NCBI GenBank assembly: GCA_027484655.1
Contig: JAIXSM010000039.1
Span: 1 to 64,000, forward strand
Direction of reading: 5' to 3'
From: Hyphomicrobiales bacterium
Lineage (GTDB): Bacteria > Pseudomonadota > Alphaproteobacteria > Rhizobiales > Beijerinckiaceae
DNA length: 64,000 bases
Part shown: in pieces, positions 1 to 64,000 of the stretch
How the letters are laid out: each line of letters begins with the position of its first letter
How positions within the stretch are numbered: the stretch's first letter is position 1
Position numbers and translations under genes: made by a program
The notes under the pieces: model-generated
The model's database searches: none
What the model was told of the DNA's origin: nothing
Seen by the model: the letters and a program-made list of their open reading frames with translations, nothing else

Positions 1-39
1 CAAGCCCAGGGCGACGGCGCGGCTGCGGGAACGATCCAT
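1..39 (-). CDS. 5' end of an unidentified gene (partial)
   Basis: Only the first 13 codons are inside the window, reading MDRSRSRAVALGL before the edge. A strong ribosome binding site (AGGAGAG on the minus strand, about 46-53) lies at normal distance from the ATG, so this is probably a true start. The basic N-terminus leading into small hydrophobic residues could begin a signal peptide or a cytosolic protein. No family can be assigned. It is divergent from the MFS gene at 338. Confidence 0.5.
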   Translation of the reverse strand, partial: MDRSRSRAVALGL

Positions 40-337
40 GGGGTTTCTCTCCTCGTGTGCAGGCGACATGCGGCGCCCGTGGTATTGAACGCGAGCTTAT
101 GCGATCCCCGCTTGTGCGCCAAGATGAGGCGTCTGCGTCCGGCGCGCAGGTTCAATGTTCGACGTGGCGCGCTCCGTCGTTGTTTTTTCCGGCGGGCTTT
201 TGCGTGCTACAGCAGCCTTGCTCCGGGCGCATGGCTCGAATGCCGCGCCGCGCTTGCTTCTTCGTCTGTGGCGCGTCTATCTGAGGCGACTTCTCGTTTC
301 GCTAGTGGGCGGCGCGGGACATGTGAAAGGCGCGGGC
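40..337. other. Divergent intergenic region
   Basis: Nearly 300 bases separate the minus-strand gene at the edge from the MFS start at 338. Several overlapping open frames cross it, but none has a recognisable product or ribosome binding site, and they are best read as high-GC artefacts. I see no clear promoter hexamers, RNA gene or repeat here. Confidence 0.4.
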
Positions 338-1600
338 ATGAACGCAGAAGCGAAGGTGGATTCAGCGGCTGCCGCGCCGGTGGGTGCCCCGGTTGGCGTC
401 GCGGCGCCCGCCGTTGATATGCGCCCGGTCCATGTGATCCTGTGGACGATGTGCCTCGCGCACTTCCTCAATGATCTGCTGCAATCGCTCCTGTTCGCGA
501 TTTTTCCGCTGCTGAAGGAAACATACAGCCTCGATTTCGCGCAGATCGGCTACATCGTGCTCGCGTTTCAGCTCACGGCCTCGCTGTTGCAGCCGATGGT
601 TGGCCTGTTCACCGACAAGCGGCCCATGCCGTTTGGCCTTGCGGTGGGCATGGCGTCCACGCTGGTGGGCCTGGTGATGCTTGCCTACGCATCGAACTAC
701 GCGGCGTTGCTCATCGCCGCGGCGATGGTGGGAACCGGCTCGTCCATCTTCCATCCGGAGGGCTCGCGCGTCACGCGCATGGCGTCGGGCGGCAAGCACG
801 GGCTGGCGCAGTCCATCTTCCAGGTGGGCGGCAACTTCGGGCAGGCGGCGGGGCCGCTGCTGGCGGCGTTCATCATTGTGCCGCTGGGTCAGCGCGGCAT
901 CATCTGGTTCGCGCTCGTGGCCCTTTTCGCCATCGCCGTGCTGACGCAGGTGGGGCGCTGGTACAAGGCGAACATGCACGAGGCGGCGGCGCGCACCAAA
1001 CGCGAGGCGAAGGCCGCCGCGGACGCCGGGTTCACCTCGCGCCGCGTGGCGTTCATCATCGGCGTGTTGCTGGTGCTCATGTTCTCGAAGGCCGTGTATG
1101 GCTCGGCGCTGAGCACATTCTATACTTTCTATCTCATGGAGACGTTCAGCGTCAGCCTGCGTGAGGCGCAGGTGTATCTGTTCGTGTACATGGCCGCTGT
1201 CGCCGCGGGCGTGTACTTCGGCGGGCCGCTCGGCGACCGCATCGGCGGCAAGAACGTCATCTGGTTCTCGATCCTCGGCGCCCTTCCGTTCACGCTGGCG
1301 CTGCCGTACGCGAATCTCGCCGGCGCGGTGGTGCTGACGGTCATCATCGGCCTCATCATGTCGGCGTCCATGTCGCAGATCCTCGTTTACGCGCTGGAGC
1401 TGGCGCCGCGCAGGGTCGGCATGATGGCCGGGCTCTTCTTTGGTTTCAGCTTTGGCATGGGCGGGCTCGGCGCGGCCGTTCTCGGCCATGTGGCCGATCT
1501 CACCAGCCTGCCGTTTGTCTTCACCCTGTGCGGCTGGTTGCCGGCGCTTGGGCTTCTGTGCTGGTTCCTGCCGGACATGCGTCGCCGCGCTGCGGCTTGA
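338..1600 (+). CDS. MFS transporter, fosmidomycin-resistance (Fsr)-like
   Basis: Inner-membrane major facilitator of about 420 aa with some 12 hydrophobic segments. The sequence resembles the Fsr branch of drug exporters: an early HFLNDLLQSLLFAIFPLL helix, the loop DKRPMP after TM2, and FHPEGSR after TM4, a hallmark of Fsr-type proteins. The start at 338 (MNAEAKVD) is preferred over an in-frame extension to 155 because the extension is Arg/Leu-rich with no conserved features and GAAAGG lies just upstream of 338. The likely role is export of a small polar compound; the substrate is unknown. It is followed after 30 bases by tspO on the same strand. Confidence 0.82.
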   Translation: MNAEAKVDSAAAAPVGAPVGVAAPAVDMRPVHVILWTMCLAHFLNDLLQSLLFAIFPLLKETYSLDFAQIGYIVLAFQLTASLLQPMVGLFTDKRPMPFGLAVGMASTLVGLVMLAYASNYAALLIAAAMVGTGSSIFHPEGSRVTRMASGGKHGLAQSIFQVGGNFGQAAGPLLAAFIIVPLGQRGIIWFALVALFAIAVLTQVGRWYKANMHEAAARTKREAKAAADAGFTSRRVAFIIGVLLVLMFSKAVYGSALSTFYTFYLMETFSVSLREAQVYLFVYMAAVAAGVYFGGPLGDRIGGKNVIWFSILGALPFTLALPYANLAGAVVLTVIIGLIMSASMSQILVYALELAPRRVGMMAGLFFGFSFGMGGLGAAVLGHVADLTSLPFVFTLCGWLPALGLLCWFLPDMRRRAAA

Positions 1601-1630
1601 TCGGGAGCAGGGCGGCTCCACATAAGCTCC

Positions 1631-2137
1631 ATGAGCGATACGTCAGTGCGTGGGGGCGCCCCTTCCTCCTTCCGTCGCGGCCTGCGTCATGCAGTCATCG
1701 CGGTGGTCCTCGTCTTCTCAGCCAGCCTGATCGGAGGTCTGGCCACGGGGCCGAACATCCCCACCTGGTACGCAGGCATCGTGAAGCCTTCGTTCAACCC
1801 GCCCAACTGGGTTTTCGGGCCGGTGTGGACGGTGCTCTACACCATGCTCGCTTACGCGTTCTGGCGAGTGCTTCAGGGCGGATCCCCGGAGCGGGGCAGG
1901 GCAATCGCCTTGTTCGTCGTCCAGATCTCGCTGAACGCCTTCTGGTCCGTGGTGTTTTTCGGGCTTCGCTCGCCTGATGCTGCGCAGGTGGTGGTTGTGC
2001 TGCTCTGGCTGTCCATTGTCCTCAATATGTGGGCCTTCCTGCGCATTGACCGGATCGCTGGCTGGATCTTCGCGCCTTACCTCGCGTGGGTGTCGTTCGC
2101 GGCTATCCTCAATTTTGCGATTGCGTGGCTGAACTGA
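1631..2137 (+). CDS. tspO: TspO/MBR family tryptophan-rich sensory protein
   Basis: 168 aa, five predicted membrane helices. The family pattern is clear: PSFNPPNWVFGPVWTVLY after the first helix, the aromatic-rich NAFWSVVFFGLRSP segment, and a final helix around WVSFAAILNFAIAWLN. TspO proteins bind porphyrins and related ligands, and in alphaproteobacteria are tied to tetrapyrrole and oxygen-dependent regulation. The gene starts 30 bases after the MFS stop, so the two may be cotranscribed. An extra 20 to 25 residues precede the first helix. The family call is secure; the ligand is not visible from sequence. Confidence 0.9.
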   Translation: MSDTSVRGGAPSSFRRGLRHAVIAVVLVFSASLIGGLATGPNIPTWYAGIVKPSFNPPNWVFGPVWTVLYTMLAYAFWRVLQGGSPERGRAIALFVVQISLNAFWSVVFFGLRSPDAAQVVVVLLWLSIVLNMWAFLRIDRIAGWIFAPYLAWVSFAAILNFAIAWLN

Positions 2138-2237
2138 AGCGCGTCCTTGCTGTTACTGGGGGACGAATCGCGTTAGGACCACGACTCGGCGGTAGGGTCG
2201 CCGGGCCGAATGGTCCGGCATGGGTGGAGCTTGTGGA

Positions 2238-2951
2238 ATGTCGAGGTCCTGGAAGCGGGTGGTTCTGAAGCTTTCGGGCGAGGCGCTGATGGGCGGACAA
2301 ACCCACGGGCTCGATCAGGGTACGCTCGACCGCATCGCAGGTGACATCGCCAACGCCGCCCGCGCCGGCGCCGAGATCGGCATTGTGGTCGGGGGCGGAA
2401 ACTTCTTTCGGGGCATCCAGGGGGCTGACAAGGGAATCGACCGCGCGCGCGCCGATTCCATCGGGATGCTGGCGACGGTGATGAACGCGCTCGCCCTGGA
2501 GCACGCCATCGAGAAAAAGGGCCAGCCTGCGCGGGCGCTGTCGGCGGTGCCCATGCCTTATGTGTGCCAGCCTTACTCCCGGCAGGCGGCTCTCAACCAT
2601 CTGGCCAAGGGGCGTGTGGTGGTGCTGGCGGGCGGTACGGGCAACCCGTTCTTCACAACCGATACGGGCGCGGTTTTGCGCGCGGCGGAGCTGTCTGCCG
2701 ACGCCGTTCTAAAGGCCACGCAGGTGGACGGGGTGTACAGCGCCGACCCCAAGAAGGATCCGACTGCAACCCGCTACGACACACTGACCCATGGCGAGGC
2801 GATCGAAAAGAACCTCGGGGTCATGGATACGGCGGCTTTCGCAATCGCCCGCGAAAATGCTATTCCGATAATTGTGTTTTCTATCGCCGAGCCCGAGGCT
2901 ATCACCCACGCTCTCGCGGGGCGCGGTCGCCAGACGGTCGTCATGCCCTGA
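2238..2951 (+). CDS. pyrH: UMP kinase
   Basis: 237 aa, the normal bacterial PyrH size. It phosphorylates UMP to UDP with ATP in the cytoplasm, feeding nucleotide and UDP-sugar pools. The amino-acid-kinase fold shows [10 protein letters not shown] at the N-terminus, the glycine loop [13 protein letters not shown], and [12 protein letters not shown] and [13 protein letters not shown] toward the C-terminus. I chose the ATG at 2238 (MSRSWKRVV) over 2220 because GGAG at 2226-2229 is correctly spaced and the first residues then match the family start. It heads the pyrH-frr-uppS-cdsA-dxr-rseP-bamA run; the usual rpsB-tsf neighbours are absent upstream. Confidence 0.95.
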
Positions 2952-3021
2952 CGGGCGGGCGCCCGACCTGCGGCGGCCAGACAGCGGCGCGTTCGGTGAC
3001 GATGTTGATACGGAACAGAAC

Positions 3022-3582
3022 ATGAGTGGACAGTTCGATCTCGCTGACATCCAGCGTCGTATGCAGGGGGCTATCGACTCCCTCAAGCATGAGTTTGGCG
3101 GCCTGCGCACCGGGCGCGCCTCCGCGACCCTGCTCGATCCCGTGCAGGTGGAGGCCTATGGCCAGCGGATGCCGCTGAATCAGGTGGCCACCGTCAGCGT
3201 TCCCGAGCCGCGCCTCATCTCGGTGCAGGTGTGGGACAAGGGCATGGTCGGCGCCGCGGACCGTGCGATCCGCGACTCGAACCTGGGCCTCAGCCCCACC
3301 ATCGAGGGGCAGGTGCTCCGTATCCGTATTCCGGAGCTGAACGAGCAGCGCCGCAAGGAGCTGGTCAAGGTCGCGCACCGGTACGCCGAGGAGACCCGCG
3401 TGGCGGTGCGCCACGTGCGTCGCGACGGGATCGACGCCATCAAGAAGGCGCTGAAGGACAAGTCCATCAGTGAGGACGAGGAGAAGCGCCTCGAGGCCGA
3501 CGTCCAGAAGGCCACCGACAAGTTTGTGGCGGAGGTCGACCAGACGCTTGCGGCCAAGGAAAAAGAGATCATGCAGGTGTGA
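3022..3582 (+). CDS. frr: Ribosome recycling factor
   Basis: 186 aa, standard length. RRF splits post-termination 70S ribosomes together with EF-G. The diagnostic GLRTGRAS and [12 protein letters not shown]-terminal blocks are present, followed by the conserved [13 protein letters not shown] and the helix ERRKELVK-like region ([12 protein letters not shown]). The ATG at 3022 is used because the longer frame to 2872 would run inside pyrH and has no family similarity. It lies 70 bases after pyrH, the usual order. A perfect 8-bp hairpin at 3579-3597 spans the stop codon. Confidence 0.95.
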
Positions 3583-3597
3583 CGCGTTACGCGTCAC
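3579..3597 (+). terminator. Intercistronic hairpin over the frr stop codon
   Basis: GTGACGCG and CGCGTCAC form a perfect 8-bp stem with loop TTA, and the frr TGA lies in the left arm. There is no T-run, so it is more likely a processing or mRNA-stability hairpin than a full terminator; uppS follows only 38 bases later. Confidence 0.4.
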
Positions 3598-3634
3598 ATC
3601 TCAACCCTGAGGCCGCGGGACGGCGGAGCGGACG

Positions 3635-4414
3635 ATGCGTGAACAAAGAAGCCCGCCGGCCGGCGCCCACGGGGGCCATGCGCCTCCTCGGCATGTTGGC
3701 GTCATCATGGATGGCAACGGCCGCTGGGCTGCGACCCGTGGCCTGCCTCGCATCGAGGGTCACCGGCGTGGGCTGGAAGCCCTGCGTCGCACCGTTCGCG
3801 CCGCCGGCGATCTGGGCATCGAGCATCTGACGGTCTACTCGTTCTCGTCCGAGAACTGGCGGCGCCCCGCGCAGGAGGTCGCCGACCTGATGGGGCTGCT
3901 CAAGCGTTTCATCCGCAACGACCTTGCCGATCTGCATCGAAACGGCGTGCGCGTGCGGGTGATCGGTTCGCGCGACGATCTCAGCTCCGATATCCGCACC
4001 CTGCTTGTGGAGGCGGAGGAGCTGACCCGCGCCAACACCAACATGACCCTGCATGTGGCCTTCAATTACGGCTCCCGGCAGGAAATCGCCGTCGCCGCCC
4101 GCCGTCTGGCGGAAGATGTCGTGGCCGGGCGCATCGACCCTGCGGAGATCGACGAGAAGGCGCTTGAGGCGCGGCTCTACACCGCCGGCGCGCCCGATCC
4201 AGACCTCATCATCCGCACGTCCGGCGAGGAGCGACTCTCCAATTTTCTGCTCTGGCAGGCGGCTTACTCCGAGTTCGTGTTTCTGCCGGTTCACTGGCCG
4301 GATTTCGACGCATCGGCGCTCGCCGAGGCGCTGTCGATCTACATGAACCGCCAGCGGCGGTTTGGCGGCCTTGGCCCCGCCGCGACCGCCGGCAATGCGA
4401 TGACTGGCTCATGA
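3635..4414 (+). CDS. uppS: Undecaprenyl diphosphate synthase (cis-prenyltransferase)
   Basis: 259 aa. It condenses IPP onto farnesyl-PP to make the C55 lipid carrier for peptidoglycan and other envelope polymers. The catalytic loop [13 protein letters not shown] contains the conserved Asp (residue 26), followed by GHRRG, the FSSENW substrate loop, and the [15 protein letters not shown] and YSEF blocks at the C-terminus. The ATG follows a GGAG about 7 bases upstream. The stop overlaps the cdsA start (ATGA at 4411), implying translational coupling. Confidence 0.95.
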
Positions 4415-5283
4415 GCGCGGGCGACCAACCTCTCGCGGGCCCCGGGCCCGGGCGCAGCGGCGGCCTCATGGACCTTGGCCTGCGGCTCGTCTCAGCGGTT
4501 GTGCTTGCGGCGCTCGCCCTTGGCGCCCTTTGGGCTGGCGGATGGCTTTTCGCCGCGTTCTGGCTTGTCGCCGGCGTGGCGATTGTCTGGGAATGGCAGC
4601 ATCTGGTGGGTGGCCAGGCGCTTAACCTGCGGCTTGTCGTGGGCGCCGCCACCATCGCCGTTTCAGCGGGGCTTGCCTCATTGGGTCAGGGCGAGGTCGG
4701 TCTGGCGCTCGTCATGGCCGGCAGCCTGCTCTGCGCATGGCTCGCGGGACGAGATAAAGCGCTCTGGTCGGGCGCCGGCGTGTTCTACGCAGGGGCTCTG
4801 GTCGTTTCCGTCTGCCTGCTGCGCAACTCGCTGTTTCACGGAGCGGCGGCGATTCTCTGGCTGTTCGCTGTCGTTTGGGGCACGGACATCATGGCCTACT
4901 TTGGCGGGCGGCTGATCGGAGGGCCGAAGCTTTGGCCGCGCGTCTCGCCGGGCAAGACATGGTCAGGCTTCTGCGTCGGGGTCGTATCAGGCGCGGCGGC
5001 GGGCTGCGCTGTAGCGCTGTACGCCACCACCCCGGGCGAACTCAGTCTGCTCCCGCTTGTCGTGCTGGGCTTGCTGGCGGCCATGGTCTCCCAAGGCGGC
5101 GATCTGTTCGAGTCCGCGATCAAGCGACGGTTCGGCGCCAAGGACTCCGGCCGGGTGATCCCCGGGCATGGCGGGGTGATGGATCGTCTGGACGGGTTCA
5201 TCTTCGCCGCCGCATTCGCCGCGCTGATCGGGACTGCGCATAAAGGCGCGGTTGCTGCGGCGCATGGCCTCCTGGTGTGGTAG
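4411..5283 (+). CDS. cdsA: Phosphatidate cytidylyltransferase (CDP-diacylglycerol synthase)
   Basis: 290 aa, polytopic inner-membrane enzyme making CDP-diacylglycerol from phosphatidate and CTP, the branch point of phospholipid synthesis. The C-terminal signature is intact: [27 protein letters not shown] and [13 protein letters not shown], with the Asp pair that binds metal. About seven hydrophobic helices precede and surround it. It overlaps uppS by four bases and ends 10 bases before the dxr start. Confidence 0.93.
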
Positions 5284-5293
5284 CGTAGCTTTT

Positions 5294-6499
5294 ATGGATG
5301 TCGCTTCCCCTCTTTCCGCGGCGGTTCCCGCCGCTCCCACTCCGCGCAAGGTCGTCATTCTCGGCGCCACCGGCTCGATTGGAAAATCCACCGCTGACGT
5401 GATTCTCGGCGCGCCCGGCCTGTTCGAGGTTGAGGCCGTCGTGGGCGGGCGGGACGTCGAGGCGCTGGCGGAGGTTGCGCGCACTCTGCGCGCCCGCTTC
5501 GCTGTCGTCGCTGATCCGACGGCGCACAAGGCCCTTTCCGCCGCCCTCGCGGGGTCGGGGATCGCCTGCGGCGCGGGGCGGGAGGCCGCCATCGAGGCGG
5601 CGCTGCGCCCGGCCGACGTTGTGGTGGGCGCCATCGCTGGCGCGGCCGGGGTTGAGCCCACCTACGCCGCGATTGCGGCTGGGCGCACCGTGGCCCTCGC
5701 CAACAAGGAATGTCTTGTTTGCGCCGGCCCCGCGGTGATGCGGGCGGCGGCGCGCCATGGCGCCACGATCCTGCCCATGGACAGCGAGCACAACGCGATT
5801 TTTCAGGCGCTTGGCGGCGCCGATCCCCGCTCTGTGGAGCGTATGATCCTGACGGCGTCGGGCGGTCCGTTCCGCACGTGGACGCGGGAGGCGATTGACG
5901 CGGCCACCCCGGCGCAAGCGTTGGCCCACCCCAACTGGTCCATGGGCCCGAAGGTTACGATCGACTCCGCAAGCCTGATGAACAAGGGCCTCGAAGTCAT
6001 TGAGGCGCATTATCTTTTCGGCGTCGATCCGGAGCGTCTCGACGTGCTGGTGCATCCCCAGTCCATCGTTCACGGGCTGGTGGCTTTCGAGGACGGCGCT
6101 GTCACCGCGGGTATGGCGCAGCCGGATATGCGGGTGCCCATCGCCCACTGTCTCGCCTATCCGGACCGCGCGCCGACGCGGGCCCGCCGCCTTGATCTCG
6201 CGGCTATCGGCTCCCTGACCTTCGAGGCGCCGGACATGGATCGCTTTCCCGCCCTCGGTGTTGCGCTCGACGCCTTGCGCGAGGGGCGGGGGCTCCCCAC
6301 AATTCTGAATGCAGCCAACGAGATCGCGGTCGCAGCCTTCCTCGCCGGGGAGTGTGGCTTCCGCGACATCGCCCGCTGCGCCCGGACCGTCTGCGAGGAC
6401 GCCGTGCGGGCGGGCGACGCCCGCGAGCCGGACTCGGTGGCGGAAGCGCTCATTCTGGATGGTCTGGCGCGGGACCGTGCGCGGGCTTGTCTGGCTTGA
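5294..6499 (+). CDS. dxr: 1-deoxy-D-xylulose 5-phosphate reductoisomerase
   Basis: 401 aa. It catalyses the committed NADPH-dependent step of the MEP isoprenoid pathway and is the target of fosmidomycin. Visible blocks are the Rossmann motif GATGSIGKST, the ANKE segment, the metal site MDSEHNAIFQAL, the flexible-loop ASGGPFRTW, HPNWSMGPKVTIDSASLMNK and the NAANEIAVAAF helix. The ATG at 5294 (MDVASPLS) is preferred over 5252, which would lie inside cdsA. Placement beside uppS matches substrate flow from isoprenoids to undecaprenyl-PP. Confidence 0.95.
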   Translation: MDVASPLSAAVPAAPTPRKVVILGATGSIGKSTADVILGAPGLFEVEAVVGGRDVEALAEVARTLRARFAVVADPTAHKALSAALAGSGIACGAGREAAIEAALRPADVVVGAIAGAAGVEPTYAAIAAGRTVALANKECLVCAGPAVMRAAARHGATILPMDSEHNAIFQALGGADPRSVERMILTASGGPFRTWTREAIDAATPAQALAHPNWSMGPKVTIDSASLMNKGLEVIEAHYLFGVDPERLDVLVHPQSIVHGLVAFEDGAVTAGMAQPDMRVPIAHCLAYPDRAPTRARRLDLAAIGSLTFEAPDMDRFPALGVALDALREGRGLPTILNAANEIAVAAFLAGECGFRDIARCARTVCEDAVRAGDAREPDSVAEALILDGLARDRARACLA

Positions 6500-6566
6500 G
6501 TTCCTGATTTGTGCGATAGTGGCGCCGGCGCTCTCCTGACCTGGGGAGACCGGCCTGGAGGCGCGT

Positions 6567-7718
6567 ATGCAATTCTTCGAGTATGCTTGGGGGCTCTTGG
6601 GCTACCTCGCGCCGTTCGTTTTCGTGTTGACGATCGTGGTCTTTTTTCACGAACTCGGACACTTTCTCGTCGGCCGCTGGTGCGGGGTCAAGGTGGAGGC
6701 GTTCTCCATTGGCTTCGGCAAGGAGATCGTCGGCTTCAACGACCGCCACGGAACCCGTTGGCGGCTCTCGTGGATTCCGCTCGGCGGCTACGTCAAGTTC
6801 TTCGGTGAGCCGACGGTGGCTGGCGGCCCCGTGGACGCGAATGCCGGCAACGGACTGACGCCGGCCGAGCAGCGGGTGAGTTTCTTCACCCAGCCCGTCT
6901 GGAAACGGGCGGCGATCGTGGCGGCTGGACCGGGCGCGAGCTTCCTTCTCGGAATCCTGATTTTCGCGGCCTCCTTCTATACCCTTGGGCGCAGCTCCCT
7001 TGCGCCCGTGATCGAGAATGTCCGGCCCGGTTATGCGGCGGAGCAGGCAGGGCTGCGCAAGGGTGACGTGATCGTCTCCATCGACGGGCAGCCCATCCGC
7101 ACCTGGAACGCCATGCAACGGATCGTTCAGTCCTCAGCGGACCTGCGCCTGACCTTCGTGGTGCAGCGCGGATCACGGGATGTGACGGTTGAGGTGACGC
7201 CGCAGCGCCGCGATGTGAACACGCCGTTCGGGATGCACCGCGTGGGGCTGATCGGCGTTGAGCCCGCCACGGGGGAGGGCGCCTGGGTGAAAGAAACCTT
7301 CACCCTGACCCAGTCCGTGGGCAAGGGCTTTCAGGAGACGGGCTTTATCGTTGATCGCACCGTCGCCTACATCGTGGGCGTGTTCGCCGGGCGCGAAACC
7401 ACCGACCAGATCTCGGGACCGATCCGCATCGCGGAAATTTCGGGCGAATTCGCGAAGGCAGGGCTGACCGCTCTGCTGCATCTGGCTGCGGTGCTATCGG
7501 TTTCCATCGGCCTGCTTAACCTTATGCCGATCCCGATGCTCGATGGCGGACACCTGCTCTTCTACGCCATCGAGGCTTTGAAAGGTCGGCCCTTAAGCGA
7601 GCGAAATCAGGAGCTTGGGTTTCGCGTCGGGCTCGGTCTGGTGATGGCGCTGATGTTGTTCGCCACCTTCAACGACATCTTGCATGTGGCCCCTAAGCTC
7701 ATGCGCCTGTTCGGTTAA
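6567..7718 (+). CDS. rseP: Site-2 zinc metalloprotease RseP
   Basis: 383 aa inner-membrane protease that cleaves anti-sigma factors and remnant signal peptides within the membrane. The zinc motif HELGH is at residues 28-32 in the first helix, and the second metal motif NLMPIPMLDGG is near 318-328. One PDZ domain spans roughly residues 148-210 (GYAAEQAGLRKGDVIVSIDG), where E. coli RseP has two. A GGAGG at 6557-6561 precedes the ATG. Its position directly before bamA is typical and fits a role in envelope stress. Confidence 0.94.
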   Translation: MQFFEYAWGLLGYLAPFVFVLTIVVFFHELGHFLVGRWCGVKVEAFSIGFGKEIVGFNDRHGTRWRLSWIPLGGYVKFFGEPTVAGGPVDANAGNGLTPAEQRVSFFTQPVWKRAAIVAAGPGASFLLGILIFAASFYTLGRSSLAPVIENVRPGYAAEQAGLRKGDVIVSIDGQPIRTWNAMQRIVQSSADLRLTFVVQRGSRDVTVEVTPQRRDVNTPFGMHRVGLIGVEPATGEGAWVKETFTLTQSVGKGFQETGFIVDRTVAYIVGVFAGRETTDQISGPIRIAEISGEFAKAGLTALLHLAAVLSVSIGLLNLMPIPMLDGGHLLFYAIEALKGRPLSERNQELGFRVGLGLVMALMLFATFNDILHVAPKLMRLFG

Positions 7719-7938
7719 CCGCGTTTTCATGAGAATCGTGTCCACATGGCCACTGACACAGAAAAAAGATGCGGCGGCGCTCGCGGCCGAGTTTGCAGCG
7801 CCGACTAAACAGGTTAGAGATAATGCTGGTAAAGTGAGCAGCGTGGGCTAAAACTAAAGCCTGACGTGAGATTCGCGATGCAAGAGCGGTTTGGCGACGA
7901 GGGTCGCTACCGACAGGATTGATGGGGATCGGTTTCCA

Positions 7939-10446
7939 ATGCAGTTTCCAGGTCGTAATCGCAAAGGGCTCGCTCTCGCCGTCATTCTGGGGGCTGCTGG
8001 CGGTCTTGCTGGTCCCGCGGCTGCGCAGACCATCGTGGTGCAGGGCAGCCAGCGTGTAGACGCGGAGACGATCCGCTCCTACTTCGCGGGCACGGATCAG
8101 GCCCGCATCAACCAGGCCGTTCGCGACCTCTACTCGACGGGGCTTTTCTCCGATGTCCGCGTGCGCCGTGACGGCGGTCGGATCATCGTTCAGGTCGTCG
8201 AGAATGGCGTCATTAACCGCGTCGCTTTCGAGGGTAACAGCAAGGTCAAGAGCGACATCCTGCTCGCCGAGCTGCAGACCCGCTCGCGTGGCGCCTACAG
8301 CCCCCCGACCGTACAGGCGGACGTGGAGCGTATCCGCGACGTGTATCGCCGTGCCGGCCGCGGCGCCGCGAACGTGACCGCCCGTACCGTTGATCTGCCG
8401 AACGGCCGGATTGATGTGGTCTTCACCATCAACGAGGGTGGCAAGACTGGCGTTCGCGCCATCGAGTTCGTCGGCAACGAGGCGTATTCAGCCTACCGCC
8501 TGCGCGGCATCATGCAGACGACGGAGATGAATTTCCTGTCGTGGGTCAAGACCACCGACGTCTACGATCCCGACCGTATCTCCGCGGACCTTGAGGCCAT
8601 TCGCCGTTTCTACCTGAGGAACGGCTACGCTGACTTCCGTGTTGTGGGTTCGGATGCCCGTTATGACGACTCGCGTCAGGGTTGGGTTGTGTCCATCTCC
8701 GTCGAGGAGGGGGCTCCCTACCGCATCGGCTCTGTCAGTGTCGACTCCCGCATTGCGGATGTAGACTCCGCTGTGCTGCAGGCCGCTGTGCGTCTGCGCG
8801 CCGGCGACTGGTACAACGGCGATCTGGTTGAGCGCTCCGTCGAGGCGATCCAGCGTGAGGTGGCGCGCCGTGGCTACGCTTTCGCGTCCGTTCGCCCCCG
8901 TGGCGACCGTAATCCGTCGACCCAGAGCGTCTCGCTCTCCTTCGTGGTTGAAGAGGGTCCGCGCGTTTATGTCGAGCGCATTGTCATCAAGGGCAACACC
9001 CGCACCCGCGAGTACGTTATTCGTCGCGAGTTCGAGCTGGGCGAGGGCGATGCCTACAACCGCGTGCTGGTCGATCGCGCCGAGCGCCGCCTGAACGGCC
9101 TTGGCTTCTTCAAGAAGGTTCGCATCGTCAACGAGCCCGGCTCCGCGCCGGATCGCGTTGTCGTCGTGGTGGATGTCGAGGATCAGCCCACCGGTTCGTT
9201 CGGCGTCTCGGGCGGCTACTCGACGCAGGATGGCATCATCGGCGAAGTTTCGATCTCTGAGTCGAACTTCCTCGGTCGCGGTCAGTTCGTTCGCGCTTCG
9301 GCGACGATTGGTCAGCGCACCCGCGGCGCGAACCTGTCGTTCACTGAGCCTTATTTCCTCGGCTATCGCATGGCCGGCGGTTTGGATCTTTTCTGGCGCG
9401 AGAGCATCAACTCCCAGTACGCGCTGTACGACACGGCGAGCATCGGCGCGACGGCGCGCGTGGGCATCCCGCTCACCGAGCAGTTCTCGATGGGTCTGCG
9501 CTACTCGATCTACCAGACCGATATCACGATCCCGAACGACAGCCGTCGTCCTTACAATGACTGTACGGATCCGATCACGGGCGTGACGCCGGGGACTACC
9601 GGTGCGTCGGCTGCGGTTGCTACCAGCCCCGGCGTGGCCGGAAATAACTGTATGACCAACGGTGAAGCCTCGCTCGCGGTCAAGCAGGCGGAGGGCGCAT
9701 GGCTGACGTCGGCAGTCGGCTCCACGTTCTCGTTCTCGACCCTCGACAACGCCCGCAACCCGACATCTGGTCTCTATGCCGAACTTCGCACGGACGTTGC
9801 GGGCGCTGGCGGCGACGCCAAGTGGGTGCGCGGCACCGGTGATCTCCGGTACTACTATCCTGTGTGGGAGAACGTGACGCTGATTGCGCGCGCACAGGGT
9901 GGTCATATCGCAGCGTACGGCGACGGCGAGTTGCGCATCGTTGACAACTTCAACCTTGGTCCTTCGCTGGTTCGTGGCTTCGCTCCCGGCGGTATCGGCC
10001 CGCGTGATGCGTCGGTCGGTATCGGTAACCGCACGGCTGCTCTCGGCGGCACGTCTTATTACGGCGCATCCCTTGAACTGCAGTTCCCGATCTTCGGTCT
10101 GCCACGTGAGGTTGGTCTGCGTGGCGCCATCTTTGCCGATGCGGGTTCGCTGTTTGGATACAATGGGCGGACAGACTTTTCCGGGCTTGTGGCTGCCTGT
10201 AGCGGTTCTACGCCGCCTTGCATTGGTGGCGTAAACCCCCAGTCGGGCACGCTTACTGTTAAGGACGAGAACAAGATCCGCTCGTCTGTCGGCGCCAGCT
10301 TGCTGTGGGCGTCGCCGCTTGGCCCGATCCGCTTCGACTACGCCTTCGCGCTTTCGAAGGTGGAGGGTGTGGTCGGGACTGATGGTATTCGCCGCGGCGG
10401 TGACGTCACCCAGGCGTTCCGCTTCTCTGGCGGCTCCAGCTTCTGA
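7939..10446 (+). CDS. bamA: Outer-membrane beta-barrel assembly factor BamA
   Basis: 835 aa from the ATG at 7939. An N-terminal signal peptide (GLALAVILGAAGGLAGPAAA, cleavage after AQ) is followed by five POTRA domains (about 25-420) and a C-terminal 16-strand barrel that ends in Phe (SGGSSF), the expected BAM recognition end. Motifs include IVVQGSQRV, VVEEGPRVYVERIVIKGNTRT and FGVSGGYSTQDGIIGEVSISESNFLGRGQ, and a conserved VRGF-type loop motif appears as VRGFAPGGIGPRD. The frame is open to 7891, but the later ATG puts the basic n-region in place. BamA inserts outer-membrane proteins, with BamE at 49592. Confidence 0.95.
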   Translation: MQFPGRNRKGLALAVILGAAGGLAGPAAAQTIVVQGSQRVDAETIRSYFAGTDQARINQAVRDLYSTGLFSDVRVRRDGGRIIVQVVENGVINRVAFEGNSKVKSDILLAELQTRSRGAYSPPTVQADVERIRDVYRRAGRGAANVTARTVDLPNGRIDVVFTINEGGKTGVRAIEFVGNEAYSAYRLRGIMQTTEMNFLSWVKTTDVYDPDRISADLEAIRRFYLRNGYADFRVVGSDARYDDSRQGWVVSISVEEGAPYRIGSVSVDSRIADVDSAVLQAAVRLRAGDWYNGDLVERSVEAIQREVARRGYAFASVRPRGDRNPSTQSVSLSFVVEEGPRVYVERIVIKGNTRTREYVIRREFELGEGDAYNRVLVDRAERRLNGLGFFKKVRIVNEPGSAPDRVVVVVDVEDQPTGSFGVSGGYSTQDGIIGEVSISESNFLGRGQFVRASATIGQRTRGANLSFTEPYFLGYRMAGGLDLFWRESINSQYALYDTASIGATARVGIPLTEQFSMGLRYSIYQTDITIPNDSRRPYNDCTDPITGVTPGTTGASAAVATSPGVAGNNCMTNGEASLAVKQAEGAWLTSAVGSTFSFSTLDNARNPTSGLYAELRTDVAGAGGDAKWVRGTGDLRYYYPVWENVTLIARAQGGHIAAYGDGELRIVDNFNLGPSLVRGFAPGGIGPRDASVGIGNRTAALGGTSYYGASLELQFPIFGLPREVGLRGAIFADAGSLFGYNGRTDFSGLVAACSGSTPPCIGGVNPQSGTLTVKDENKIRSSVGASLLWASPLGPIRFDYAFALSKVEGVVGTDGIRRGGDVTQAFRFSGGSSF

Positions 10447-10490
10447 TCTGGCGCGGGCCACGGCCCGCTCCCCATCATCATCAAACTTGC

Positions 10491-10526
10491 AGCGCGCCTC
10501 GCTTCATGCGAAGGCGCGCTTTGTTC
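10491..10526 (+). terminator. Hairpin between bamA and lpxD
   Basis: AGCGCGCCT and AGGCGCGCT at 10491-10499 and 10512-10520 form a perfect 9-bp stem that can extend inward past a one-base bulge (CGC/GCG), followed by TTGTTC. It could act as a partial terminator or attenuator lowering lpx expression relative to bamA. The T-run is short, so read-through is likely. Confidence 0.45.
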
Positions 10527-10569
10527 AAGGGCTCCCCTCGGTGTGGCGGGCTCAAGAGGTGTGCAGCGC

Positions 10570-11625
10570 ATGAGCGATCCGGTGTTTTTCCGGCGTGAGG
10601 TCACCCCGACCCTGGCTGATATCATCGCCTGGACGGGAGCGAAGGCGCCCGAGGGCTTTGATCTCACCACCGCAATCACCGATCTCCGCCCCCTTGAGCA
10701 GGGCGCTCCGGGCAGTCTCGTTTTCCTCGACAATCCCAAGTACGCCGGCGCGCTTGAGCAGACGCGCGCGTCTGCGTGTCTGCTGTCCGCCCGCCATGCG
10801 GCGCGGGCGCCCGCCCATGTGGCGCCTCTCGTTGTTGCAGAGCCCTACAAGGCCTTCGCGCTGGTGTCCGGGCGCATGTACCCGTCGGGTCTGCGTCCGC
10901 AGTCGGCGTTCGGAGCATCGGGCGTCTCTCCCGGTTCGTTCGTGCATCCGGAAGCCCGTCTTGAAGCCGGGGTGGTGGTGGATCCCGGCGCGGTGATCGG
11001 GCCGCGCGCCCAGATCGGCGCAGGTACGCTGATTGCTGCGAACGCCGTGATCGGGCCGGATGTTTGCATCGGCCGCGATTGCGCGGTCGGCGCGAACGCC
11101 ACGGTGCTTCACGCGCTCATCGGCGACCGGGTGTATCTGCACCCGGGCGTGCGCATTGGGCAGGATGGTTTCGGGTTCGCCATGAGCGCTGCGGGGCACA
11201 TGAAAGTCCCGCAACTCGGCCGGGTGGTGATTCAGAACGATGTGGAAATTGGCGCCAACACAAGCATTGATCGCGGCGCCAATCGCGACACGGTGATCGG
11301 CGAGGGGACCAAGATCGACAACCTCGTGCAGATCGCCCATAACGTGACCATCGGTCGCCATTGTGTGATCGTCTCGCAGGTTGGCGTCGCCGGCTCCACC
11401 GAGATCGGCGATTTCGTTGTGCTTGCCGGCCAGGTTGGCCTCACCGGCCACCTGAAGATCGGCGCCGGGGCGCAGATCGGCGCGCAGTCGGGGGTGATGA
11501 ACGATGTGCCTCCGGGCGCCCGCTGGGGCGGCAGTCCCGCAAAGCCCATGCGCGAGCACATGCGCGAGGTCGCGACGCTCGTGAAGCTGGCGCGCAAAAG
11601 CGATGGGCGTCAGGACAAGGATTGA
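10570..11625 (+). CDS. lpxD: UDP-3-O-acylglucosamine N-acyltransferase
   Basis: 351 aa. It adds the second, N-linked hydroxyacyl chain in lipid A synthesis. An N-terminal uridine-binding domain (to about residue 100) is followed by a left-handed beta-helix of hexapeptide repeats ([20 protein letters not shown] and onward). The active-site region is [19 protein letters not shown] with the catalytic His, and the family segment GQDGFGFA is present. The ATG at 10570 (MSDPVFF) is taken rather than 10543, whose added residues are not family-like. It is the first of the lpxD-fabZ-lpxA-lpxB set. Confidence 0.95.
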
Positions 11626-11664
11626 TTTCGAGCCCTGCGCAAGCGGGGCGGGGCAGGGAAGATC

Positions 11665-12144
11665 ATGAACGACAATGGCGTCACGGCGCTCGACAGCGTC
11701 GATATTCAGAAGCTGCTTGAATATTTGCCGCACCGGTACCCGTTTCTTCTGGTGGACCGGATCATCAAGTGTGTCGGCGATGAAAGCTGCATCGGCATCA
11801 AGAACGTGACCGCCAATGAGCCGCAGTTCATGGGGCACTTTCCGGGGCAGCCGATCATGCCCGGTGTGCTGCTCATCGAGGGTATGGCGCAGACGGCGGG
11901 AGCGCTTTGCGTTCATGCGGCGCGCTCGGGCCGCCCGAACATCGTCTACTTCATGACCATTGACAAGGTGAAGTTCCGTAAGCCCGTGGTCCCGGGCGAC
12001 CGCGTGGAGTTCCATATGAAGCGTCTCAACCGCCGGCGGAACATGTGGTGGTATCGCGGCGAGGCGATGGTGGACGGCGCGCTGGTGTGCGAGGCCGAAC
12101 TCAGCGCCATGCTCGTCGAGGACAAGCCGAAGGCGGCGTCGTGA
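11665..12144 (+). CDS. fabZ: 3-hydroxyacyl-ACP dehydratase FabZ
   Basis: 159 aa hotdog-fold enzyme removing water from 3-hydroxyacyl-ACP in fatty-acid elongation; it competes with LpxA for the same hydroxyacyl-ACP pool, which explains its place in the lipid A cluster. [13 protein letters not shown] and the catalytic pair in [20 protein letters not shown] (His58, Glu72) are intact. The stop overlaps the GTG start of lpxA by four bases (GTGA), so the two are probably translationally coupled. Confidence 0.95.
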
Positions 12145-12944
12145 GCAAGCTGATCCATCCCTCTGCGGTGATTGAGGACGGCGCGCGGCTCGGCGAGGGC
12201 GTGCGTATCGGGCCGTTCTGCCATGTGGGCCCGGATGTTGTGCTGGGCGACGAGGTGGAGCTTGTCTCTCATGTTGCCGTTTACGGGCGCACGACGATTG
12301 GCGCGCGCACCCGCATTTTCCCCTTCGCGTCCATCGGCCACCAGCCACAGGATCTGAAGTATCGCGGCGAGCCGTCGACGCTCGTCGTCGGTACGGATTG
12401 CCTGTTGCGCGAGGGCGTCACTATGAACCCCGGCACGGCCGGGGGCACGATGGCGACCATCGTCGGGAACCATTGCGCGTTTCTGGCCAACTCCCATGTG
12501 GGCCACGACGCCAAGATCGGCGATCACGTGGTGTTGTCGAACAACGTGATGATTGCGGGCCACGTGACACTTGGCGACTACGTGATCTGCGGCGGCGGCG
12601 CGGCGGTGATCCAGTTCGCGCGGGTCGGCTCGCACGCTTTTGTCGGGGGCTTGAGCGGACTAGAGAACGATCTCATTCCCTACGGGCTGGCCATGGGCAA
12701 CCGGGCGCATCTTGCCGGCCTCAACCTCGTGGGCCTGCGCCGGCGCGGATTCTCGCGCGAGGCGATCCATGACGTGCGTCGGGCCTATCGCCTGCTGTTC
12801 GCCGCCGAAGGCACTCTGAAGGAGCGCGTCGAGGACGTGGCCGCCGAGTTCGCCGAGCACCCGCAGGTGCATGAGATCCTTGATTTCATCCGCGACGGCG
12901 GCGACCGGTCCATCTGCACGCCGGCGGCGGAAACGCGCGCGTGA
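12141..12944 (+). CDS. lpxA: UDP-N-acetylglucosamine acyltransferase
   Basis: 267 aa from a GTG start ([15 protein letters not shown]), chosen because it gives the normal LpxA N-terminus and a 4-base GTGA overlap with fabZ. It is the first lipid A enzyme, moving 3-hydroxyacyl from ACP to UDP-GlcNAc. Hexapeptide-repeat helix covers about residues 1-190; the catalytic His lies in [11 protein letters not shown], and the [20 protein letters not shown] segment and helical C-terminal domain ([20 protein letters not shown]) are typical. The stop overlaps lpxB, again GTGA. Confidence 0.95.
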
Positions 12945-14125
12945 TCTCCGGCGGGCAGCGTCCGCTCGATGTGTTTGTGGTCGCCGGGGAGGAATCCGGC
13001 GATCAGCTTGGCTTCAAGGTGATGCGCGCCCTGCGCGAGGCGACTGGCGGCGCGGTCACGTTTCGAGGCGTCGGCGGCCACGCCATGGAGGCGGAGGGGC
13101 TGAGAAGCCTGTTCCCCATGGCTGACATCGCCGTGATGGGCTTTGCGCCGGTCATCAAACGATTGCCCCAACTCCTTGCGCGCATTCGTGAAACGGCTGA
13201 TGCGGCGATTGCCCGCCCGCCCGATCTGCTGCTCATCATAGATAGCCCCGATTTCACGCACCGCGTGGCGCGGCGGGTGCGGGCGAAGCTGCCGGACCTG
13301 CCCGTGGTGGATTACGTGAGCCCATCCGTTTGGGCGTGGCGGCCGGGGCGCGCGCGCAAGATGCGTGCGTATGTGGACCATGTGCTGGCGCTGTTGCCGT
13401 TCGAGCCCGCCGCCCACGCGCGGCTGGGCGGGCCCAGCTGCACGTATGTGGGCCATCCGCTGATCGAGCGTCTCGACCAGTTGCGCCCGAACGCGCAGGA
13501 GGCGGAGCGCCGCGCGGGCCAGCCGCTGACGCTGCTGGTGCTGCCGGGGTCGCGGCGTGCTGAAATCGAACGCCTCATGGATGTGTTCGGCGCTGCCGTG
13601 GCGCAGGTGCGCGCCCGCGTGGGCGAACTCGACGTGGTTTTGCCAGCGGTCGCCCATCTTGAGCCGCTCATCCGCCAGAAGGCTGCCGGCTGGGCTGCGC
13701 CGCCGCGCATTGTGCTGGGGGAGGCTGAGAAATTCGCGGCCTTCCGTACGGCCCGCGCGGCGCTGGCTGCTTCGGGCACGGTGACGCTGGAACTGGCGCT
13801 CGCGCAGGTTCCCATGGTGGTCGCCTATAAGGTGTCGGGGCTGGAGTCGCTGGCGCGGTTCCTCATCACCGCGCCGTCCATCGTGCTGCCCAATCTCATT
13901 CTGGGCGGGCGCGATATTCCGGAAATCCTGCAGGAAGCCTGCACGCCGGCTGCGCTGGCGGATGCGTTGGCGCCGCTGATTGCTGGCGGGGAGGCGCGCG
14001 AGGGGCAACTCGCGGCGCTCGCCCGCCTCGATGGGTTGATGACGCTTGCCGGTGGCGAGGCCCCTAGCGCGCGCGCCGCGCGCGTCGTGCTGGAGACAGC
14101 CCGGTCCAGCGGGCGCCCAGATTAG
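12941..14125 (+). CDS. lpxB: Lipid-A-disaccharide synthase
   Basis: 394 aa glycosyltransferase (GT19) joining UDP-diacylglucosamine and lipid X into the lipid A disaccharide. The N-terminus VFVVAGEESGDQLG, the block YVSPSVWAWRPGRARKM, and LVLPGSRRAEIERL are diagnostic, with PMVVAYKVSGLE toward the end. Translation begins at GTG (12941) inside the lpxA stop. The lpxI gene that usually sits between lpxA and lpxB in this class is missing; the hydrolase must be encoded elsewhere. Confidence 0.94.
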   Translation: MISGGQRPLDVFVVAGEESGDQLGFKVMRALREATGGAVTFRGVGGHAMEAEGLRSLFPMADIAVMGFAPVIKRLPQLLARIRETADAAIARPPDLLLIIDSPDFTHRVARRVRAKLPDLPVVDYVSPSVWAWRPGRARKMRAYVDHVLALLPFEPAAHARLGGPSCTYVGHPLIERLDQLRPNAQEAERRAGQPLTLLVLPGSRRAEIERLMDVFGAAVAQVRARVGELDVVLPAVAHLEPLIRQKAAGWAAPPRIVLGEAEKFAAFRTARAALAASGTVTLELALAQVPMVVAYKVSGLESLARFLITAPSIVLPNLILGGRDIPEILQEACTPAALADALAPLIAGGEAREGQLAALARLDGLMTLAGGEAPSARAARVVLETARSSGRPD

Positions 14126-14396
14126 CGTCATCCGCGTCCCCGTCCCCGGGCTTGACCCGGGGATTGATCCGGGGATTGACCCGCTGATCCAACCCCACAG
14201 CCGCTCGTTTGGGTGGCCGGATCAAGTCCGGCCATGACGCTGTGGGATGACGGGCTCCTTCTGGACGTATCTTGGAAGCGTCCGGGGATGTGGTGGTGAG
14301 CGTACGCGCCCGGTCCAGAGTTGCGCGCGAGTACGCGCCTCGTCCAGAGTTGCGCGCGAGGACGCGCGCGGTCCGGTCAAACGCCCACCAAAACAA
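14126..14396. repeat. Cluster of dispersed palindromic and tandem repeats
   Basis: This gene-free stretch is mostly repeats. CCCCGGG-CTTGA-CCCGGGG is at 14144-14162, running into two 12-bp tandem units GGGGATTGAYCC (14159-14182). A nested hairpin follows, with CCCACAGC (14194-14201) and GCTGTGGG (14239-14246) outside and GGCCGGA-TCAAG-TCCGGCC (14215-14233) inside. Then GTCCAGAGTTGCGCGCGAG occurs twice, 29 bases apart (14313 and 14342). The first two types look like the small interspersed palindromes common in alphaproteobacterial genomes. No gene is seen. Confidence 0.7.
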
Positions 14397-14428
14397 AAAA
14401 GGCCGCCCGGTGAGGCGGCCTTTGCTTT
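14397..14428 (-). terminator. Rho-independent terminator of gltA
   Basis: GGCCGCC and GGCGGCC form a stem with loop CGGTGA; read on the minus strand it is followed by a run of six T, 14 bases or so after the gltA stop. Position and composition fit an intrinsic terminator. Confidence 0.8.
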
Positions 14429-14441
14429 CAATGCGTGCGGC

Positions 14442-15728
14442 TCAGCGCTTGCTGACAGGCACGTAGTCGCGGCGCGGGGCGCCCGTGTAGAGCTGGCGGG
14501 GACGGCCGATCTTGTAGGACGGATCCTCGATCATTTCCTTCCACTGCGAAATCCAGCCGACAGTGCGCGCCACGGCGAACAGCACCGTGAACATCGACAC
14601 CGGGAAGCCCATCGCCTTCAGGGTGATGCCCGAGTAGAAGTCCACGTTCGGGTACAGCTTGCGCTCGATGAAGTACTCATCCGAAAGCGCGATGCGCTCC
14701 AGCTCCATCGCCACTTCGAGCATCGGGTCGTCCTTGACGCCCAGCTCCGAGAGCACCTGATGGCAGGTCTTCTGCATCAGCTTCGCGCGCGGATCGTAGT
14801 TCTTGTACACGCGGTGGCCGAAGCCCATGAGGCGCGTGTGATCCTTCTTGTCCTTCACGCGGCTGATGAACGCGGGGATGTTCTTCACATCGCCGATTTC
14901 AGCCAGCATGGCGAGCGCCGCCTCGTTGGCGCCGCCGTGTGCGGGGCCCCACAGGCAGGCGATGCCGGCGGCGATGCACGCGAACGGGTTCGCGCCCGAG
15001 GAGCCGGCGAGACGCACGGTGGAGGTCGATGCGTTCTGCTCGTGGTCGGCGTGCAGGATGAAGATGCGGTCGAGCGCGCGGGAGATGATCGGGTTGACCT
15101 TGTAATCCTCGCAGGGCACCGCGTAGCACATGCGCAGGAAGTTCGACGTGTAGTCGAGGTCGTTCTTCGGGTACACGAACGGCTGGCCGACGTTGTACTT
15201 GTAGGCCATCGCCGCAATCGTCGGCATCTTCGCGATCATGCGCATGGAGGCGACCATGCGCTGGTAGGGATCGGTGATGTCGGTCGAGTCGTGGTAGAAC
15301 GCGGCCATGGCGCCGACGCAGCCCACCATGACGGCCATCGGGTGCGCATCGCGGCGGAAGCCCTGGTAGAAGCGGGCCATCTGCTCGTGCACCATGGTGT
15401 GGCGCGTGATGCGGTAGTCGAAGTCGGCCTTCTGCGCCGCGTTCGGCAGATCGCCTTCGAGCAGCAGGTAGCAGGTCTCAAGGAAGTCGCCGTGCTCTGC
15501 GAGCTGCTCAATCGGATAGCCGCGATACAAAAGAACGCCGGCGTCGCCGTCGATGTAGGTGATCCCGGACTCGCAGCTCGCCGTAGACATGAAGCCGGGG
15601 TCGTAGGTGAAGGCGCCGGTCTGCGCGTACAGCTTGCCGATATCGACGACATCGGGACCGATCGTGCCGGATTTGACGGGCAGATCGACCGACTTGTCGC
15701 CGATCGTGATGGATGCGGGCTTCGTCAT
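14442..15728 (-). CDS. gltA: Citrate synthase (type II)
   Basis: 428 aa, the hexameric NADH-sensitive bacterial size class. It condenses oxaloacetate and acetyl-CoA at the entry of the TCA cycle. The order of motifs is normal: an N-terminal beta domain ([16 protein letters not shown]), then [19 protein letters not shown], the catalytic His in [23 protein letters not shown], the [13 protein letters not shown] loop and the Asp-containing NVDFYSGI block. The gene lies between lpxB and gltX as in many Hyphomicrobiales and carries its own terminator. Confidence 0.96.
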
Positions 15729-16000
15729 GACACATGCCTTCGTTTCGGGCGGCTTGGCGCCGCCTGAGGCTCTTGCCTCGGCTGATTATGTGAACGTCGG
15801 GACGCTGTGTTTTGCTATCCGATCAGCGAGGCCGGTTCAAGCCTGTCCATGGTGACGGGCGGGTCGGCGAACAAGGCCCAGCGAAGGTGGAATCCGCGTT
15901 TGTGTGCGCCCGATTTATGCAGTTTTGCGCCTGAGCGTGCGCGAACCCGCCGCGCAGGGCGGCAGGGCGCCCGGGCGGCGTGCGTAATCACCGCCAGGGA

Positions 16001-17434
16001 TCAGACTTTCGCCTGATCCGCGATGCGCGCCATACTTTCGTCGCGTCCAAGCGCCTCCAGCACGTCGAAGATGCCGGGCGAGGTGGCGCGTCCTGTCAGC
16101 GCTGCGCGCAGCGGCTGCGCCACTTGTCCGAGCTTTGCGCCTGTTTCCTCGCTGTAGGCGCGCACTGCGGCTTCGGTGGAGGCTGCGGTCCAATCGGCGA
16201 GCGCCGAGAACCGCGGCGTGAGCGCCACAAGATGCTGGCGACCTTGCGCGAGAATGTCGGCAGCCTTGGGCTCGAGCGGCAGCGGGCGGTCCGCGAAGAG
16301 GAAGCGCGCGCCGTCGAGCAGTTCAACGAGCGTCTTGGCGCGCTCCTTGAGGCCCGGCATGGCGCCGAGCAGCTTGGCGCGCATGGCGTCGTCGAGCTTG
16401 CGCGCCAGCATGTCGCCGCCATCGAGATAGGGAAGCGTGGCCTCCAGCGCGGCAAGCAGCTCCGCGTCGGGCGTCGCGCGCATGTAGTGCCCGTTCATGT
16501 TCTCGAGCTTGGCGAAATCGAACCGCGCGGGCGAGCGGCCGATCTGGGGCAGATCGAACGCGTCGATCATTTCCTGCGTTGTGAAGAACTCCTTGTCGCC
16601 GGCGCTCCAGCCCAGACGCACGAGATAATTGCGCAGGGCGGCGGGCAGGTAGCCGAGCGCCCGATAGGCGTCGACGCCGAGCGCGCCGTGGCGCTTCGAC
16701 AGCTTGGCTCCGTCCGAGCCGTGAATGAGCGGAATGTGCGCCATCACCGGCACGCGCCAGCCCATGGCCTCGTAGATGTGGGTCTGGCGCGCCGCGTTGG
16801 TGAGATGATCGTCGCCGCGTACGATGTGCGTTACGCTCATGTCGTGGTCGTCCACCACCACGGCCAGCATGTAGGTCGGCGTGCCATCGGAGCGCAGCAG
16901 AACGGTGTCGTCGAGATCCTTGTTGGGGAACACCACGCGGCCCTGCACGCGGTCGTCCACTACAGTCTCGCCCTCCTGGGGCGCCTTGAGGCGCACAACG
17001 TACTTCAGGCCGGAGGCTTCCGCGGCGGCGATGTCGGCGTCGCTGCGTTCGCGCCAGCGGCCGTCGTAACGGGGCGGGCGCTTCTCGGCGCGCGCCTTCT
17101 CGCGCATCTCCTCCAGCTCCTGCTGGGTGGCGAAACACTTGTAGGCCTTGCCGGCGGCCAGCATCTCGTGGGCGACCTCGGCGTGGCGGGCGGCGCGGGA
17201 GAACTGGTGGATCGCCTCGCCGTCCCATTTCAGGCCCAGCCAGTCGAGCCCGTCGATAATCGCCGCGATGGCGGCCTCCGTGGAGCGCTCCCGGTCGGTG
17301 TCCTCGATGCGCAGCAGCATCTTGCCGCCGAAGCGTTTCGCGTAGAGCCAGTTGAACAGCGCGGTGCGGGCGCCGCCGATGTGGAGGAAACCGGTGGGTG
17401 AGGGAGCGAACCGCGTGACGACGGCGTCGGACAT
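16001..17434 (-). CDS. gltX: Glutamyl-tRNA synthetase
   Basis: 477 aa class I aminoacyl-tRNA synthetase charging tRNA-Glu (and possibly tRNA-Gln in organisms using the amidotransferase route). The HIGH-type motif is HIGG at residues 18-21 ([19 protein letters not shown]); the KMSKS-type loop is [16 protein letters not shown] and the anticodon-binding C-terminal half are normal. The ATG at 17434 ([15 protein letters not shown]) matches the family start; the frame is open 20 codons further without similarity. It is divergent from comEC. Confidence 0.95.
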
Positions 17435-17620
17435 CGATGGGGCTCTCGGCAGCGTCTCGGGACAGCGCCCTGGGACGGTTGAAGATGAAGGCATGAGAAG
17501 CGCCGGAGGCGGAAAGGCTTCCCCGGGCGCGCGGGTCGTGTAGCATTGGGGGAGTGCCTTGGGTAGCGCGGCGCGCCGCCCGACCGGATTTTTGAGCGCG
17601 TATTCTTTTCAGGCGGACTT

Positions 17621-19879
17621 ATGGGCCGGGAGTTTTCGGCGATCAGGGCGTTGGCGCAAGCGCGGCCCGCCTGGCTTGGGGCCGGGCAGGGGGTGTCTGC
17701 GCGACCGGATCCGTGGCTTGACCGCGCCCGCGCGGCGCTCGCGGCCATGTGGGCTGGCGAGGCGCACGCCCGGCGCCTGTTTCTCTGGCTGCCGGTTTTC
17801 TTCGGCGCGGGCGCTATAGGCTACTTTACGGCGGAACGGGAGCCGCCCCTCTGGCCTGCGCTTCTCGTTGCGCTCGGGTTCGCGGTCCTGTGCTGGCGGG
17901 CGGCGGCGATGGAGCGGGCGGCGTCCGCGCGCGCTTGCCTTGCGCTTGCGTTCCTCTTCGCCGGCTTTGCTGCCGGCGCCGTGCGCACCATGATGGTCGC
18001 CACGCCGGTGATCGAGCGCACCATGGTCGCCCGCGTGACGGCGTATGTGGAGTCCGTGGATCTGCGACCCGGCGGCGCGCGGCTCATGCTCAGCGTCGCC
18101 GCCATCGAAGGGCTGGCCGCGGACCGTACGCCGGCGCGGGTGCGGGTGAACATGCGCGGGCGCCCCACGTTTGAGGCCGGCGCGAGCATCGCCGCCGCCA
18201 TGCGTTTGTCGCCGCCGCCGGCGAGTTCGGTTCCCGGCGGATATGACTTCGCCCGTGAGGCCTACTTCCGGCGCATCGGCGCCGTTGGCAGCGTGTCGTC
18301 GCGGCCGGAAATCGTCGCGGCGATTCCGGTGGGCGCCGCGACCAGCCTCAAAGCCGGCATCGATCGCGCGCGCAACGCCTTGACCGAGCGCATCGCGACG
18401 GTGATCGGCGGGCCGCAAGGGGCCGTGGCGGCGGCCCTCGTCACCGGCAAGCGCGGGCTCATTCCCGAAGAGACGAACGAGGCGCTGCGCGCCGCCGGCA
18501 TCTACCACGTCGTCTCGATTTCCGGCCTGCACATGATGCTGGCCGCCGGCCTCTTTCTGTGGAGCCTGCGGGCGCTGCTGGCGCTGTTTCCAGCCGTTGC
18601 GCTGCGCAGACCCATCAAGAAATGGGCGGCCGCCTTCGCCATGGCCGGCGCCGTGGCCTACAACCTGTTCTCAGGCTCCGAGGTCGCCACCGAGCGCGCC
18701 ATGATCATGGTGCTCGTCATGCTCGGCGCTATCCTCGTAGACCGGCCAGCGGTCTCCATGCGCAATCTCGCTGTGGCGGCGCTCATCGTGCTGGTGCGGG
18801 AGCCCTCAGCGATCCTGGGTCCATCGTTCCAGATGTCGTTTGCGGCGGTGGCGGCGATGACCGCGCTTTACGAACGGCGCCCCGGCCTTGAGCCCGCGGA
18901 TAGGCGCGAGGCGCCCCCGGGCGTGTTCGACAGGGCGCGGGTGTTCCTCGGCGCCATGGTGGCGACGACGCTCGTCGCCTCCCTCGCGACCGATCCGTTT
19001 GGCGCGTTCCACTTCAACCGCATCGCGCTCTACGGGCTGATTGGCAACGCGCTGGCGTTGCCGCTCGTCGAGTTCGTGGTCATGCCGGCCGCGTTGATCG
19101 GCGTTGTGGCCAACCTGTTCGGTCTCGATGGGCCGGTGTGGAGCGTCATGGGCTGGGGCGTGGCCTTCATGCTCCAGGTCGCAGACTGGGTCGCTGCGCT
19201 GCCGGGCGCGGTGCGGATGGTGCATTCCTTCGGCGGCGGAGCGCTGCTGCTGATGACCCTCGGGCTCGTATGGCTCACGCTCTGGCAGAGCGCGATCCGG
19301 TGGCTCGGGATCGTCTTCGCTGTCGCGGGGCTGGCGCTGGCCGTCCGCGCGCCGCAGCCCGATCTGGTGACGGACCCGCGCGGGCAGGCGCTCGCCTATC
19401 GCGGCGAGGATGGGCGCCTGCACGCGCTTGCGCCGCGCGGCGACGCGTTCGCCGTGGCCCAGTGGCTCGCTGGCGACGCCGATCCCCGCACGGCCGAGCG
19501 GCGGGGCGCGCCGCTTGATGGCCGCTGCGACCGCTTGGGCTGCGTGGGTCGCCTGCACGACGGGCGTCGCATCGCGCTGGTTCTCGACCGGCGCGCGCTG
19601 GCGGAGGATTGCGCCCGCGCCGCCATCGTCGTTACACGGCTCGCCGTTGGCGATGCCTGCCCTGGCCCGGCGCTTGTGATGGATCAGGCGTTCTTCGCAG
19701 CGCGCGGGGCAGCCCGCGTGTTCGCTACGGGCGGCGAATTGCGGCTGGAGACGGCGCGCACGCCGGGAACCGACCGGCCTTGGTCGCCAGCGCCAGCGCG
19801 GCCCCGCGCGCCGGAGCCGACGTTCGCGCCGGCGGACGAGGAGTCCGCCGCCGCCGATGTTTTTGAGGTGCTCGATTGA
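17621..19879 (+). CDS. comEC: ComEC/Rec2 family DNA-uptake channel protein
   Basis: 752 aa polytopic membrane protein. An N-terminal DUF4131-like soluble/membrane region (about 50-210) is followed by the competence domain with the signature VVSISGLHMMLAAG, SGSEVATERAMIMV and the DPFGAFHFNRIALYGLIGNALALPLVEFVVMP region. The C-terminal tail (from about 570) lacks the metallo-beta-lactamase domain with its HxHxDH motif found in many Firmicutes ComEC, as is usual in this class. It would transport single-stranded DNA across the inner membrane if competence genes exist elsewhere. The gltA-gltX-comEC order is conserved, but lexA, often next, is absent. Confidence 0.88.
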   Translation: MGREFSAIRALAQARPAWLGAGQGVSARPDPWLDRARAALAAMWAGEAHARRLFLWLPVFFGAGAIGYFTAEREPPLWPALLVALGFAVLCWRAAAMERAASARACLALAFLFAGFAAGAVRTMMVATPVIERTMVARVTAYVESVDLRPGGARLMLSVAAIEGLAADRTPARVRVNMRGRPTFEAGASIAAAMRLSPPPASSVPGGYDFAREAYFRRIGAVGSVSSRPEIVAAIPVGAATSLKAGIDRARNALTERIATVIGGPQGAVAAALVTGKRGLIPEETNEALRAAGIYHVVSISGLHMMLAAGLFLWSLRALLALFPAVALRRPIKKWAAAFAMAGAVAYNLFSGSEVATERAMIMVLVMLGAILVDRPAVSMRNLAVAALIVLVREPSAILGPSFQMSFAAVAAMTALYERRPGLEPADRREAPPGVFDRARVFLGAMVATTLVASLATDPFGAFHFNRIALYGLIGNALALPLVEFVVMPAALIGVVANLFGLDGPVWSVMGWGVAFMLQVADWVAALPGAVRMVHSFGGGALLLMTLGLVWLTLWQSAIRWLGIVFAVAGLALAVRAPQPDLVTDPRGQALAYRGEDGRLHALAPRGDAFAVAQWLAGDADPRTAERRGAPLDGRCDRLGCVGRLHDGRRIALVLDRRALAEDCARAAIVVTRLAVGDACPGPALVMDQAFFAARGAARVFATGGELRLETARTPGTDRPWSPAPARPRAPEPTFAPADEESAAADVFEVLD

Positions 19880-19889
19880 GAGCGCGCGC

Positions 19890-20624
19890 TCACGCTTTGC
19901 GCAGCAGGTCCACCCTAAAAACCTGGTCGAACGCGAGCTTCCCGTCCTCCTTGTCGGCCAGCGTCTCAAAGGTGCGCTTCACGCCTTCCGGGTCCGCCTC
20001 GAACTTCGCGGCCCGGCGGGCGTCGCGATCGAGCTGGTCCTCTTTCCATGCGTCGAAAGAGTCGAAAGCGCGACGCGAGCGGTAGAGAATTTCGCGCACG
20101 CGCGAGAGCCCCGCGCCAAGCGATCCGTTGAGCGCGACCCACGCGTCCGTGCGCACCACGGTCTCGTCGTTCACGAACTTCGTCGCTTCGTGATAATGGC
20201 CCGCCGCCACCGGCTCCATCACATAGAGAACGCCGCCGGGCGTCAGCACCCGCATCGCCTCGGCGATGGCGCGGGCGGCGTCGGGCATGTGGTGCAGCGA
20301 GTTCGAGAAGATCACCACGTCGAAATGGGCGTCCGGCCAGGGCAGGGCGTCGGCGGAGCCCACGTGGAAGTCCACCTTCGCGCCCTCCGCCTGCGCGGCT
20401 GCGCGCGCCTTGAGGATCGACTTTTCCTTCACGTCGATCCCGGAGACCTCGCCGATGAACGCAGTCAGCCCACGGGTGAACTTGCCTTCGCCGCAGCCGA
20501 TGTCGAGCGCGCGCTGGCGGCCGTCCCCCAGCAGTTCGCGGGCAAACTTCGTGTTGGCGCCCAGCGGCAGGGCGCGGATTTCGGCGTCGGTGGGCGCAAG
20601 CGCCCGTCTTATGGCGTCATCCAA
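19890..20624 (-). CDS. Class I SAM-dependent methyltransferase
   Basis: 244 aa. The methyltransferase core (type 11) shows motif I ALDIGCGEGKFTRGL, the acidic residue after beta2 (GIDVKEK), DALPWPDAHFDVVIFSNSLHHM for motif II, and LTPGGVLYVMEPV for motif III. The start is a TTG at 20624, chosen because GGAGG lies eight bases upstream; no ATG is in frame nearby. The C-terminal part (RAFDSFDAWKEDQLDRDARRA) is helical and charged, of unknown role. It is convergent with comEC and divergent from the PanB-like gene. Substrate unknown. Confidence 0.8.
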   Translation of the reverse strand: MDDAIRRALAPTDAEIRALPLGANTKFARELLGDGRQRALDIGCGEGKFTRGLTAFIGEVSGIDVKEKSILKARAAAQAEGAKVDFHVGSADALPWPDAHFDVVIFSNSLHHMPDAARAIAEAMRVLTPGGVLYVMEPVAAGHYHEATKFVNDETVVRTDAWVALNGSLGAGLSRVREILYRSRRAFDSFDAWKEDQLDRDARRAAKFEADPEGVKRTFETLADKEDGKLAFDQVFRVDLLRKA

Positions 20625-20678
20625 AGCGATTTCCTCCGTATTAGCTTTGCCTTACCTAGCTGGCGCGGGAGCCCCGCG

Positions 20679-20726
20679 CAATCCGGCAAGCAATCCGGCA
20701 AGCAGTGCGGCAAGCAATGCGCCAAG
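20679..20726. repeat. Four tandem 12-bp repeats in a divergent promoter region
   Basis: CAATCCGGCAAG (20679-20690) is repeated exactly at 20691-20702, then as CAGTGCGGCAAG (20703-20714) and CAATGCGCCAAG (20715-20726). The array lies between the methyltransferase start (20624) and the PanB-like start (20801), about 75 bases upstream of the latter, where it could bind a regulator or simply be slippage-prone DNA. Confidence 0.85.
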
Positions 20727-20800
20727 ATTGACGCCTCCACGCCGCCCGGCCCATAAGGCGAGAGGCGCCCACAAGCGGCGGGAAACAAGCGAGGAGCGAC

Positions 20801-21619
20801 ATGTCCGAGGCTTACGAAACCATCACCATTCCCCTGATCCAGCAGAGGAAGCGGGAAGGCAAGAAGAGCATCGGCGTCGTCGCCTGGGATTATCCCACGA
20901 CGCGCTTCGCGGACCTCGCAGGCGCCGATTTCATCGTGGTGGGCGATTCCGTCGGCGTGAACCTGTGGGGCCATGCGACGCCGCTGGAAGTGACGCTCGA
21001 TGAGATTCTCATCTGCTGCAAGGCGGTGCGCCGCGCCACCGAGCGCATGGTCGTCTCTTGCGACATGCCCTACGGCCCCGTGCAGGAGGGGCTTTCCAGC
21101 GCCATGAAGGCGGCCGTGCGCATCATCAAGGAAGGCGGCGCCGACATGATCAAGGTGGACGCCGCGGCGAACCACCCGGACGTGGTGAAGGCGATGGCGC
21201 AGGCGGGCATCCCGGTGTTCGCGCAGTTCGGCCTCACCCCGCAGACGGCGCTGAAGTATGGCATCCCGTACTCCGCGCAGAACTCATCCGCCGCCGTCGC
21301 CATGGAGCAGGCCGCCGCCCGTCTCGTGGAAGAAGCGCAGATGCTGGAGGAATGCGGCGCCGTGGCGCTCGACTTCACCAACTCCGGGCCCGTGGCGGGC
21401 GAGGCGGTGACGAAGGCCGTGAAAATCCCCTGCATCGGCGGTTTCGGCGGCGGCCCATGGCTCGATGGCCGCGTGCGCCTCGCCCAGACGGTGCTCGGCA
21501 TCGGCGAGAAGTGGATCAACTCGAAGACCGACACCTACTTCAACACCGCGCAGGGCCAGATCGACGCCTTCAAGGCGCTGGTCGCCGATTGCCGCGCCGG
21601 CAAGCAGATCAAGGGCTGA
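20801..21619 (+). CDS. PanB-like protein (ketopantoate hydroxymethyltransferase homologue, altered active site)
   Basis: 272 aa TIM-barrel protein of the PEP mutase/isocitrate lyase superfamily, PanB branch. VVGDSVGVNLWGHAT (Asp49) and SCDMPYG (Asp88) keep the two magnesium-ligand Asp residues, and Lys118 is kept. The third ligand is Asp120 instead of Glu, and the position matching the catalytic Glu181 of E. coli PanB is Thr193 (GAVALDFTNSGP instead of the usual VLExVP). The C-terminal PanB segment GIGAG...DGQ reads GGFGGGPWLDGR. It is therefore unlikely to be the cell's true pantothenate enzyme. GAGGAG precedes the ATG, and the downstream hydrolase starts 15 bases after it. Confidence 0.75.
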   Translation: MSEAYETITIPLIQQRKREGKKSIGVVAWDYPTTRFADLAGADFIVVGDSVGVNLWGHATPLEVTLDEILICCKAVRRATERMVVSCDMPYGPVQEGLSSAMKAAVRIIKEGGADMIKVDAAANHPDVVKAMAQAGIPVFAQFGLTPQTALKYGIPYSAQNSSAAVAMEQAAARLVEEAQMLEECGAVALDFTNSGPVAGEAVTKAVKIPCIGGFGGGPWLDGRVRLAQTVLGIGEKWINSKTDTYFNTAQGQIDAFKALVADCRAGKQIKG

Positions 21620-21633
21620 CGGGGAGACACGCG

Positions 21634-22485
21634 ATGGCTTTCGTCGAGATCGACGGCATCCGCACGCGCTACGAGGTGACGGGCTCCGGCCCGCCGCTGC
21701 TTCTGTTCTCACCCGGCGGCTTCAACGCCGTGGTGGAGCAATGGTCGGGCCTTGGCGTGTACGCGAAGGTGAAGCCGCTGGAGTGGCTGTCGCAGCACTA
21801 CACGTGCATTGCGTTTGATCGGCGCGAGTGCGGCCAGTCGGGTGGGCGCGTGGAGCGCGTCACCTTCCAGCACTATGTGCGCCAGGCGGCGGGCCTGCTC
21901 GATCATTTGCAGATCGAGCGCGCGCACCTCATGGGCGGCTGCATGGGCTGCTCGCCCGTGGCCGCGTTTGCGACCGCTCTGCCCCATCGCGTCAACGCCA
22001 TGGTGCTGTGGTGGCCGACGGGCGGGCCGAAGTACCGCATCTCAAGCCACATGCGCTTCGCCGATCATCTGGGCTTTGTGCAGCGCGAAGGGCTGAAGGG
22101 CGTCGTCGAGCTGGTGCAGCGGGAGGGCAAACCCTTCAACGCCGATCCGCGCGGCGGGCCGTGGGCGGCGGTCATCAAGGCCGATCCCGAGTTCGCTGCG
22201 CGCTACGCGGCGATGGACGTGGAGAAGTACAAGATCCTCGTCGATGGCGTGCTGCGCACCATGTTCGACCGCGACACGGCGGCTGGCGCCGAGCCGGAAG
22301 ACATGATGCAGCTTGATACGCCGGCGCTTGTCGTACCGGGCTATGACTCGTTCCATGGCACGTCGGCCGCGCGTTACCTGCAGGAGTGCCTGCCGAAGTC
22401 GGAGTACTGGGACGCTTCGCTTGAGCAGCAGACCCGCGAGGCCGCGGAAGCGCGGGTGCTGGAGTTTCTGAAGAAGCACGATTGA
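21634..22485 (+). CDS. Alpha/beta-fold hydrolase with Cys at the nucleophile position
   Basis: 283 aa. The fold is recognisable from the strand-loop GPPLLLFSPGGF, FDRRECGQSGG and the nucleophile elbow LMGGCMGCS, where the G-x-Nuc-x-G pattern gives Cys103 rather than the usual Ser. A GYDSFHGTSAARYL segment (Asp238, His241) resembles the D..HP...A motif of some relatives; the common C-terminal catalytic His is otherwise absent except Lys-His-Asp at the end. GGGGAGA lies before the ATG at 21634. It is clearly in an operon with the PanB-like gene, so the two likely act on the same small molecule. Substrate unknown. Confidence 0.8.
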   Translation: MAFVEIDGIRTRYEVTGSGPPLLLFSPGGFNAVVEQWSGLGVYAKVKPLEWLSQHYTCIAFDRRECGQSGGRVERVTFQHYVRQAAGLLDHLQIERAHLMGGCMGCSPVAAFATALPHRVNAMVLWWPTGGPKYRISSHMRFADHLGFVQREGLKGVVELVQREGKPFNADPRGGPWAAVIKADPEFAARYAAMDVEKYKILVDGVLRTMFDRDTAAGAEPEDMMQLDTPALVVPGYDSFHGTSAARYLQECLPKSEYWDASLEQQTREAAEARVLEFLKKHD

Positions 22486-22509
22486 GCGGCGTCACGAGCG
22501 TATATCCCA

Positions 22510-22548
22510 TTGACATATCCCATGCCCGCGCTTATGTTGCGGGCATGG
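22510..22548 (+). promoter_or_regulatory. vapBC promoter with palindromic operator
   Basis: TTGACA (22510-22515) and TATGTT (22533-22538) are 17 bases apart, a good sigma-70 type promoter. The predicted start of transcription falls at or next to the vapB ATG (22545), so the mRNA would be leaderless. A perfect 10-bp inverted repeat CCATGCCCGC (22520-22529) / GCGGGCATGG (22539-22548) covers the spacer, brackets the -10 and reaches the ATG, as expected for an operator bound by the VapBC complex. ATATCCCAT also occurs twice, at 22502 and 22515. Confidence 0.7.
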
Positions 22549-22766
22549 TCCGCACCTCGCTTTTCAAGTCCAATCGCTCGCAGGCCGTCCGGCTGCCCAA
22601 GGACGTCGCCTTTCCCGAGGGCGTGAGGGAGGTCGAGGTTTTCGAGGACGGCAAGAAGCGCGTCATCGTGCCGGTGGGGACGTTGTGGGACGATTTCTTC
22701 GACGCGCCGGGGATCGACCTTCCGGCACGCGAACAGCCTGAGCCCGAGATGCGCGAGCGCCTGTGA
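22545..22766 (+). CDS. vapB: Antitoxin of a VapBC module (VapB/AbrB-like)
   Basis: 73 aa. The N-terminal part MVRTSLFKSNRSQAVRLPKD is the swapped-hairpin AbrB/VapB DNA-binding fold (SQAVRLPK is its hallmark). The acidic/proline-rich C-terminus would wrap the toxin. The ATG at 22545 fits both the family start and the promoter position; the frame is open to 22482 without similarity. There is no ribosome binding site, consistent with a leaderless message. The stop overlaps the toxin start. Confidence 0.85.
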   Translation: MVRTSLFKSNRSQAVRLPKDVAFPEGVREVEVFEDGKKRVIVPVGTLWDDFFDAPGIDLPAREQPEPEMRERL

Positions 22767-23170
22767 TGCTGCGCTCCATGCTGGACACGAACGTCTGCAT
22801 TCGCGTGCTGCGCGACCGCCCGCCGCATTTGCGGGCCCGGTTCAACGCGGAGGCGGACGGGCTGTGCATTTCCACCGTTGTGTTGATGGAGCTTCTCCAT
22901 GGGGCGGCGCGCTCTGCGCGTCCTGTGGAGAATCGCCGCGAGGTGGAGAGGTTCGCTGCACGGCTGGAGGTTCTCGCGTTCGATGGGGAGGCCGCAGCCC
23001 ACGCCGCTGATATTCGCGCGGCGTTGGAGCGGCGGGGACAGGTGATCGGCGCATACGACACGCAGATCGCAGGCCACGCCCGCAGTCGCGGGCTGGTGGT
23101 GGTTACATCCAAACTCGGCGAGTTCCTGCGCGTGGAGGGACTGCGTTGCGAGGACTGGTTCACCGCGTGA
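22766..23170 (+). CDS. vapC: VapC-type PIN-domain ribonuclease toxin
   Basis: 134 aa PIN domain, a Mg2+-dependent RNase that in characterised cases cuts tRNA or rRNA. The acidic cluster is present: Asp7 (MLDTNVCI), Glu42 (VLMELLHG) and Asp98 (GAYDTQIAGHA); the C-terminus VVVTSKLGEFLRVEGLRCEDWF follows the family pattern. Start is the ATG sharing one base with the vapB stop (TGATG); a GTG three bases earlier is also possible. The catalytic residues look intact, so the toxin should be active. Confidence 0.88.
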   Translation: MLRSMLDTNVCIRVLRDRPPHLRARFNAEADGLCISTVVLMELLHGAARSARPVENRREVERFAARLEVLAFDGEAAAHAADIRAALERRGQVIGAYDTQIAGHARSRGLVVVTSKLGEFLRVEGLRCEDWFTA

Positions 23171-23198
23171 TGACATCAACCGAGCGGAGGCGGCGGCG

Positions 23199-23546
23199 TT
23201 GACCACGATCTACGGCATCAAGGCGTGCGACACGATGAAGAAGGCTCGCGACTGGCTCGACGGGAGCGGGATCGCGTACGTCTTACATGATTACAAGTCG
23301 CAAGGGATCACCCGCGCGCATCTGGAGCGCTGGGTGCAGGCGAAAGGCTGGGAGACGGTGCTGAACCGGGCTGGAACCACATTCCGCAAGCTGCCCGACG
23401 CTGACAAGGCGAACGTCGATGCGCGCAAGGCCATCGACCTGATGCTCGCGCAGCCGTCCATGGTGAAGCGGCCGGTGCTGGAGCGCGGCGGCGAGATCAT
23501 CGTCGGTTTCAAGCCGGAGATCTACGCCAAGGCGTTTGGCGCATAG
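23199..23546 (+). CDS. ArsC/Spx-like thioredoxin-fold protein (YffB type)
   Basis: 115 aa. The thioredoxin-like ArsC family pattern begins TTIYGIKACDTMKKARDWLD, with a single N-terminal Cys, and ends in KRPVLERGGEIIVGF, the conserved Arg-Pro segment. The single-Cys pattern matches YffB/Spx-like proteins rather than a classical arsenate reductase. Start is TTG at 23199 with GGAGG at 23186-23190. No ars genes are nearby, so arsenate reduction should not be assumed; a glutathione-dependent reductase role is conjecture. Confidence 0.82.
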   Translation: MTTIYGIKACDTMKKARDWLDGSGIAYVLHDYKSQGITRAHLERWVQAKGWETVLNRAGTTFRKLPDADKANVDARKAIDLMLAQPSMVKRPVLERGGEIIVGFKPEIYAKAFGA

Positions 23547-23555
23547 TCGGATATG

Positions 23556-23583
23556 AGGGCGCTCCGGAGACCGTGAGCGCCCT
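23556..23583. terminator. Hairpin between convergent genes
   Basis: AGGGCGCTC (23556-23564) and GAGCGCCCT (23575-23583) form a perfect 9-bp stem between the YffB-like gene and the convergent pseudoprotease. There is no T-run on either side, so termination efficiency is uncertain. Confidence 0.45.
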
Positions 23584-23591
23584 GCGCGCCG

Positions 23592-24566
23592 TCAGTGCAG
23601 GCGTGGCGCCTTGAACATGCGCGAGCGGTCCGTGGATGCGACGCGCGTCTCAAACGTGCGTCCTTCGCGGTGGATGGTGAGCGGTATCTCAACCCCCGCA
23701 TCGCCCTGCGCGCGGATCAGCCGGTAGAAAGAGGCGAGCGAAGACACAGGCTCTCCCGCCACGCAGACGATGATGTCGCCGTTGCGAATGTCGGCCTTGC
23801 GGGCGGGGCCACGCTGGCTTCGTCCCACCACGACCACCCGGTCCTCCATTTCCGAGGCGTAGACGCCGAGCCATGGCCTTGGCGCCTGCTGGCGTCGTCC
23901 CAGCGTGGTCAGCTCGTCCAGAATGGGCTTGAGGAGATCGATTGGCACGACCATGTTGAGGTGGCCGGTGTCCTCATCCTCCCCCTGTTCCAGATGCAGG
24001 GAGCCGATGCCGATCAACTCGCCCTTCTGATCGATCACCGCCGTGCCGCCCCAGTTTGGATGGGCGGGGAGGGTGTAGATCGCCTCGTCGAGCACGTACT
24101 CCCAATAGCCGGCGAATTCCTGCTTGGCCACGATCCGCGCGGCGACCGACTTCTCGCGGCCCCCTGCGCCCGCCACCACGACAGGGTCTCCCACCCGCGC
24201 GCTGGCGGATGAGCCAATCCGCAGGGCCGGCAGGTCAAGACGGGCCAGCGCCTGCACAAGGCCGAAACCCGTCTCCTGGTCGTAGGCGAGCATATGGCCG
24301 GGGAAGGTCCGCCCGTCGTTGGCGCGCAGCCAGATCTCCTCCGCCTCGGTGATGAGGTAGCCGATGGTGAGAACCAGCCCGTCCTCACGGATCAGCACGC
24401 CGTTGCCGGAGCGATCCGACCCCAGCGTCTCCGCGGTGAAGGCGTCCTCCGGGACATGGGAGGTCAGCGTGAGCACGGAGGAGAGCGCTGTTTCGAGATC
24501 GAAAGCATAATCCTCCGCCTTGGGCTGAAGGCCCGGCGGAATCCGCCACTCCGGCTGCGTCGCCAT
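23592..24566 (-). CDS. DegP/HtrA-like pseudoprotease with PDZ domain
   Basis: 324 aa from the ATG at 24566, selected because GGAG lies nine bases upstream; earlier ATGs at 24581 and 24599 are in frame with poorer sites. Residues 25-215 follow the S1C trypsin fold and 228-311 form a PDZ domain (WLGVYASEME...ADIRNGDIIVCVAGEPV). All three catalytic positions differ: Tyr70 for His in LTIGYLI, Gly100 for Asp in ETGFGLV, Trp172 for Ser in PNWGGT. No signal peptide is seen, so it would be cytosolic. Most likely a binding or scaffold protein, not a protease. Confidence 0.8.
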   Translation of the reverse strand: MATQPEWRIPPGLQPKAEDYAFDLETALSSVLTLTSHVPEDAFTAETLGSDRSGNGVLIREDGLVLTIGYLITEAEEIWLRANDGRTFPGHMLAYDQETGFGLVQALARLDLPALRIGSSASARVGDPVVVAGAGGREKSVAARIVAKQEFAGYWEYVLDEAIYTLPAHPNWGGTAVIDQKGELIGIGSLHLEQGEDEDTGHLNMVVPIDLLKPILDELTTLGRRQQAPRPWLGVYASEMEDRVVVVGRSQRGPARKADIRNGDIIVCVAGEPVSSLASFYRLIRAQGDAGVEIPLTIHREGRTFETRVASTDRSRMFKAPRLH

Positions 24567-24758
24567 AAACTTGTGCTCCATATCGCCTAGCCGGCTCATA
24601 ATAGAACCGGAGCGCCTTCGGCTCCAAGCTCCGCAGGCGCCAGGGGTCAACGCGCGGATCGGGAGCAAATGTTCCGCACGCCGCTGGTCAGCTTCCGGAG
24701 GGATCAGCCTGAATGGATCAGGCCGATCCTTCCCGTGTGGATTGCGCTCTGGAGCGCC

Positions 24759-25211
24759 TCAGCGGCAAACCTGGACAGGAAACACGCCCCGATAGACGCC
24801 CTGGCTGTTGAACAGGCGCTCGGACGTCTGGAAGCAGTAGGGCTGCCGGTGATACCCGGCGGACGCGGGATAGTAGCCCGACCCTGCATAGACCGGCGCC
24901 GGACGCGCGTGGCCCCAGTACGAGTGATCCACATGCTGGTAGCTGTGGTGCACGCGGGGGCGGCTGACGGCCGCAGCCACCACGCCGCCGACGACTGCGC
25001 CCGCAACCGCGCCGGCGACCAGGGCGCGGCGTTGGTCCCGTCGCGCGTGCCTGCGGGGCGCTGGCGCCCACTGATGGACCACGGGACCAGCGACGCCGTA
25101 GTGACGATGCGCGCCGGGGCCGTTGTAGTAAATGGAGCCGGACGCCTGCGCCGCATCCGGCGACGCCAACGCGCCAAGGCCGGCGACACTGAGAATCAGA
25201 AATGGACGCAT
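24759..25211 (-). CDS. Small secreted protein with glycine-zipper segment
   Basis: 150 aa from the ATG at 25211 (MRPFLILSVAGLGALASPDAAQA, a clear signal peptide). The mature part is rich in His, Tyr, Arg and Pro, with a glycine-zipper-like stretch ALVAGAVAGAVVGGVVAAAV around the middle and two Cys near the C-terminus (YCFQ, VQVCR). The frame continues to an ATG at 25253. This type is common among periplasmic or surface proteins of Hyphomicrobiales; no function can be assigned. Confidence 0.6.
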   Translation of the reverse strand: MRPFLILSVAGLGALASPDAAQASGSIYYNGPGAHRHYGVAGPVVHQWAPAPRRHARRDQRRALVAGAVAGAVVGGVVAAAVSRPRVHHSYQHVDHSYWGHARPAPVYAGSGYYPASAGYHRQPYCFQTSERLFNSQGVYRGVFPVQVCR

Positions 25212-25308
25212 GGTGAAATGATCCCGATGAAACGACCGCATCTGCTCCACCATGCCCCGACGGGACGCCGGAGTCGATAGGTCAAGATCAAGTTAATGCG
25301 ACGCAGGG

Positions 25309-26520
25309 TTACTCGCGGGCGAGTTCGGGACGTCGCGCCACGTGGATCGCCACCAGCGCTGTCGCGAGCAGCAGGGCGGCGCCAATGATGTAGAAGCTCC
25401 ACGCGAGCCCGGTTCCCACGGCCACGGCGCCCATGGCGATGGGCGTGACGGCGGCGGCGACCCGATTGGCGGTGGTGCGCAGGGCGGCGCCCTTGCCCTG
25501 GGATCCCGGGCCGGCGGCGCCGATCAGCATGGACATCATCAGCGGTTGACTGACGCCCATGGTGAGGCCGCGAAACGCCGCGACGACCGCCAGCAGCGTG
25601 AACGAGGGCAGCAGCGGCGTGACGGCGACACTGACCACCGAGAGCCCCGCGCTGACGATCAGCACCCACATGGGCGAGGCGTAGCGGGTGATCCAGCCGA
25701 TGGTGAGCGAGCTTGCGGCGGCGGTCATGGCGGAGATCGTCACGAGCAGGCCGATCTGCGTCGCCGAGTAGCCGATGGTGGCGAGATAGAGCGGGTAGAA
25801 CGAGTCCTGCACGCTGGAGGCCGCGATCCGCACCACCGTGATCATGAGCACCACCGACATCGCCGGGATGGTGGCGAGACGGAACGCGGCGACGTAGTCG
25901 CTCACGCGCGGGACAACGTCCGCAAGGCGCGCCTTGCGCTTCGAGGCGCCGGGGGCCGCCGCACCCCCTGGCAGCATGAGAGCCATGACGACGGCGCCCG
26001 CCGCCCAAAGGCCGATGAACAGGAAGCCGCTGCCCACGCCCAGATTGTCCCAGACGAGACCCGCGACAGGCGGCCCGGTGAAGCCGCCCACACGCAGCGC
26101 GAACGCGAACCTGCCCGCATAAACGTGGTCGCGCCGCAGCGTCTGGCCGAACAGGGTTTGCGCCCCCAGCCACCCCATGGACGAACCAAACCCGACCACC
26201 ATCTGGAGGGCGACAATCGCAGGAAGCCACCCCACCACCGGGAACAGCGGCATCCCGACCACGCACAGCATGAGGCAGGCGATCATCACCCCGCGCGCGC
26301 CGAACCTGTCCATGAGGGCGCCGCCATGGATCGCGAAGATGATCGGCAGGATGTGCTTGGCGCCGATGACGAGGCCAATGGTGGCCGCGGAGTACCCGGC
26401 GCCGGCGAGCCAAACGGGGAGGATGATCGACACCACGTCGGTCACCGTGCTGGCGAACATCCCTGAGCCGTACACCGGCCCCTGAATGCGCCATGGGATC
26501 TTCTTGTCCGCGCTGCTCAA
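25309..26520 (-). CDS. MFS transporter
   Basis: 403 aa with about 12 membrane segments. The A-motif loop between TM2 and TM3 appears as GALMDRFGARGVM. Other features include RTTANRVAAAVTPIAMGAVAVG near TM11. The open frame extends 106 codons upstream into the repeat region, but a TTG at 26520 (LSSADKKIPWRIQG) has AGGGAGA about nine bases before it and gives a normal MFS N-terminus, so I start there. Substrate is unknown. It sits alone between a small secreted protein and a repeat-rich spacer. Confidence 0.75.
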   Translation of the reverse strand: MSSADKKIPWRIQGPVYGSGMFASTVTDVVSIILPVWLAGAGYSAATIGLVIGAKHILPIIFAIHGGALMDRFGARGVMIACLMLCVVGMPLFPVVGWLPAIVALQMVVGFGSSMGWLGAQTLFGQTLRRDHVYAGRFAFALRVGGFTGPPVAGLVWDNLGVGSGFLFIGLWAAGAVVMALMLPGGAAAPGASKRKARLADVVPRVSDYVAAFRLATIPAMSVVLMITVVRIAASSVQDSFYPLYLATIGYSATQIGLLVTISAMTAAASSLTIGWITRYASPMWVLIVSAGLSVVSVAVTPLLPSFTLLAVVAAFRGLTMGVSQPLMMSMLIGAAGPGSQGKGAALRTTANRVAAAVTPIAMGAVAVGTGLAWSFYIIGAALLLATALVAIHVARRPELARE

Positions 26521-26940
26521 CCCGAGTCGTCTCCCTGGCAGAGACGATATGCCTTCATCACGGCGGCGCCAACGGGGACGCGCGCGGTCCAGCTGGCGCG
26601 CGGTCAATTTGGCTCCAACCTCGCCGTCATCCCGGCGAAGGCCGGGATCCACGACAGGCCGCAGGACGCAAGCGTTGGCCTGTCGTGGATGCAAGGGGCG
26701 CTTCTTGCCTTCGTCGGCATGACGCTGCGAAAATGCCGACCGCGGGCGTCCTCGCCCGCAGAAAACGAGCGCGCGGGGCCCCGGATCGCCTTCGGCGTCC
26801 GGGGAGGTGGCGCGCGGTCCTGCTGGCGCGCGGTGCAACTGGGCGCGGGCTCGCCGTCACTCCGCCCTCGCAATCGTGGGGCTCCCGTGGTAACCGCAAG
26901 GCGAAGGGCCCACGCGCCGCCACCCACCAACTGGATCGCC
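26521..26940. repeat. Repeat-rich spacer: two ~50-bp direct repeats flanking hairpins
   Basis: No convincing gene. A segment beginning CGCGCGGTCCAGCTGGCGCG at 26581 recurs at 26811, exactly 230 bases on, and both copies run on to TCGCCGTCA (26621 and 26851). Between them are CCCGGC-GAAG-GCCGGG (26631-26646) and a perfect 14-bp inverted repeat ATCCACGACAGGCC / GGCCTGTCGTGGAT (26647-26660 and 26677-26690). GTCATCCCGGCGAAGGCCGG is a well-known dispersed repeat type in alphaproteobacteria. The layout may be a composite repeat or miniature element. Confidence 0.65.
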
Positions 26941-27597
26941 ATGACTGACTTCATCCGCGAGGTCGAGGAAGAATACCGCCGCGACAAAGCCATAGAAGCC
27001 TGGAACCGGTATCAGAACTGGATCATCGCCGCAGCGATCCTCATTGTCCTGGCGGTCGGCGCCTGGCGTTTCTGGGAGACGCGGCAGAAGCAGGCGGCGG
27101 AAGCCGCCGGCGCCCGGTTTGAGACGGCTATCCAGCTCGCCCGCGAGGGCAAGCCGCAGGAGGCCGAAGCGGCATTCCTTGAGATTGCGCGTTCCGGCCC
27201 GCCCGGTTACGTCGCGCTGGCCCGTTTCCGCGCCGCCCACGAAATCGCCGGTCGCAACGGGGCCGAGGCCGTCACCATCTATGATGCGCTGGCGGCCGAC
27301 GCCGCGCTCAACCCGGTTCTGCAGAATGTTGCGCGCCTGCGCGCCGCCTTCCTGCGCGTAGACGAGGCCGGCCCTGAGGAAATGAAGCGCCGCATCGAGG
27401 CGCTGGCTGCGCCGGGTTCCGCCTTCCGCCATTCGGCCCGCGAGCTGCTGGGTCTGGCCGCGCTCAAGGCCGACGATTTCGAGGGCGCGGGGCGCTGGTT
27501 CGAGATGATCGTCGCCGACCCGCAGGCGCCGCAGGGCCTGCGTGAGCGCGCCGGAACGATGCTGGGCATCGTGGCGGCGGGCCCCATCGGCAAGTAA
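26941..27597 (+). CDS. YfgM-like tetratricopeptide membrane protein
   Basis: 218 aa. A short cytosolic N-terminus (MTDFIREVEEEYRRDKAIEAW) is followed by one membrane helix (about 29-46) and a periplasmic helical-repeat domain of the TPR_21 type. In E. coli YfgM binds the SecYEG translocon and periplasmic chaperones. It starts 43 bases ahead of der, the same pairing as in E. coli, but the bamB gene that usually lies between is missing. The ATG at 26941 is the natural start; the frame upstream is spacer DNA. Confidence 0.8.
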   Translation: MTDFIREVEEEYRRDKAIEAWNRYQNWIIAAAILIVLAVGAWRFWETRQKQAAEAAGARFETAIQLAREGKPQEAEAAFLEIARSGPPGYVALARFRAAHEIAGRNGAEAVTIYDALAADAALNPVLQNVARLRAAFLRVDEAGPEEMKRRIEALAAPGSAFRHSARELLGLAALKADDFEGAGRWFEMIVADPQAPQGLRERAGTMLGIVAAGPIGK

Positions 27598-27639
27598 GCC
27601 GAAGCGTAACGTGGCGGCTCGCGCCGCCGGAAGGTTTTT

Positions 27640-29058
27640 ATGTCGTTTTCAATCGCCATCATCGGTCGGCCCAACGTCGGCAAGTCGACGCTGTTCAACC
27701 GGCTGGTGGGCAAGAAGCTCGCTCTCGTCGACGATCAGCCCGGCGTCACCCGTGACCGCCGCGAGGGCGACGCGCGCCTTGGCGATCTCAACTTCACCAT
27801 CATCGACACGGCGGGCCTTGAGCAGAGCGAGTCCGCATCGCTGACCGGGCGCATGCGCGCCCAGACCGAAGCCGCCATCGAGGCGTCGGACGCTGTGTTT
27901 TTCGTGATCGACGCCCGCGCCGGCGTAACGCCGACCGACCAGCACTTCGCCGAACTCGTGCGCCGCGCCGACAAGCCGATCATCCTCATCGCCAACAAGG
28001 CGGAGGGAAAGCAGGGCGAGGCGGGCGCGCTGGACGCGTGGGAGCTGGGTCTGGGCGAGCCGGTGCCCCTGTCAGCCGAGCACGGCGACGGCTTCGGCGG
28101 CCTGTACGAGGCGCTGCTGACGGCGCTGCCGGAGGCCACGGCGATCCCCTCGGAGCAGGAGGCGGACGACGCTGAACGCCCCGTCTTCGGCGAGGAGGAG
28201 GATGGCTCCGAACTCGACGAGACCAAGCCGCTGCGCATCGCCGTGGTGGGACGTCCGAACGCTGGCAAGTCCACGCTCATCAACCGGTTTCTCGGCGAGG
28301 ACCGGCTGCTCACGGGGCCGGAGGCAGGCATCACGCGCGATTCCATCGGCGTGGATTTCACATGGTCTGGCCCCAAGGGCGCCCGCGCCATGAAGCTGTG
28401 GGACACCGCAGGCCTTCGCCGGCGCGCCAACGTGCAGGACAAGCTGGAGAAACTCGCCGCTGCCGACGCGATCCGCGCGGTGCGCTTCGCTGAGGTCGTC
28501 GTCGTTCTCCTCGACGCGACGATCCCATTCGAAAAGCAGGATCTCACCATCGCGGACCTCGTGGAGCGCGAGGGCAGGGCGCTGGTGTTCGGGCTGAACA
28601 AATGGGATCTCGTCGAGGATCCCCAGAGCAAGCTTAAGGAACTGCGGGAAGAAGCTGACCGGCTGCTGCCGCAGGTGCGCGGCGCGCCTGTCATTCCCGT
28701 CTCGGGCCTCACGGCCGTCGGCCTCGACAAGCTCATGGGCGCCATCGTGCGTATCCACGAGGTCTGGAATCGCCGCATCGCCACGGGCAAACTCAATCGC
28801 TGGCTCGGGGGCGTTCTGGAGCGCACGCCGCCGCCGGCGGTGTCCGGGCGGCGGATCAAGATCCGCTACATGACGCAGCCCAAGGCGCGGCCGCCCTATT
28901 TCGTGCTCTTCGGCAACCAGTTGACGGCGCTGCCGACGAGCTATGAGCGCTTCCTCATCAACGGTTTGCGCGAGACCTTCGAGCTGCCCGGCGTGCCGAT
29001 CCGCATTTCAAAGCGCACGAGCGAGAACCCTTACGCCGGAAAGGCGAGGAAGCGCTGA
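27640..29058 (+). CDS. der: Ribosome biogenesis GTPase Der (EngA)
   Basis: 472 aa with two tandem GTPase domains and a C-terminal KH-like domain, needed for 50S assembly. Each P-loop is clear: GRPNVGKST near residue 8 and GRPNAGKST near residue 206, with DTAGLE and DTAGLRR switch II motifs and NKAE/NKWD for G4. An acidic linker ([23 protein letters not shown]) separates the domains. The KH part includes [26 protein letters not shown] precedes the ATG. Confidence 0.95.
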
Positions 29059-29154
29059 CAAGCCTCGCTTGCGGGCGGCGGCGTTGCGCCCGCGCTATGG
29101 CGCTCCAATATCCCCCGGAAACGCGGCTTGGGCCGCGGCGTCGGAGTTTTGATC

Positions 29155-29853
29155 ATGTTGTATCATCGCAAGGCGGATGCACGGGGCCGCGCAGACTTCG
29201 GCTGGCTCGATAGCCGCCACACGTTTTCGTTCGGCCAGTATCACGATCCCAACTTCATGGGTTTCGGCCCGCTGCGTGTCATCAACGACGATCGCGTAGC
29301 GCCAGGTGGCGGTTTCGGCACGCATGGGCACCGGGACATGGAGATCGTCTCCTACGTGCTGTCCGGCTCGCTCGCGCACAAGGATTCGCTGGGCACGGGC
29401 TCGATGATCGTCCCCGGCGACGTCCAGCGCATGAGCGCCGGCACAGGCATCCAGCACAGTGAGTTCAACGGCTCGCAGACGGAGCCAGTCCATTTCCTGC
29501 AAATCTGGCTGCTTCCCGCGCGCGCCGGTATCGCGCCCTCTTACGAGCAGAAGAGCTTCGCCGACCGCGACGGGCGCCTGCGTCTGGTGGCCTCGCCCGA
29601 CGGGCGTGACGGATCCGTGACCATCCACACGGGCGCCGACCTGTACGCCACGATCCTGAAGGACGCGGAGACCGTGCACCACACGTTCGCCGCCGGGCGC
29701 CTCGGCTGGGTGCAGGTCGCGCGCGGCGCGGTGCAGGTCAACGACATGCTGCTCGAGGAGGGCGACGGGCTCGCCATCGCCGACGTTGCTGCGATCACCC
29801 TAACCGGCGCTGCGGGCGGCGCCGAGGCGCTGCTGTTCGATATGGGGCGCTGA
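29155..29853 (+). CDS. Pirin family protein (quercetinase-like cupin)
   Basis: 232 aa bicupin. The N-terminal cupin keeps the metal ligands of YhaK/YhhW-type pirins: His57 and His59 in THGHRDMEIV, His101 and Glu103 in QHSEFN. Characterised bacterial homologues have quercetin 2,3-dioxygenase activity in vitro, but the physiological substrate is generally unknown. The ATG at 29155 (MLYHRKADARG) has CGGAG nine bases upstream and matches the family N-terminus. Confidence 0.88.
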   Translation: MLYHRKADARGRADFGWLDSRHTFSFGQYHDPNFMGFGPLRVINDDRVAPGGGFGTHGHRDMEIVSYVLSGSLAHKDSLGTGSMIVPGDVQRMSAGTGIQHSEFNGSQTEPVHFLQIWLLPARAGIAPSYEQKSFADRDGRLRLVASPDGRDGSVTIHTGADLYATILKDAETVHHTFAAGRLGWVQVARGAVQVNDMLLEEGDGLAIADVAAITLTGAAGGAEALLFDMGR

Positions 29854-29860
29854 GATATGG

Positions 29861-29883
29861 GGGCGCTCTGATGAGCAGCGCCC
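29861..29883. terminator. Hairpin between convergent pirin and SDR genes
   Basis: GGGCGCT (29861-29867) and AGCGCCC (29877-29883) form a 7-bp stem in the 33-base gap between two convergent genes. The stem sequence resembles the one at 23556-23583. No T-run. Confidence 0.4.
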
Positions 29884-29886
29884 GCG

Positions 29887-30636
29887 TTACACCGGCCCCT
29901 GGAACCTGCGCACGGCGTCAGCGGGCAGATCGTAGAGCACGCCCGTCTCCGTCCACGACGGCGCGCAGAGTTTAACGATCTGCGGCGCGATGTCTTCGGG
30001 CGTCGGCAGCGTCATCGGATCCTCGCCCGGCATGACCTGCGCGCGCATCCGCGTGCGTACGTAGCCGGGCGTCACCAGCGTCACGCGCACGTTGGACGTG
30101 GTCTTCGTCTCCGCCGCATAGGTCCGGCCGATGGCGTCCAGCGCCGCCTTCGAGGTGGCGTAGAGGCCGCGGTAGGGCGACAGATCCGCCTTGTGCCCGG
30201 CGCCGGAGGTCAGCAGCACGACGCGGCCGGCGTCAGAGGCGCGAAGCAGCGGATCGAGCGAGCGGATGAGCCGGTAGTTGGCGGTGACGTTGACCGCCAT
30301 GACCTTGTCCCACTCCTTCGGATCGAGGTGGGGCAGCGGCGATATGGCGCCAAGCATGCCTGCGTTGCCGACGAAGATGTCGAGCTTCTTCCAGCGCTCG
30401 TAGATCGCCGCGCCCAGCCGGTCGAGGGCGTCGAAATCGGTGATGTCGCAGGGCACGAGGGTCGCCTCGCGGCCAAGCCCGCGGATCTCGTCGTCGAGCG
30501 CCTCAAGACCGCCCTGGGTGCGCGCCAGCGCAATCACGTGCGCGCCCTGGCGGGCAAGCTCCACCGCGACAGCGCGGCCAATGCCGCGTGAGGCGCCGGT
30601 GACAAGGGCAATGCGATTCTCGAGAGCAAGCGACAT
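29887..30636 (-). CDS. Short-chain dehydrogenase/reductase
   Basis: 249 aa classical SDR. The cofactor motif TGASRGIG is at residues 14-21, NAG near 91-93, and the catalytic Ser and YATSK (Tyr, Lys) follow LLTSGAGHKADLSPYRGL. An arginine just after TGAS and in the beta2-alpha3 region (ALARTQGG) suggests NADP(H). SDR genes next to purF are common in this class. It begins about 40 bases after the purF stop, so it may be cotranscribed with purF. Substrate unknown. Confidence 0.87.
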   Translation of the reverse strand: MSLALENRIALVTGASRGIGRAVAVELARQGAHVIALARTQGGLEALDDEIRGLGREATLVPCDITDFDALDRLGAAIYERWKKLDIFVGNAGMLGAISPLPHLDPKEWDKVMAVNVTANYRLIRSLDPLLRASDAGRVVLLTSGAGHKADLSPYRGLYATSKAALDAIGRTYAAETKTTSNVRVTLVTPGYVRTRMRAQVMPGEDPMTLPTPEDIAPQIVKLCAPSWTETGVLYDLPADAVRRFQGPV

Positions 30637-30675
30637 GAGAGACTCCGGCCTGCGGCCGTGGCCGCTGACCGTCCC

Positions 30676-32187
30676 TTAGCCCGCCTCGGCCAGCAGGGAC
30701 AACTGGTTGCGGCCAGGATCGCCGGAAATATCCGTGAGTGAGGTCGGGTAGTCGCCCGTGAAGCAGTGGTCGGTGAATTGCGGGCGCAGCGGGTCGCGCC
30801 CCTCGTAGCCCATGGCCCGGTAGATGCCGTCTACTGAGAGGAACGCCAGCGAGTCGGCGCCCACGTACTTGCACATGCCCTCGATGTCGATTTTGCCGTT
30901 CTTCGTCATCTGGGCGGCCAGCAGCTTGTTCTGCTGCGGCGTGTCGATGCCGTAGTAGTCGGGGTGCGTGATCGGGGGCGACGAGATGCGGAAATGGACC
31001 TCTTTCGCGCCGGCCTCGCGCATCATCTGCACGATCTTTACAGACGTGGTGCCACGCACAATCGAATCGTCGATGAGGACGATGCGCTTGTCTTTCACCA
31101 CGCCGCGGTTCGCGCTGTGCTTGAGACGAACCCCAAGCTCGCGAATGGACTGCGTCGGCTGAATGAAGGTGCGGCCCACGTAATGGTTGCGGATGATGCC
31201 GAGTTCGAACGGCGTACCCGATTGCTGGGCGTAGCCGATCGCAGCCGGAACGCCGGAATCCGGCACCGGGACAACAACATCGGCGTCCACATACGCCTCA
31301 AGCGCGAGCTGCGCGCCCATACGCTTGCGCACGTCATACACCGGGCGACCGTGCACGATGGAATCGGGCCGCGCGAAGTAGATGTACTCGAAGATGCAGG
31401 GGCGCATGGTTTGCGGCGGAAAGGGCTTGTGGCTTTCGACGCCCTCATCGGAAATGACGACAATCTCGCCGTTCTCGATGTCGCGGACAAAGCGCGCGCC
31501 GATGATGTCGAGCGCGCAGGTCTCCGACGCCAGCATGTAGTGGCCGTCCAGTTCGCCCAGCACCAGCGGGCGAATGCCGAGCGGATCACGCGCGCCAATG
31601 AGCTTCTTGTTGGTGAGCGCGACGAGCGAGTAGGCGCCCTCGATCTGGCGCAGCGCCTCAATGAAGCGTTCAAGGATTCGCGGCCGGCGGCTGCGGGCGA
31701 CCAGGTGCAGGATCACCTCGGTGTCGGAGGTGGATTGATAGATCGCGCCGTCCCGGATCAGGTCGCGGCGCAGGGAGAGGGCGTTCGTCAGATTGCCGTT
31801 GTGCGCAAGGGCGAAGCCGCCGGTGTCGAGCTCCGCGAACAGCGGCTGGACATTGCGCAGGATGGTTTCGCCCGTCGTTGAATAGCGCACATGCCCCACG
31901 GCCGCGGAGCCGGGCAGGCGATCAATGATCGACTGGCTTGAGAAGTTCTCGCCCACGAGGCCCATGCGCCGTTCAGAAGAGTAGCGGCGACCGTCGAAGG
32001 CGACGATGCCGGCCGCTTCCTGACCGCGATGCTGAAGCGCGTGAAGGCCGAGAGCGGTGACTGCTGCGGCGTCCGGATGGCCGAAAATGCCGAAGACGCC
32101 GCATTCCTCGCGCAGCGTGTCGCCATCCATGTCGAACGCGCTGGCGTCCCGAGCGCCAAAAGCCAAGGTTTCCGTTGCGCGCGCCAT
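30676..32187 (-). CDS. purF: Amidophosphoribosyltransferase
   Basis: 503 aa. Catalyses the first committed step of purine synthesis, PRPP + glutamine to phosphoribosylamine. The N-terminal nucleophile Cys is at residue 29 (REECGVFGIFGHPDAA), so a roughly 28-residue propeptide must be removed. The glutaminase domain shows ALQHRGQEAAGI and VRYSTTGET; the PRTase domain shows the PRPP loop VLIDDSIVRGTTS. The ATG at 32187 follows GGGGGA; the frame is open further upstream. It is in the conserved radA-cvpA-purF order. Confidence 0.95.
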   Translation of the reverse strand: MARATETLAFGARDASAFDMDGDTLREECGVFGIFGHPDAAAVTALGLHALQHRGQEAAGIVAFDGRRYSSERRMGLVGENFSSQSIIDRLPGSAAVGHVRYSTTGETILRNVQPLFAELDTGGFALAHNGNLTNALSLRRDLIRDGAIYQSTSDTEVILHLVARSRRPRILERFIEALRQIEGAYSLVALTNKKLIGARDPLGIRPLVLGELDGHYMLASETCALDIIGARFVRDIENGEIVVISDEGVESHKPFPPQTMRPCIFEYIYFARPDSIVHGRPVYDVRKRMGAQLALEAYVDADVVVPVPDSGVPAAIGYAQQSGTPFELGIIRNHYVGRTFIQPTQSIRELGVRLKHSANRGVVKDKRIVLIDDSIVRGTTSVKIVQMMREAGAKEVHFRISSPPITHPDYYGIDTPQQNKLLAAQMTKNGKIDIEGMCKYVGADSLAFLSVDGIYRAMGYEGRDPLRPQFTDHCFTGDYPTSLTDISGDPGRNQLSLLAEAG

Positions 32188-32358
32188 GGCAGGTCCCCCG
32201 GGGTCGTGATGCTGCAAAAGGAAGGGGCGGCGCGCCGGCGTTGGCGCCCGCATGCCTCAAGCATAGTGACTCTGCGCGCGTTTGTCAGGACATTCCATCC
32301 CGCAAAAACGCGCGGATCACGTTAGTGTGACAGGCGTGCGACGCCTCAGACGCGCCTT

Positions 32359-32943
32359 TTACAAGCGCCGCGAGGGCGGCGGGGGCGGCGTCGGCGCGGG
32401 CTCGGCCTCAGGCGGCGGTTCGCCTTCGCGCAGACGGCGGTTCACACGCTGCTGAAGCGCGTTGAGCGGATCCTCTGGCAGCATCGCCAAAAGCTGATCC
32501 CCCGTCGATTGCAGGAACGGCCGGGTCTTGGCGTCGCGCACCCACTGGGGCTGGGTCTTTTCCGGAACCAGCCAGTTGAAGAACAGAAACGCCACGACGC
32601 ACAGGAGCACGCCGCGCGCCGCGCCAAACACGAAGCCCAAGGAGCGATCGAGGGCGCCGACTTTCGAATCAAGGATCGCGTCGGAGATGCGGACGGTGAT
32701 GAGCGAAACGACGATCAGCGTGAGAAGGAACACCGTGCCGACCGAGACGGCGAGCGCGATGGTGTCCTTGGCGATGTAAGGCTTTACGTAGGGCACAACC
32801 ATCGGATGGAGGTAATACGCCGCGACGGCGGCCGCAGCCCACGAAGCGATGGCCAGCACCTCTCGGGTGAAGCCGCGCATCAACGACAGAATCGCAGAAA
32901 CCAGAACGACTCCGACAAGTCCCAGGTCAAGATAAGACGGCAT
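32359..32943 (-). CDS. cvpA: CvpA family membrane protein
   Basis: 194 aa with four predicted membrane segments, beginning MPSYLDLGLVGVVLVSAILSL, and the family motifs RGFTREVLAIASW and DRSLGFVFGAARGVLL. CvpA is linked to colicin V export and bile or envelope stress tolerance in enterobacteria; its molecular role is unclear. The tail after about residue 165 is low complexity (Pro/Glu-rich, PPPEAEPAPTPPPPPSRRL). It starts at the ATG at 32943. The gene precedes purF, as usual. Confidence 0.88.
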   Translation of the reverse strand: MPSYLDLGLVGVVLVSAILSLMRGFTREVLAIASWAAAAVAAYYLHPMVVPYVKPYIAKDTIALAVSVGTVFLLTLIVVSLITVRISDAILDSKVGALDRSLGFVFGAARGVLLCVVAFLFFNWLVPEKTQPQWVRDAKTRPFLQSTGDQLLAMLPEDPLNALQQRVNRRLREGEPPPEAEPAPTPPPPPSRRL

Positions 32944-33073
32944 CAATCGGCATTCCGTTCATGCGGCGCGGGAAGGCGCGACTCGCGCAGCGACGTGTAC
33001 AGCTCGCCCGCCTTATACAGAACAAGACCACCACCGTCACCCCGACGAAGCGGCCGCTCCCGAACGGAATGCG

Positions 33074-34495
33074 TCACGCGTGTGCAGGCGACTGCCCCCG
33101 CGCGGGCGCACGCTCCCGGCGCGGCCCTGACGCCGCGATATCGGCGACCAGAGCGCTGATGTGGCCACAGGGCTTCAGCGCCATGGACAGCTTTTCCTGC
33201 CCCTCCAGCGCGCCCGGCGGCCCGACAGCAGACTGGAAGCCAAGCTTGGCCGCTTCCTTGAGCCGGTGCCCCGCGTGCGAGACCGGCCGCACAGCCCCGG
33301 ACAGGGCGATTTCGCCGAAGTACACCCCGTCGGCGGGCAGGGGCGCCCCTGTGAGCGATGAGACGAGCGCGGCGGCCGCAGCCAGATCAGCGGCGGGCTC
33401 GTCAATCCGCAAACCGCCGGCGACGTTCAGGTAAACGTCGTGCTGGCCAAGGCGCAGCCCCCCGTGGGCCTCCAGAACGGCGAGCACCATGGAGAGGCGG
33501 GCCGGATCCCAGCCGACCACGGCGCGGCGCGGCGTGCCCAGCGAGGTGGGCGCCACAAGGGCCTGAACCTCCACAAGGACCGGCCGCGTGCCCTCCATGC
33601 CCGCAAGCACCGCGGCGCCGGGCGCGGATGCATCCCGGCCGGCGAGAAACAGCGCGGAGGGATTTGCGACTTCGCTCAGACCCAGGCCGGTCATCTCGAA
33701 CACGCCAATCTCGTCCGTAGGCCCGAAGCGGTTCTTCACAGCGCGAAGGATGCGGAACTGGCGCCCGCCCTCGCCCTCGAAGGAGACGACCGCATCGACC
33801 ATGTGCTCCACCACGCGGGGGCCGGCGATCTGGCCGTCCTTGGTCACGTGGCCGACCATGATGACGCACGCGCCGCTGGTCTTGGCGTAACGGATCAGCG
33901 CCTGCGCCGACGAGCGCACCTGCGTCACCGTGCCGGGCGAGGCTTCCGCCGCGTCGGTCCACATGGTCTGGATTGAATCGATCACCACGAGGGCCGGACA
34001 TTCGCCCTTGCGAAGGGTCGCGACGATGTCCTCGACGCTGGTCTCCGCCGCAAGCTCCACTGGCGCATCCGACAGCCCGAGGCGCGCGGCCCGCAGGCGA
34101 ACCTGCGCCACCGCCTCTTCGCCGGAAATGTAGACCACCCGGCGACCGAGCATGGCCAACCGTGCGCAAGCCTGAATAAGCAGCGTCGATTTGCCGATTC
34201 CGGGCTCCCCGCCGATCAGCAGGACCGAGCCCGGCACGAATCCGCCGCCCGTCACCCGGTCGAGTTCGCCAATGCCGGAATGGATGCGCGGCGCCTCGCG
34301 GCTCGCGCCCTGCAAGCTCTCCAGCGGAAACACGCGCCCCTTGCCGGCTCCAGCGACGGCGCGCGCGGCGATGCCGGAGGAGGCTGCCTCTTCCGTCATG
34401 GTGTTCCATTCGCCGCAGGATTCGCAGCGACCCTGCCACCGCTGGGCGAGGGCGCCGCAACTCTGGCAAACGAACGACGCGCGCGCCTTGGCCAT
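33074..34495 (-). CDS. radA: DNA repair protein RadA
   Basis: 473 aa RecA-like ATPase that promotes branch migration in recombination. An N-terminal zinc finger (FVCQSCGALAQRWQGRCESC, four Cys) is followed by the RecA core with Walker A GGEPGIGKSTLL, the RadA-specific KNRFG motif in AVKNRFGPTDEIG, and a C-terminal Lon-like domain (YLNVAGGLRIDEPAADLA). The ATG at 34495 (MAKARASFVC) shares one base with the stop of a small upstream ORF (TGATG). Confidence 0.95.
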   Translation of the reverse strand: MAKARASFVCQSCGALAQRWQGRCESCGEWNTMTEEAASSGIAARAVAGAGKGRVFPLESLQGASREAPRIHSGIGELDRVTGGGFVPGSVLLIGGEPGIGKSTLLIQACARLAMLGRRVVYISGEEAVAQVRLRAARLGLSDAPVELAAETSVEDIVATLRKGECPALVVIDSIQTMWTDAAEASPGTVTQVRSSAQALIRYAKTSGACVIMVGHVTKDGQIAGPRVVEHMVDAVVSFEGEGGRQFRILRAVKNRFGPTDEIGVFEMTGLGLSEVANPSALFLAGRDASAPGAAVLAGMEGTRPVLVEVQALVAPTSLGTPRRAVVGWDPARLSMVLAVLEAHGGLRLGQHDVYLNVAGGLRIDEPAADLAAAAALVSSLTGAPLPADGVYFGEIALSGAVRPVSHAGHRLKEAAKLGFQSAVGPPGALEGQEKLSMALKPCGHISALVADIAASGPRRERAPARGQSPAHA

Positions 34496-34707
34496 CAGGA
34501 ACCCTTTTGCCGGCGCCGCGGACCGGCGCACGCATCGATTTGCGCGCGAATGTCCGTGAGCTGGCGCTCCAGCGCGTCCTCGGCCGCGCGCAGTTCGTCA
34601 AACGCGCGACGAATGGAGGCCGCCGTTTCCGTAAAGGCGGGCGGTGGCGTGAAGGCGAGGCGCATAGAGGCGTCGCGCGCGGACGCGTTCAAAACTGGCG
34701 TGGACAT
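34495..34707 (-). CDS. Small hypothetical protein coupled to radA
   Basis: 70 aa from ATG 34707 (MSTPVLNASARD). No family is recognised. It contains an amphipathic helical stretch with coiled-coil character (SIRRAFDELRAAEDALERQLTDIRAQIDAC) and a basic tail. The stop shares its last A with the radA start codon (TGATG), a strong sign of a coupled gene, and it lies in a spot without other coding. It has only a weak ribosome binding site. It may be a lineage-specific protein translated just before RadA. Confidence 0.55.
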   Translation of the reverse strand: MSTPVLNASARDASMRLAFTPPPAFTETAASIRRAFDELRAAEDALERQLTDIRAQIDACAGPRRRQKGS

Positions 34708-34876
34708 GGACGGGAGCCCCTCCGAGGCGATTCCATGGAGAGAACAATACAGGAACAATCCCGTCTGGCAAGCGCTCGACGCGTTTCGCCTCTATCGCTT
34801 TGCGCGAGCGGCGACTTTCGCGCTACACAAAGAAACCCCGGCGCCAGACCGGGCTGGAGGCGAACGCGAGGGCGTG

Positions 34877-35923
34877 ATGCAGATTGGATTGTTCGACCAC
34901 CTTGAGCGCACGGGCGACCGCTCGCTCGCGACCCAGTTCGACGAGCGGCTCGAGTTTGCGGTCGCGGCGGACGAGGCGGGTTTTTACGCGCTGCATGTGG
35001 CGGAGCACCATTGCTCGCCTCTGAACATGATTCCCGTGCCCGGCCTGTGGCTTGCGGCCATCGCGCGGGCCACGAAGAGGCTACGGTTCGGGCCTCTTGT
35101 GTACCTGCTGCCGCTCTATTCGCCGCTGCGGCTGGCGGAAGAAATCTGCATGCTCGATCACCTGAGCAAGGGACGTTTCGAGCCGGGCGTTGGGCGCGGC
35201 GTGTCGCCGTACGAACTCGCCTATCACAAGATCCGCCACGAGGAATCGCGCGACATCTTCAAGGATGCGTACGAGTGCCTGAAGGCGGCGCTCGGGTCAG
35301 AAGTGTTCAGCTACGAGAGCGGGCGTTACCAATACAAGGACGTGCCGATGCCGCTGCGCCCGTTGCAGCAGCCGTGGCCCGCTTTCTGGTACGCCTCCTC
35401 GAACGAGGAGGGCTCCACGTGGGCCGGCGAGCACGGCCTGCATTTCACCACCAACGGCGCCCCGGAGCGCGCGAAGGCCAATATCGACACATATTTGAAG
35501 GCGCTCGCGCAACGCGGCGGCCCCGCGCAGCCGAAGGCGGAGTTTGCAGGCGGCGCGGCCATCGGCATGATGCGCCATATCGTGGTGGCGGACACGGTTG
35601 CGGAGGCCGAGCGCATCGCAAAGCCTGCGCTGGAGCATCATGCAGGCTCGCTGAACTGGATTCGCAAGCGCCACGGCGTGAGCGAGTTCGCCAACCGCGC
35701 CAATGTCCATCGTGGCGAAAGCTTTGAGGAATGGCGCGACATGGGCATGGTGATCGCGGGCACGCCGGACACCGTGGTGCGCGAGATCGAGCGGCAGGTG
35801 GGCGTGACGGGGATCAACTACCTCATCACGTACTTGTTCTTCGGCTCCATGAGCGCGGCCGACGCGCACCGCTCGCTGAACCTGTTCCGCAGCGAGGTCA
35901 TGCCGCGCATCACGGGGCTTTGA
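34877..35923 (+). CDS. LLM-class flavin-dependent oxidoreductase
   Basis: 348 aa of the bacterial luciferase-like superfamily (F420 or FMN dependent TIM barrel). MQIGLFDHLERTGD is a typical start; VAEHHCSPLNMIPVPGLWLAAIARATKRLRFGPLVYLLP and RFEPGVGRGVSPYE follow the family. The ATG is at 34877, with GAGGG just upstream; the long frame to 34280 is antisense to radA. The gene is the only plus-strand insertion in the otherwise minus-strand rpsF-purF block. Substrate and flavin cannot be decided by eye. Confidence 0.85.
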   Translation: MQIGLFDHLERTGDRSLATQFDERLEFAVAADEAGFYALHVAEHHCSPLNMIPVPGLWLAAIARATKRLRFGPLVYLLPLYSPLRLAEEICMLDHLSKGRFEPGVGRGVSPYELAYHKIRHEESRDIFKDAYECLKAALGSEVFSYESGRYQYKDVPMPLRPLQQPWPAFWYASSNEEGSTWAGEHGLHFTTNGAPERAKANIDTYLKALAQRGGPAQPKAEFAGGAAIGMMRHIVVADTVAEAERIAKPALEHHAGSLNWIRKRHGVSEFANRANVHRGESFEEWRDMGMVIAGTPDTVVREIERQVGVTGINYLITYLFFGSMSAADAHRSLNLFRSEVMPRITGL

Positions 35924-35933
35924 GGCAGGGGGC

Positions 35934-37052
35934 TTACCCCACATAAACCCGATGATACCGCGCGCCGAGGCTGGTGAGGATTTCATAGCCGATGGTCCCG
36001 GCGCGCGCCGCGAGATCATCAACGGTGATCGTCTCGCCCAGAATCTCGACCATTGCGCCGGGATGCACGAAACCTTGGGGCGCATCGGTGGCGTCAATCA
36101 CGGTGAGGTCCATTGAGACGCGCCCGACAATGGGACACCGCACGCCGCCAACAATCGCCTCGCCACCCGCGTGGCTATGGGAGCCCGAGGCGCTGCGTAG
36201 CAGCCCATCCGCGTATCCCACGCCAATAACGGCAAGCACGCTGTCGCGCTGTGCGGTCCAGGTGGCGTTGTAGCCGACCGTGGCCCCCGCAGGCGCATGG
36301 CGCACGCGCAGCATCGGCGCTTCCAGCCGCACCACGGCGCGCATGGGATTGGGCAGGCCCGGCAGCGGGTTACCGCCATAGAGCGCATAACCGGGCCGGG
36401 TGAGATCGTAATGGGGACGCTGCGCCAGAAGCACGCCTGACGAGTTGGCCATGCTCGCGCGCGCGTGGGGAAAGAGCGGCCGCACGGCGTCGAAGGCTGC
36501 GATCTGCGCGTCATTGAGCGCGTTCCCGCCTTCCTCGGACGCTACGAAGTGGCTCATGACAAGGTCGATCACGCCCGCCTGCGGATCCGCGGCCACCGCC
36601 TGGGCCTCTTGCGCGCTCATCCCAAGCCGGTTCATACCCGTGTCGATGTGCGCGGCGCACGGCTTGCCCGGCGCCTGCGCAAGCCATGTGCGCCATTCCT
36701 CCAGCGACCCGATCACGGCGTGCGCGTCGCAGGCGGCGAGCGCCAGCGCGGCGTCGGGGCTGGCGAGCCCGTTCAGCGCGTAGATGCGGCCGGGGGAGGG
36801 GCCGAGCGCGGCGCGCGCGCGGGCAGCCTCGCCCGGGTTTGCGACGAAGAACGTCGCGCAGCCGGCGGCCGAGAGCGCGCGCACAGCGGGTTCGAGGCCT
36901 GTGCCGTACGCGTTCGCCTTCACCACCGCACCGCACTCCGCGGGCGCGCACGCGGCGGCCATCGCGCGCCAGTTCGCGACGAGCGCCGCAAGGTCTATCG
37001 TGAGCACAGCCTGGGCCGTGGCGAATTTCCCTGATGCGGCGCTCGCGCTCAT
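35934..37052 (-). CDS. alr: Alanine racemase
   Basis: 372 aa PLP enzyme making D-alanine for peptidoglycan. The Schiff-base lysine is Lys45 in AVVKANAYGTG; the catalytic tyrosine is in ATVGYNATWTA; C-terminal domain blocks include PIVGRVSMDLTVIDAT. The ATG overlaps the end of dnaB (ATGA at 37049-37052), so it is coupled to the helicase gene. The dnaB-alr-radA order is conserved in the class, here with a flavin oxidoreductase gene interposed. Confidence 0.95.
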   Translation of the reverse strand: MSASAASGKFATAQAVLTIDLAALVANWRAMAAACAPAECGAVVKANAYGTGLEPAVRALSAAGCATFFVANPGEAARARAALGPSPGRIYALNGLASPDAALALAACDAHAVIGSLEEWRTWLAQAPGKPCAAHIDTGMNRLGMSAQEAQAVAADPQAGVIDLVMSHFVASEEGGNALNDAQIAAFDAVRPLFPHARASMANSSGVLLAQRPHYDLTRPGYALYGGNPLPGLPNPMRAVVRLEAPMLRVRHAPAGATVGYNATWTAQRDSVLAVIGVGYADGLLRSASGSHSHAGGEAIVGGVRCPIVGRVSMDLTVIDATDAPQGFVHPGAMVEILGETITVDDLAARAGTIGYEILTSLGARYHRVYVG

Positions 37053-38551
37053 ATTGGCTCCGGAAGCGAGTCCTCGCGTGCGAGGTTGGAGAAGCGCGTT
37101 ACCTCCGCATCGAACTGCAGTTCGACGGTGCCTGTGGGGCCGTGACGCTGCTTGCCGATGATGACCTCGGCCTTGCCGTGGGCGCGCTCCATTTCCGCAA
37201 GCCAGTTGGTGAACTCTTCCGTGCCTTCGCGCGGCTGCTTGTTCTTGATGTAGTACTCTTCGCGGAACACGAACATCACCACGTCTGCGTCCTGCTCAAT
37301 GGAGCCGGATTCGCGCAGGTCGGAGAGCTGCGGGCGCTTGTCGTCGCGCGATTCCACCTGACGCGAGAGCTGGGAGAGCGCAATCACAGGCACGTTCAGC
37401 TCCTTGGCCAACGCCTTGAGCCCTGTGGTGATTTCGGTCAGCTCCTGCACGCGGTTCTCGCCGCGGGATTTCGAGCCGGTGAGAAGCTGGAGATAGTCCA
37501 CCACCAGCACGTCCAGCCCCTTCTGGCGCTTCAGCCGGCGCGCGCGCGCAACGAGCTGGGCGATCGAGATGCCGCCGGTCTGGTCGATGTAGAACGGAAT
37601 GCTTTGCATGTCGCGCGCGGCTTCCGATATGCGATGAAACTCTTGATCCTGAATGTCGCCGCGACGGATCTTGTAGGAGGGCACGCCCGACTGCTCGGCG
37701 ATAACACGCGTGGCGAGCTGTTCGGCCGACATTTCCAGCGAGAAGAATGCGACGATGCCGCCGTTCTTGGCGATCTTGGCGCCGTCTGGCCGAACCTCGT
37801 ATTCGTAGGCCTTCGCGATGTTGAACGCGATGTTGGTGGCCAGCGCCGTCTTGCCCATGCCGGGACGCCCCGCCACGATGATAAGGTCGGACGACTGGAG
37901 GCCGCCCATCTTCTGGTCCAGATCGGTCAAACCCGTTGAAACGCCTGAAAGCTTGCCGTCGCGCTCATAGGCCTTGGCGGCGGTGTCAATGGCGGTGCGC
38001 AGCGCGTCGCTGAAGCTCTGGAAGCCGCCGTCGTAGCGACCCTGTTCGGCGATTTCATACAGCCGGCGCTCTGCCTCCTCGATCTGCGTGCGCGGCGACA
38101 GGTCAACCGGCGAATCGTAGGCGGTATTCACCACATCCTCGCCGATGGCGATCAGGTTGCGGCGAATGGCCAGATCATAGATCGTGCGGCCGTAATCCTC
38201 TGCGTTGATGATGGTGGTCGCCTCGGCGGCGAGGCGCGCGAGGTACTGCGGAATCGTCATGCCGCCCAGGTCATGATCGCCAAGGAACGTCTTGAGCGTG
38301 ACGGGCGACGCCACCTTTCCGGCGCGGATCAGCTGTTGTGTGATCTCGAAAACGCGACGGTGCGTCTCCTCGTGGAAGTGCTCCGCCTTGAGGAAGTCCG
38401 ACACGCGGTCAAAAGCGTCATTATTGACGAGAATTGCGCCCAGCAGCGCTTGCTCCGCCTCGATGTTGTGGGGCGCGAGGCGGTAAGTTTGCTGTTCGTG
38501 TGTGTTGGCGAGCAGGGCGAAACGCCCCGCGATCGGTTCGACTGCGGACAT
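37049..38551 (-). CDS. dnaB: Replicative DNA helicase DnaB
   Basis: 500 aa hexameric helicase of the replication fork. The N-terminal DnaB domain (PHNIEAEQALLGAILVNNDAFDRV) is followed by a linker and the RecA-like motor with Walker A GRPGMGKTALATN, the Walker B-containing DVLVVDYLQLL and the motif SQLSRQVE. The stop overlaps alr. It is full length, with no intein insertion visible. Confidence 0.95.
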   Translation of the reverse strand: MSAVEPIAGRFALLANTHEQQTYRLAPHNIEAEQALLGAILVNNDAFDRVSDFLKAEHFHEETHRRVFEITQQLIRAGKVASPVTLKTFLGDHDLGGMTIPQYLARLAAEATTIINAEDYGRTIYDLAIRRNLIAIGEDVVNTAYDSPVDLSPRTQIEEAERRLYEIAEQGRYDGGFQSFSDALRTAIDTAAKAYERDGKLSGVSTGLTDLDQKMGGLQSSDLIIVAGRPGMGKTALATNIAFNIAKAYEYEVRPDGAKIAKNGGIVAFFSLEMSAEQLATRVIAEQSGVPSYKIRRGDIQDQEFHRISEAARDMQSIPFYIDQTGGISIAQLVARARRLKRQKGLDVLVVDYLQLLTGSKSRGENRVQELTEITTGLKALAKELNVPVIALSQLSRQVESRDDKRPQLSDLRESGSIEQDADVVMFVFREEYYIKNKQPREGTEEFTNWLAEMERAHGKAEVIIGKQRHGPTGTVELQFDAEVTRFSNLAREDSLPEPI

Positions 38552-38846
38552 CTTTTACCAGAGTTATTGTGGCTGCCGGAACGCGACTCGCGGCGCCATA
38601 CGACGGGCATGGCCCAACTCGGCGCGCCGGATCGTTCTTACACGAAGGCGCCTGCGGCGCGAGGGGCGACCTTAACGAATCCTTGCATCCCACATGGATT
38701 CACAGGGTCCGAAACAATGCTCTTGACTGCGGTATGACGGCTTCACCTGAGCAGCAAGACCCCCGCCGGGGGAAGCAAGCCCCCAAACGAATGAAGCCCG
38801 CGCGGTGCGCGGGCTTCCAGTCTCATAGCGCGTAAGCGGCCAGCCC
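38552..38846. other. Spacer between rplI and dnaB
   Basis: Almost 300 bases without a convincing gene. It holds the rplI-side terminator at 38793-38817 and must hold the dnaB promoter on the minus strand. Short open frames here lack conserved features. Confidence 0.4.
38785..38817 (-). terminator. Terminator downstream of rplI
   Basis: GAAGCCCGCGC (38793-38803) and GCGCGGGCTTC (38807-38817) form a perfect 11-bp stem with loop GGT. On the minus strand it is followed by ATTCGTTT, a modest T-rich tract, about 30 bases after the rplI stop. Confidence 0.75.
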
Positions 38847-39410
38847 TTAGCGGTCGTCGCCGCCGGCCTCCGCAAGAGCCGCGCCGACCTCAAGGCCGAG
38901 GTCGTCCATGTTCGTCTCCTCGCGGGCGTTCAGCTCCTCGCCCCGGGCCTGACGATCCGCCTCTTCCGGCGAGCGCGCGACGTTGATCGTCACAGTCGCC
39001 TCAACCTCGGGGTGGAGCTGCACCGGCACCTTGTGAAGGCCGATCGTCTTGATCGGGAGCATGATAGGAACCTGGTTGCGGTTCACGCTGACGCCGCCGG
39101 CGGTCACCGCGTCGGCAATGTCGCGGGAAGACACGGAGCCGTAGAGCTGACCCGTTTCGCCCGCCTGGCGGATGATGACGTAGGTCTGGCCGTCGAGCTT
39201 GCCGAACACGCTTTCGGCTTCCGTCTTCAGTTCGAGGTTGCGGGCCTCGAGATGGGCGCGCTGGGTCTCGAAGCGCTTCTTGTTGCCCTCATTGGCGCGA
39301 AGGGCCTTGCCACGCGGCAAGAGGAAGTTACGCGCGTAACCATCCTTCACACGCACGATCTCGCCCATCTGGCCGAGTTTGGGAACGCGCTGCAGCAAAA
39401 TGACTTCCAT
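38847..39410 (-). CDS. rplI: 50S ribosomal protein L9
   Basis: 187 aa. The N-terminal L9 domain [36 protein letters not shown] is perfect for the family, followed by the long connecting helix and C-terminal domain. The tail beyond residue 155 is acidic ([22 protein letters not shown]...), longer than the about 150 aa E. coli protein, which is a usual alphaproteobacterial extension. It lies 19 bases after the DUF2232 gene. Confidence 0.95.
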
Positions 39411-39429
39411 CGTACTCTCCTGTCTATTG

Positions 39430-40440
39430 TCACTGATCGTTGGCGGCGGGCGGCGCGGGGGGGCGTCGACCGGGTTTTGTCAAAATCGCCGCCAGTCCCA
39501 GCCCTGCAAAAAGCGGCAGGGGCAGCGGAAAAAGAAAGAACAGCAGCCCGTAGATCGCGGCGAGAATCGCGCCACGAGCGCTTGATTGGCGGGTGGATGC
39601 GTGGAGGCTCGCAAGCCCCTTGAACACCAGGATCACTACGATTGCGGCGATGACCACGGCCGCGAGCGCGCGGGGGAGACCTCCCAACAGCGTGAAAACA
39701 AGCGCGATGAGCAGCGCCGGAAGCAGCTGGCGCGGCGGATCGAAGTTTTCGGGCAGATCGAGCCAGGGGCGGCGCATCTGGCCGGAGACCAGCGATATTC
39801 TGCCCGCCAGCCACAGGTTGAGCGCGAGGCCCGCCGCGGTCCACGCCGCCATGAGCGGGGCCGTCGCCATGATGAACGTGCGGGCGAGTTCGCCAGCGTT
39901 CAGCCCGCCGGGCAATTGGGCGCTACCGCCGAACAGCTGCTCGATGACCGGCTGGACCCGCGCCGCGGCGTCTGTCACGAATGCGTCGAACGAGCCCGCG
40001 CGCGCGGTCGCCGCGATCAGGCCCACAGCGGCGGCGGCGGCGGAGAGCCCGGCGATCCACGCGGCGAGGCGCCCAAGCGGATACCAGACCAGATTGTCTG
40101 CGCTCGCGGTCTCGCCGGCTTCCGCCGGCCGCGCCAGCCACGCGAGCCGCGTGAGCCACCAGGCGGGCAGGGCGGCTGTGGTGGCGAAGAACACGCTGAA
40201 GATGAAAGCGGGGCCGGAGCTGACGTCAGCGAAAGTGACGAGGCCGAAAAACAGCCCGAGCGTTCCGGCGATGGCGCCGATCAGGGCGGCGGCCGGGGAG
40301 AACGCGAGCCCGGCGATCATCAGGGGGAGCGCCGCGAACATGGCGATCGTCATCGCGAACGCCGTGCCCTTCACCGGAATGAAGAACAAAAGGGCGGCGG
40401 CGAAGCCTGATCCGAGGCTGATGAGAAGCTGCTGGGCCAT
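39430..40440 (-). CDS. DUF2232 polytopic membrane protein
   Basis: 336 aa with eight or so hydrophobic helices ([34 protein letters not shown] and onward) and no catalytic motif. Proteins of this family lie between rpsR and rplI in many alphaproteobacteria and are related to the YybS-type membrane proteins found next to rplI in Firmicutes. Function is unknown; the conserved position among ribosomal and replication genes is the best clue. Confidence 0.8.
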
Positions 40441-40559
40441 GGTGTCCGGGTGTCCCGCGGGTGACGGCTCCGTTTCGTGAACGAAGCCTGCGGTTAGGGC
40501 CGAGTGATCCGCCCAGCCACGCCGGCCGGCATGCGCCGGTCGGCTTGAGGTGTCGTAAA

Positions 40560-40582
40560 CGCTCTCCGCAATGCGGAGAGCG
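40560..40582 (-). terminator. Hairpin just downstream of rpsR
   Basis: CGCTCTCCGC and GCGGAGAGCG form a 10-bp stem with a three-base loop, six bases after the rpsR stop; on the minus strand it is followed by GTTTAC. It could attenuate transcription between the ribosomal genes and the DUF2232-rplI part. Confidence 0.5.
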
Positions 40583-40588
40583 ACGCAA

Positions 40589-40825
40589 TCAGCGGATCAC
40601 GTAGGGCAGCAGGCCCATGAAGCGGGCGCGCTTGATCGCCTGGGCGAGTTCGCGCTGCTTCTTGGCCGACACGGCCGTGATGCGGGACGGAACGATCTTG
40701 CCGCGCTCGGAGATGTAGCGCGACAGCAGACGCGTGTCCTTGTAATCGATCTTGGGCGCGCTGGCGCCGGAGAACGGGCAGGTCTTCCGGCGACGGAAGA
40801 ACGGACGACGGGGCGCGGCGGCCAT
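40589..40825 (-). CDS. rpsR: 30S ribosomal protein S18
   Basis: 78 aa, normal length. [66 protein letters not shown] is the S18 signature run in shortened form (positions 6 to 76). The start codon shares one base with the rpsF stop (TGATG), giving tight coupling of S6 and S18, which bind each other in the 30S platform. Confidence 0.97.
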
Positions 40826-41238
40826 CAGATTGCTCCCTCAGCGGATTCGGTGCGACGCGGACGATCGGGGCGCGGCCCGCGGCGCTCGCCGCGCTCGCCG
40901 TCACGATCCGAATCCTCGCGCTTGCGCATCATGGCGGACGGACCTTCCTCCAGCTCCTCGACGCGGATGGTCATGAAGCGGAGAATGTCTTCGTTGATGC
41001 CCATCTGACGTTCCATCTCGGCGACAGCAGCCGCCGGCGCGTCGATGTTGATGAGCGTGAAGTGCGCCTTGCGGTTCTTCTTGATGCGGTACGCGAGCGT
41101 CTTGACGCCCCAGTACTCCACCTTGCCGATCTTGCCGCCGCCGGCTTCGATCACCGACTTGAACTGCTCCGTCATGGCTTCCACCTGCTGGGCGGTGACA
41201 TCCTGACGGGCGAGATAGATGTGCTCGTAAAGAGCCAT
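40825..41238 (-). CDS. rpsF: 30S ribosomal protein S6
   Basis: 137 aa. [13 protein letters not shown] and [21 protein letters not shown] are typical of S6; the C-terminal tail from about residue 110 is Arg/Asp/Glu-rich and disordered ([21 protein letters not shown]), as in many alphaproteobacteria. The Shine-Dalgarno sequence (AGAAAGG) lies inside a leader hairpin, see 41245-41301, suggesting autoregulation. Confidence 0.96.
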
Positions 41239-41244
41239 TGATCT

Positions 41245-41301
41245 GCCTTTCTCTGTTGCTCGAAACTTTCGGCGCGGAGCCCTTCGAGCCCGGAGAAAGG
41301 C
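41245..41301 (-). promoter_or_regulatory. Probable S6:S18 autoregulatory leader of rpsF-rpsR
   Basis: Read as mRNA (minus strand), GCCTTTCTC pairs with GAGAAAGGC (9 bp) and, inside, GCTCGAA pairs with TTCGAGC (7 bp). The internal loop has CGG on one side and AACA on the other, and the apical loop is 18 bases. The 3' arm contains the rpsF Shine-Dalgarno sequence, seven bases before the ATG, so the fold would block translation. A structured S6:S18-binding leader with a bulged CCG element is known in other bacteria; equivalence here is inference. Confidence 0.65.
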
Positions 41302-41580
41302 CCGACGGAAACTGCATTCGAAGGCGGAGACACGGGAAGACGAAGGCGAACCCCCTGCAATTGCCTGCTGAAACAGACAATAGCCTTCCGTTCAGCCCCC
41401 GGCCGGAAGCTGCGAAGCGCGCTTTATACGCGGATCGGGCGGGGATGCAAGAGACACCGCCAAACGGATTGCTGGGGGCGTTGTTGCCTCGTGGGGTTGG
41501 CCGGCGGTGGGTTTTGACCAGTGTTAAAACTTGGCCTAAGGTGTGGATGGCGCCGTCGCTTCCGTCGTAGTGAGGCTCAG
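41302..41580. other. Divergent spacer upstream of rpsF
   Basis: Beyond the rpsF leader hairpin this stretch shows no gene. It should carry the rpsF promoter on the minus strand, and it marks the transition into lower-GC accessory DNA that starts near 41520. Confidence 0.4.
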
Positions 41581-41814
41581 ATGGTTTTCACTCAGGGGTT
41601 TATGTGCTGGTTGAACTCGCTGGCTTCGGGGAATGGACGCGTCAAGTTCCGTTCGTCGCGCGAGGCAGCGGATTATGTTCGGCGCATTCATAACGAGCAA
41701 GGCGGCCCCAACGCGAAAATCATAGCGTTACGCAAGCGATACAACGATGTCATACAGACCAAGAAGGCCAAGGATCAAAATCAGCCTCGAGGAAGTGGAC
41801 ATACTGCCGTTTGA
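41581..41814 (+). CDS. Small protein upstream of a GNAT gene (possible antitoxin)
   Basis: 77 aa from the ATG at 41581 (MVFTQGFMCWLNSLASGNGRVKF). Not recognised by family. It is basic in the centre (FRSSREAADYVRRIHNEQGG) and Gln/Lys-rich toward the end. Its last 68 bases overlap the likely start of the downstream GNAT reading frame (41747), an arrangement seen in toxin-antitoxin pairs, though the protein does not resemble the usual DUF1778/RHH antitoxin. Base composition is visibly lower in GC than the flanking ribosomal block. Confidence 0.45.
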   Translation: MVFTQGFMCWLNSLASGNGRVKFRSSREAADYVRRIHNEQGGPNAKIIALRKRYNDVIQTKKAKDQNQPRGSGHTAV

Positions 41815-42303
41815 TGATCGGACCGTCGTAAACCGGTTTAGTTCCGGCAGGCGGCCGATAGATCAGTTTCTGAAAAACAAAGCCAAAAAGCCGTTCGGCG
41901 CCGTGAATTTCAGATCTTTTGCGCGTATCTGCCCGCCTCCTTCAATGTCATTGGCTATTATGCCTTGCAACTGGGTTCCGACAGCGTTCGTGAACTGCCA
42001 GCAAATCAGAGCAACTATGTCGCGAACTACGTGGCTTTTCCGGCAGTTCACCTGAGTTATCTTGGCGTTCACGAGGATTATCAGGCAAACGGCCTCGGCA
42101 AGCATATGCTTATGGATGCATTCACAAACGTTTGTAAAATCGCTGATTATGCTGGTTTCTACGCCCTGACGCTGCAGTCTCTGGACGCGGAGTCGACCTC
42201 CTTTTATTCCGAACTCGGGTTTACCCCGTACTCGCAAGGACTTGAGAGCCCAAAGATGCTCTATCCAATCCAGACGCTTATCGCGCTCGTCCGCGAGAGC
42301 TAG
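41747..42303 (+). pseudogene. GNAT acetyltransferase, frameshifted
   Basis: A TacT/AtaT-like GNAT protein split over two frames. The N-terminal part (ILPFDDRTVVNRFSSGRRPIDQFLKNKAKK) is read from 41747; the rest continues in the -1 frame as AVRRREFQIFCAYLPASFNVIGYYAL and HLSYLGVHEDYQANGLGKHML (acetyl-CoA loop) and ends FYSELGFTPYSQG to 42303. The break is at the A5 run AAAAAG (41885-41890); one extra A would restore a full protein of about 185 aa. It could be a true inactivating deletion, a sequencing slip, or frameshift decoding. 29 of the 60 bases at 41941-42000 are G/C, low for this window. Confidence 0.7.
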
Positions 42304-42405
42304 AGCATTTTCCGTCCAAGTGGATGCCGGTTGGACGTAAGAAAATGCGTAAAAACAATAATCTAGAGCGGACGACCTGATCCAATCAGGTCGGTTTCCG
42401 CTCTA
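42301..42405. repeat. Dispersed rhizobial-type palindromic repeat
   Basis: Two adjoining imperfect palindromes. First, GCATTTTC-CGTCCAA (42305-42319) pairs with TTGGACG..GAAAATGC (42331-42348). Second, TAGAGCGG (42364-42371) pairs with CCGCTCTA (42398-42405), enclosing CGACCTGAT / ATCAGGTCG. Units that start AGAGCATTTTC, contain GTGGATGCCGGTT and AAGAAAATGCG, and end in CTCTAG are common interspersed elements in Hyphomicrobiales. The GNAT stop codon lies in its first bases. Confidence 0.75.
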
Positions 42406-42538
42406 GCGAACATCGGACCGGCTCGCGGCAGGCCAGAGGAGGGGCTCATTCTCAAGACCGAGCCGGCACGAACCTTGAACGACTTATCGTAAACCTCGCC
42501 GCCACAACGAAAGAACAGGGCGTGTACGCGGCGCAAGC

Positions 42539-43495
42539 TCAGCCTTTGCGCGCGCGTCTCTCGGTCAGGACAAGGTAGAGCGAGGCCGCCATGATGAGCG
42601 CCATGCCCGCAAGGCTGGCCCAGCCGGGAACCTCGCCAAAGAGCAGGAAACCAAGCGCGGCCGCATAGATCACCCGCAGGTAGTCCAGTGGAACGAGAGC
42701 GGTGGCGTCGCCCATGCTCAGGCCGTGGGTGATGAGCGCCTGGCCTCCCATTCCCATGACGCCGATCAGGATAAGCAGCACGAACTCATATCCGGTCGGC
42801 GTCAGCCAGGTGAACGCTGCGGGCAGGGCGGCGAAAAAGGCATTCCAGAACGCGTAGTAAAACATAATGATGCGGGTGGGCTCAGTCGTCTGGAGGTTTT
42901 TGATCGCCACCACCACCAGCGCCGCGAACAGCCCTCCGAACGCGCCGACGATGGCGTTGGGGTCGAACCCTTCGGTGAATGGCTTCGCGTAGAGCATCAC
43001 GCCTGCAAAGCCCACGGCTGCTACGGCGACGCGGCGGAAGCCGACCACTTCGGAGAGGAAGCACAACGCCAGCGGGATCATCCACAACGGGCGCGAGAAC
43101 TGGAGAGCCAGCGAATCCGCCAGCATCATGTGCGTGATCGTCCAGAAGAAACAGGCGTTGCCGCCCGCGCCGACGAGTCCGCGCAGGAAGTGGGCTCCCT
43201 GCCGCTTTGTTCGCAGCGGTTCGAAAAGGTCGCTGCGGAACACCCAAAGCGCGCAGACGAACCCCACCGCGGACCGAAAGAACAGGATTTCAAAGGGAGG
43301 CAGCCGGTTGCCGAGGTACTTGGCCAGCGCCGCCATCAGCACCAGCGCGATGGACCCCATGGAGACCAGAAAGGCGCCGCGGGCGCCCATTGGCAGGGCG
43401 CCCCACCAGGCGTCGATGGGCGCGCGCAGCCGCGCGAGGAAAGATGGCGGCGTTGGCGCCGGGGTTTCAGGGGTCACGATTCGTCCTTTCGCCAC
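42539..43495 (-). CDS. EamA/DMT family transporter
   Basis: 318 aa with ten hydrophobic segments arranged as two EamA repeats, of the drug/metabolite transporter superfamily. The N-terminal half has FEILFFRSAVGFVCALWVF and the second half YLRVIYAAALGFLLFGEVPGW, the usual DMT pattern of charged residue plus helix. Start is a GTG at 43495, in frame with a Pro-rich cytosolic leader; no ATG gives a better start. Such proteins export metabolites or riboflavin/amino acids; the substrate is unknown here. Confidence 0.82.
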   Translation of the reverse strand: MAKGRIVTPETPAPTPPSFLARLRAPIDAWWGALPMGARGAFLVSMGSIALVLMAALAKYLGNRLPPFEILFFRSAVGFVCALWVFRSDLFEPLRTKRQGAHFLRGLVGAGGNACFFWTITHMMLADSLALQFSRPLWMIPLALCFLSEVVGFRRVAVAAVGFAGVMLYAKPFTEGFDPNAIVGAFGGLFAALVVVAIKNLQTTEPTRIIMFYYAFWNAFFAALPAAFTWLTPTGYEFVLLILIGVMGMGGQALITHGLSMGDATALVPLDYLRVIYAAALGFLLFGEVPGWASLAGMALIMAASLYLVLTERRARKG

Positions 43496-43586
43496 GCCAT
43501 CATGCGCGGCTCAGGGCGTCTTCCGCAAGCTTGGCCGTTTTTGGAACTGCGCAAGCGCGCCGATAGCGTTCGCTCGTTATCCTGGC

Positions 43587-44219
43587 TCAAATCCGACGGA
43601 ACAAATCTCTCATTGCGCCAAGGTGCAGATGCCCCCAGCACTTTTGCGTCAAGGCGCTACCAAGCGGAGGGAAGGCGCCGTGGATCACCTTGATCCCGCG
43701 GGTTTGCAGAAACTCCGCCACCGGTACGAAGTCCTTGTCGGACGAGAGCAGCACCGCACAGTTGAATGCGTTCGCCCAAGCCAGACTGACCATGTCAGTC
43801 GCGATTCTTGTGTCGACGCCTTTCTCCTCGGTGCCGCGCATATCGGCGCTGCAAACTGCGCAGACGGCAACTTCCGCTTGGCAAGCCGGGCATTTTGGAT
43901 AGCCCTTCTTCCTCTGCCGTGCCTGAAGCACAACGCTCACACCGGCCATTTTGTCGAGCGTGTTTGAGAACCAGCTTCGGAGTTTCGCGTCCTGCGGCTT
44001 GCCGGGATCATACGATCCGTAGACCGTCATTCCCTCGTAGGCGACCGGCGCGCCGGCGTCGATAAGCTGGCCAGAACTTTGCGCCAGAACTGGGCCAATC
44101 TTCTGCCAGTCGACCCTGAAGTCAGCGTCAATACCGCGCAGGGCGAGGGAAAAATTCCAGAAATCGACAAAAACACGCACTCGGAGCCGAGGCGCTTCTG
44201 GACCAGTTTCGGCGATCAT
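43587..44219 (-). CDS. NYN-domain (PIN-like) protein with a zinc-ribbon insertion
   Basis: 210 aa from ATG 44219. The NYN ribonuclease-like fold shows FVDFWNFSLAL (Asp19), KGVDTRIATDMVSLAW (Asp136) and LLSSDKDFVPVAEFL (Asp161, Asp163), the acidic set for metal binding. Between the two halves is CPACQAEVAVCAVC (Cys110, 113, 120, 123), probably binding zinc. Relatives (LabA/DUF88 type) are predicted RNases, mostly uncharacterised. It stands alone downstream of the SDR terminator. Confidence 0.75.
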   Translation of the reverse strand: MIAETGPEAPRLRVRVFVDFWNFSLALRGIDADFRVDWQKIGPVLAQSSGQLIDAGAPVAYEGMTVYGSYDPGKPQDAKLRSWFSNTLDKMAGVSVVLQARQRKKGYPKCPACQAEVAVCAVCSADMRGTEEKGVDTRIATDMVSLAWANAFNCAVLLSSDKDFVPVAEFLQTRGIKVIHGAFPPLGSALTQKCWGHLHLGAMRDLFRRI

Positions 44220-44263
44220 TTGAAACCCGAATGGTAATGAAGTGGCGCAGCAATTCAATTCAA

Positions 44264-44292
44264 AAAAGAATACGGGGACGCGGAGCGTCCCC
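44264..44292 (-). terminator. Terminator between SDR and NYN genes
   Basis: GGGGACGC (44274-44281) and GCGTCCCC (44285-44292) form a perfect 8-bp stem with loop GGA; on the minus strand it is followed by GTATTCTTTTTT, a good T-run. It ends the SDR transcript and separates it from the NYN gene. Confidence 0.7.
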
Positions 44293-44467
44293 GGGGTCGT
44301 TATTCTCGGTTCACCTCGCCTGACGAGCAGGTGGATCGCCGAGGGGTCATAATCTCCTAATGCTATGCGCAGACAATGCAGGCGTCAAGATAACGTGAGC
44401 CATACATTGAAACGAACCCTCGAAGCGGCCGGCCTGGAGGATTGATCCGACCCTGGGCCCCCATGCA

Positions 44468-45319
44468 TCACACGCCGGGGCAGGTGGAGGTTACGCCGCC
44501 GTCCACGACAAGCATCTGGCCGGTCACATAGGCGCTGTCGTCGCTGGCGAAGAACAGCGCGGCGTAAGCCACGTCCCAGCCGGTTCCCATGCGCCCCATG
44601 GGCACGATATCGTTGCGCGTGGCTGCATACACCTCGGCGCTCTCGAACCCTTTGCGCTTGTAGCTCGGCACGCCGCCCACGTCGCGTCTGATGAAGGGCG
44701 TGTCGATGTAGCCCGGCAGCACGCAGTTCGCCCGGATCTGCCTGCGCGCATACTCCACCGCGATGTTCTTCGTCAGTTCGTTGAGGGCGCCTTTGGCCGC
44801 CGAATAGACCGCCGTGGGCGTGCCCAGGTGCCGGATCGACGACACGGAGGAGATGTTGATGATGGAGCCTCCGCCGGCCCGCTCCATGTGCGGCGCGACG
44901 GCCCGGCATGTGAGCATGGCGCTGGTGAGATTGCGGGCGAGCGTCTGGTTCCAGTCATCCAGCGTGATGTTGCTGAGGCTCTTGCCGGTTCCCGAGCCGC
45001 CCACGTTGTTGTGCAGCACGTCGATGCGCCCCCAGGCGCCGATGGTCTGCGCCACCACGCGCGCGACGTCCGCCTCGTTCGTCATGTCGCCGGACAGCGC
45101 GATAGCCTCGCCGCCCGCCGCCTTGATGATCCCGACGGTCTCCTGGGCCGCCGCCTCGCGCCAATCGACCACGGCGACCCGCGCGCCCTCGCGGGCGTAA
45201 ACCACCGCCGCCGCCTTGCCGTTTCCCCAGCCGGGCCCGATCGAGCCGCCGCCGACCACGAGGGCAACCTTGCCCGCCAGCCGGCCGCGGCCGGGAGCGT
45301 GTTCCAGATCCGGGCTCAT
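44468..45319 (-). CDS. Short-chain dehydrogenase/reductase
   Basis: 283 aa. The cofactor loop is VVGGGSIGPGWGNGKAAAV, longer than the standard TGxxxGxG, then VVDWRE after beta2 (Asp suggests NAD+), NNVGG in place of NNAG, and the catalytic YSAAK. The C-terminus FFASDDSAYVTGQMLVVDGGVTSTCPG is normal. The start at 45319 has GGAAAGG just upstream; the open frame continues 65 codons without similarity. Substrate unknown; no pathway partners are adjacent. Confidence 0.85.
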   Translation of the reverse strand: MSPDLEHAPGRGRLAGKVALVVGGGSIGPGWGNGKAAAVVYAREGARVAVVDWREAAAQETVGIIKAAGGEAIALSGDMTNEADVARVVAQTIGAWGRIDVLHNNVGGSGTGKSLSNITLDDWNQTLARNLTSAMLTCRAVAPHMERAGGGSIINISSVSSIRHLGTPTAVYSAAKGALNELTKNIAVEYARRQIRANCVLPGYIDTPFIRRDVGGVPSYKRKGFESAEVYAATRNDIVPMGRMGTGWDVAYAALFFASDDSAYVTGQMLVVDGGVTSTCPGV

Positions 45320-45590
45320 CGCCTTTCCTCCCCGTTGTTTTTCGCCGGCATTATGGGGGGCTTGGACGCGCTCGGGCAAGTGACGCGGCCGAGCGCGCCC
45401 ACGGTCCGGCGTCGGCCTCCTGAGCGCGGCAATTGCATCGCTGCGCTTGGGCTGCGCCTTCTCACGTTGCGGGAGGGCGCGGATTCTGGCATGAAAACCG
45501 CCGGTCCTCGCCAAGAATCCGACACATTCGCTGAGTCGAGGCTCGCGGCGTCAAAACACAAAGGCAGGATAGAGAAGGGCGGAAGAACAA

Positions 45591-47744
45591 ATGGCCATGT
45601 TACTGATAGTTTTGGCCGGCTTATTGTCGGTCGTATATGGCGCGGTGACGGTCGCGTCCCTGATGAAGGCGGACGCCGGAAACGCGCGTATGCAAGAGAT
45701 CGCGGCGGCCATCGCCGAGGGCGCGCAGGCGTATCTCAAGCGCCAGTATGTCACGATCGGCATCGTGGGCGCGGTCATCTTCGTTGCGGTCGGCTTCCTG
45801 CTCGGCTGGACCGTCGCCATCGGCTTCCTCGTCGGCGCGGTGCTCTCCGGCGCCGCGGGCTTCATTGGCATGAACGTTTCGGTTCGCGCCAACGTCCGCA
45901 CGGCGCAGGCCGCCACCCAGTCTCTCGCTGGCGGTCTCGACATCGCCTTCAAGGCGGGCGCCATCACCGGCCTTCTGGTCGCTGGCCTCGCGCTTCTCGG
46001 CGTCGCTGTTTACTTCTGGCTCCTCACCGGCCCGGGCGGGCTCGCGCCCAACAGCCGCACCGTCATCGACGCCCTGGTGGCGCTCGGCTTTGGCGCGTCG
46101 CTGATCTCGATCTTCGCGCGCCTCGGCGGCGGCATCTTCACCAAGGGCGCCGACGTGGGCGCGGATCTGGTGGGCAAGGTTGAGGCCGGCATCCCCGAGG
46201 ACGACCCGCGCAACCCCGCCACGATCGCCGACAACGTGGGCGACAACGTGGGCGATTGCGCCGGCATGGCGGCGGACCTGTTCGAGACCTACGCCGTGAC
46301 CGTGGTCGCGACGATGGTGCTGGGCGCGATCTTCTTCGCTGGTCAGTCCGCTCTGGTCGCCTCGATGGTGTATCCGCTGGCGATCTGCGCGGCGTGCATC
46401 GTCACCTCAATCGCCGGCACGTACTTCGTGAAGCTGGGCGCCAACAACTCGATCATGGGCGCGCTCTACAAGGGCCTCATCGTGACGGGCGTGCTGTCGG
46501 TCGGCGGTCTCGCCCTCGCCACGCACTTCCTGCCCAACGGCTGGGGCGTGATGGGCACAGCGAACGGCGTCGCCATCACCGGCTCTGCCCTGTTCGTCTG
46601 CGGTCTCATCGGCCTTGCGGTCACCGCCGCGATTGTGTGGATCACCGAGTACTACACCGGCACGGGCAAGCGCCCGGTGGTGTCCATCGCGCAGGCGTCG
46701 GTCACCGGCCATGGCACGAACGTGATCCAGGGTCTCGCCGTGTCGCTTGAGTCCACCGCGCTTCCGGCGCTGGTGATCGTGGGCGGCATCATCTCCACCT
46801 TCCAGCTCGCAGGCCTTTACGGCACGGCCATCGCCGTCACCACCATGCTCGGCCTCGCCGGCATGATCGTGGCGCTCGACGCGTTCGGCCCCGTGACGGA
46901 CAACGCGGGCGGCATCGCGGAGATGGCGGGTCTTCCCAAGGAGGTTCGCCAGTCGACCGACGCGCTCGACGCGGTTGGCAACACCACGAAGGCGGTGACG
47001 AAGGGCTACGCGATCGGCTCCGCCGGTCTCGGCGCGCTCGTGCTGTTCGCGGCGTACTCGTACGACCTCAACTACTTTATTACGGAAGCGAATAAAGCAG
47101 GGTCTACGGTTGCGCCGTACTTCAAGGGCGTCGAGCAGGTCTCCTTCGATCTGTCGAACCCCTACGTGGTTGCTGGCCTCATCTTCGGCGGCCTGATCCC
47201 GTACCTGTTCGGCGGCATCGCCATGACGGCGGTGGGTCGCGCTGCCGGTTCCGTGGTCGAGGAAGTTCGTCGTCAGTTCCGCGAGATGCCGGGCATCATG
47301 CAGGGCACGCAGCGTCCCGACTACGGCCGCGCGGTGGACATGCTGACCCGCTCGGCGATCAAGGAGATGATCGTTCCCTCGCTGCTGCCGGTTCTGGCGC
47401 CGCTCGTCGCCTACTTTGGCGTGCTGCTCATCTCCGGCTCGAAGGCCCACGCCTTCGCGGCGCTGGGCGCCATGCTGCTGGGCGTGATCGTCAACGGCCT
47501 GTTCGTCGCCATCTCGATGACCTCGGGCGGCGGCGCGTGGGACAACGCGAAGAAGTCCTTCGAGGATGGCTTCGTGGACAAGGACGGCGTGAAGCACCTC
47601 AAGGGCTCGGACGCGCACAAGGCGTCTGTGACCGGCGACACCGTCGGCGACCCCTACAAGGACACCGCCGGCCCGGCCGTGAACCCGGCCATCAAGATCA
47701 CGAACATCGTGGCCTTGCTGCTGCTGGCGGTCCTCGCGCACTAA
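45591..47744 (+). CDS. hppA: K+-independent membrane H+-translocating pyrophosphatase
   Basis: 717 aa with about 16 helices, hydrolysing PPi and pumping protons across the membrane. The PPi/Mg site is intact: [54 protein letters not shown] (in segments around 180-233) and [25 protein letters not shown] carries Lys467 at the position that distinguishes K+-independent from K+-dependent enzymes (Ala there). Such pumps are common in Rhodospirillum-type and rhizobial alphaproteobacteria. A strong terminator follows. Confidence 0.94.
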
Positions 47745-47768
47745 GCCAGCCCGCAACGTGAAACGCAG

Positions 47769-47797
47769 AACCCCGCGGGAAACCGCGGGGTTTTTTT
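47769..47797 (+). terminator. Rho-independent terminator of hppA
   Basis: AACCCCGCGG (47769-47778), loop GAAA, CCGCGGGGTT (47783-47792), then a run of seven T. A textbook intrinsic terminator 25 bases after the hppA stop. Confidence 0.92.
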
Positions 47798-47885
47798 GTT
47801 TCCGGCGCCTCTAACTTGAGCTATACATTGAGTGTTAAATTTTCCGATTTGTGTTTTCGTTCCATTTGCCCTGACGAGCCGCGAT

Positions 47886-48389
47886 ATGACGGATCACCTT
47901 TTGACAGCGGCGGACAAAGAGGAGGCTCTGTCGCGCGCTTACGTCGAAGCCATTGCGGCGTCGGCCGGCTATACGACCGCCGTTCGAAACTTGGACCGGG
48001 ATGGTGTTGATCTTCAGATCAATGCTGGGGGGCTAATGCGCCCAAGTCTCGATCTTCAGTTAAAGGCAACGATTAATCTTGGGTCAGCCTCGCAGGGTGT
48101 CTACCGTTACCCGCTGCAGCGTCGTAATTACGACTTGCTCAGGCTGCCCACCGTCGTGCCGCGGATCCTTGTTCTGCTGTCGTTGCCTCCGGACGAAAGC
48201 CAGTGGATGAGCGTCACACCGGAGGAGTTAGTCATCCGCAAGTGCGCCTATTGGGTGAGCTTGCAGGGGTATCGCGAGACCGATAATACAACCAGTGTTA
48301 CGATCACGATCCCAGAACAGAATCGGTTTGACGTGGCGGCGCTCCGGCGCCTGATGGATGGGGCAAGAAACACAAACGGAGCAGTCTGA
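47886..48389 (+). CDS. DUF4365 domain protein (possible PD-(D/E)XK-like nuclease)
   Basis: 167 aa from the ATG at 47886 (MTDHLLTAADKEEALS). The family core is visible as RNLDRDGVDLQINAGG and PSLDLQLKAT, a pattern of Glu21 in the first helix, Asp39/Asp42, then Gln58-x-Lys60. That resembles a restriction-endonuclease-like active site with Q in place of D/E before xK; this is inference. The stop shares a base with the next start (TGATG). The 60 bases 47821-47880 upstream have 24 G/C, well below the window's norm, suggesting acquired DNA. It is the first gene of a two-gene unit. Confidence 0.7.
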   Translation: MTDHLLTAADKEEALSRAYVEAIAASAGYTTAVRNLDRDGVDLQINAGGLMRPSLDLQLKATINLGSASQGVYRYPLQRRNYDLLRLPTVVPRILVLLSLPPDESQWMSVTPEELVIRKCAYWVSLQGYRETDNTTSVTITIPEQNRFDVAALRRLMDGARNTNGAV

Positions 48390-49528
48390 TGCGAGCGCAC
48401 ATCTTTGATGTGGCGGCCCTTCGGGCAGTGAGCCCAGCTGCGCTTTCCGGGTTTGCGCGCTCCGAAGGATGGTCCAAGATCGACGCCTTCGGAGACCATG
48501 CCGACGTTTATGCCGGCGACGGTTTGCCTGAGATCATCTTGCCACGCACCGAGCAGGTTGGCGACTACGCTGCCCTGATGTCGCGGTTGATCGGCGTCTT
48601 TGCCGATGTCTCAAGTCGAGACGAACTCGCGATTTATCGTGATCTCATTGTGGCCGACCGTGACGTCATCCGGGTTCGCGCGGAGGGTGACGACGATGGC
48701 GCGGTTGAGTTGGAAGACGGCGTCGCGATCGTAACTCACGCAAAGGAGATGCTCCTGGCCGCCGCGTGCGCTGCGCGCAATCCCAAGGCCCTTTATCGGG
48801 CGGGAGCAAACAGGGAGGCGACGGAGTACATGAGGCGGGTCAAGCTTGGGCAAACCGAGCATGGCAGCTTCGTGATTACGCTGCTGGCTCCGGTGCCGCC
48901 GCTTATCAGTCACCAACCATCGATTCCCGGCGCGCAATGGGATCCTTTCGATGATGAGCCGCTTGAAAGAATGGTGACACGCAGGTTGGCCAACTCATTG
49001 AACGCGTCGAGAGTTGCGCTTGAGGCAGTTGGTTCAGGCGAGTCGTCTGCATTTGACGAGGCGGTGCTATCCGGCGTCAGCGCAAATCTTTGCGAAGCGG
49101 TCGCCGAGTTGATCAAGCGGGCGGGCGACCTGACTATCGGAATCACGTGGGCGCGGACGCGACCCGCGCCCGAAAGACATACGCGGATTACCTTCTCTAC
49201 CTCGGATTCTGGAATTCTGAGTGAGGCTGCGAGGACATTCCGCCAGCGGGAGCCAAGGCCCGACGTCACGCTCCACGCTACAGTCCATAAGTTGAGCCGG
49301 GACCATCACGAGGAGCATGGCGCTGCAACGCTCAAGGCGGTAATCGACGAAAAATTATGCTCGGTCGGCGTCCGCTTCGATCCCCATGACTTCGACAAGG
49401 CGACCCACGCAATTCGAGACAAGACCCCGCTTATTGTAACCGGCGATCTGGAGCGAGTGGGCCAACGGTGGCAGATGTCGAGGGCAAAGGTCCACGACGT
49501 TCCCAACGCTACCGACCCTGACGATTGA
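48389..49528 (+). CDS. Uncharacterised protein paired with DUF4365
   Basis: 379 aa, no recognised domain. Features: LPEIILPRTEQVGDYAALMSRLI around residues 46-68, the block IYRDLIVADRDVIRVRA near 80-95, and GQTEHGSFVITLLAPVPP near 153-170; the C-terminal third carries DVTLHATVHKLSRDHHEEHGAATL and PLIVTGDLERVGQRW. Mixed alpha/beta, no signal peptide or membrane helix, acidic overall. It is translationally coupled to the DUF4365 protein by a one-base overlap, so the two very likely form a complex or act in one process. Its job is unknown; a defence or nucleic-acid role is a guess from the partner. Confidence 0.65.
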   Translation: MRAHIFDVAALRAVSPAALSGFARSEGWSKIDAFGDHADVYAGDGLPEIILPRTEQVGDYAALMSRLIGVFADVSSRDELAIYRDLIVADRDVIRVRAEGDDDGAVELEDGVAIVTHAKEMLLAAACAARNPKALYRAGANREATEYMRRVKLGQTEHGSFVITLLAPVPPLISHQPSIPGAQWDPFDDEPLERMVTRRLANSLNASRVALEAVGSGESSAFDEAVLSGVSANLCEAVAELIKRAGDLTIGITWARTRPAPERHTRITFSTSDSGILSEAARTFRQREPRPDVTLHATVHKLSRDHHEEHGAATLKAVIDEKLCSVGVRFDPHDFDKATHAIRDKTPLIVTGDLERVGQRWQMSRAKVHDVPNATDPDD

Positions 49529-49539
49529 GGCACAGACAC

Positions 49540-49567
49540 AAAAAAGGCGACCCGAAGGCCGCCTTTG
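49540..49567 (-). terminator. Terminator of bamE
   Basis: AAAGGCG and CGCCTTT arms around the tetraloop region ACCCGAAGGC, with six T after the stem on the minus strand, 25 bases after the bamE stop. On the plus strand it would also follow the uncharacterised gene's stop. Confidence 0.65.
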
Positions 49568-49591
49568 GAACGTGCGGGCGCCGTCCGCGGA

Positions 49592-50083
49592 TCAATCGAA
49601 CCGCAGCAGGCCCGTGAACATGTTGCGCAGGAAGGAAGCTTCCGGCCCCGCGGTCGGCGTCGTGCGGGTCACGAAGTCGATGAGCCGTCCGTCCTCGATG
49701 CCGTAGTTCGCCACGCGCTGAACGCGCTTGCTCCGGTCGAAGTAGACCGCGAACACGCGCTGGTCGGTGACCTTGGGCTGCATGAACGCGGCCGCGCGTT
49801 CTGTCTTCTGGCTGATGTAGTACCAGGCGTCGCCGCCCACCGTCGATGTCGTGGAGGGGGTGCCCATAACGACCAGCACCTGCTCAGCCGATGCGCCGAC
49901 GCGCACCTGCTCCTGCGCCTTCACGTCGATCACGTAGCCGCGATGATGAGTGCCGTCGAAGCCGATGCAACCACCGAGGGCGAGGGCGCACGCGAGCGCC
50001 CCGGCAAGGCCAAGCCCCTTCCGCCCGTTTCTGCGCGACGTCCCGGTTGAGCCAGTCCGCATCACGCCTGCCGCATTGGCCAT
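49592..50083 (-). CDS. bamE: Outer-membrane assembly lipoprotein BamE (SmpA/OmlA)
   Basis: 163 aa. A lipoprotein signal with lipobox LALGGC places the mature protein in the outer membrane, as a BAM-complex subunit working with BamA (7939). The BamE fold shows RVGASAEQVLVVMGTPSTTS and GGDAWYYISQKTERAAAF, then KVTDQRVFAVYFD. The ATG at 50083 follows CGGAG seven bases upstream. The N-terminal cytosolic leader before the signal is about 25 residues, rather long. Confidence 0.88.
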   Translation of the reverse strand: MANAAGVMRTGSTGTSRRNGRKGLGLAGALACALALGGCIGFDGTHHRGYVIDVKAQEQVRVGASAEQVLVVMGTPSTTSTVGGDAWYYISQKTERAAAFMQPKVTDQRVFAVYFDRSKRVQRVANYGIEDGRLIDFVTRTTPTAGPEASFLRNMFTGLLRFD

Positions 50084-50538
50084 ATGGTCACTCCGAAACC
50101 GAACGTCAGATGAGGCCGCGAAAGCCAGGCGCCACCCTGCGCTGGACCGGCCACTAGCCCTAGGAGATGCGTACCCGCGGGTCCGGGGAAAAGCAAGCCG
50201 CTGCAGCGCCGCACGTGGTCTGCCGGAGCCTTGGGTGTGCGTGCGCGATTCGCCAAAGCGCTCGGATTCAGGCAGCCGTGAGGCCGGAGGCGCCCGGTCC
50301 GGCTGTCTCGATCACGAGCCCGGGCCGTGCCGACGCCCCTCTGGATTACCGCGCCACCGCCCACGTAGGCAGCCGGATGCTACATCCGTGTAAACGCTAT
50401 GTTGCATGTACATTAGACTTCTGGTCGCTTGAACCCGGGCGGTCACTGTTTAGATCAGACCCTCGGTTGGCCGGGCCCCTCTGGCGGATTTCCAGTCCGT
50501 GATGTCGGCAACCATCGTTCAGAATGGAGCCTGACCCT
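50084..50538. other. Divergent spacer between bamE and terC
   Basis: About 455 bases with no convincing gene. It should hold the promoters of bamE and of the TerC gene. TerC-family genes are often preceded by a manganese (yybP-ykoY) riboswitch, so the stretch was read for one; the conserved 3' block was not found, see rejected items. Confidence 0.4.
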
Positions 50539-51534
50539 ATGGAATTCCTATTTGCCGACTGGCTCGGCAAGCCTGTTTGGATGTGGATTGGTTTCCACGT
50601 CATTGTCGCGGTCCTTCTCGCGTTTGACCTCGGCGTTCTCCAGAAAAAGACCGGCGACCTTGGTGTTAAGGAGAGCCTTATGCTCTCCGCGTTTTACATC
50701 ACGCTGGGCTTGCTCTTCGGCGGTTGGGTGTGGTGGTACGTGTCGCCGCAGTCCGGTCTCGAGTATCTCACCGGGTTCGTGATCGAGAAGTCGTTGTCCA
50801 TGGACAACGTTTTCGTGATCGCAATGATCTTCGGCTACTTCGCCATCCCGCGGCGGTCGCAGTACCGGGTTCTGTTCTGGGGTATTCTCGCGGTCATCCT
50901 GCTCCGTGGCCTCATGATCGGCGTCGGCGCGGCTCTCGTCGAGAACTTCGGCTGGGTGCTTTACATCTTCGCGGCGTTCCTCGTCTTCACCGGCATAAAG
51001 ATGCTGTTTGCGGGCGATGAGCACTACGACGTCGAGAACAACGCGATCTACAAGTTCATGCGGTCGCGGTTCCGCATGACGTCCGAACTTCAGGGCGAGA
51101 AGTTCTTCGTCCGCCTGCCTCATCCTGAGACGGGTAAGATGCTCACCTACATGACGCCGCTGTTCGTGGTGCTCATCATGGTGAACGTCGCGGACGTGAT
51201 CTTCGCGGTCGACTCGGTGCCGGCGATCTTCGCCATCACCACCGACACGTTCATCGTCTACACCTCCAACATCTTCGCCATTCTCGGCCTGCGCGCCCTC
51301 TACTTCGCGCTGGCGGCCATGGTGGAGCGGTTCAAGTACCTCAAGTATGCGCTCGCCCTGGTTCTGGTGTTCATCGGCTCGAAGATTTTCGTCGCCGACA
51401 TGCTGGGCCTGGCCAAGGTTCCGCCGTCTATCTCGCTCGGCGTGACGTTCGCAATCTTGGCGATTGGCGTGGTGTACTCGCTGTACAAGACCGCCGGCCC
51501 GGCAAAGTCGGGCAATGGTTCCGCGCACTCCTGA
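50539..51534 (+). CDS. TerC/Alx family membrane protein
   Basis: 331 aa with about nine hydrophobic helices. The family core is clear: FEVIEKSLSMDNVFVIAMIF-type segment (VIEKSLSMDNVFVIAMIFGYF) with the metal-binding Asp, and MVNVADVIFAVDSVPAIFAIT with the second Asp set, then YTSNIFAILGLRALYF. Characterised relatives export manganese or assist metal loading of secreted proteins. The start is the ATG at 50539 with GGAG nine bases upstream; an ATG at 50524 is also in frame. A strong terminator follows. Confidence 0.9.
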   Translation: MEFLFADWLGKPVWMWIGFHVIVAVLLAFDLGVLQKKTGDLGVKESLMLSAFYITLGLLFGGWVWWYVSPQSGLEYLTGFVIEKSLSMDNVFVIAMIFGYFAIPRRSQYRVLFWGILAVILLRGLMIGVGAALVENFGWVLYIFAAFLVFTGIKMLFAGDEHYDVENNAIYKFMRSRFRMTSELQGEKFFVRLPHPETGKMLTYMTPLFVVLIMVNVADVIFAVDSVPAIFAITTDTFIVYTSNIFAILGLRALYFALAAMVERFKYLKYALALVLVFIGSKIFVADMLGLAKVPPSISLGVTFAILAIGVVYSLYKTAGPAKSGNGSAHS

Positions 51535-51558
51535 TCCGTCAGGGCGCATAATTCAGGG

Positions 51559-51590
51559 ACGGGGGCCTCGCGGCCCCCGTTTTGCGTTTC
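51559..51590 (+). terminator. Rho-independent terminator of the TerC gene
   Basis: ACGGGGGCC (51559-51567), loop TCGC, GGCCCCCGT (51572-51580), then TTTGCGTTT. It lies 25 bases after the stop. Confidence 0.85.
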
Positions 51591-51597
51591 AGGGCAA

Positions 51598-51903
51598 TTA
51601 TTTGCGATGAAACCAGCTCAATGCGCGAAGCGCCACGCCCAGAACGCCGGCGGCGACGGGCGCGATCACCAGCCGGGCGGCCTCCGCCAGCAGCAGGCCG
51701 CCAGCGGCTGCGCCGGCCGCGTTGGCCGCCACCGTTGGCAACGGATCCTCCATGCCGCCGATCAGCTCGGACAGGCTCATGGCCGCCGCGACCGACATGA
51801 CGCCGATACGCAGCTGCATGGCGCTGCGCGCGAAGAACACACCGATCCCGGCCGCCGCCAGCACGACGGGATCGAGCAGAGCGGCGAGAAAGGCGATGGT
51901 CAT
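51598..51903 (-). CDS. Small membrane protein
   Basis: 101 aa from ATG 51903 (MTIAFLAALLDPVVLAAAGIGVFF). Three hydrophobic segments and a basic C-terminus (RALSWFHRK). No family is recognised. It lies downstream of the nickel transporter ATPase gene on the same strand with a 78-base gap, so it could be an accessory of that operon or independent. GGGGGATT upstream is a plausible ribosome binding site. Confidence 0.6.
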   Translation of the reverse strand: MTIAFLAALLDPVVLAAAGIGVFFARSAMQLRIGVMSVAAAMSLSELIGGMEDPLPTVAANAAGAAAGGLLLAEAARLVIAPVAAGVLGVALRALSWFHRK

Positions 51904-51981
51904 TGGAATCCCCCGGCGGTCGATGCGGCAGCTTAGCAAATGTGGGGCGCATTCGCCGAGGGTCGGCGCGGGCCGGTGTGG

Positions 51982-52683
51982 TCAAAGATGAATGTGGCCG
52001 TGTTCGTGGGTATGTGCGTGGCGGTGGAGCACGACCGGGTGGAGGGCTCCGTCGCGCATGGCCAATGCGCGGGTGGCCAGCGTATCGAGGACTGGTCGAT
52101 CATGGGAAACGATCACCATGGCCTTGTCGAGACGCATAAGCGCGTCCACGAGCCTCTCCACGTGGGCGGCGTCGAGGCTGTTGGTGGGTTCGTCCAGAAG
52201 CAGCACGTCCGGGTTCATGGCCAGCACCCCGGCCAGACAGACCATGCGCTTCTCGCCGCCGGAAAGCCGGCGCACGAGGCGGTCAGCCAGATGGGCGAGA
52301 TCAAGGCTCGTCAACGTCACCCGCGCCCGGGCCAGCGCCTCGTCGTCGGACAGTCCCATGTTGAGGGGGCCGAACGCCACATCTTCCACAACCGTAGGGC
52401 AGAAGAGCTGATCGTCCGCGTCCTGGAACATGTAGGCCGCCCGGAGGCGGACCTCGTGAAAATCCGATTCCAGCGCGCGCTCGCGGCCGAAGGCCACGAT
52501 CCGCCCCGCCGTCACCGGCTGCAAGCCGACCATGGCCCGCAGCAGCGTCGTCTTGCCGGCGCCGTTCGCGCCAACAATCGCCAGCCGCTCGCCGGGCGCG
52601 AGGCTGAACGAGACATCCTTGAGAACATGCGCGCCCTCGCGTTCGACGCAAACGTTCTCAAACGCGATCAGAGGCGCGCTCAT
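51982..52683 (-). CDS. nikO: Nickel ECF-type transporter ATPase
   Basis: 233 aa ABC ATPase. Walker A VGANGAGKTTLL, Q-loop MFQDADDQLF (typical of CbiO/NikO energy-coupling ATPases), signature RRLSGGEKR, Walker B DVLLLDEPTNSLD, and the switch His in SHDRP. The C-terminus ends in a His-rich tail HRHAHTHEHGHIHL, suited to nickel or cobalt. The start overlaps the permease gene by four bases. Confidence 0.9.
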   Translation of the reverse strand: MSAPLIAFENVCVEREGAHVLKDVSFSLAPGERLAIVGANGAGKTTLLRAMVGLQPVTAGRIVAFGRERALESDFHEVRLRAAYMFQDADDQLFCPTVVEDVAFGPLNMGLSDDEALARARVTLTSLDLAHLADRLVRRLSGGEKRMVCLAGVLAMNPDVLLLDEPTNSLDAAHVERLVDALMRLDKAMVIVSHDRPVLDTLATRALAMRDGALHPVVLHRHAHTHEHGHIHL

Positions 52684-53444
52684 GCGAGCCGGTCCAGCGC
52701 GTGCAGTGCGATCGCGGCGATGGTGGCCAGCAGCGCGAAGCGTGCGTCCGCGCCCGTCATGGGGCGCACCCTGCGCAGCGGAAAGCGACCGGAGAAGCCG
52801 CGGCAGCGCATCGCTTCGTCCACCCGCTCGGCGCGCTCGATCGAACGCACAAGAATCATCCCCGCCAGATTGCCGTAGGCGCGGAAAGCCTGCCGCCTGA
52901 GGCTGGAGCGAAAACCGCGCGCGCGCATGGAATCGAACTGACGGCGGATTTCCGAACTGAAAATGCCCTGGTAGCGGGCGATGAACATCACCAGGCGCAC
53001 GAACCGCTCGGAGACGCCGAGCGCGGCCATGGCCCGCCCAAGGCGGATGGGCTCCAGCGCTCCGAGCAGGGCAAGCGCGGTCATCGCCGCGGCGTTCACC
53101 GTCAGCACGATGTGGATCGCGCGCTCAAGGCCCCGGTCGCTGATGCTCAAAGGGCCGAGCGAGGCGAGGGCGCGCCCCTCGACCGTCAGCGGCAGCAGCA
53201 CGAGCAGCACCGCCATGAAGCCCTCGATGTGCGCGAGCCTGCGCATGAGCAGCTGTGGGTCGATGCGCGCCATGAAGATCAGCGCAACAGCGAACGCGAG
53301 GGCGCCAGCCTTCGCCGCAAACCCGTTGAGGGAAACGATGGCCACCGCAAGGAACACCGCGGCGATCAGCCGGGTGCGCGGGTCCAGCGCCTCGATGAGC
53401 GGGACGCCAGCCTCCCGATGGGCGCCGGCCTGGGACAGGCTCAT
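52680..53444 (-). CDS. nikQ: Nickel/cobalt ECF transporter permease (CbiQ family)
   Basis: 254 aa, the transmembrane T-component. It has some five or six helices (LIAAVFLAVAIVSLNGFAA, AFAVALIF and others) and the CbiQ cytosolic coupling motifs with conserved Arg (QFDSMRARGFRSS and DEAMRCRGFSGRFP). Start ATG 53444 overlaps the preceding gene (ATGA). It links the substrate-binding NikM to the ATPase. Confidence 0.88.
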   Translation of the reverse strand: MSLSQAGAHREAGVPLIEALDPRTRLIAAVFLAVAIVSLNGFAAKAGALAFAVALIFMARIDPQLLMRRLAHIEGFMAVLLVLLPLTVEGRALASLGPLSISDRGLERAIHIVLTVNAAAMTALALLGALEPIRLGRAMAALGVSERFVRLVMFIARYQGIFSSEIRRQFDSMRARGFRSSLRRQAFRAYGNLAGMILVRSIERAERVDEAMRCRGFSGRFPLRRVRPMTGADARFALLATIAAIALHALDRLA

Positions 53445-54040
53445 GCCTCGGTCCCTTTCGTTTTCCTTCGTGCCGCGGCCCACATGGCGGCTCCCGCCAC
53501 GCCGACGATCATGCCGACGCCGCCCACGATGTCGTTGAACCGCAATCGGGCCTCGGCCGCCTCGTACGCTTCGAGCAGTGGGCGCACCTGACGGGCGACC
53601 GCCGCCTCCACGTGCTTCTCAATGTGGGCGAGAACGTCGTCTGTCAGCTCCGCGCCGTCCGGTTCCGCCGCGTCCGCGACCCGCGCGGCGGCCTCCCCGG
53701 GGTTGAAGTCGTCGGCGCCGGAGAAGCGCTCGGCTCCCAGCGTGATTGTGGCGGCGTGTCCTTCACCGGCGTCCACCGTGATTCGGATCGTCTGCGGTTT
53801 CGGAGGCGTCCATCGGAACACGCCCTGGGCGTCGGTTGCGTCGCGGTGCAGGGTGCGGCCGGCGCCGTCCCGGAACAGGACGGTCGCGCCTTGCGCGCGG
53901 GCGCCGCCAACGAAATAGGCGTAGCCGCTGACGGCGCCGTTCTCCACCGTCGCGAACACGCGCAAGCGGTGGGCGTGTGCCGGCGCCATGGACGCGACGA
54001 GCGTATAAGCAGCAAGAAGAACAGACGCCAACAACCTCAT
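53441..54040 (-). CDS. nikL: Nickel transporter accessory membrane protein (NikL-like)
   Basis: 199 aa. An N-terminal signal peptide (LLASVLLAAYTLVASMAPAHAH), a periplasmic beta-rich domain (FVGGARAQGATVLFRDGAG..., to about 110), an acidic helical linker and one C-terminal membrane helix (GGVGMIVGVAGAAMWAAARR). This architecture matches the NikL/CbiL components seen in nickel operons, which replace NikN. It overlaps the permease by four bases and is coupled to nikM upstream. Confidence 0.75.
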   Translation of the reverse strand: MRLLASVLLAAYTLVASMAPAHAHRLRVFATVENGAVSGYAYFVGGARAQGATVLFRDGAGRTLHRDATDAQGVFRWTPPKPQTIRITVDAGEGHAATITLGAERFSGADDFNPGEAAARVADAAEPDGAELTDDVLAHIEKHVEAAVARQVRPLLEAYEAAEARLRFNDIVGGVGMIVGVAGAAMWAAARRKTKGTEA

Positions 54041-54660
54041 ATCGTGAGCCTTTTTGCTCTTGCAGCCAGCAACTCCGGCTTCACCCGCTTCACGAAGGAG
54101 ACGCAGAACCCTGTCACGAGCGCCTCGACGATGATGAGCGGCGCGTAAGAGAAGGCCACGAAGCGGCTCGATGCGGCGAAGTCACTTGAGGACAGATAAA
54201 GCGAGGCCGAGACCATCAGTCCGGTCCCGAGCGCTGAGACCGCCGCGCCGGCGCCGCCGAGAAAAGCCGCGCGGGCAGGGGTCGCGCGCGCGACCGCCGG
54301 CGCCAGCGCGCCGCCCACGATGGCCGCCGGGAGCGCGATGTTGACGATGTTCACGCCCAGGCTCGTCAAGCCACCGAACCCGAACATGACAGCCTGAAGC
54401 AACAGGGCCGCGGCGACAGCCGGGAAGACCGAAAGCCCAAGAATCAACCCCATCATGCCGCCGAGCATCAGGTGGACGCCCGACGGCCCGATGGGGATCG
54501 AGAACAGGGAGAGGGCGAAGAACGCCGCCGCGAGGATCGCGACGCGCGGTATTTGTTGTTCATCGAGGCGCCGCAGGCCAACCGCAACGGCGCCCACGGC
54601 GACAACGGCGCCGGTTACGAGCACAGGAAAGGAAAGAACGCCGTCGGGGATATGGGCCAA
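54037..54660 (-). CDS. nikM: Nickel ECF transporter substrate-specific component
   Basis: 207 aa from a TTG start at 54660. The start gives M-A-H-I-P-D-G, the family N-terminus in which the His coordinates the metal, and has GAGG eight bases upstream; a longer frame to 54723 would overlap the upstream gene and bury this N-terminus. Six helices follow, with SGVHLMLGGMMGLILG carrying a second conserved His and FGGLTSLGVNIVNIALP. It follows the DUF4198 gene by 20 bases. Confidence 0.9.
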   Translation of the reverse strand: MAHIPDGVLSFPVLVTGAVVAVGAVAVGLRRLDEQQIPRVAILAAAFFALSLFSIPIGPSGVHLMLGGMMGLILGLSVFPAVAAALLLQAVMFGFGGLTSLGVNIVNIALPAAIVGGALAPAVARATPARAAFLGGAGAAVSALGTGLMVSASLYLSSSDFAASSRFVAFSYAPLIIVEALVTGFCVSFVKRVKPELLAARAKRLTI

Positions 54661-54680
54661 CCTTTTCGCCTCTTCTGTGG

Positions 54681-55460
54681 TCAGCGGCGCGGGGCGGGGG
54701 GAAAGGCGGTCGCCTTCACCCACATCAAGCCGCCGAGCTCCACGGGGGCGTCCTCACCCTTCGGGTTTTTCATTTTCTGCTCTGACTCCACCAGCGCCGC
54801 GAAACCCCACCAGCCGGCTCGCGGTATCGCATATGCGAACACGCCATGCGCGTCCGTCTTGATGACCTGCGTCACGAACGCGTCGTTGGGCGGCGTCACC
54901 GAGCCGTCGTTGACGAACTCAACCTCGATCTCCGCGAAGGGAACGGGCTGGCCATCCCGCTTGACGATGCCGCGAAACAGGTTGCCGACCCACAGGCCCG
55001 TGGGGCGAACAAGCGGCTCGATCTCAACCGGGGCGCCCACCATCGCGTCCCAACCCTTCCCTGAGGCGTCCACATCCACCACCACCTTGGCGTAGTGGAC
55101 GATGAACTTGCCCTCCGCGGGCTCCCAGTAAGGCTCGGGCTCCACGAAGAAGACCGCGGCGCCTGGTTCAGCCGCCGGAAATGGAGCTGTCCAGATTGTC
55201 TTGCCCTGACGCTTGCCGGCCCTGAGGGCAGGGGAGAGATCCCGGAACTTGCCGTCCACAACGGCTCCAAAGCGCTTCGGGCGCGCCATTTCCATGACAG
55301 GGCCGCGCTCCATGGGATGGGTGAACGAGAGGTCGATTGTGACCGTCTCGCCAATCTTGCTCACGTCCGCCGAGGGGATGATCTGCTGAAAATGCGCCTG
55401 CGCCGCCACAGCCCACAACAACGCGACGGTTCCGAACGCGAGCCCCCGAACCCAAGCCAT
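54681..55460 (-). CDS. nikK: DUF4198 periplasmic protein of the nickel operon (NikK-like)
   Basis: 259 aa from ATG 55460, with GGGAGG eight bases upstream. A signal peptide (MAWVRGLAFGTVALLWAVAAQAH) leads to a beta-rich DUF4198 domain starting HFQQIIPSADVSK, a first-residue His that may bind metal after cleavage. Segments such as FFVEPEPYWEPAEGKFIVHYAKV are family-like. It is first in the operon and lies directly behind the NikR-type operator. Confidence 0.82.
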   Translation of the reverse strand: MAWVRGLAFGTVALLWAVAAQAHFQQIIPSADVSKIGETVTIDLSFTHPMERGPVMEMARPKRFGAVVDGKFRDLSPALRAGKRQGKTIWTAPFPAAEPGAAVFFVEPEPYWEPAEGKFIVHYAKVVVDVDASGKGWDAMVGAPVEIEPLVRPTGLWVGNLFRGIVKRDGQPVPFAEIEVEFVNDGSVTPPNDAFVTQVIKTDAHGVFAYAIPRAGWWGFAALVESEQKMKNPKGEDAPVELGGLMWVKATAFPPAPRR

Positions 55461-55474
55461 CCCGACTGCCTCCC

Positions 55475-55502
55475 GTATGAAGCTTTGATCATTTCTGCAT
55501 AC
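55475..55502 (-). promoter_or_regulatory. NikR operator
   Basis: GTATGA (55475-55480), 16 bases, GCATAC (55497-55502). The NikR consensus is GTATGA-N16-TCATAC, so 11 of 12 half-site bases match and the spacing is exact. The arms extend to CCGTATG / CATACGG. It lies 15 bases upstream of the nikK start, touching its ribosome binding site, and should repress the operon when nickel is plentiful. Confidence 0.82.
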
Positions 55503-55924
55503 GGTATAGCGGCGGTCGATGGGGTTGTGCAACCGTTGTCCGCTGTGTCGCGACGCGAAATCGAAGCTGCGACGCTGAGGCGGCGGCCGGTCGGTTTTGG
55601 CCGTGTCCTGGGTTCTTCCGCTTGTCCGCCAAGGTGGGCGTTGCGCGGCTCATGCTTATGATTGACCCCGAATGCCGAATGTTGTTGCGCTGCACAAAGT
55701 TCACCACTCAACAAATTTAGCGAACGCCTTCTTCGGCCATTGATTCTTCGTTCGACTTTGGTCAATGCTAAGCCGCCAGCCATTGAGGGGAATGGGCGAA
55801 AACGCATCGGCTGGCGGCGGACGGGGAGGTCTGCGGGGTATCGAAAGCGTCGGGGCGCAGGGTCCGTGGCTTCTCGGCTGCGGTTGGCGCATTGGCGTTT
55901 AACGTTAAACCTCGCGTCAAACGC
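55503..55924. other. Divergent spacer upstream of nikK and the TTT locus
   Basis: About 420 bases without a supported gene. The nik promoter must lie just beyond the NikR box on the minus strand; no clear hexamers were picked. The sequence is less GC-rich near 55660-55760. No repeats of note. Confidence 0.4.
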
Positions 55925-56263
55925 ATGAACATCAGAGCGCACCAAAAACACGAACAGCCGAACATCGCGAGCCTTAGCCTCGCGCTGTATCTGCTCGTGT
56001 CGCTGCTCTCGATGATGTCGTTTTACGAAGGCGCTAAGGCGAACGAAGACGTTCGCAACTCCATCGTCCATAGCTTGCAATCCGGCCAACAGTCGCCCAC
56101 CAAGTCAGGTGGGGATGACACTGAGGCGTTCCATCTCCCGAAAGCTCCGCGCGCGCCACTTATCTCACTCGCGGATTCCGCGCCGTTGGTGGTTGATCGC
56201 CGGCTTCCCACGTTCTGCGTCACCGCAAGTTTCGACGCCCGAGGGCCTCCCTGTCCTGTTTGA
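55925..56263 (+). CDS. Small single-TM protein, copy 1 (upstream of tctAB)
   Basis: 112 aa from ATG 55925 (MNIRAHQKHEQPNIASLSL). One hydrophobic helix (IASLSLALYLLVSLLSMM) follows a short basic N-terminus, then a hydrophilic tail. It is paralogous to the ORF at 58806: 20 of 39 residues match over the helix and the following YEGAKANEDVRNSIVHSL stretch, and both end in FDARGPP. There is no good ribosome binding site. Conservation of both ends argues for coding. Not related to known TctB proteins by eye. Confidence 0.55.
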   Translation: MNIRAHQKHEQPNIASLSLALYLLVSLLSMMSFYEGAKANEDVRNSIVHSLQSGQQSPTKSGGDDTEAFHLPKAPRAPLISLADSAPLVVDRRLPTFCVTASFDARGPPCPV

Positions 56264-56382
56264 GCGCATGAGTGCGCCTGCCGCTTCGGCGGCGACGTCA
56301 TGAAAGTGTTCGAAGAAGACGACCTCCGCTCCCGCGACATGACATTCGCGTGCGGGCTGTGGGTCGGCGAGGGGGAAACCTC

Positions 56383-58476
56383 ATGGATGTAAGTATGATC
56401 GATGCGGCCGGAACGGCCCTAGGTATGATTTTTGACCCGTGGCGAATGATGTTGCTGGCCATGGGTGTGTTGATGGGGCTCGTGCTTGGCATTCTGCCGG
56501 GCATCGGCGGCCTCGCGGGGACGGCGCTGTTGCTGCCCTTCACGTTCAGCATGGATCCCGTCGCGGCCATGGCGCTGCTGCTGGGTCTGGGCGCGACAAC
56601 CGCAACGGGCGATCCAATCCCTGCGATTCTGTTCGGCGTGCCGGGCGGCGCAGGTTCAGCGGCCACCGTGCTCGACGGCCTTCCGATGGCCCGTCGCGGC
56701 GAGGCGAGCCGCGCTCTCTCGGCGGCGTACATGTCGTCACTGCTGGGCGGCCTGTTCGGCGCGGCGCTGATGGCGCTGTGTATCCCGATCCTGCGACCAG
56801 TGATGCTATACATAGGATCGCCAGAACTATTGGCGTTCTCGGTCTTGGGCATCTCGTTCGTGGCGACCCTCTCGGGCAACGCTCCCCTGCGTGGTCTGAC
56901 GGCTGCTGCGCTCGGCATCATGATCGCCATGGTCGGTTCCGACCCGCAGACAGGCACCCTGCGCTACACCCTCGATACGCTGTATCTGTGGGAAGGCGCT
57001 CCGCTCGTTCCGATCATCCTCGGCATCTTCGCGCTGCCTGAACTCGCTGACCTGGCGATTTCCCGCACCGCGATTTCCGGCAACATGGCGAAGACTGATC
57101 GCCATGGCATGATCCAGGGCGCGAAGGATTGCTTCAAGAACTGGTGGCTGATCGTCCGCTGCTCGTGGATCGGCGCGGCGCTTGGCGCGGTTCCCGGCAT
57201 CGGCGGCGCGATCATCGACTGGATCGCCTACGGCCATGCGGTGCGCACCGAAAAGGGCGCGGCGCAGAGCTTTGGTCGCGGCGACGTGCGTGGCGTTATC
57301 GCTTCTGAGTCCGCGAACAACGCGAAGGAGGGCGGCGCGCTCGTCCCGACCATTGCGTTCGGCGTTCCCGGCTCGGCAGGCATGGCGATTCTGCTCGGCG
57401 CGTTCATGATCCACGGCCTCGTTCCGGGCCCGGACATGCTGTCGAAGAACCTCCACGTCACCTACTCGATGGTGTGGTCGATCGCTCTCGCCAACATTCT
57501 TGGCGCTGGCCTCTGCTACCTGTTCTCCGAGCAGTTCGCCCGTCTGGCGACGCTGCGCTACACGCTGATCATGCCGAGCGTTCTTGGCATCATCTACATC
57601 GGCGCATTCCAGGGCTCCCGTAACTGGGGCGACCTCTGGACGCTGCTGGCGTTCGGCATCCTTGGCTGGACGATGAAGCAGCTCAAGTGGCCGCGTCCGC
57701 CGCTGGTGCTCGGCCTCGTGCTGGGTGAAATCATCGAGCGTTATCTCTTCATCTCGATCCAGCGTTACGGCATCCAGTGGTTCTCGCGTCCGATCGTGAT
57801 CGGTATCTTCGCGATTGCGCTGTTTGGTCTGCTGCGTCCGTTCATCCAGGACATCCGTCGTGAAGGCGGCATCCGTGGAATGCTGAGCGGCTACAGTGTG
57901 CCGAAGTTCAATGCGACGCACCTGATGCATCTGTTCCTGATCGGCCTCTTCAGCGTCATGCTGTGGGAAGCGTCGAAGTGGAACTTCAGCGCCAAGATCG
58001 TTCCGACCATCGTCGGCACGCTCGGCCTCGCGTTCCTGTTCGTTTCGTTCCTGAACGAAGTGTCTCGCAAGCCGGCCATGGCCGGGGCCGGGGCGTCGGC
58101 AGGTGCGGGGGCCGGGGGCGATGCGTCCGGTTCTGGCAGCAATAGCGAAACGGACAAGATCCACATGGATCTCGAGTCCGACACGGGGCACCTGTCGCCG
58201 AGGACCGTCATCTTCCGTGGCGTTCTCTTCTTCGGCTGGCTGCTCGCGTTCATGGGCTCCATGGCGACCATCGGCCTCATCCCGACGGTGCCGCTGTTCG
58301 TGGTGCTCTACATGCGCCTCGAGGGGCCGGAGCCGTGGAAGCTCGTGATTCCGCAGGCGGTCGGCTTGACCGTGTTCATCTGGTTCGTGTTCGACCAGTT
58401 GCTCACGATCCCGTGGCCGCCGACGTACCTTGGCGGCTGGTTCCCCTGGCTGAAGGCGTTCGTCCCGTCGGTTTGA
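56383..58476 (+). CDS. TctA-TctB fusion permease, copy 1
   Basis: 697 aa. Residues 1-500 are TctA, the large membrane subunit of tripartite tricarboxylate transporters: LGILPGIGGLAGTALLLPFTF, GLGATTATGDPIPAILFGVPGGAGSAATVLDG and VPGIGGAIIDWIAYGHA. The rest carries TctB-like helices (LIPTVPLFVVLYMRLEGPEPWKL, FDQLLTIPWPPTYLG) joined by a Gly/Ala/Ser-rich linker at about 564-591. TctA is usually about 500 aa and TctB separate, so this is a fusion. The ATG at 56383 follows GAGGGGGA. Substrate not predictable. Confidence 0.85.
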   Translation: MDVSMIDAAGTALGMIFDPWRMMLLAMGVLMGLVLGILPGIGGLAGTALLLPFTFSMDPVAAMALLLGLGATTATGDPIPAILFGVPGGAGSAATVLDGLPMARRGEASRALSAAYMSSLLGGLFGAALMALCIPILRPVMLYIGSPELLAFSVLGISFVATLSGNAPLRGLTAAALGIMIAMVGSDPQTGTLRYTLDTLYLWEGAPLVPIILGIFALPELADLAISRTAISGNMAKTDRHGMIQGAKDCFKNWWLIVRCSWIGAALGAVPGIGGAIIDWIAYGHAVRTEKGAAQSFGRGDVRGVIASESANNAKEGGALVPTIAFGVPGSAGMAILLGAFMIHGLVPGPDMLSKNLHVTYSMVWSIALANILGAGLCYLFSEQFARLATLRYTLIMPSVLGIIYIGAFQGSRNWGDLWTLLAFGILGWTMKQLKWPRPPLVLGLVLGEIIERYLFISIQRYGIQWFSRPIVIGIFAIALFGLLRPFIQDIRREGGIRGMLSGYSVPKFNATHLMHLFLIGLFSVMLWEASKWNFSAKIVPTIVGTLGLAFLFVSFLNEVSRKPAMAGAGASAGAGAGGDASGSGSNSETDKIHMDLESDTGHLSPRTVIFRGVLFFGWLLAFMGSMATIGLIPTVPLFVVLYMRLEGPEPWKLVIPQAVGLTVFIWFVFDQLLTIPWPPTYLGGWFPWLKAFVPSV

Positions 58477-58499
58477 CGACTGGTTCAGCAACAATGCGG

Positions 58500-58530
58500 C
58501 GGCCGGGCTTTAGCCCGGCCGTTTGCGTTT
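58500..58530 (+). terminator. Terminator of tctAB copy 1
   Basis: CGGCCGGGCT (58500-58509) and AGCCCGGCCG (58512-58521) form a 10-bp stem, followed by TTTGCGTTT. It lies 24 bases after the stop. Confidence 0.8.
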
Positions 58531-58805
58531 CTGGGATACCGTGAAGAAGCTGCAGCGCTTACACCGATAGAACTCACCGTATTTATTTGGTGGTGGTCTT
58601 CACATTTCCGATTGATTTAGCGGCGAACTTTCGTCAGTAGTAGGGAGCCTGTCATTAAGTGGCGGGCGGCCAAGCGTGTCAGCTCAGGTGCGCGCATCGG
58701 GAGGGTCGCAGAGGACCAGCGTGAACGTCGGTGCGACGTCCGTGGGCGGTTATGTCCGCTGCGTTGCGCCCGGCAAACCGGTGAACCCCTCGGCGACATC
58801 GTCGC
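58531..58805. other. Spacer between the two TTT units
   Basis: About 275 bases after the terminator, in which I see no gene. A stretch of lower GC (58565-58620) could hold a promoter for the second unit, but no convincing hexamers were picked. Confidence 0.4.
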
Positions 58806-59159
58806 ATGCAGCTGACTCGTCAGATCCCCACCATCAGTGACAAGCCCGTGAACGTCACGGCGCTGAGCCTCGTGGTGTTCCTGCTGGCCTCGCTGCTGTC
58901 GATGATGGCGGCTTACGATCCCGAGCGGCAGACTGATGACCGGCGCAACTCCGTCGTCATCTCCCTCCATGAGCATGCGTCTCCCACGTCGGACTCAAGT
59001 CCGGACGGCTCAGACCTCGCCATCGCATCAGCGCGCGCCTGCGACACCTTCGAGCGGCCGCGCTCGCTCCACCGCGCCATCAACGAGATTTCCACGCCCC
59101 ACCCAACCTGTGCTTTCGACGCGCGCGGGCCCCCCGGCGCAGACGCGTCCGTTTCGTGA
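58806..59159 (+). CDS. Small single-TM protein, copy 2 (upstream of tctAB)
   Basis: 117 aa from ATG 58806 (MQLTRQIPTISDKPVNVTALSL). Same design as the ORF at 55925: basic start, one helix VTALSLVVFLLASLLSMM, a conserved charged segment (DDRRNSVVISL), then a Ser/Thr/Pro-rich tail ending AFDARGPPGADASVS. The ribosome binding site is weak. The gene ends 120 bases before the second TctA-TctB fusion, mirroring copy 1. Confidence 0.55.
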   Translation: MQLTRQIPTISDKPVNVTALSLVVFLLASLLSMMAAYDPERQTDDRRNSVVISLHEHASPTSDSSPDGSDLAIASARACDTFERPRSLHRAINEISTPHPTCAFDARGPPGADASVS

Positions 59160-59279
59160 CGATAACGCCCGGTCACCCAAGGAAGGGGCTGGGCGGGAAC
59201 CTGCACACGATTTTGGCCCGCACTGCGCCACGGCGAAACGTCTTCAGCGCCGCGCAGTCGGGAAAGGGATGGGGAAACT

Positions 59280-61328
59280 ATGGAACAGGGTATGCTCGAA
59301 GCCGCAACTTCGGCATTCGCCATGATGTTCGATCCTTGGCGGATGTTCTTGTTGTTCAGCGGCGTTATCATGGGCCTCGTGCTTGGCATTCTGCCGGGCA
59401 TTGGCGGCCTCGCCGGCACGGCTCTGCTGTTGCCGTTCACATTCGGCCTTGATCCGGTCGCAGCCATGGCGCTGCTGCTGGGGCTGGGCGCAACCACCGC
59501 GACGGGCGATCCGATCCCCGCGATTCTGTTCGGTGTGCCGGGCGGCGCGGGATCCGCGGCGACGGTGCTCGACGGTCTGCCGATGGCCAAGCGTGGCGAA
59601 GCCAGCCGCGCTTTGTCGGCGGCCTATATGTCCTCCCTCATGGGCGGCGTGTTTGGCGCGATCCTGATGGGTCTCACCATCCCGATCCTGCGTCCGATCA
59701 TGCTCTACATCGGCTCGCCGGAACTATTGGCGTTCTCGGTGCTGGGCATCTCGTTCGTGGCGACGCTCTCCGGCAAGGCGCCGCTGCGCGGCCTCACCGC
59801 TGCGGCGCTCGGCATCATGATCGCCATGACGGGCTCCGACCCGCAGACGGGCACGCTGCGCTACACCTTCGATACCCTGTATCTGTGGGAAGGCGCGCCG
59901 CTCACCTCCATCGTGCTGGGCTTCTTCGCTCTGCCGGAACTGGCCGACCTCGCCATCGCGCGCACGGCCATCGCCGGCAATATGGCGAAGACCGATAGCC
60001 ACGGCATGCTCCAGGGCGCGAAGGATTGCTTCAAGCACTGGTGGCTGATCGTGCGCTGCTCGTGGCTCGGCGCGGCGTTGGGCGCGGTGCCCGGCATCGG
60101 CGGCGCGGTTGTCGATTGGTTGGCCTACGGCCACGCGGTGCGCACCGAGAAGGGCGCGGCGCAGACCTTCGGCACCGGCGACGTGCGTGGCGTCATCGCC
60201 TCGGAGTCAGCCAACAACGCCCGTGAAGGCGGCGCGCTTGTTCCGACCGTGGCGTTCGGCGTGCCAGGCTCCGCCGGCATGGCGATCCTGCTCGGCGCGT
60301 TCATGATCCACGGCCTCGTTCCGGGCCCGGACATGCTGTCGAAGAACCTGCACATCACCTACTCGATGGTGTGGTCGGTGGCGCTCGCCAACATCGTTGG
60401 CGCGGGTCTCTGCTACATTTTCTCCGAGCAGTTCGCGCGTCTTGCTACGCTGCGCTACACGCTCATCATGCCGAGCGTGCTGGGCATCATCTACATTGGC
60501 GCCTTCCAGGGCTCGCGCAACTGGGGCGACATGTGGACCCTGCTCATTTTCGGCCTGCTTGGCTGGACCATGAAGCAGCTCAAGTGGCCGCGTCCGCCGC
60601 TGGTGCTCGGCCTCGTGCTGGGTGAGATCATCGAGCGTTATCTCTTCATCTCGATCCAGCGTTACGGCGTGGACTGGTTCGCCCGTCCCATCGTGATGGG
60701 CATCTTCGCGATCTCGCTCTTCGGCTTGCTCCGTCCGCTGCTGCAGGACGTGCGCAAGGAAGGCGGCGTCATGGGCATGCTCTCGGGGTACGGCAAGCCG
60801 CACTTCCAGCGCGAAAATCTGATGAACGTGTTCCTGATCTGCGTGTTCGGTTACCTGCTGTGGGAAGCGTCCACCTGGAACTTCAGCGCCAAGATCGTGC
60901 CGATGATCGTCGGTTCGCTTGGTCTGGCGTTCTGCTCGATCTCGTTCCTGAACGAGGTTTCGCGGCGGCCGGCGCTCTCTGCGGATCGCGTGGCGAAGCC
61001 GGACGACAAGATCCACATGGATCTTGAGTCCGACACCGGCCATCTTGCGTTGCACGTGGTCCTGGTGCGCGGCTTGATCTTCTTCGGGTGGCTGCTGGCG
61101 TTCATGGGCTCCATGGCGGTGGTCGGCATCATCCCGACGGTGCCGCTGTTCGTGGTGCTCTATATGCGCCTCGAAGGGCCGGAGCCGTGGAAGCTCGTGG
61201 TGCCGCAGGCCATCTGCCTGACCGTGTTCATCTGGTTTGTGTTCGACCAGTTGCTCACGATCCCGTGGCCGCCGACGTACCTTGGCACGGCGATGCCGTG
61301 GCTCAAGGAGTTCATCCCCTCCATCTGA
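59280..61328 (+). CDS. TctA-TctB fusion permease, copy 2
   Basis: 682 aa and closely similar to copy 1 throughout, including the TctA signature LGILPGIGGLAGTALLLPFTF, GVPGGAGSAATVLDGLPMAKRGE, and the C-terminal TctB-like helices. The linker between the domains is about 15 residues shorter, lacking the Gly/Ala-rich stretch (RPALSADRVAKPDDKIHMDLESD). A terminator follows, and tctC starts 142 bases downstream. The two copies are a tandem duplication with later divergence, likely with different substrate range. Confidence 0.85.
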   Translation: MEQGMLEAATSAFAMMFDPWRMFLLFSGVIMGLVLGILPGIGGLAGTALLLPFTFGLDPVAAMALLLGLGATTATGDPIPAILFGVPGGAGSAATVLDGLPMAKRGEASRALSAAYMSSLMGGVFGAILMGLTIPILRPIMLYIGSPELLAFSVLGISFVATLSGKAPLRGLTAAALGIMIAMTGSDPQTGTLRYTFDTLYLWEGAPLTSIVLGFFALPELADLAIARTAIAGNMAKTDSHGMLQGAKDCFKHWWLIVRCSWLGAALGAVPGIGGAVVDWLAYGHAVRTEKGAAQTFGTGDVRGVIASESANNAREGGALVPTVAFGVPGSAGMAILLGAFMIHGLVPGPDMLSKNLHITYSMVWSVALANIVGAGLCYIFSEQFARLATLRYTLIMPSVLGIIYIGAFQGSRNWGDMWTLLIFGLLGWTMKQLKWPRPPLVLGLVLGEIIERYLFISIQRYGVDWFARPIVMGIFAISLFGLLRPLLQDVRKEGGVMGMLSGYGKPHFQRENLMNVFLICVFGYLLWEASTWNFSAKIVPMIVGSLGLAFCSISFLNEVSRRPALSADRVAKPDDKIHMDLESDTGHLALHVVLVRGLIFFGWLLAFMGSMAVVGIIPTVPLFVVLYMRLEGPEPWKLVVPQAICLTVFIWFVFDQLLTIPWPPTYLGTAMPWLKEFIPSI

Positions 61329-61349
61329 GGACGGATGCTTCGAGATGAG

Positions 61350-61382
61350 CGGCCGGGCCAAGCGCCCGGCCGTTTCCGTTTG
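61350..61382 (+). terminator. Terminator of tctAB copy 2
   Basis: CGGCCGGGC (61350-61358), loop CAAGC, GCCCGGCCG (61364-61372), then TTTCCGTTT. Same stem sequence as the terminator at 58500, consistent with duplication of the whole unit. Confidence 0.78.
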
Positions 61383-61470
61383 GCGCTTGCGCACGCCGAG
61401 AATATCGGCAGAAATCATGCCCATCGAACGCGGCCGAACCCGCGCAACAAAAGCCATCAGGAGGGAGCGA

Positions 61471-62487
61471 ATGACGATGTTGAAGGTTCTGGGACAGACG
61501 CTCGCCGCCGGCTGCATGGCGTTAGCGGTTGCAGCGCCCGCGCAGGCGCAATCGCAGCCGCGCGAGATCGCCATCAACGTCGGGTTTGGCGCCGGCGGCG
61601 TCTATCACACCATGGCGATGACGCTGTCGCGGCACATGGGCCGCTATCTGCCGGGCAACCCGACAATCGTCGTGCGCACGATGCCGGGCGCGGGCAGTAT
61701 TCTCGCCGCGAACCACATTGCTAATGTGGCGCCCAAGGATGGATCCATGCTCGCCGTGATCGGCGGCGGCACGATCCTCGAGCCGCTGTTCCGAAACGCC
61801 GAGGCGAAGTTCGATCCCGCGAAGCTCAACTGGATCGGCAGCACCTCTTCGGAGACCTACACCTGCGTGGTCTGGAAGGAGACTGGCGTCACGAAGCTGC
61901 AGGACATGATCGAGCGGCCGCTGAATGCGGGCTCTACCGGGCGCGGCTCGCGCACCAACACCTACGGCGCCGCCCTCAACGAGTTGCTCGGCACGAAGAT
62001 CAAGCTGGTGCAGGGTTATCGTGGGATGAACGATATTCATCTCGCCATGGAGCGCCGCGAGCTCGACGCGGTATGCGGCTGGGGCTACTCCTCCATCTTC
62101 AGCCAGAAGCCCGATTGGCTGAAGGACGACAAGATCAACATCCTGCTGCAGTTCGCCCGCGAAAAGCATCCTGATCTGCCCCACGTGCCGCTCATCTTCG
62201 ACGTGCTGAAGACCGAGCGCGACAAGGCGGCGATGCAACTCCTCGTGCTCGACTCCTACGTTGCGTGGCCGCTGGTGGCGCCTCCCGGCGTTCCAGCCGA
62301 AACAATCGCCACGCTGCGCAAAGCGTACATCGCGGCGCTGGCCGACCCGACGCTGCTGGCGGAGGCGAAGCAACTGCAACTCGGCATCGCGCCGGTGGCT
62401 GGCGAGGATATCCAGAAGGTGGTGCAGGAGGTGATGGCGAGCCCCGCGGAAGTCATCGAAAACGCCCGCAAGCTCTCCGGCCTATAA
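61471..62487 (+). CDS. tctC: TTT solute-binding protein (Bug/TctC family)
   Basis: 338 aa periplasmic binding protein. The signal peptide (MLKVLGQTLAAGCMALAVAAPAQA) is followed by the Bug fold: GFGAGGVYHTMAMTLSRHM, RTMPGAGSILAANHIANVAPKDGS, and NWIGSTSSETYTCVVWKETG. It gives substrate to the membrane subunits. The ATG at 61471 has a perfect AGGAGG-type site (AGGAGGGAGCGA). Only one binding protein serves two permease copies here, unless another is encoded elsewhere. Confidence 0.88.
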   Translation: MTMLKVLGQTLAAGCMALAVAAPAQAQSQPREIAINVGFGAGGVYHTMAMTLSRHMGRYLPGNPTIVVRTMPGAGSILAANHIANVAPKDGSMLAVIGGGTILEPLFRNAEAKFDPAKLNWIGSTSSETYTCVVWKETGVTKLQDMIERPLNAGSTGRGSRTNTYGAALNELLGTKIKLVQGYRGMNDIHLAMERRELDAVCGWGYSSIFSQKPDWLKDDKINILLQFAREKHPDLPHVPLIFDVLKTERDKAAMQLLVLDSYVAWPLVAPPGVPAETIATLRKAYIAALADPTLLAEAKQLQLGIAPVAGEDIQKVVQEVMASPAEVIENARKLSGL

Positions 62488-62590
62488 CGCAGTCTGCGAC
62501 CGGGTTCTGTTTGAGGAACTTCGGCTGGGCGTTGGCGTTTTCAACTGCGGCGCAGGTCTGGCGCCGCAGTCCTGACGCCGGAGCCGCCCT

Positions 62591-62956
62591 ATGAGTTCGC
62601 ACGCTCGCCTCTTGCTCATCGCCGCCGTTCTGATGTGCGCAGGGTGGGGCGGGACAGCGCAGGCTGGAAATCTGCCGGCAGCCGCGTGCCGGCCCATGGC
62701 GCACCTGCCCGGCGAGCTATGGCTCGGCCATTTCACGGGCGGCCGCAAGATGACGCCGCACCTCATCGACTGGCGCGATGACTACGCCTGCTTCACGAGC
62801 GGCGCAGAATGTCGCGCTTGGCGCAACAGCATGAGCCGCATTTATCGAGACGTGGAAGGGTGGGGCATCTGTCTAGCCTTGCGCGGCGGCGGCAAGGTGA
62901 TCGACGCCAGGGCCGTTGTGAAGCCGAAGCGACTTGGCTTGCGCGCCCGCTACTGA
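62591..62956 (+). CDS. Small secreted cysteine-containing protein
   Basis: 121 aa. A signal peptide ([19 protein letters not shown]) is followed by a mature part with Cys at the start ([14 protein letters not shown]), then [17 protein letters not shown] and [12 protein letters not shown], so about four periplasmic Cys that could form two disulfides. No family is recognised. It has a start ATG at 62591 and follows tctC by about 100 bases, so it may be unrelated to transport. Confidence 0.6.
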
Positions 62957-63038
62957 GGCGTTCGCCTTCCGCCGGATTGCGTTGCGCCGCCGGTCACACT
63001 ATGCCGGCTCCATGGCGAGGCCGCACCGGAGGCGGGAC

Positions 63039-63821
63039 ATGTCGGGCACGCAGTACGAAACGATCCTGGTCGAGGTCACGGACGGCGTGGGGTTGCTCAC
63101 CCTCAATCGTCCGCAGGCGTTGAACGCGCTCAACCAACAGATGATGCGCGACGTGCTCGACGCGCTTGCCGCGTTCGACGCGAACCCGGACGTGGGCTGC
63201 GTCGTCATCACCGGCTCGCAGAAGGCGTTCGCCGCCGGCGCCGATATCAAGGAAATGCAGAACCAGTCCTTCGAGGACATGTTCGCCGCCGATGGTTTCG
63301 GCGGTTGGGAAGCCATGAAGCGCGTGCGCAAGCCTGTCATTGCAGCAGTGTCGGGCTTTGCGCTCGGCGGCGGCTGCGAACTTGCGATGATGTGCGACTT
63401 CATTATCGCGGCGGAAAACGCCCAGTTCGGCCAGCCGGAAATCACGCTCGGCATTATTCCTGGCATCGGCGGCACGCAGCGCCTGACGCGCGCGGTGGGC
63501 AAGGCGAAGGCGATGGAGATGTGCCTCACGGGCCAGCGCATCGACGCGCAGGAGGCCGAGCGCATCCGCCTTGTGGCGCGTGTTGTGCCGACAGAACGCC
63601 TGCTTGAGGAGGCGATGGCGACCGCGCGGACGATTGCGGCGATGCCGCTCACGGCGGCCATGCTCGCAAAGGAATCTGTCAACTACGCGCAGGAAGCTGC
63701 GCTATCGCAGGGCTTGCTGTTCGAGCGTCGCGCGTTCCACGCGCTGTTCGCCACCCCCGACCAGAAGGAAGGCATGGCGGCTTTTGTTGAAAAGCGAAAG
63801 CCGCAGTTTCGTCGCGGGTGA
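63039..63821 (+). CDS. Enoyl-CoA hydratase
   Basis: 260 aa crotonase. It hydrates trans-2-enoyl-CoA in fatty-acid beta-oxidation. The oxyanion-hole segment [11 protein letters not shown] is present, and both catalytic glutamates: [13 protein letters not shown] and [19 protein letters not shown]. The start ATG 63039 has GGAGGCGGG upstream; the frame upstream is not family-like. The short-chain type is likely, based on size. Confidence 0.92.
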
Positions 63822-63828
63822 GGCGAAT

Positions 63829-63849
63829 GGCGCGCCGGACCGGCGCGCC
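63829..63849. terminator. Hairpin between convergent genes
   Basis: GGCGCGCCG (63829-63837) and CGGCGCGCC (63841-63849) form a perfect 9-bp stem with loop GAC between the hydratase and the amidohydrolase end. No T-run. Confidence 0.45.
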
Positions 63850-63857
63850 TGCCTCTG

Positions 63858-64000
63858 TTAGAGACGCTTGCCGATGAGCTTTTTCACGTTGCCGCGCAGG
63901 ATCTTCTCGCCGTCGGCGCCGAGCTTGCCGATCTCTTCGACGAAAGTTTTCGTGACGTCGATCGTGCGGATTTCCTGCGGATAATCCGTGCCGAACACCA
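63858..64000 (-). CDS. Amidohydrolase family protein (C-terminal part)
   Basis: Partial: the last 47 codons before a TAA at 63858-63860, running off the right edge. The peptide VFGTDYPQEIRTIDVTKTF contains the GTDYP motif of amidohydrolase-2 (ACMSD-like) enzymes, with the metal-binding Asp. Such proteins decarboxylate or hydrolyse aromatic or small ring substrates. The rest of the gene lies outside, so the exact enzyme is not determinable. Confidence 0.75.
   Translation of the reverse strand, partial: VFGTDYPQEIRTIDVTKTFVEEIGKLGADGEKILRGNVKKLIGKRL

Follow-up and report, generated by a model that had tools for sequence, protein, structure and literature searches.

Two coupled genes lie as a small insertion between hppA and bamE in the window, i.e. 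the whole 64,000-nt stretch of DNA that was analysed. By their matches to PADLOC models, they are a member of the PADLOC candidate system PDC-M02. We propose, with a probability of about 0.55, that they form a mobile two-component anti-phage or anti-plasmid system, in which the partner protein M02B senses the invader and regulates the nuclease M02A. Both adjacent genes match the PDC-M02 models, M02A at E 5.8e-61 and M02B at E 4.6e-128. The pair is therefore a further member of a listed, unexplained candidate: both matches span nearly the whole protein, the genes are adjacent and in the same order as in relatives, and no tested feature differs. The name PDC-M02 was not found in the literature searched, a body of text outside which most subscription journals and bioRxiv fall. 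The genes and their immediate signals are the following.

47886..48389, plus strand: M02A, 167 aa, predicted standalone DUF4365/DREN nuclease
48389..49528, plus strand: M02B, 379 aa, partner protein of a family without a Pfam name
48389..48389, plus strand: stop/start overlap of one base (TGATG), translational coupling presumed
47800..47885, plus strand: AT-rich leader, presumed promoter

The first-pass annotation had described two reading frames sharing one base in lower-GC DNA, and both points hold. The GC content of the pair is 0.593, whereas hppA has 0.669 and the window 0.656, and GC at third positions is 0.65-0.67 in the pair, versus 0.90 in hppA. The leader is even richer in AT than claimed; its composition had been put at 24 G/C per 60 nt, and we measured 20 in the 60-mer starting at 47808, a value as low being found for only 3 of the 63,940 60-mers of the window. 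A promoter scan returned no sigma-70-like match in 47700-49700. A further low-GC stretch (0.57-0.58) is present at window positions 41001-43000, between a gene read by eye as ribosomal protein S6-like (40825-41238) and a transporter-like gene (42539-43495).

The pair is flanked upstream by the H+-pyrophosphatase gene hppA, and downstream by the convergent bamE gene, followed by TerC. It is the only copy in its own genome, and is carried by a single genome out of 51 in the genus. BamE was found in 47 of these 51 genomes, and the corresponding site was taken from 44 sister genomes. In 39 of them hppA was within reach, always convergent with bamE (39/39). Spacing between the hppA and bamE protein matches ranged from 110 to 9045 nt in these 39 genomes, and was at most 254 nt in 17, therefore too short for the pair there. 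Alignment of the window with genome G428 (L071) ran to 47799 and resumed at 49538, with 8 nt between both matches; with G397 (L122), the closest genome by BamE identity, it ran to 47801 and resumed at 49586. The flank alignments thus show the site without the cassette in sister species, and delimit an insert of about 47800-49537.

47800..49537, no strand: inserted cassette, edges approximate by some bases, from the flank alignment to L071
47767..47794, plus strand: terminator-like hairpin downstream of hppA, marking the left slot edge; G397 (L122) has an almost identical one, L071 one of different sequence
49543..49566, minus strand: terminator-like hairpin downstream of bamE, marking the right slot edge; L071 and L055 align there, L122 does not, its match beginning at 49586

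Terminator-like hairpins are no commoner here than in shuffled sequences (2 vs 1.9). We read the insert as holding the two genes alone, with no integrase, and its recent acquisition by this genome is supported by prediction and conservation. As a genome finding, this is an unremarkable acquisition, with well-defined limits, of a candidate already catalogued. The slot itself (window 47745-49591) varies across the genus, and is a small chromosomal insertion hotspot.

M02A and M02B had been put forward as a two-gene unit, and they do behave as one. Among 30 complete pairs, the genes overlap in 28, and in 25 the overlap is 1 or 4 nt exactly, start codons being chosen by rule, so that some overlaps are uncertain (L002 has an 11-nt gap or a 4-nt overlap depending on the start, and was counted with the 4-nt overlap). 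Gaps instead of overlaps were found in Leptospira phage LE1 (2 nt) and on a Rhizobium plasmid (4 nt). Identities of the A and B proteins correlate (r 0.83), a value reached by none of 5000 permutations. Frequent partner swapping is therefore unlikely, shared descent accounting for part of the correlation. This set of 30 excludes copies that are damaged, short or at a contig end (L006, L007, L010, L013, L022, L023, L024, L026, L031, L041), as well as duplicates of a sequence or record (L004, L033, L038, L040, L042, L043, L045); L101 is also outside it, and L009, a 64-residue match at E 8.6e-4, was already outside the profile search.

Of 385 genomes of the class, 10 carry DUF4365, at 11 places in total. 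Five are standalone genes (frames of 166-209 aa), each followed by M02B, which is truncated in one case and altered at its end in another. The other six encode longer proteins with no M02B in flanks of ~1.5 kb, the frame of L108 leaving the stretch, with the sequence beyond unseen. M02B itself was found in 5 of the 385 genomes with alignment A3, and in 6 with PDLC04298, the sixth at E 8.6e-4. In genome G065, M02B is present and most of A is cut off by the contig end. Some copies are incomplete: A is a fragment joined, by eye, to transposase-like sequence in L013, where B is whole; A was not found and B is short in L022; A is short in L024. Genome G035 has one A (L010) ahead of a B of about 141-145 aa (L121).

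Several observations were made along the way. In G035, one pair (L120:4162-7985, M02B end altered) stands directly behind the Septu genes PtuA and PtuB, and a second one (L121:2047-3032), with M02B cut to ~145 aa, lies ~19 kb from it. On the Pigmentibacter plasmid, the annotated 110-aa protein L013:7672-8004, upstream of the whole M02B, reads by eye as part of a transposase that continues into what is left of the M02A end, and it has no PADLOC match. Among the longer proteins of the class, DUF4365 is fused to TPR repeats in L108:1432-3414, and in L106:1462-2358 (299 aa) and L109:1384-2409 (342 aa) APAZ-type PADLOC models were unmatched over the protein length.

The pair is also found on plasmids of Alpha- and Betaproteobacteria, Bdellovibrionota, Bacillota, Spirochaetota and Actinomycetota (10 plasmid records with P0002 and 15 with its relative L036, the two sets overlapping). 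Searching plasmids for distant matches at the DNA level gave Tistrella only, and the DNA of L020 matched nothing in the E. coli collection. Viral contigs gave 21 loci from 48 stretches with alignment A1, near-duplicates among them, to which A3 added none; the search for related loci with a single protein gave 1 genome locus and 0 viral loci. Among phages, the pair was found in Leptospira phage LE1 and in two prophage records from Mycobacterium abscessus that have the same length; these matches came via relatives L016 and L036, the phage search with P0002 finding nothing. On viral contigs the genes are followed by terminase and portal genes in L030 and by a terminase gene in L044, and lie near tail/virion-type genes in L029 and L036; 2 of 10 neighbour proteins had no PHROG match. 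In one M. abscessus prophage (L097:398-2160), the pair comes first among the annotated genes of the record, and a WXG/polymorphic toxin block lies a few genes away.

Defence genes adjoin 5 of 21 inspected loci, a count that has no control set and comes mostly from annotation or from one or two proteins per locus. They are a type IIG restriction-modification enzyme in LE1, Druantia III in Rhizobium, CRISPR I-E in Streptomyces (annotation), DUF262 proteins with AbiD in Entomospira, and Septu in G035. The inspected loci were the window (with Pfam), 11 plasmid or phage loci (L011-L014, L016, L017, L096-L100), 8 viral contigs and G035. PADLOC detected no defence protein among the neighbours of L019, L020 and L027 (two proteins each), nor among those of L017, L028, L029, L030, L035, L036 and L100 (one each).

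Assignment of the first gene to DUF4365 is confirmed (Pfam E 7.2e-26), and the D...QxK pattern pointed out earlier falls on Asp42, Gln58 and Lys60.

48009-48011, plus strand: M02A Asp42, conserved
48057-48059, plus strand: M02A Gln58, conserved
48063-48065, plus strand: M02A Lys60, conserved
47994-47996, plus strand: M02A Asp37, further conserved residue
48219..48293, plus strand: M02A segment with the CAYWVSL block, about residues 112-136

The first three residues are identical in all 30 complete pairs, and the damaged or short copies L007 and L010, outside this set, retain them as well. Asp37 is found in 30/30 in the 30-pair alignment, and its column is not invariant in another alignment. 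Predicted elements of M02A are H8-26, E30-33, E43-46, E54-62, E72-78, H79-86 and E93-99. The best match of the predicted fold is the DREN domain of SPARDA (short-Argonaute) systems; the PD-(D/E)XK fold is also near Hjc and I-Ssp6803I and, more weakly, EcoRV. The restriction-endonuclease-like core suspected in the first-pass annotation is thus predicted, and both prediction and conservation support M02A as a probable freestanding DREN-type PD-(D/E)XK nuclease. The link to SPARDA rests on structure comparison, because hhalign gave no useful signal between alignment A4 and one SPARDA-type protein (probability 1.7, E 0.03) and the M02A profile reached ~6e-4 at best on SPARDA-type proteins (L102). 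PDB sequence searches with P0001 or P0002 returned no relatives, antibody matches being due to chance. The single match obtained with alignment A1 was also judged to be chance, and alignment A2 gave weak EcoRV matches alone, 0.012 at best.

M02A thus shares with SPARDA the D, Q and K residues and the predicted fold. SPARDA systems, however, fuse DREN to APAZ (the class has two SPARDA-type frames, of 468 and 498 aa), whereas M02A is DREN alone. SPARDA has an adjacent short Argonaute, whereas the neighbours in the window are M02B, hppA, bamE and TerC: a separate OB-containing partner replaces the APAZ/Argonaute part. Moreover, in a MAFFT alignment, the segment at residues ~112-136 is absent from the DREN domains of two SPARDA proteins (L102, L104), which also do not have Asp37. 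This segment may be a contact with the partner. A full M02A/M02B pair is already known as gp38/gp37 of the temperate Leptospira phage LE1; it differs from the window pair in being phage-borne, in adjoining a type IIG restriction enzyme, and in having a gap between the genes, not an overlap.

The partner had been described as having no domain that could be named. This stands for Pfam and NCBIfam, neither of which matched M02B, but not for PADLOC, where the family PDC-M02B exists (the best 25 of 38 PADLOC matches all belong to it). The AF2 model, built from 20 sequences, has a pLDDT of 86.4 and a pTM of 0.72, and it predicts a C-terminal OB fold.

49250..49504, plus strand: predicted OB fold of M02B, about residues 288-372, from the model and structure matches

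Structure matches to residues 288-372 were SilF (9.4), Streptomyces SSB (8.1), RecG (7.9) and PriB (7.6-7.8). Foldseek gave nothing for M02B at E 0.001 or better, the best being an SSB at 0.025, and 2 of 20 M02B relatives touched a Pfam OB family, at 0.023 at best. For residues 1-287, no convincing PDB match appears among the matches listed, which mainly cover 288-379, and the best 50 structure matches listed for M02B include neither a SPARDA nor an APAZ chain. In BFVD, the top structural match was LE1 gp37 (E 7e-19), followed by a phage protein named DUF6575 (E 1.8e-6, TM-score 0.33). Vassallo et al. 2022 (PMC9519451) report DUF6575 as a domain in one of their validated E. coli defence systems. 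At E up to 1, not one of 20 M02B relatives matched PF20215 (DUF6575). Since DUF6575 gave 2 weak matches among 349 genomes of the phylum and no usable family alignment, the link stays weak, and DUF6575 is possibly a distant relative of M02B at most. Of the two blocks of M02B thought to be conserved, GQTExGSF largely is (T156 in 29/30 pairs, G159 and S160 in 30/30), and LPRTE is not, except for P52 (28/30). W28 is also found in 30/30, and G352 in 29/30.

An uncharacterised defence or DNA-handling system had been suggested for the pair. This suggestion is partly supported. Neither of the two outcomes named as refuting it was observed, since the pair is conserved as a unit and the first protein has a predicted restriction-endonuclease-like core; the partner itself is not wholly uncharacterised. 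The nuclease fold with its catalytic residues, the OB fold and the tight pairing are supported by prediction and conservation; we infer from there complex formation, a trigger, activation by clustering and a defence outcome. M02B would use its OB domain to bind foreign nucleic acid, or else a protein-DNA intermediate, and its N-terminal part to hold, then assemble M02A. Upon target recognition, M02B would bring M02A subunits together, as in the tetramers of SPARDA DREN, and the nuclease activity so released would destroy the invader or stop the infected cell. In SPARDA, DREN is described as inactive as a monomer and firing once clustered into tetramers, in a collateral nuclease system. Candidate status in PADLOC, mobile hosts and some defence neighbours make a defence role likely for the pair.

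Other explanations are less favoured than a sensor controlling a nuclease. M02A might be a nuclease toxin and M02B an antitoxin binding it, kept by mobile elements for their stability, with a secondary effect on phages. The two genes are indeed coupled, on plasmids and prophages, and in at least 5 of 39 sister genomes toxin-antitoxin genes occupy the same hppA-bamE slot: a Gp49-type toxin with an HTH antitoxin (HTH_37) in L054, L060 and L061, and TacA with a GNAT protein in L088 and L089 (Pfam calls for L061 and L089, by eye for the other three). We nevertheless consider such an addiction module unlikely: the partner, at 379 aa, has over twice the length of the nuclease, an A gene with intact D42, Q58 and K60 stands before the much shortened B of G035 (which also has a second, altered pair), B is present where A is lost or damaged (L013, L022, L024), and DREN by itself was inactive in SPARDA.

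A restriction-like direct immunity, in which M02B would recognise phage DNA by some feature of it (ends, modification or single-strand gaps) and only that DNA would be cut by M02A, without collateral damage, fits the proximity of the fold to Hjc, I-Ssp6803I and, more weakly, EcoRV, as well as the predicted OB domain of the partner. The nearest solved relative, however, comes from a collateral nuclease system, and no specificity domain was identified, so that this explanation appears quite improbable. We give little credence to a role in DNA processing, with an Hjc-like junction resolvase and an SSB/PriB-like helper acting in recombination, replication or packaging of the element itself: the position of the pair is scattered, from the vicinity of tail/virion-type genes to a bare chromosomal site where it stands alone, it is rare (5/385 class genomes), and the SPARDA match is stronger.

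Going further than a sensor that controls a nuclease, PDC-M02 might be a guide-free counterpart of SPARDA: a collateral DREN freed from Argonaute, and clustered by an OB-fold sensor of new overall architecture that would read phage nucleic-acid structure directly. We offer this as a tentative idea, with the odds somewhat against it. The system is small (~1.74 kb), its catalytic triad is testable, and the invariant residues W28, G159 and S160 of M02B make a structure worthwhile. If the idea is true, DREN would serve two recognition heads, an RNA-guided Argonaute and an OB-fold protein, and the effector logic, activation by clustering, would be separable from the use of a guide.
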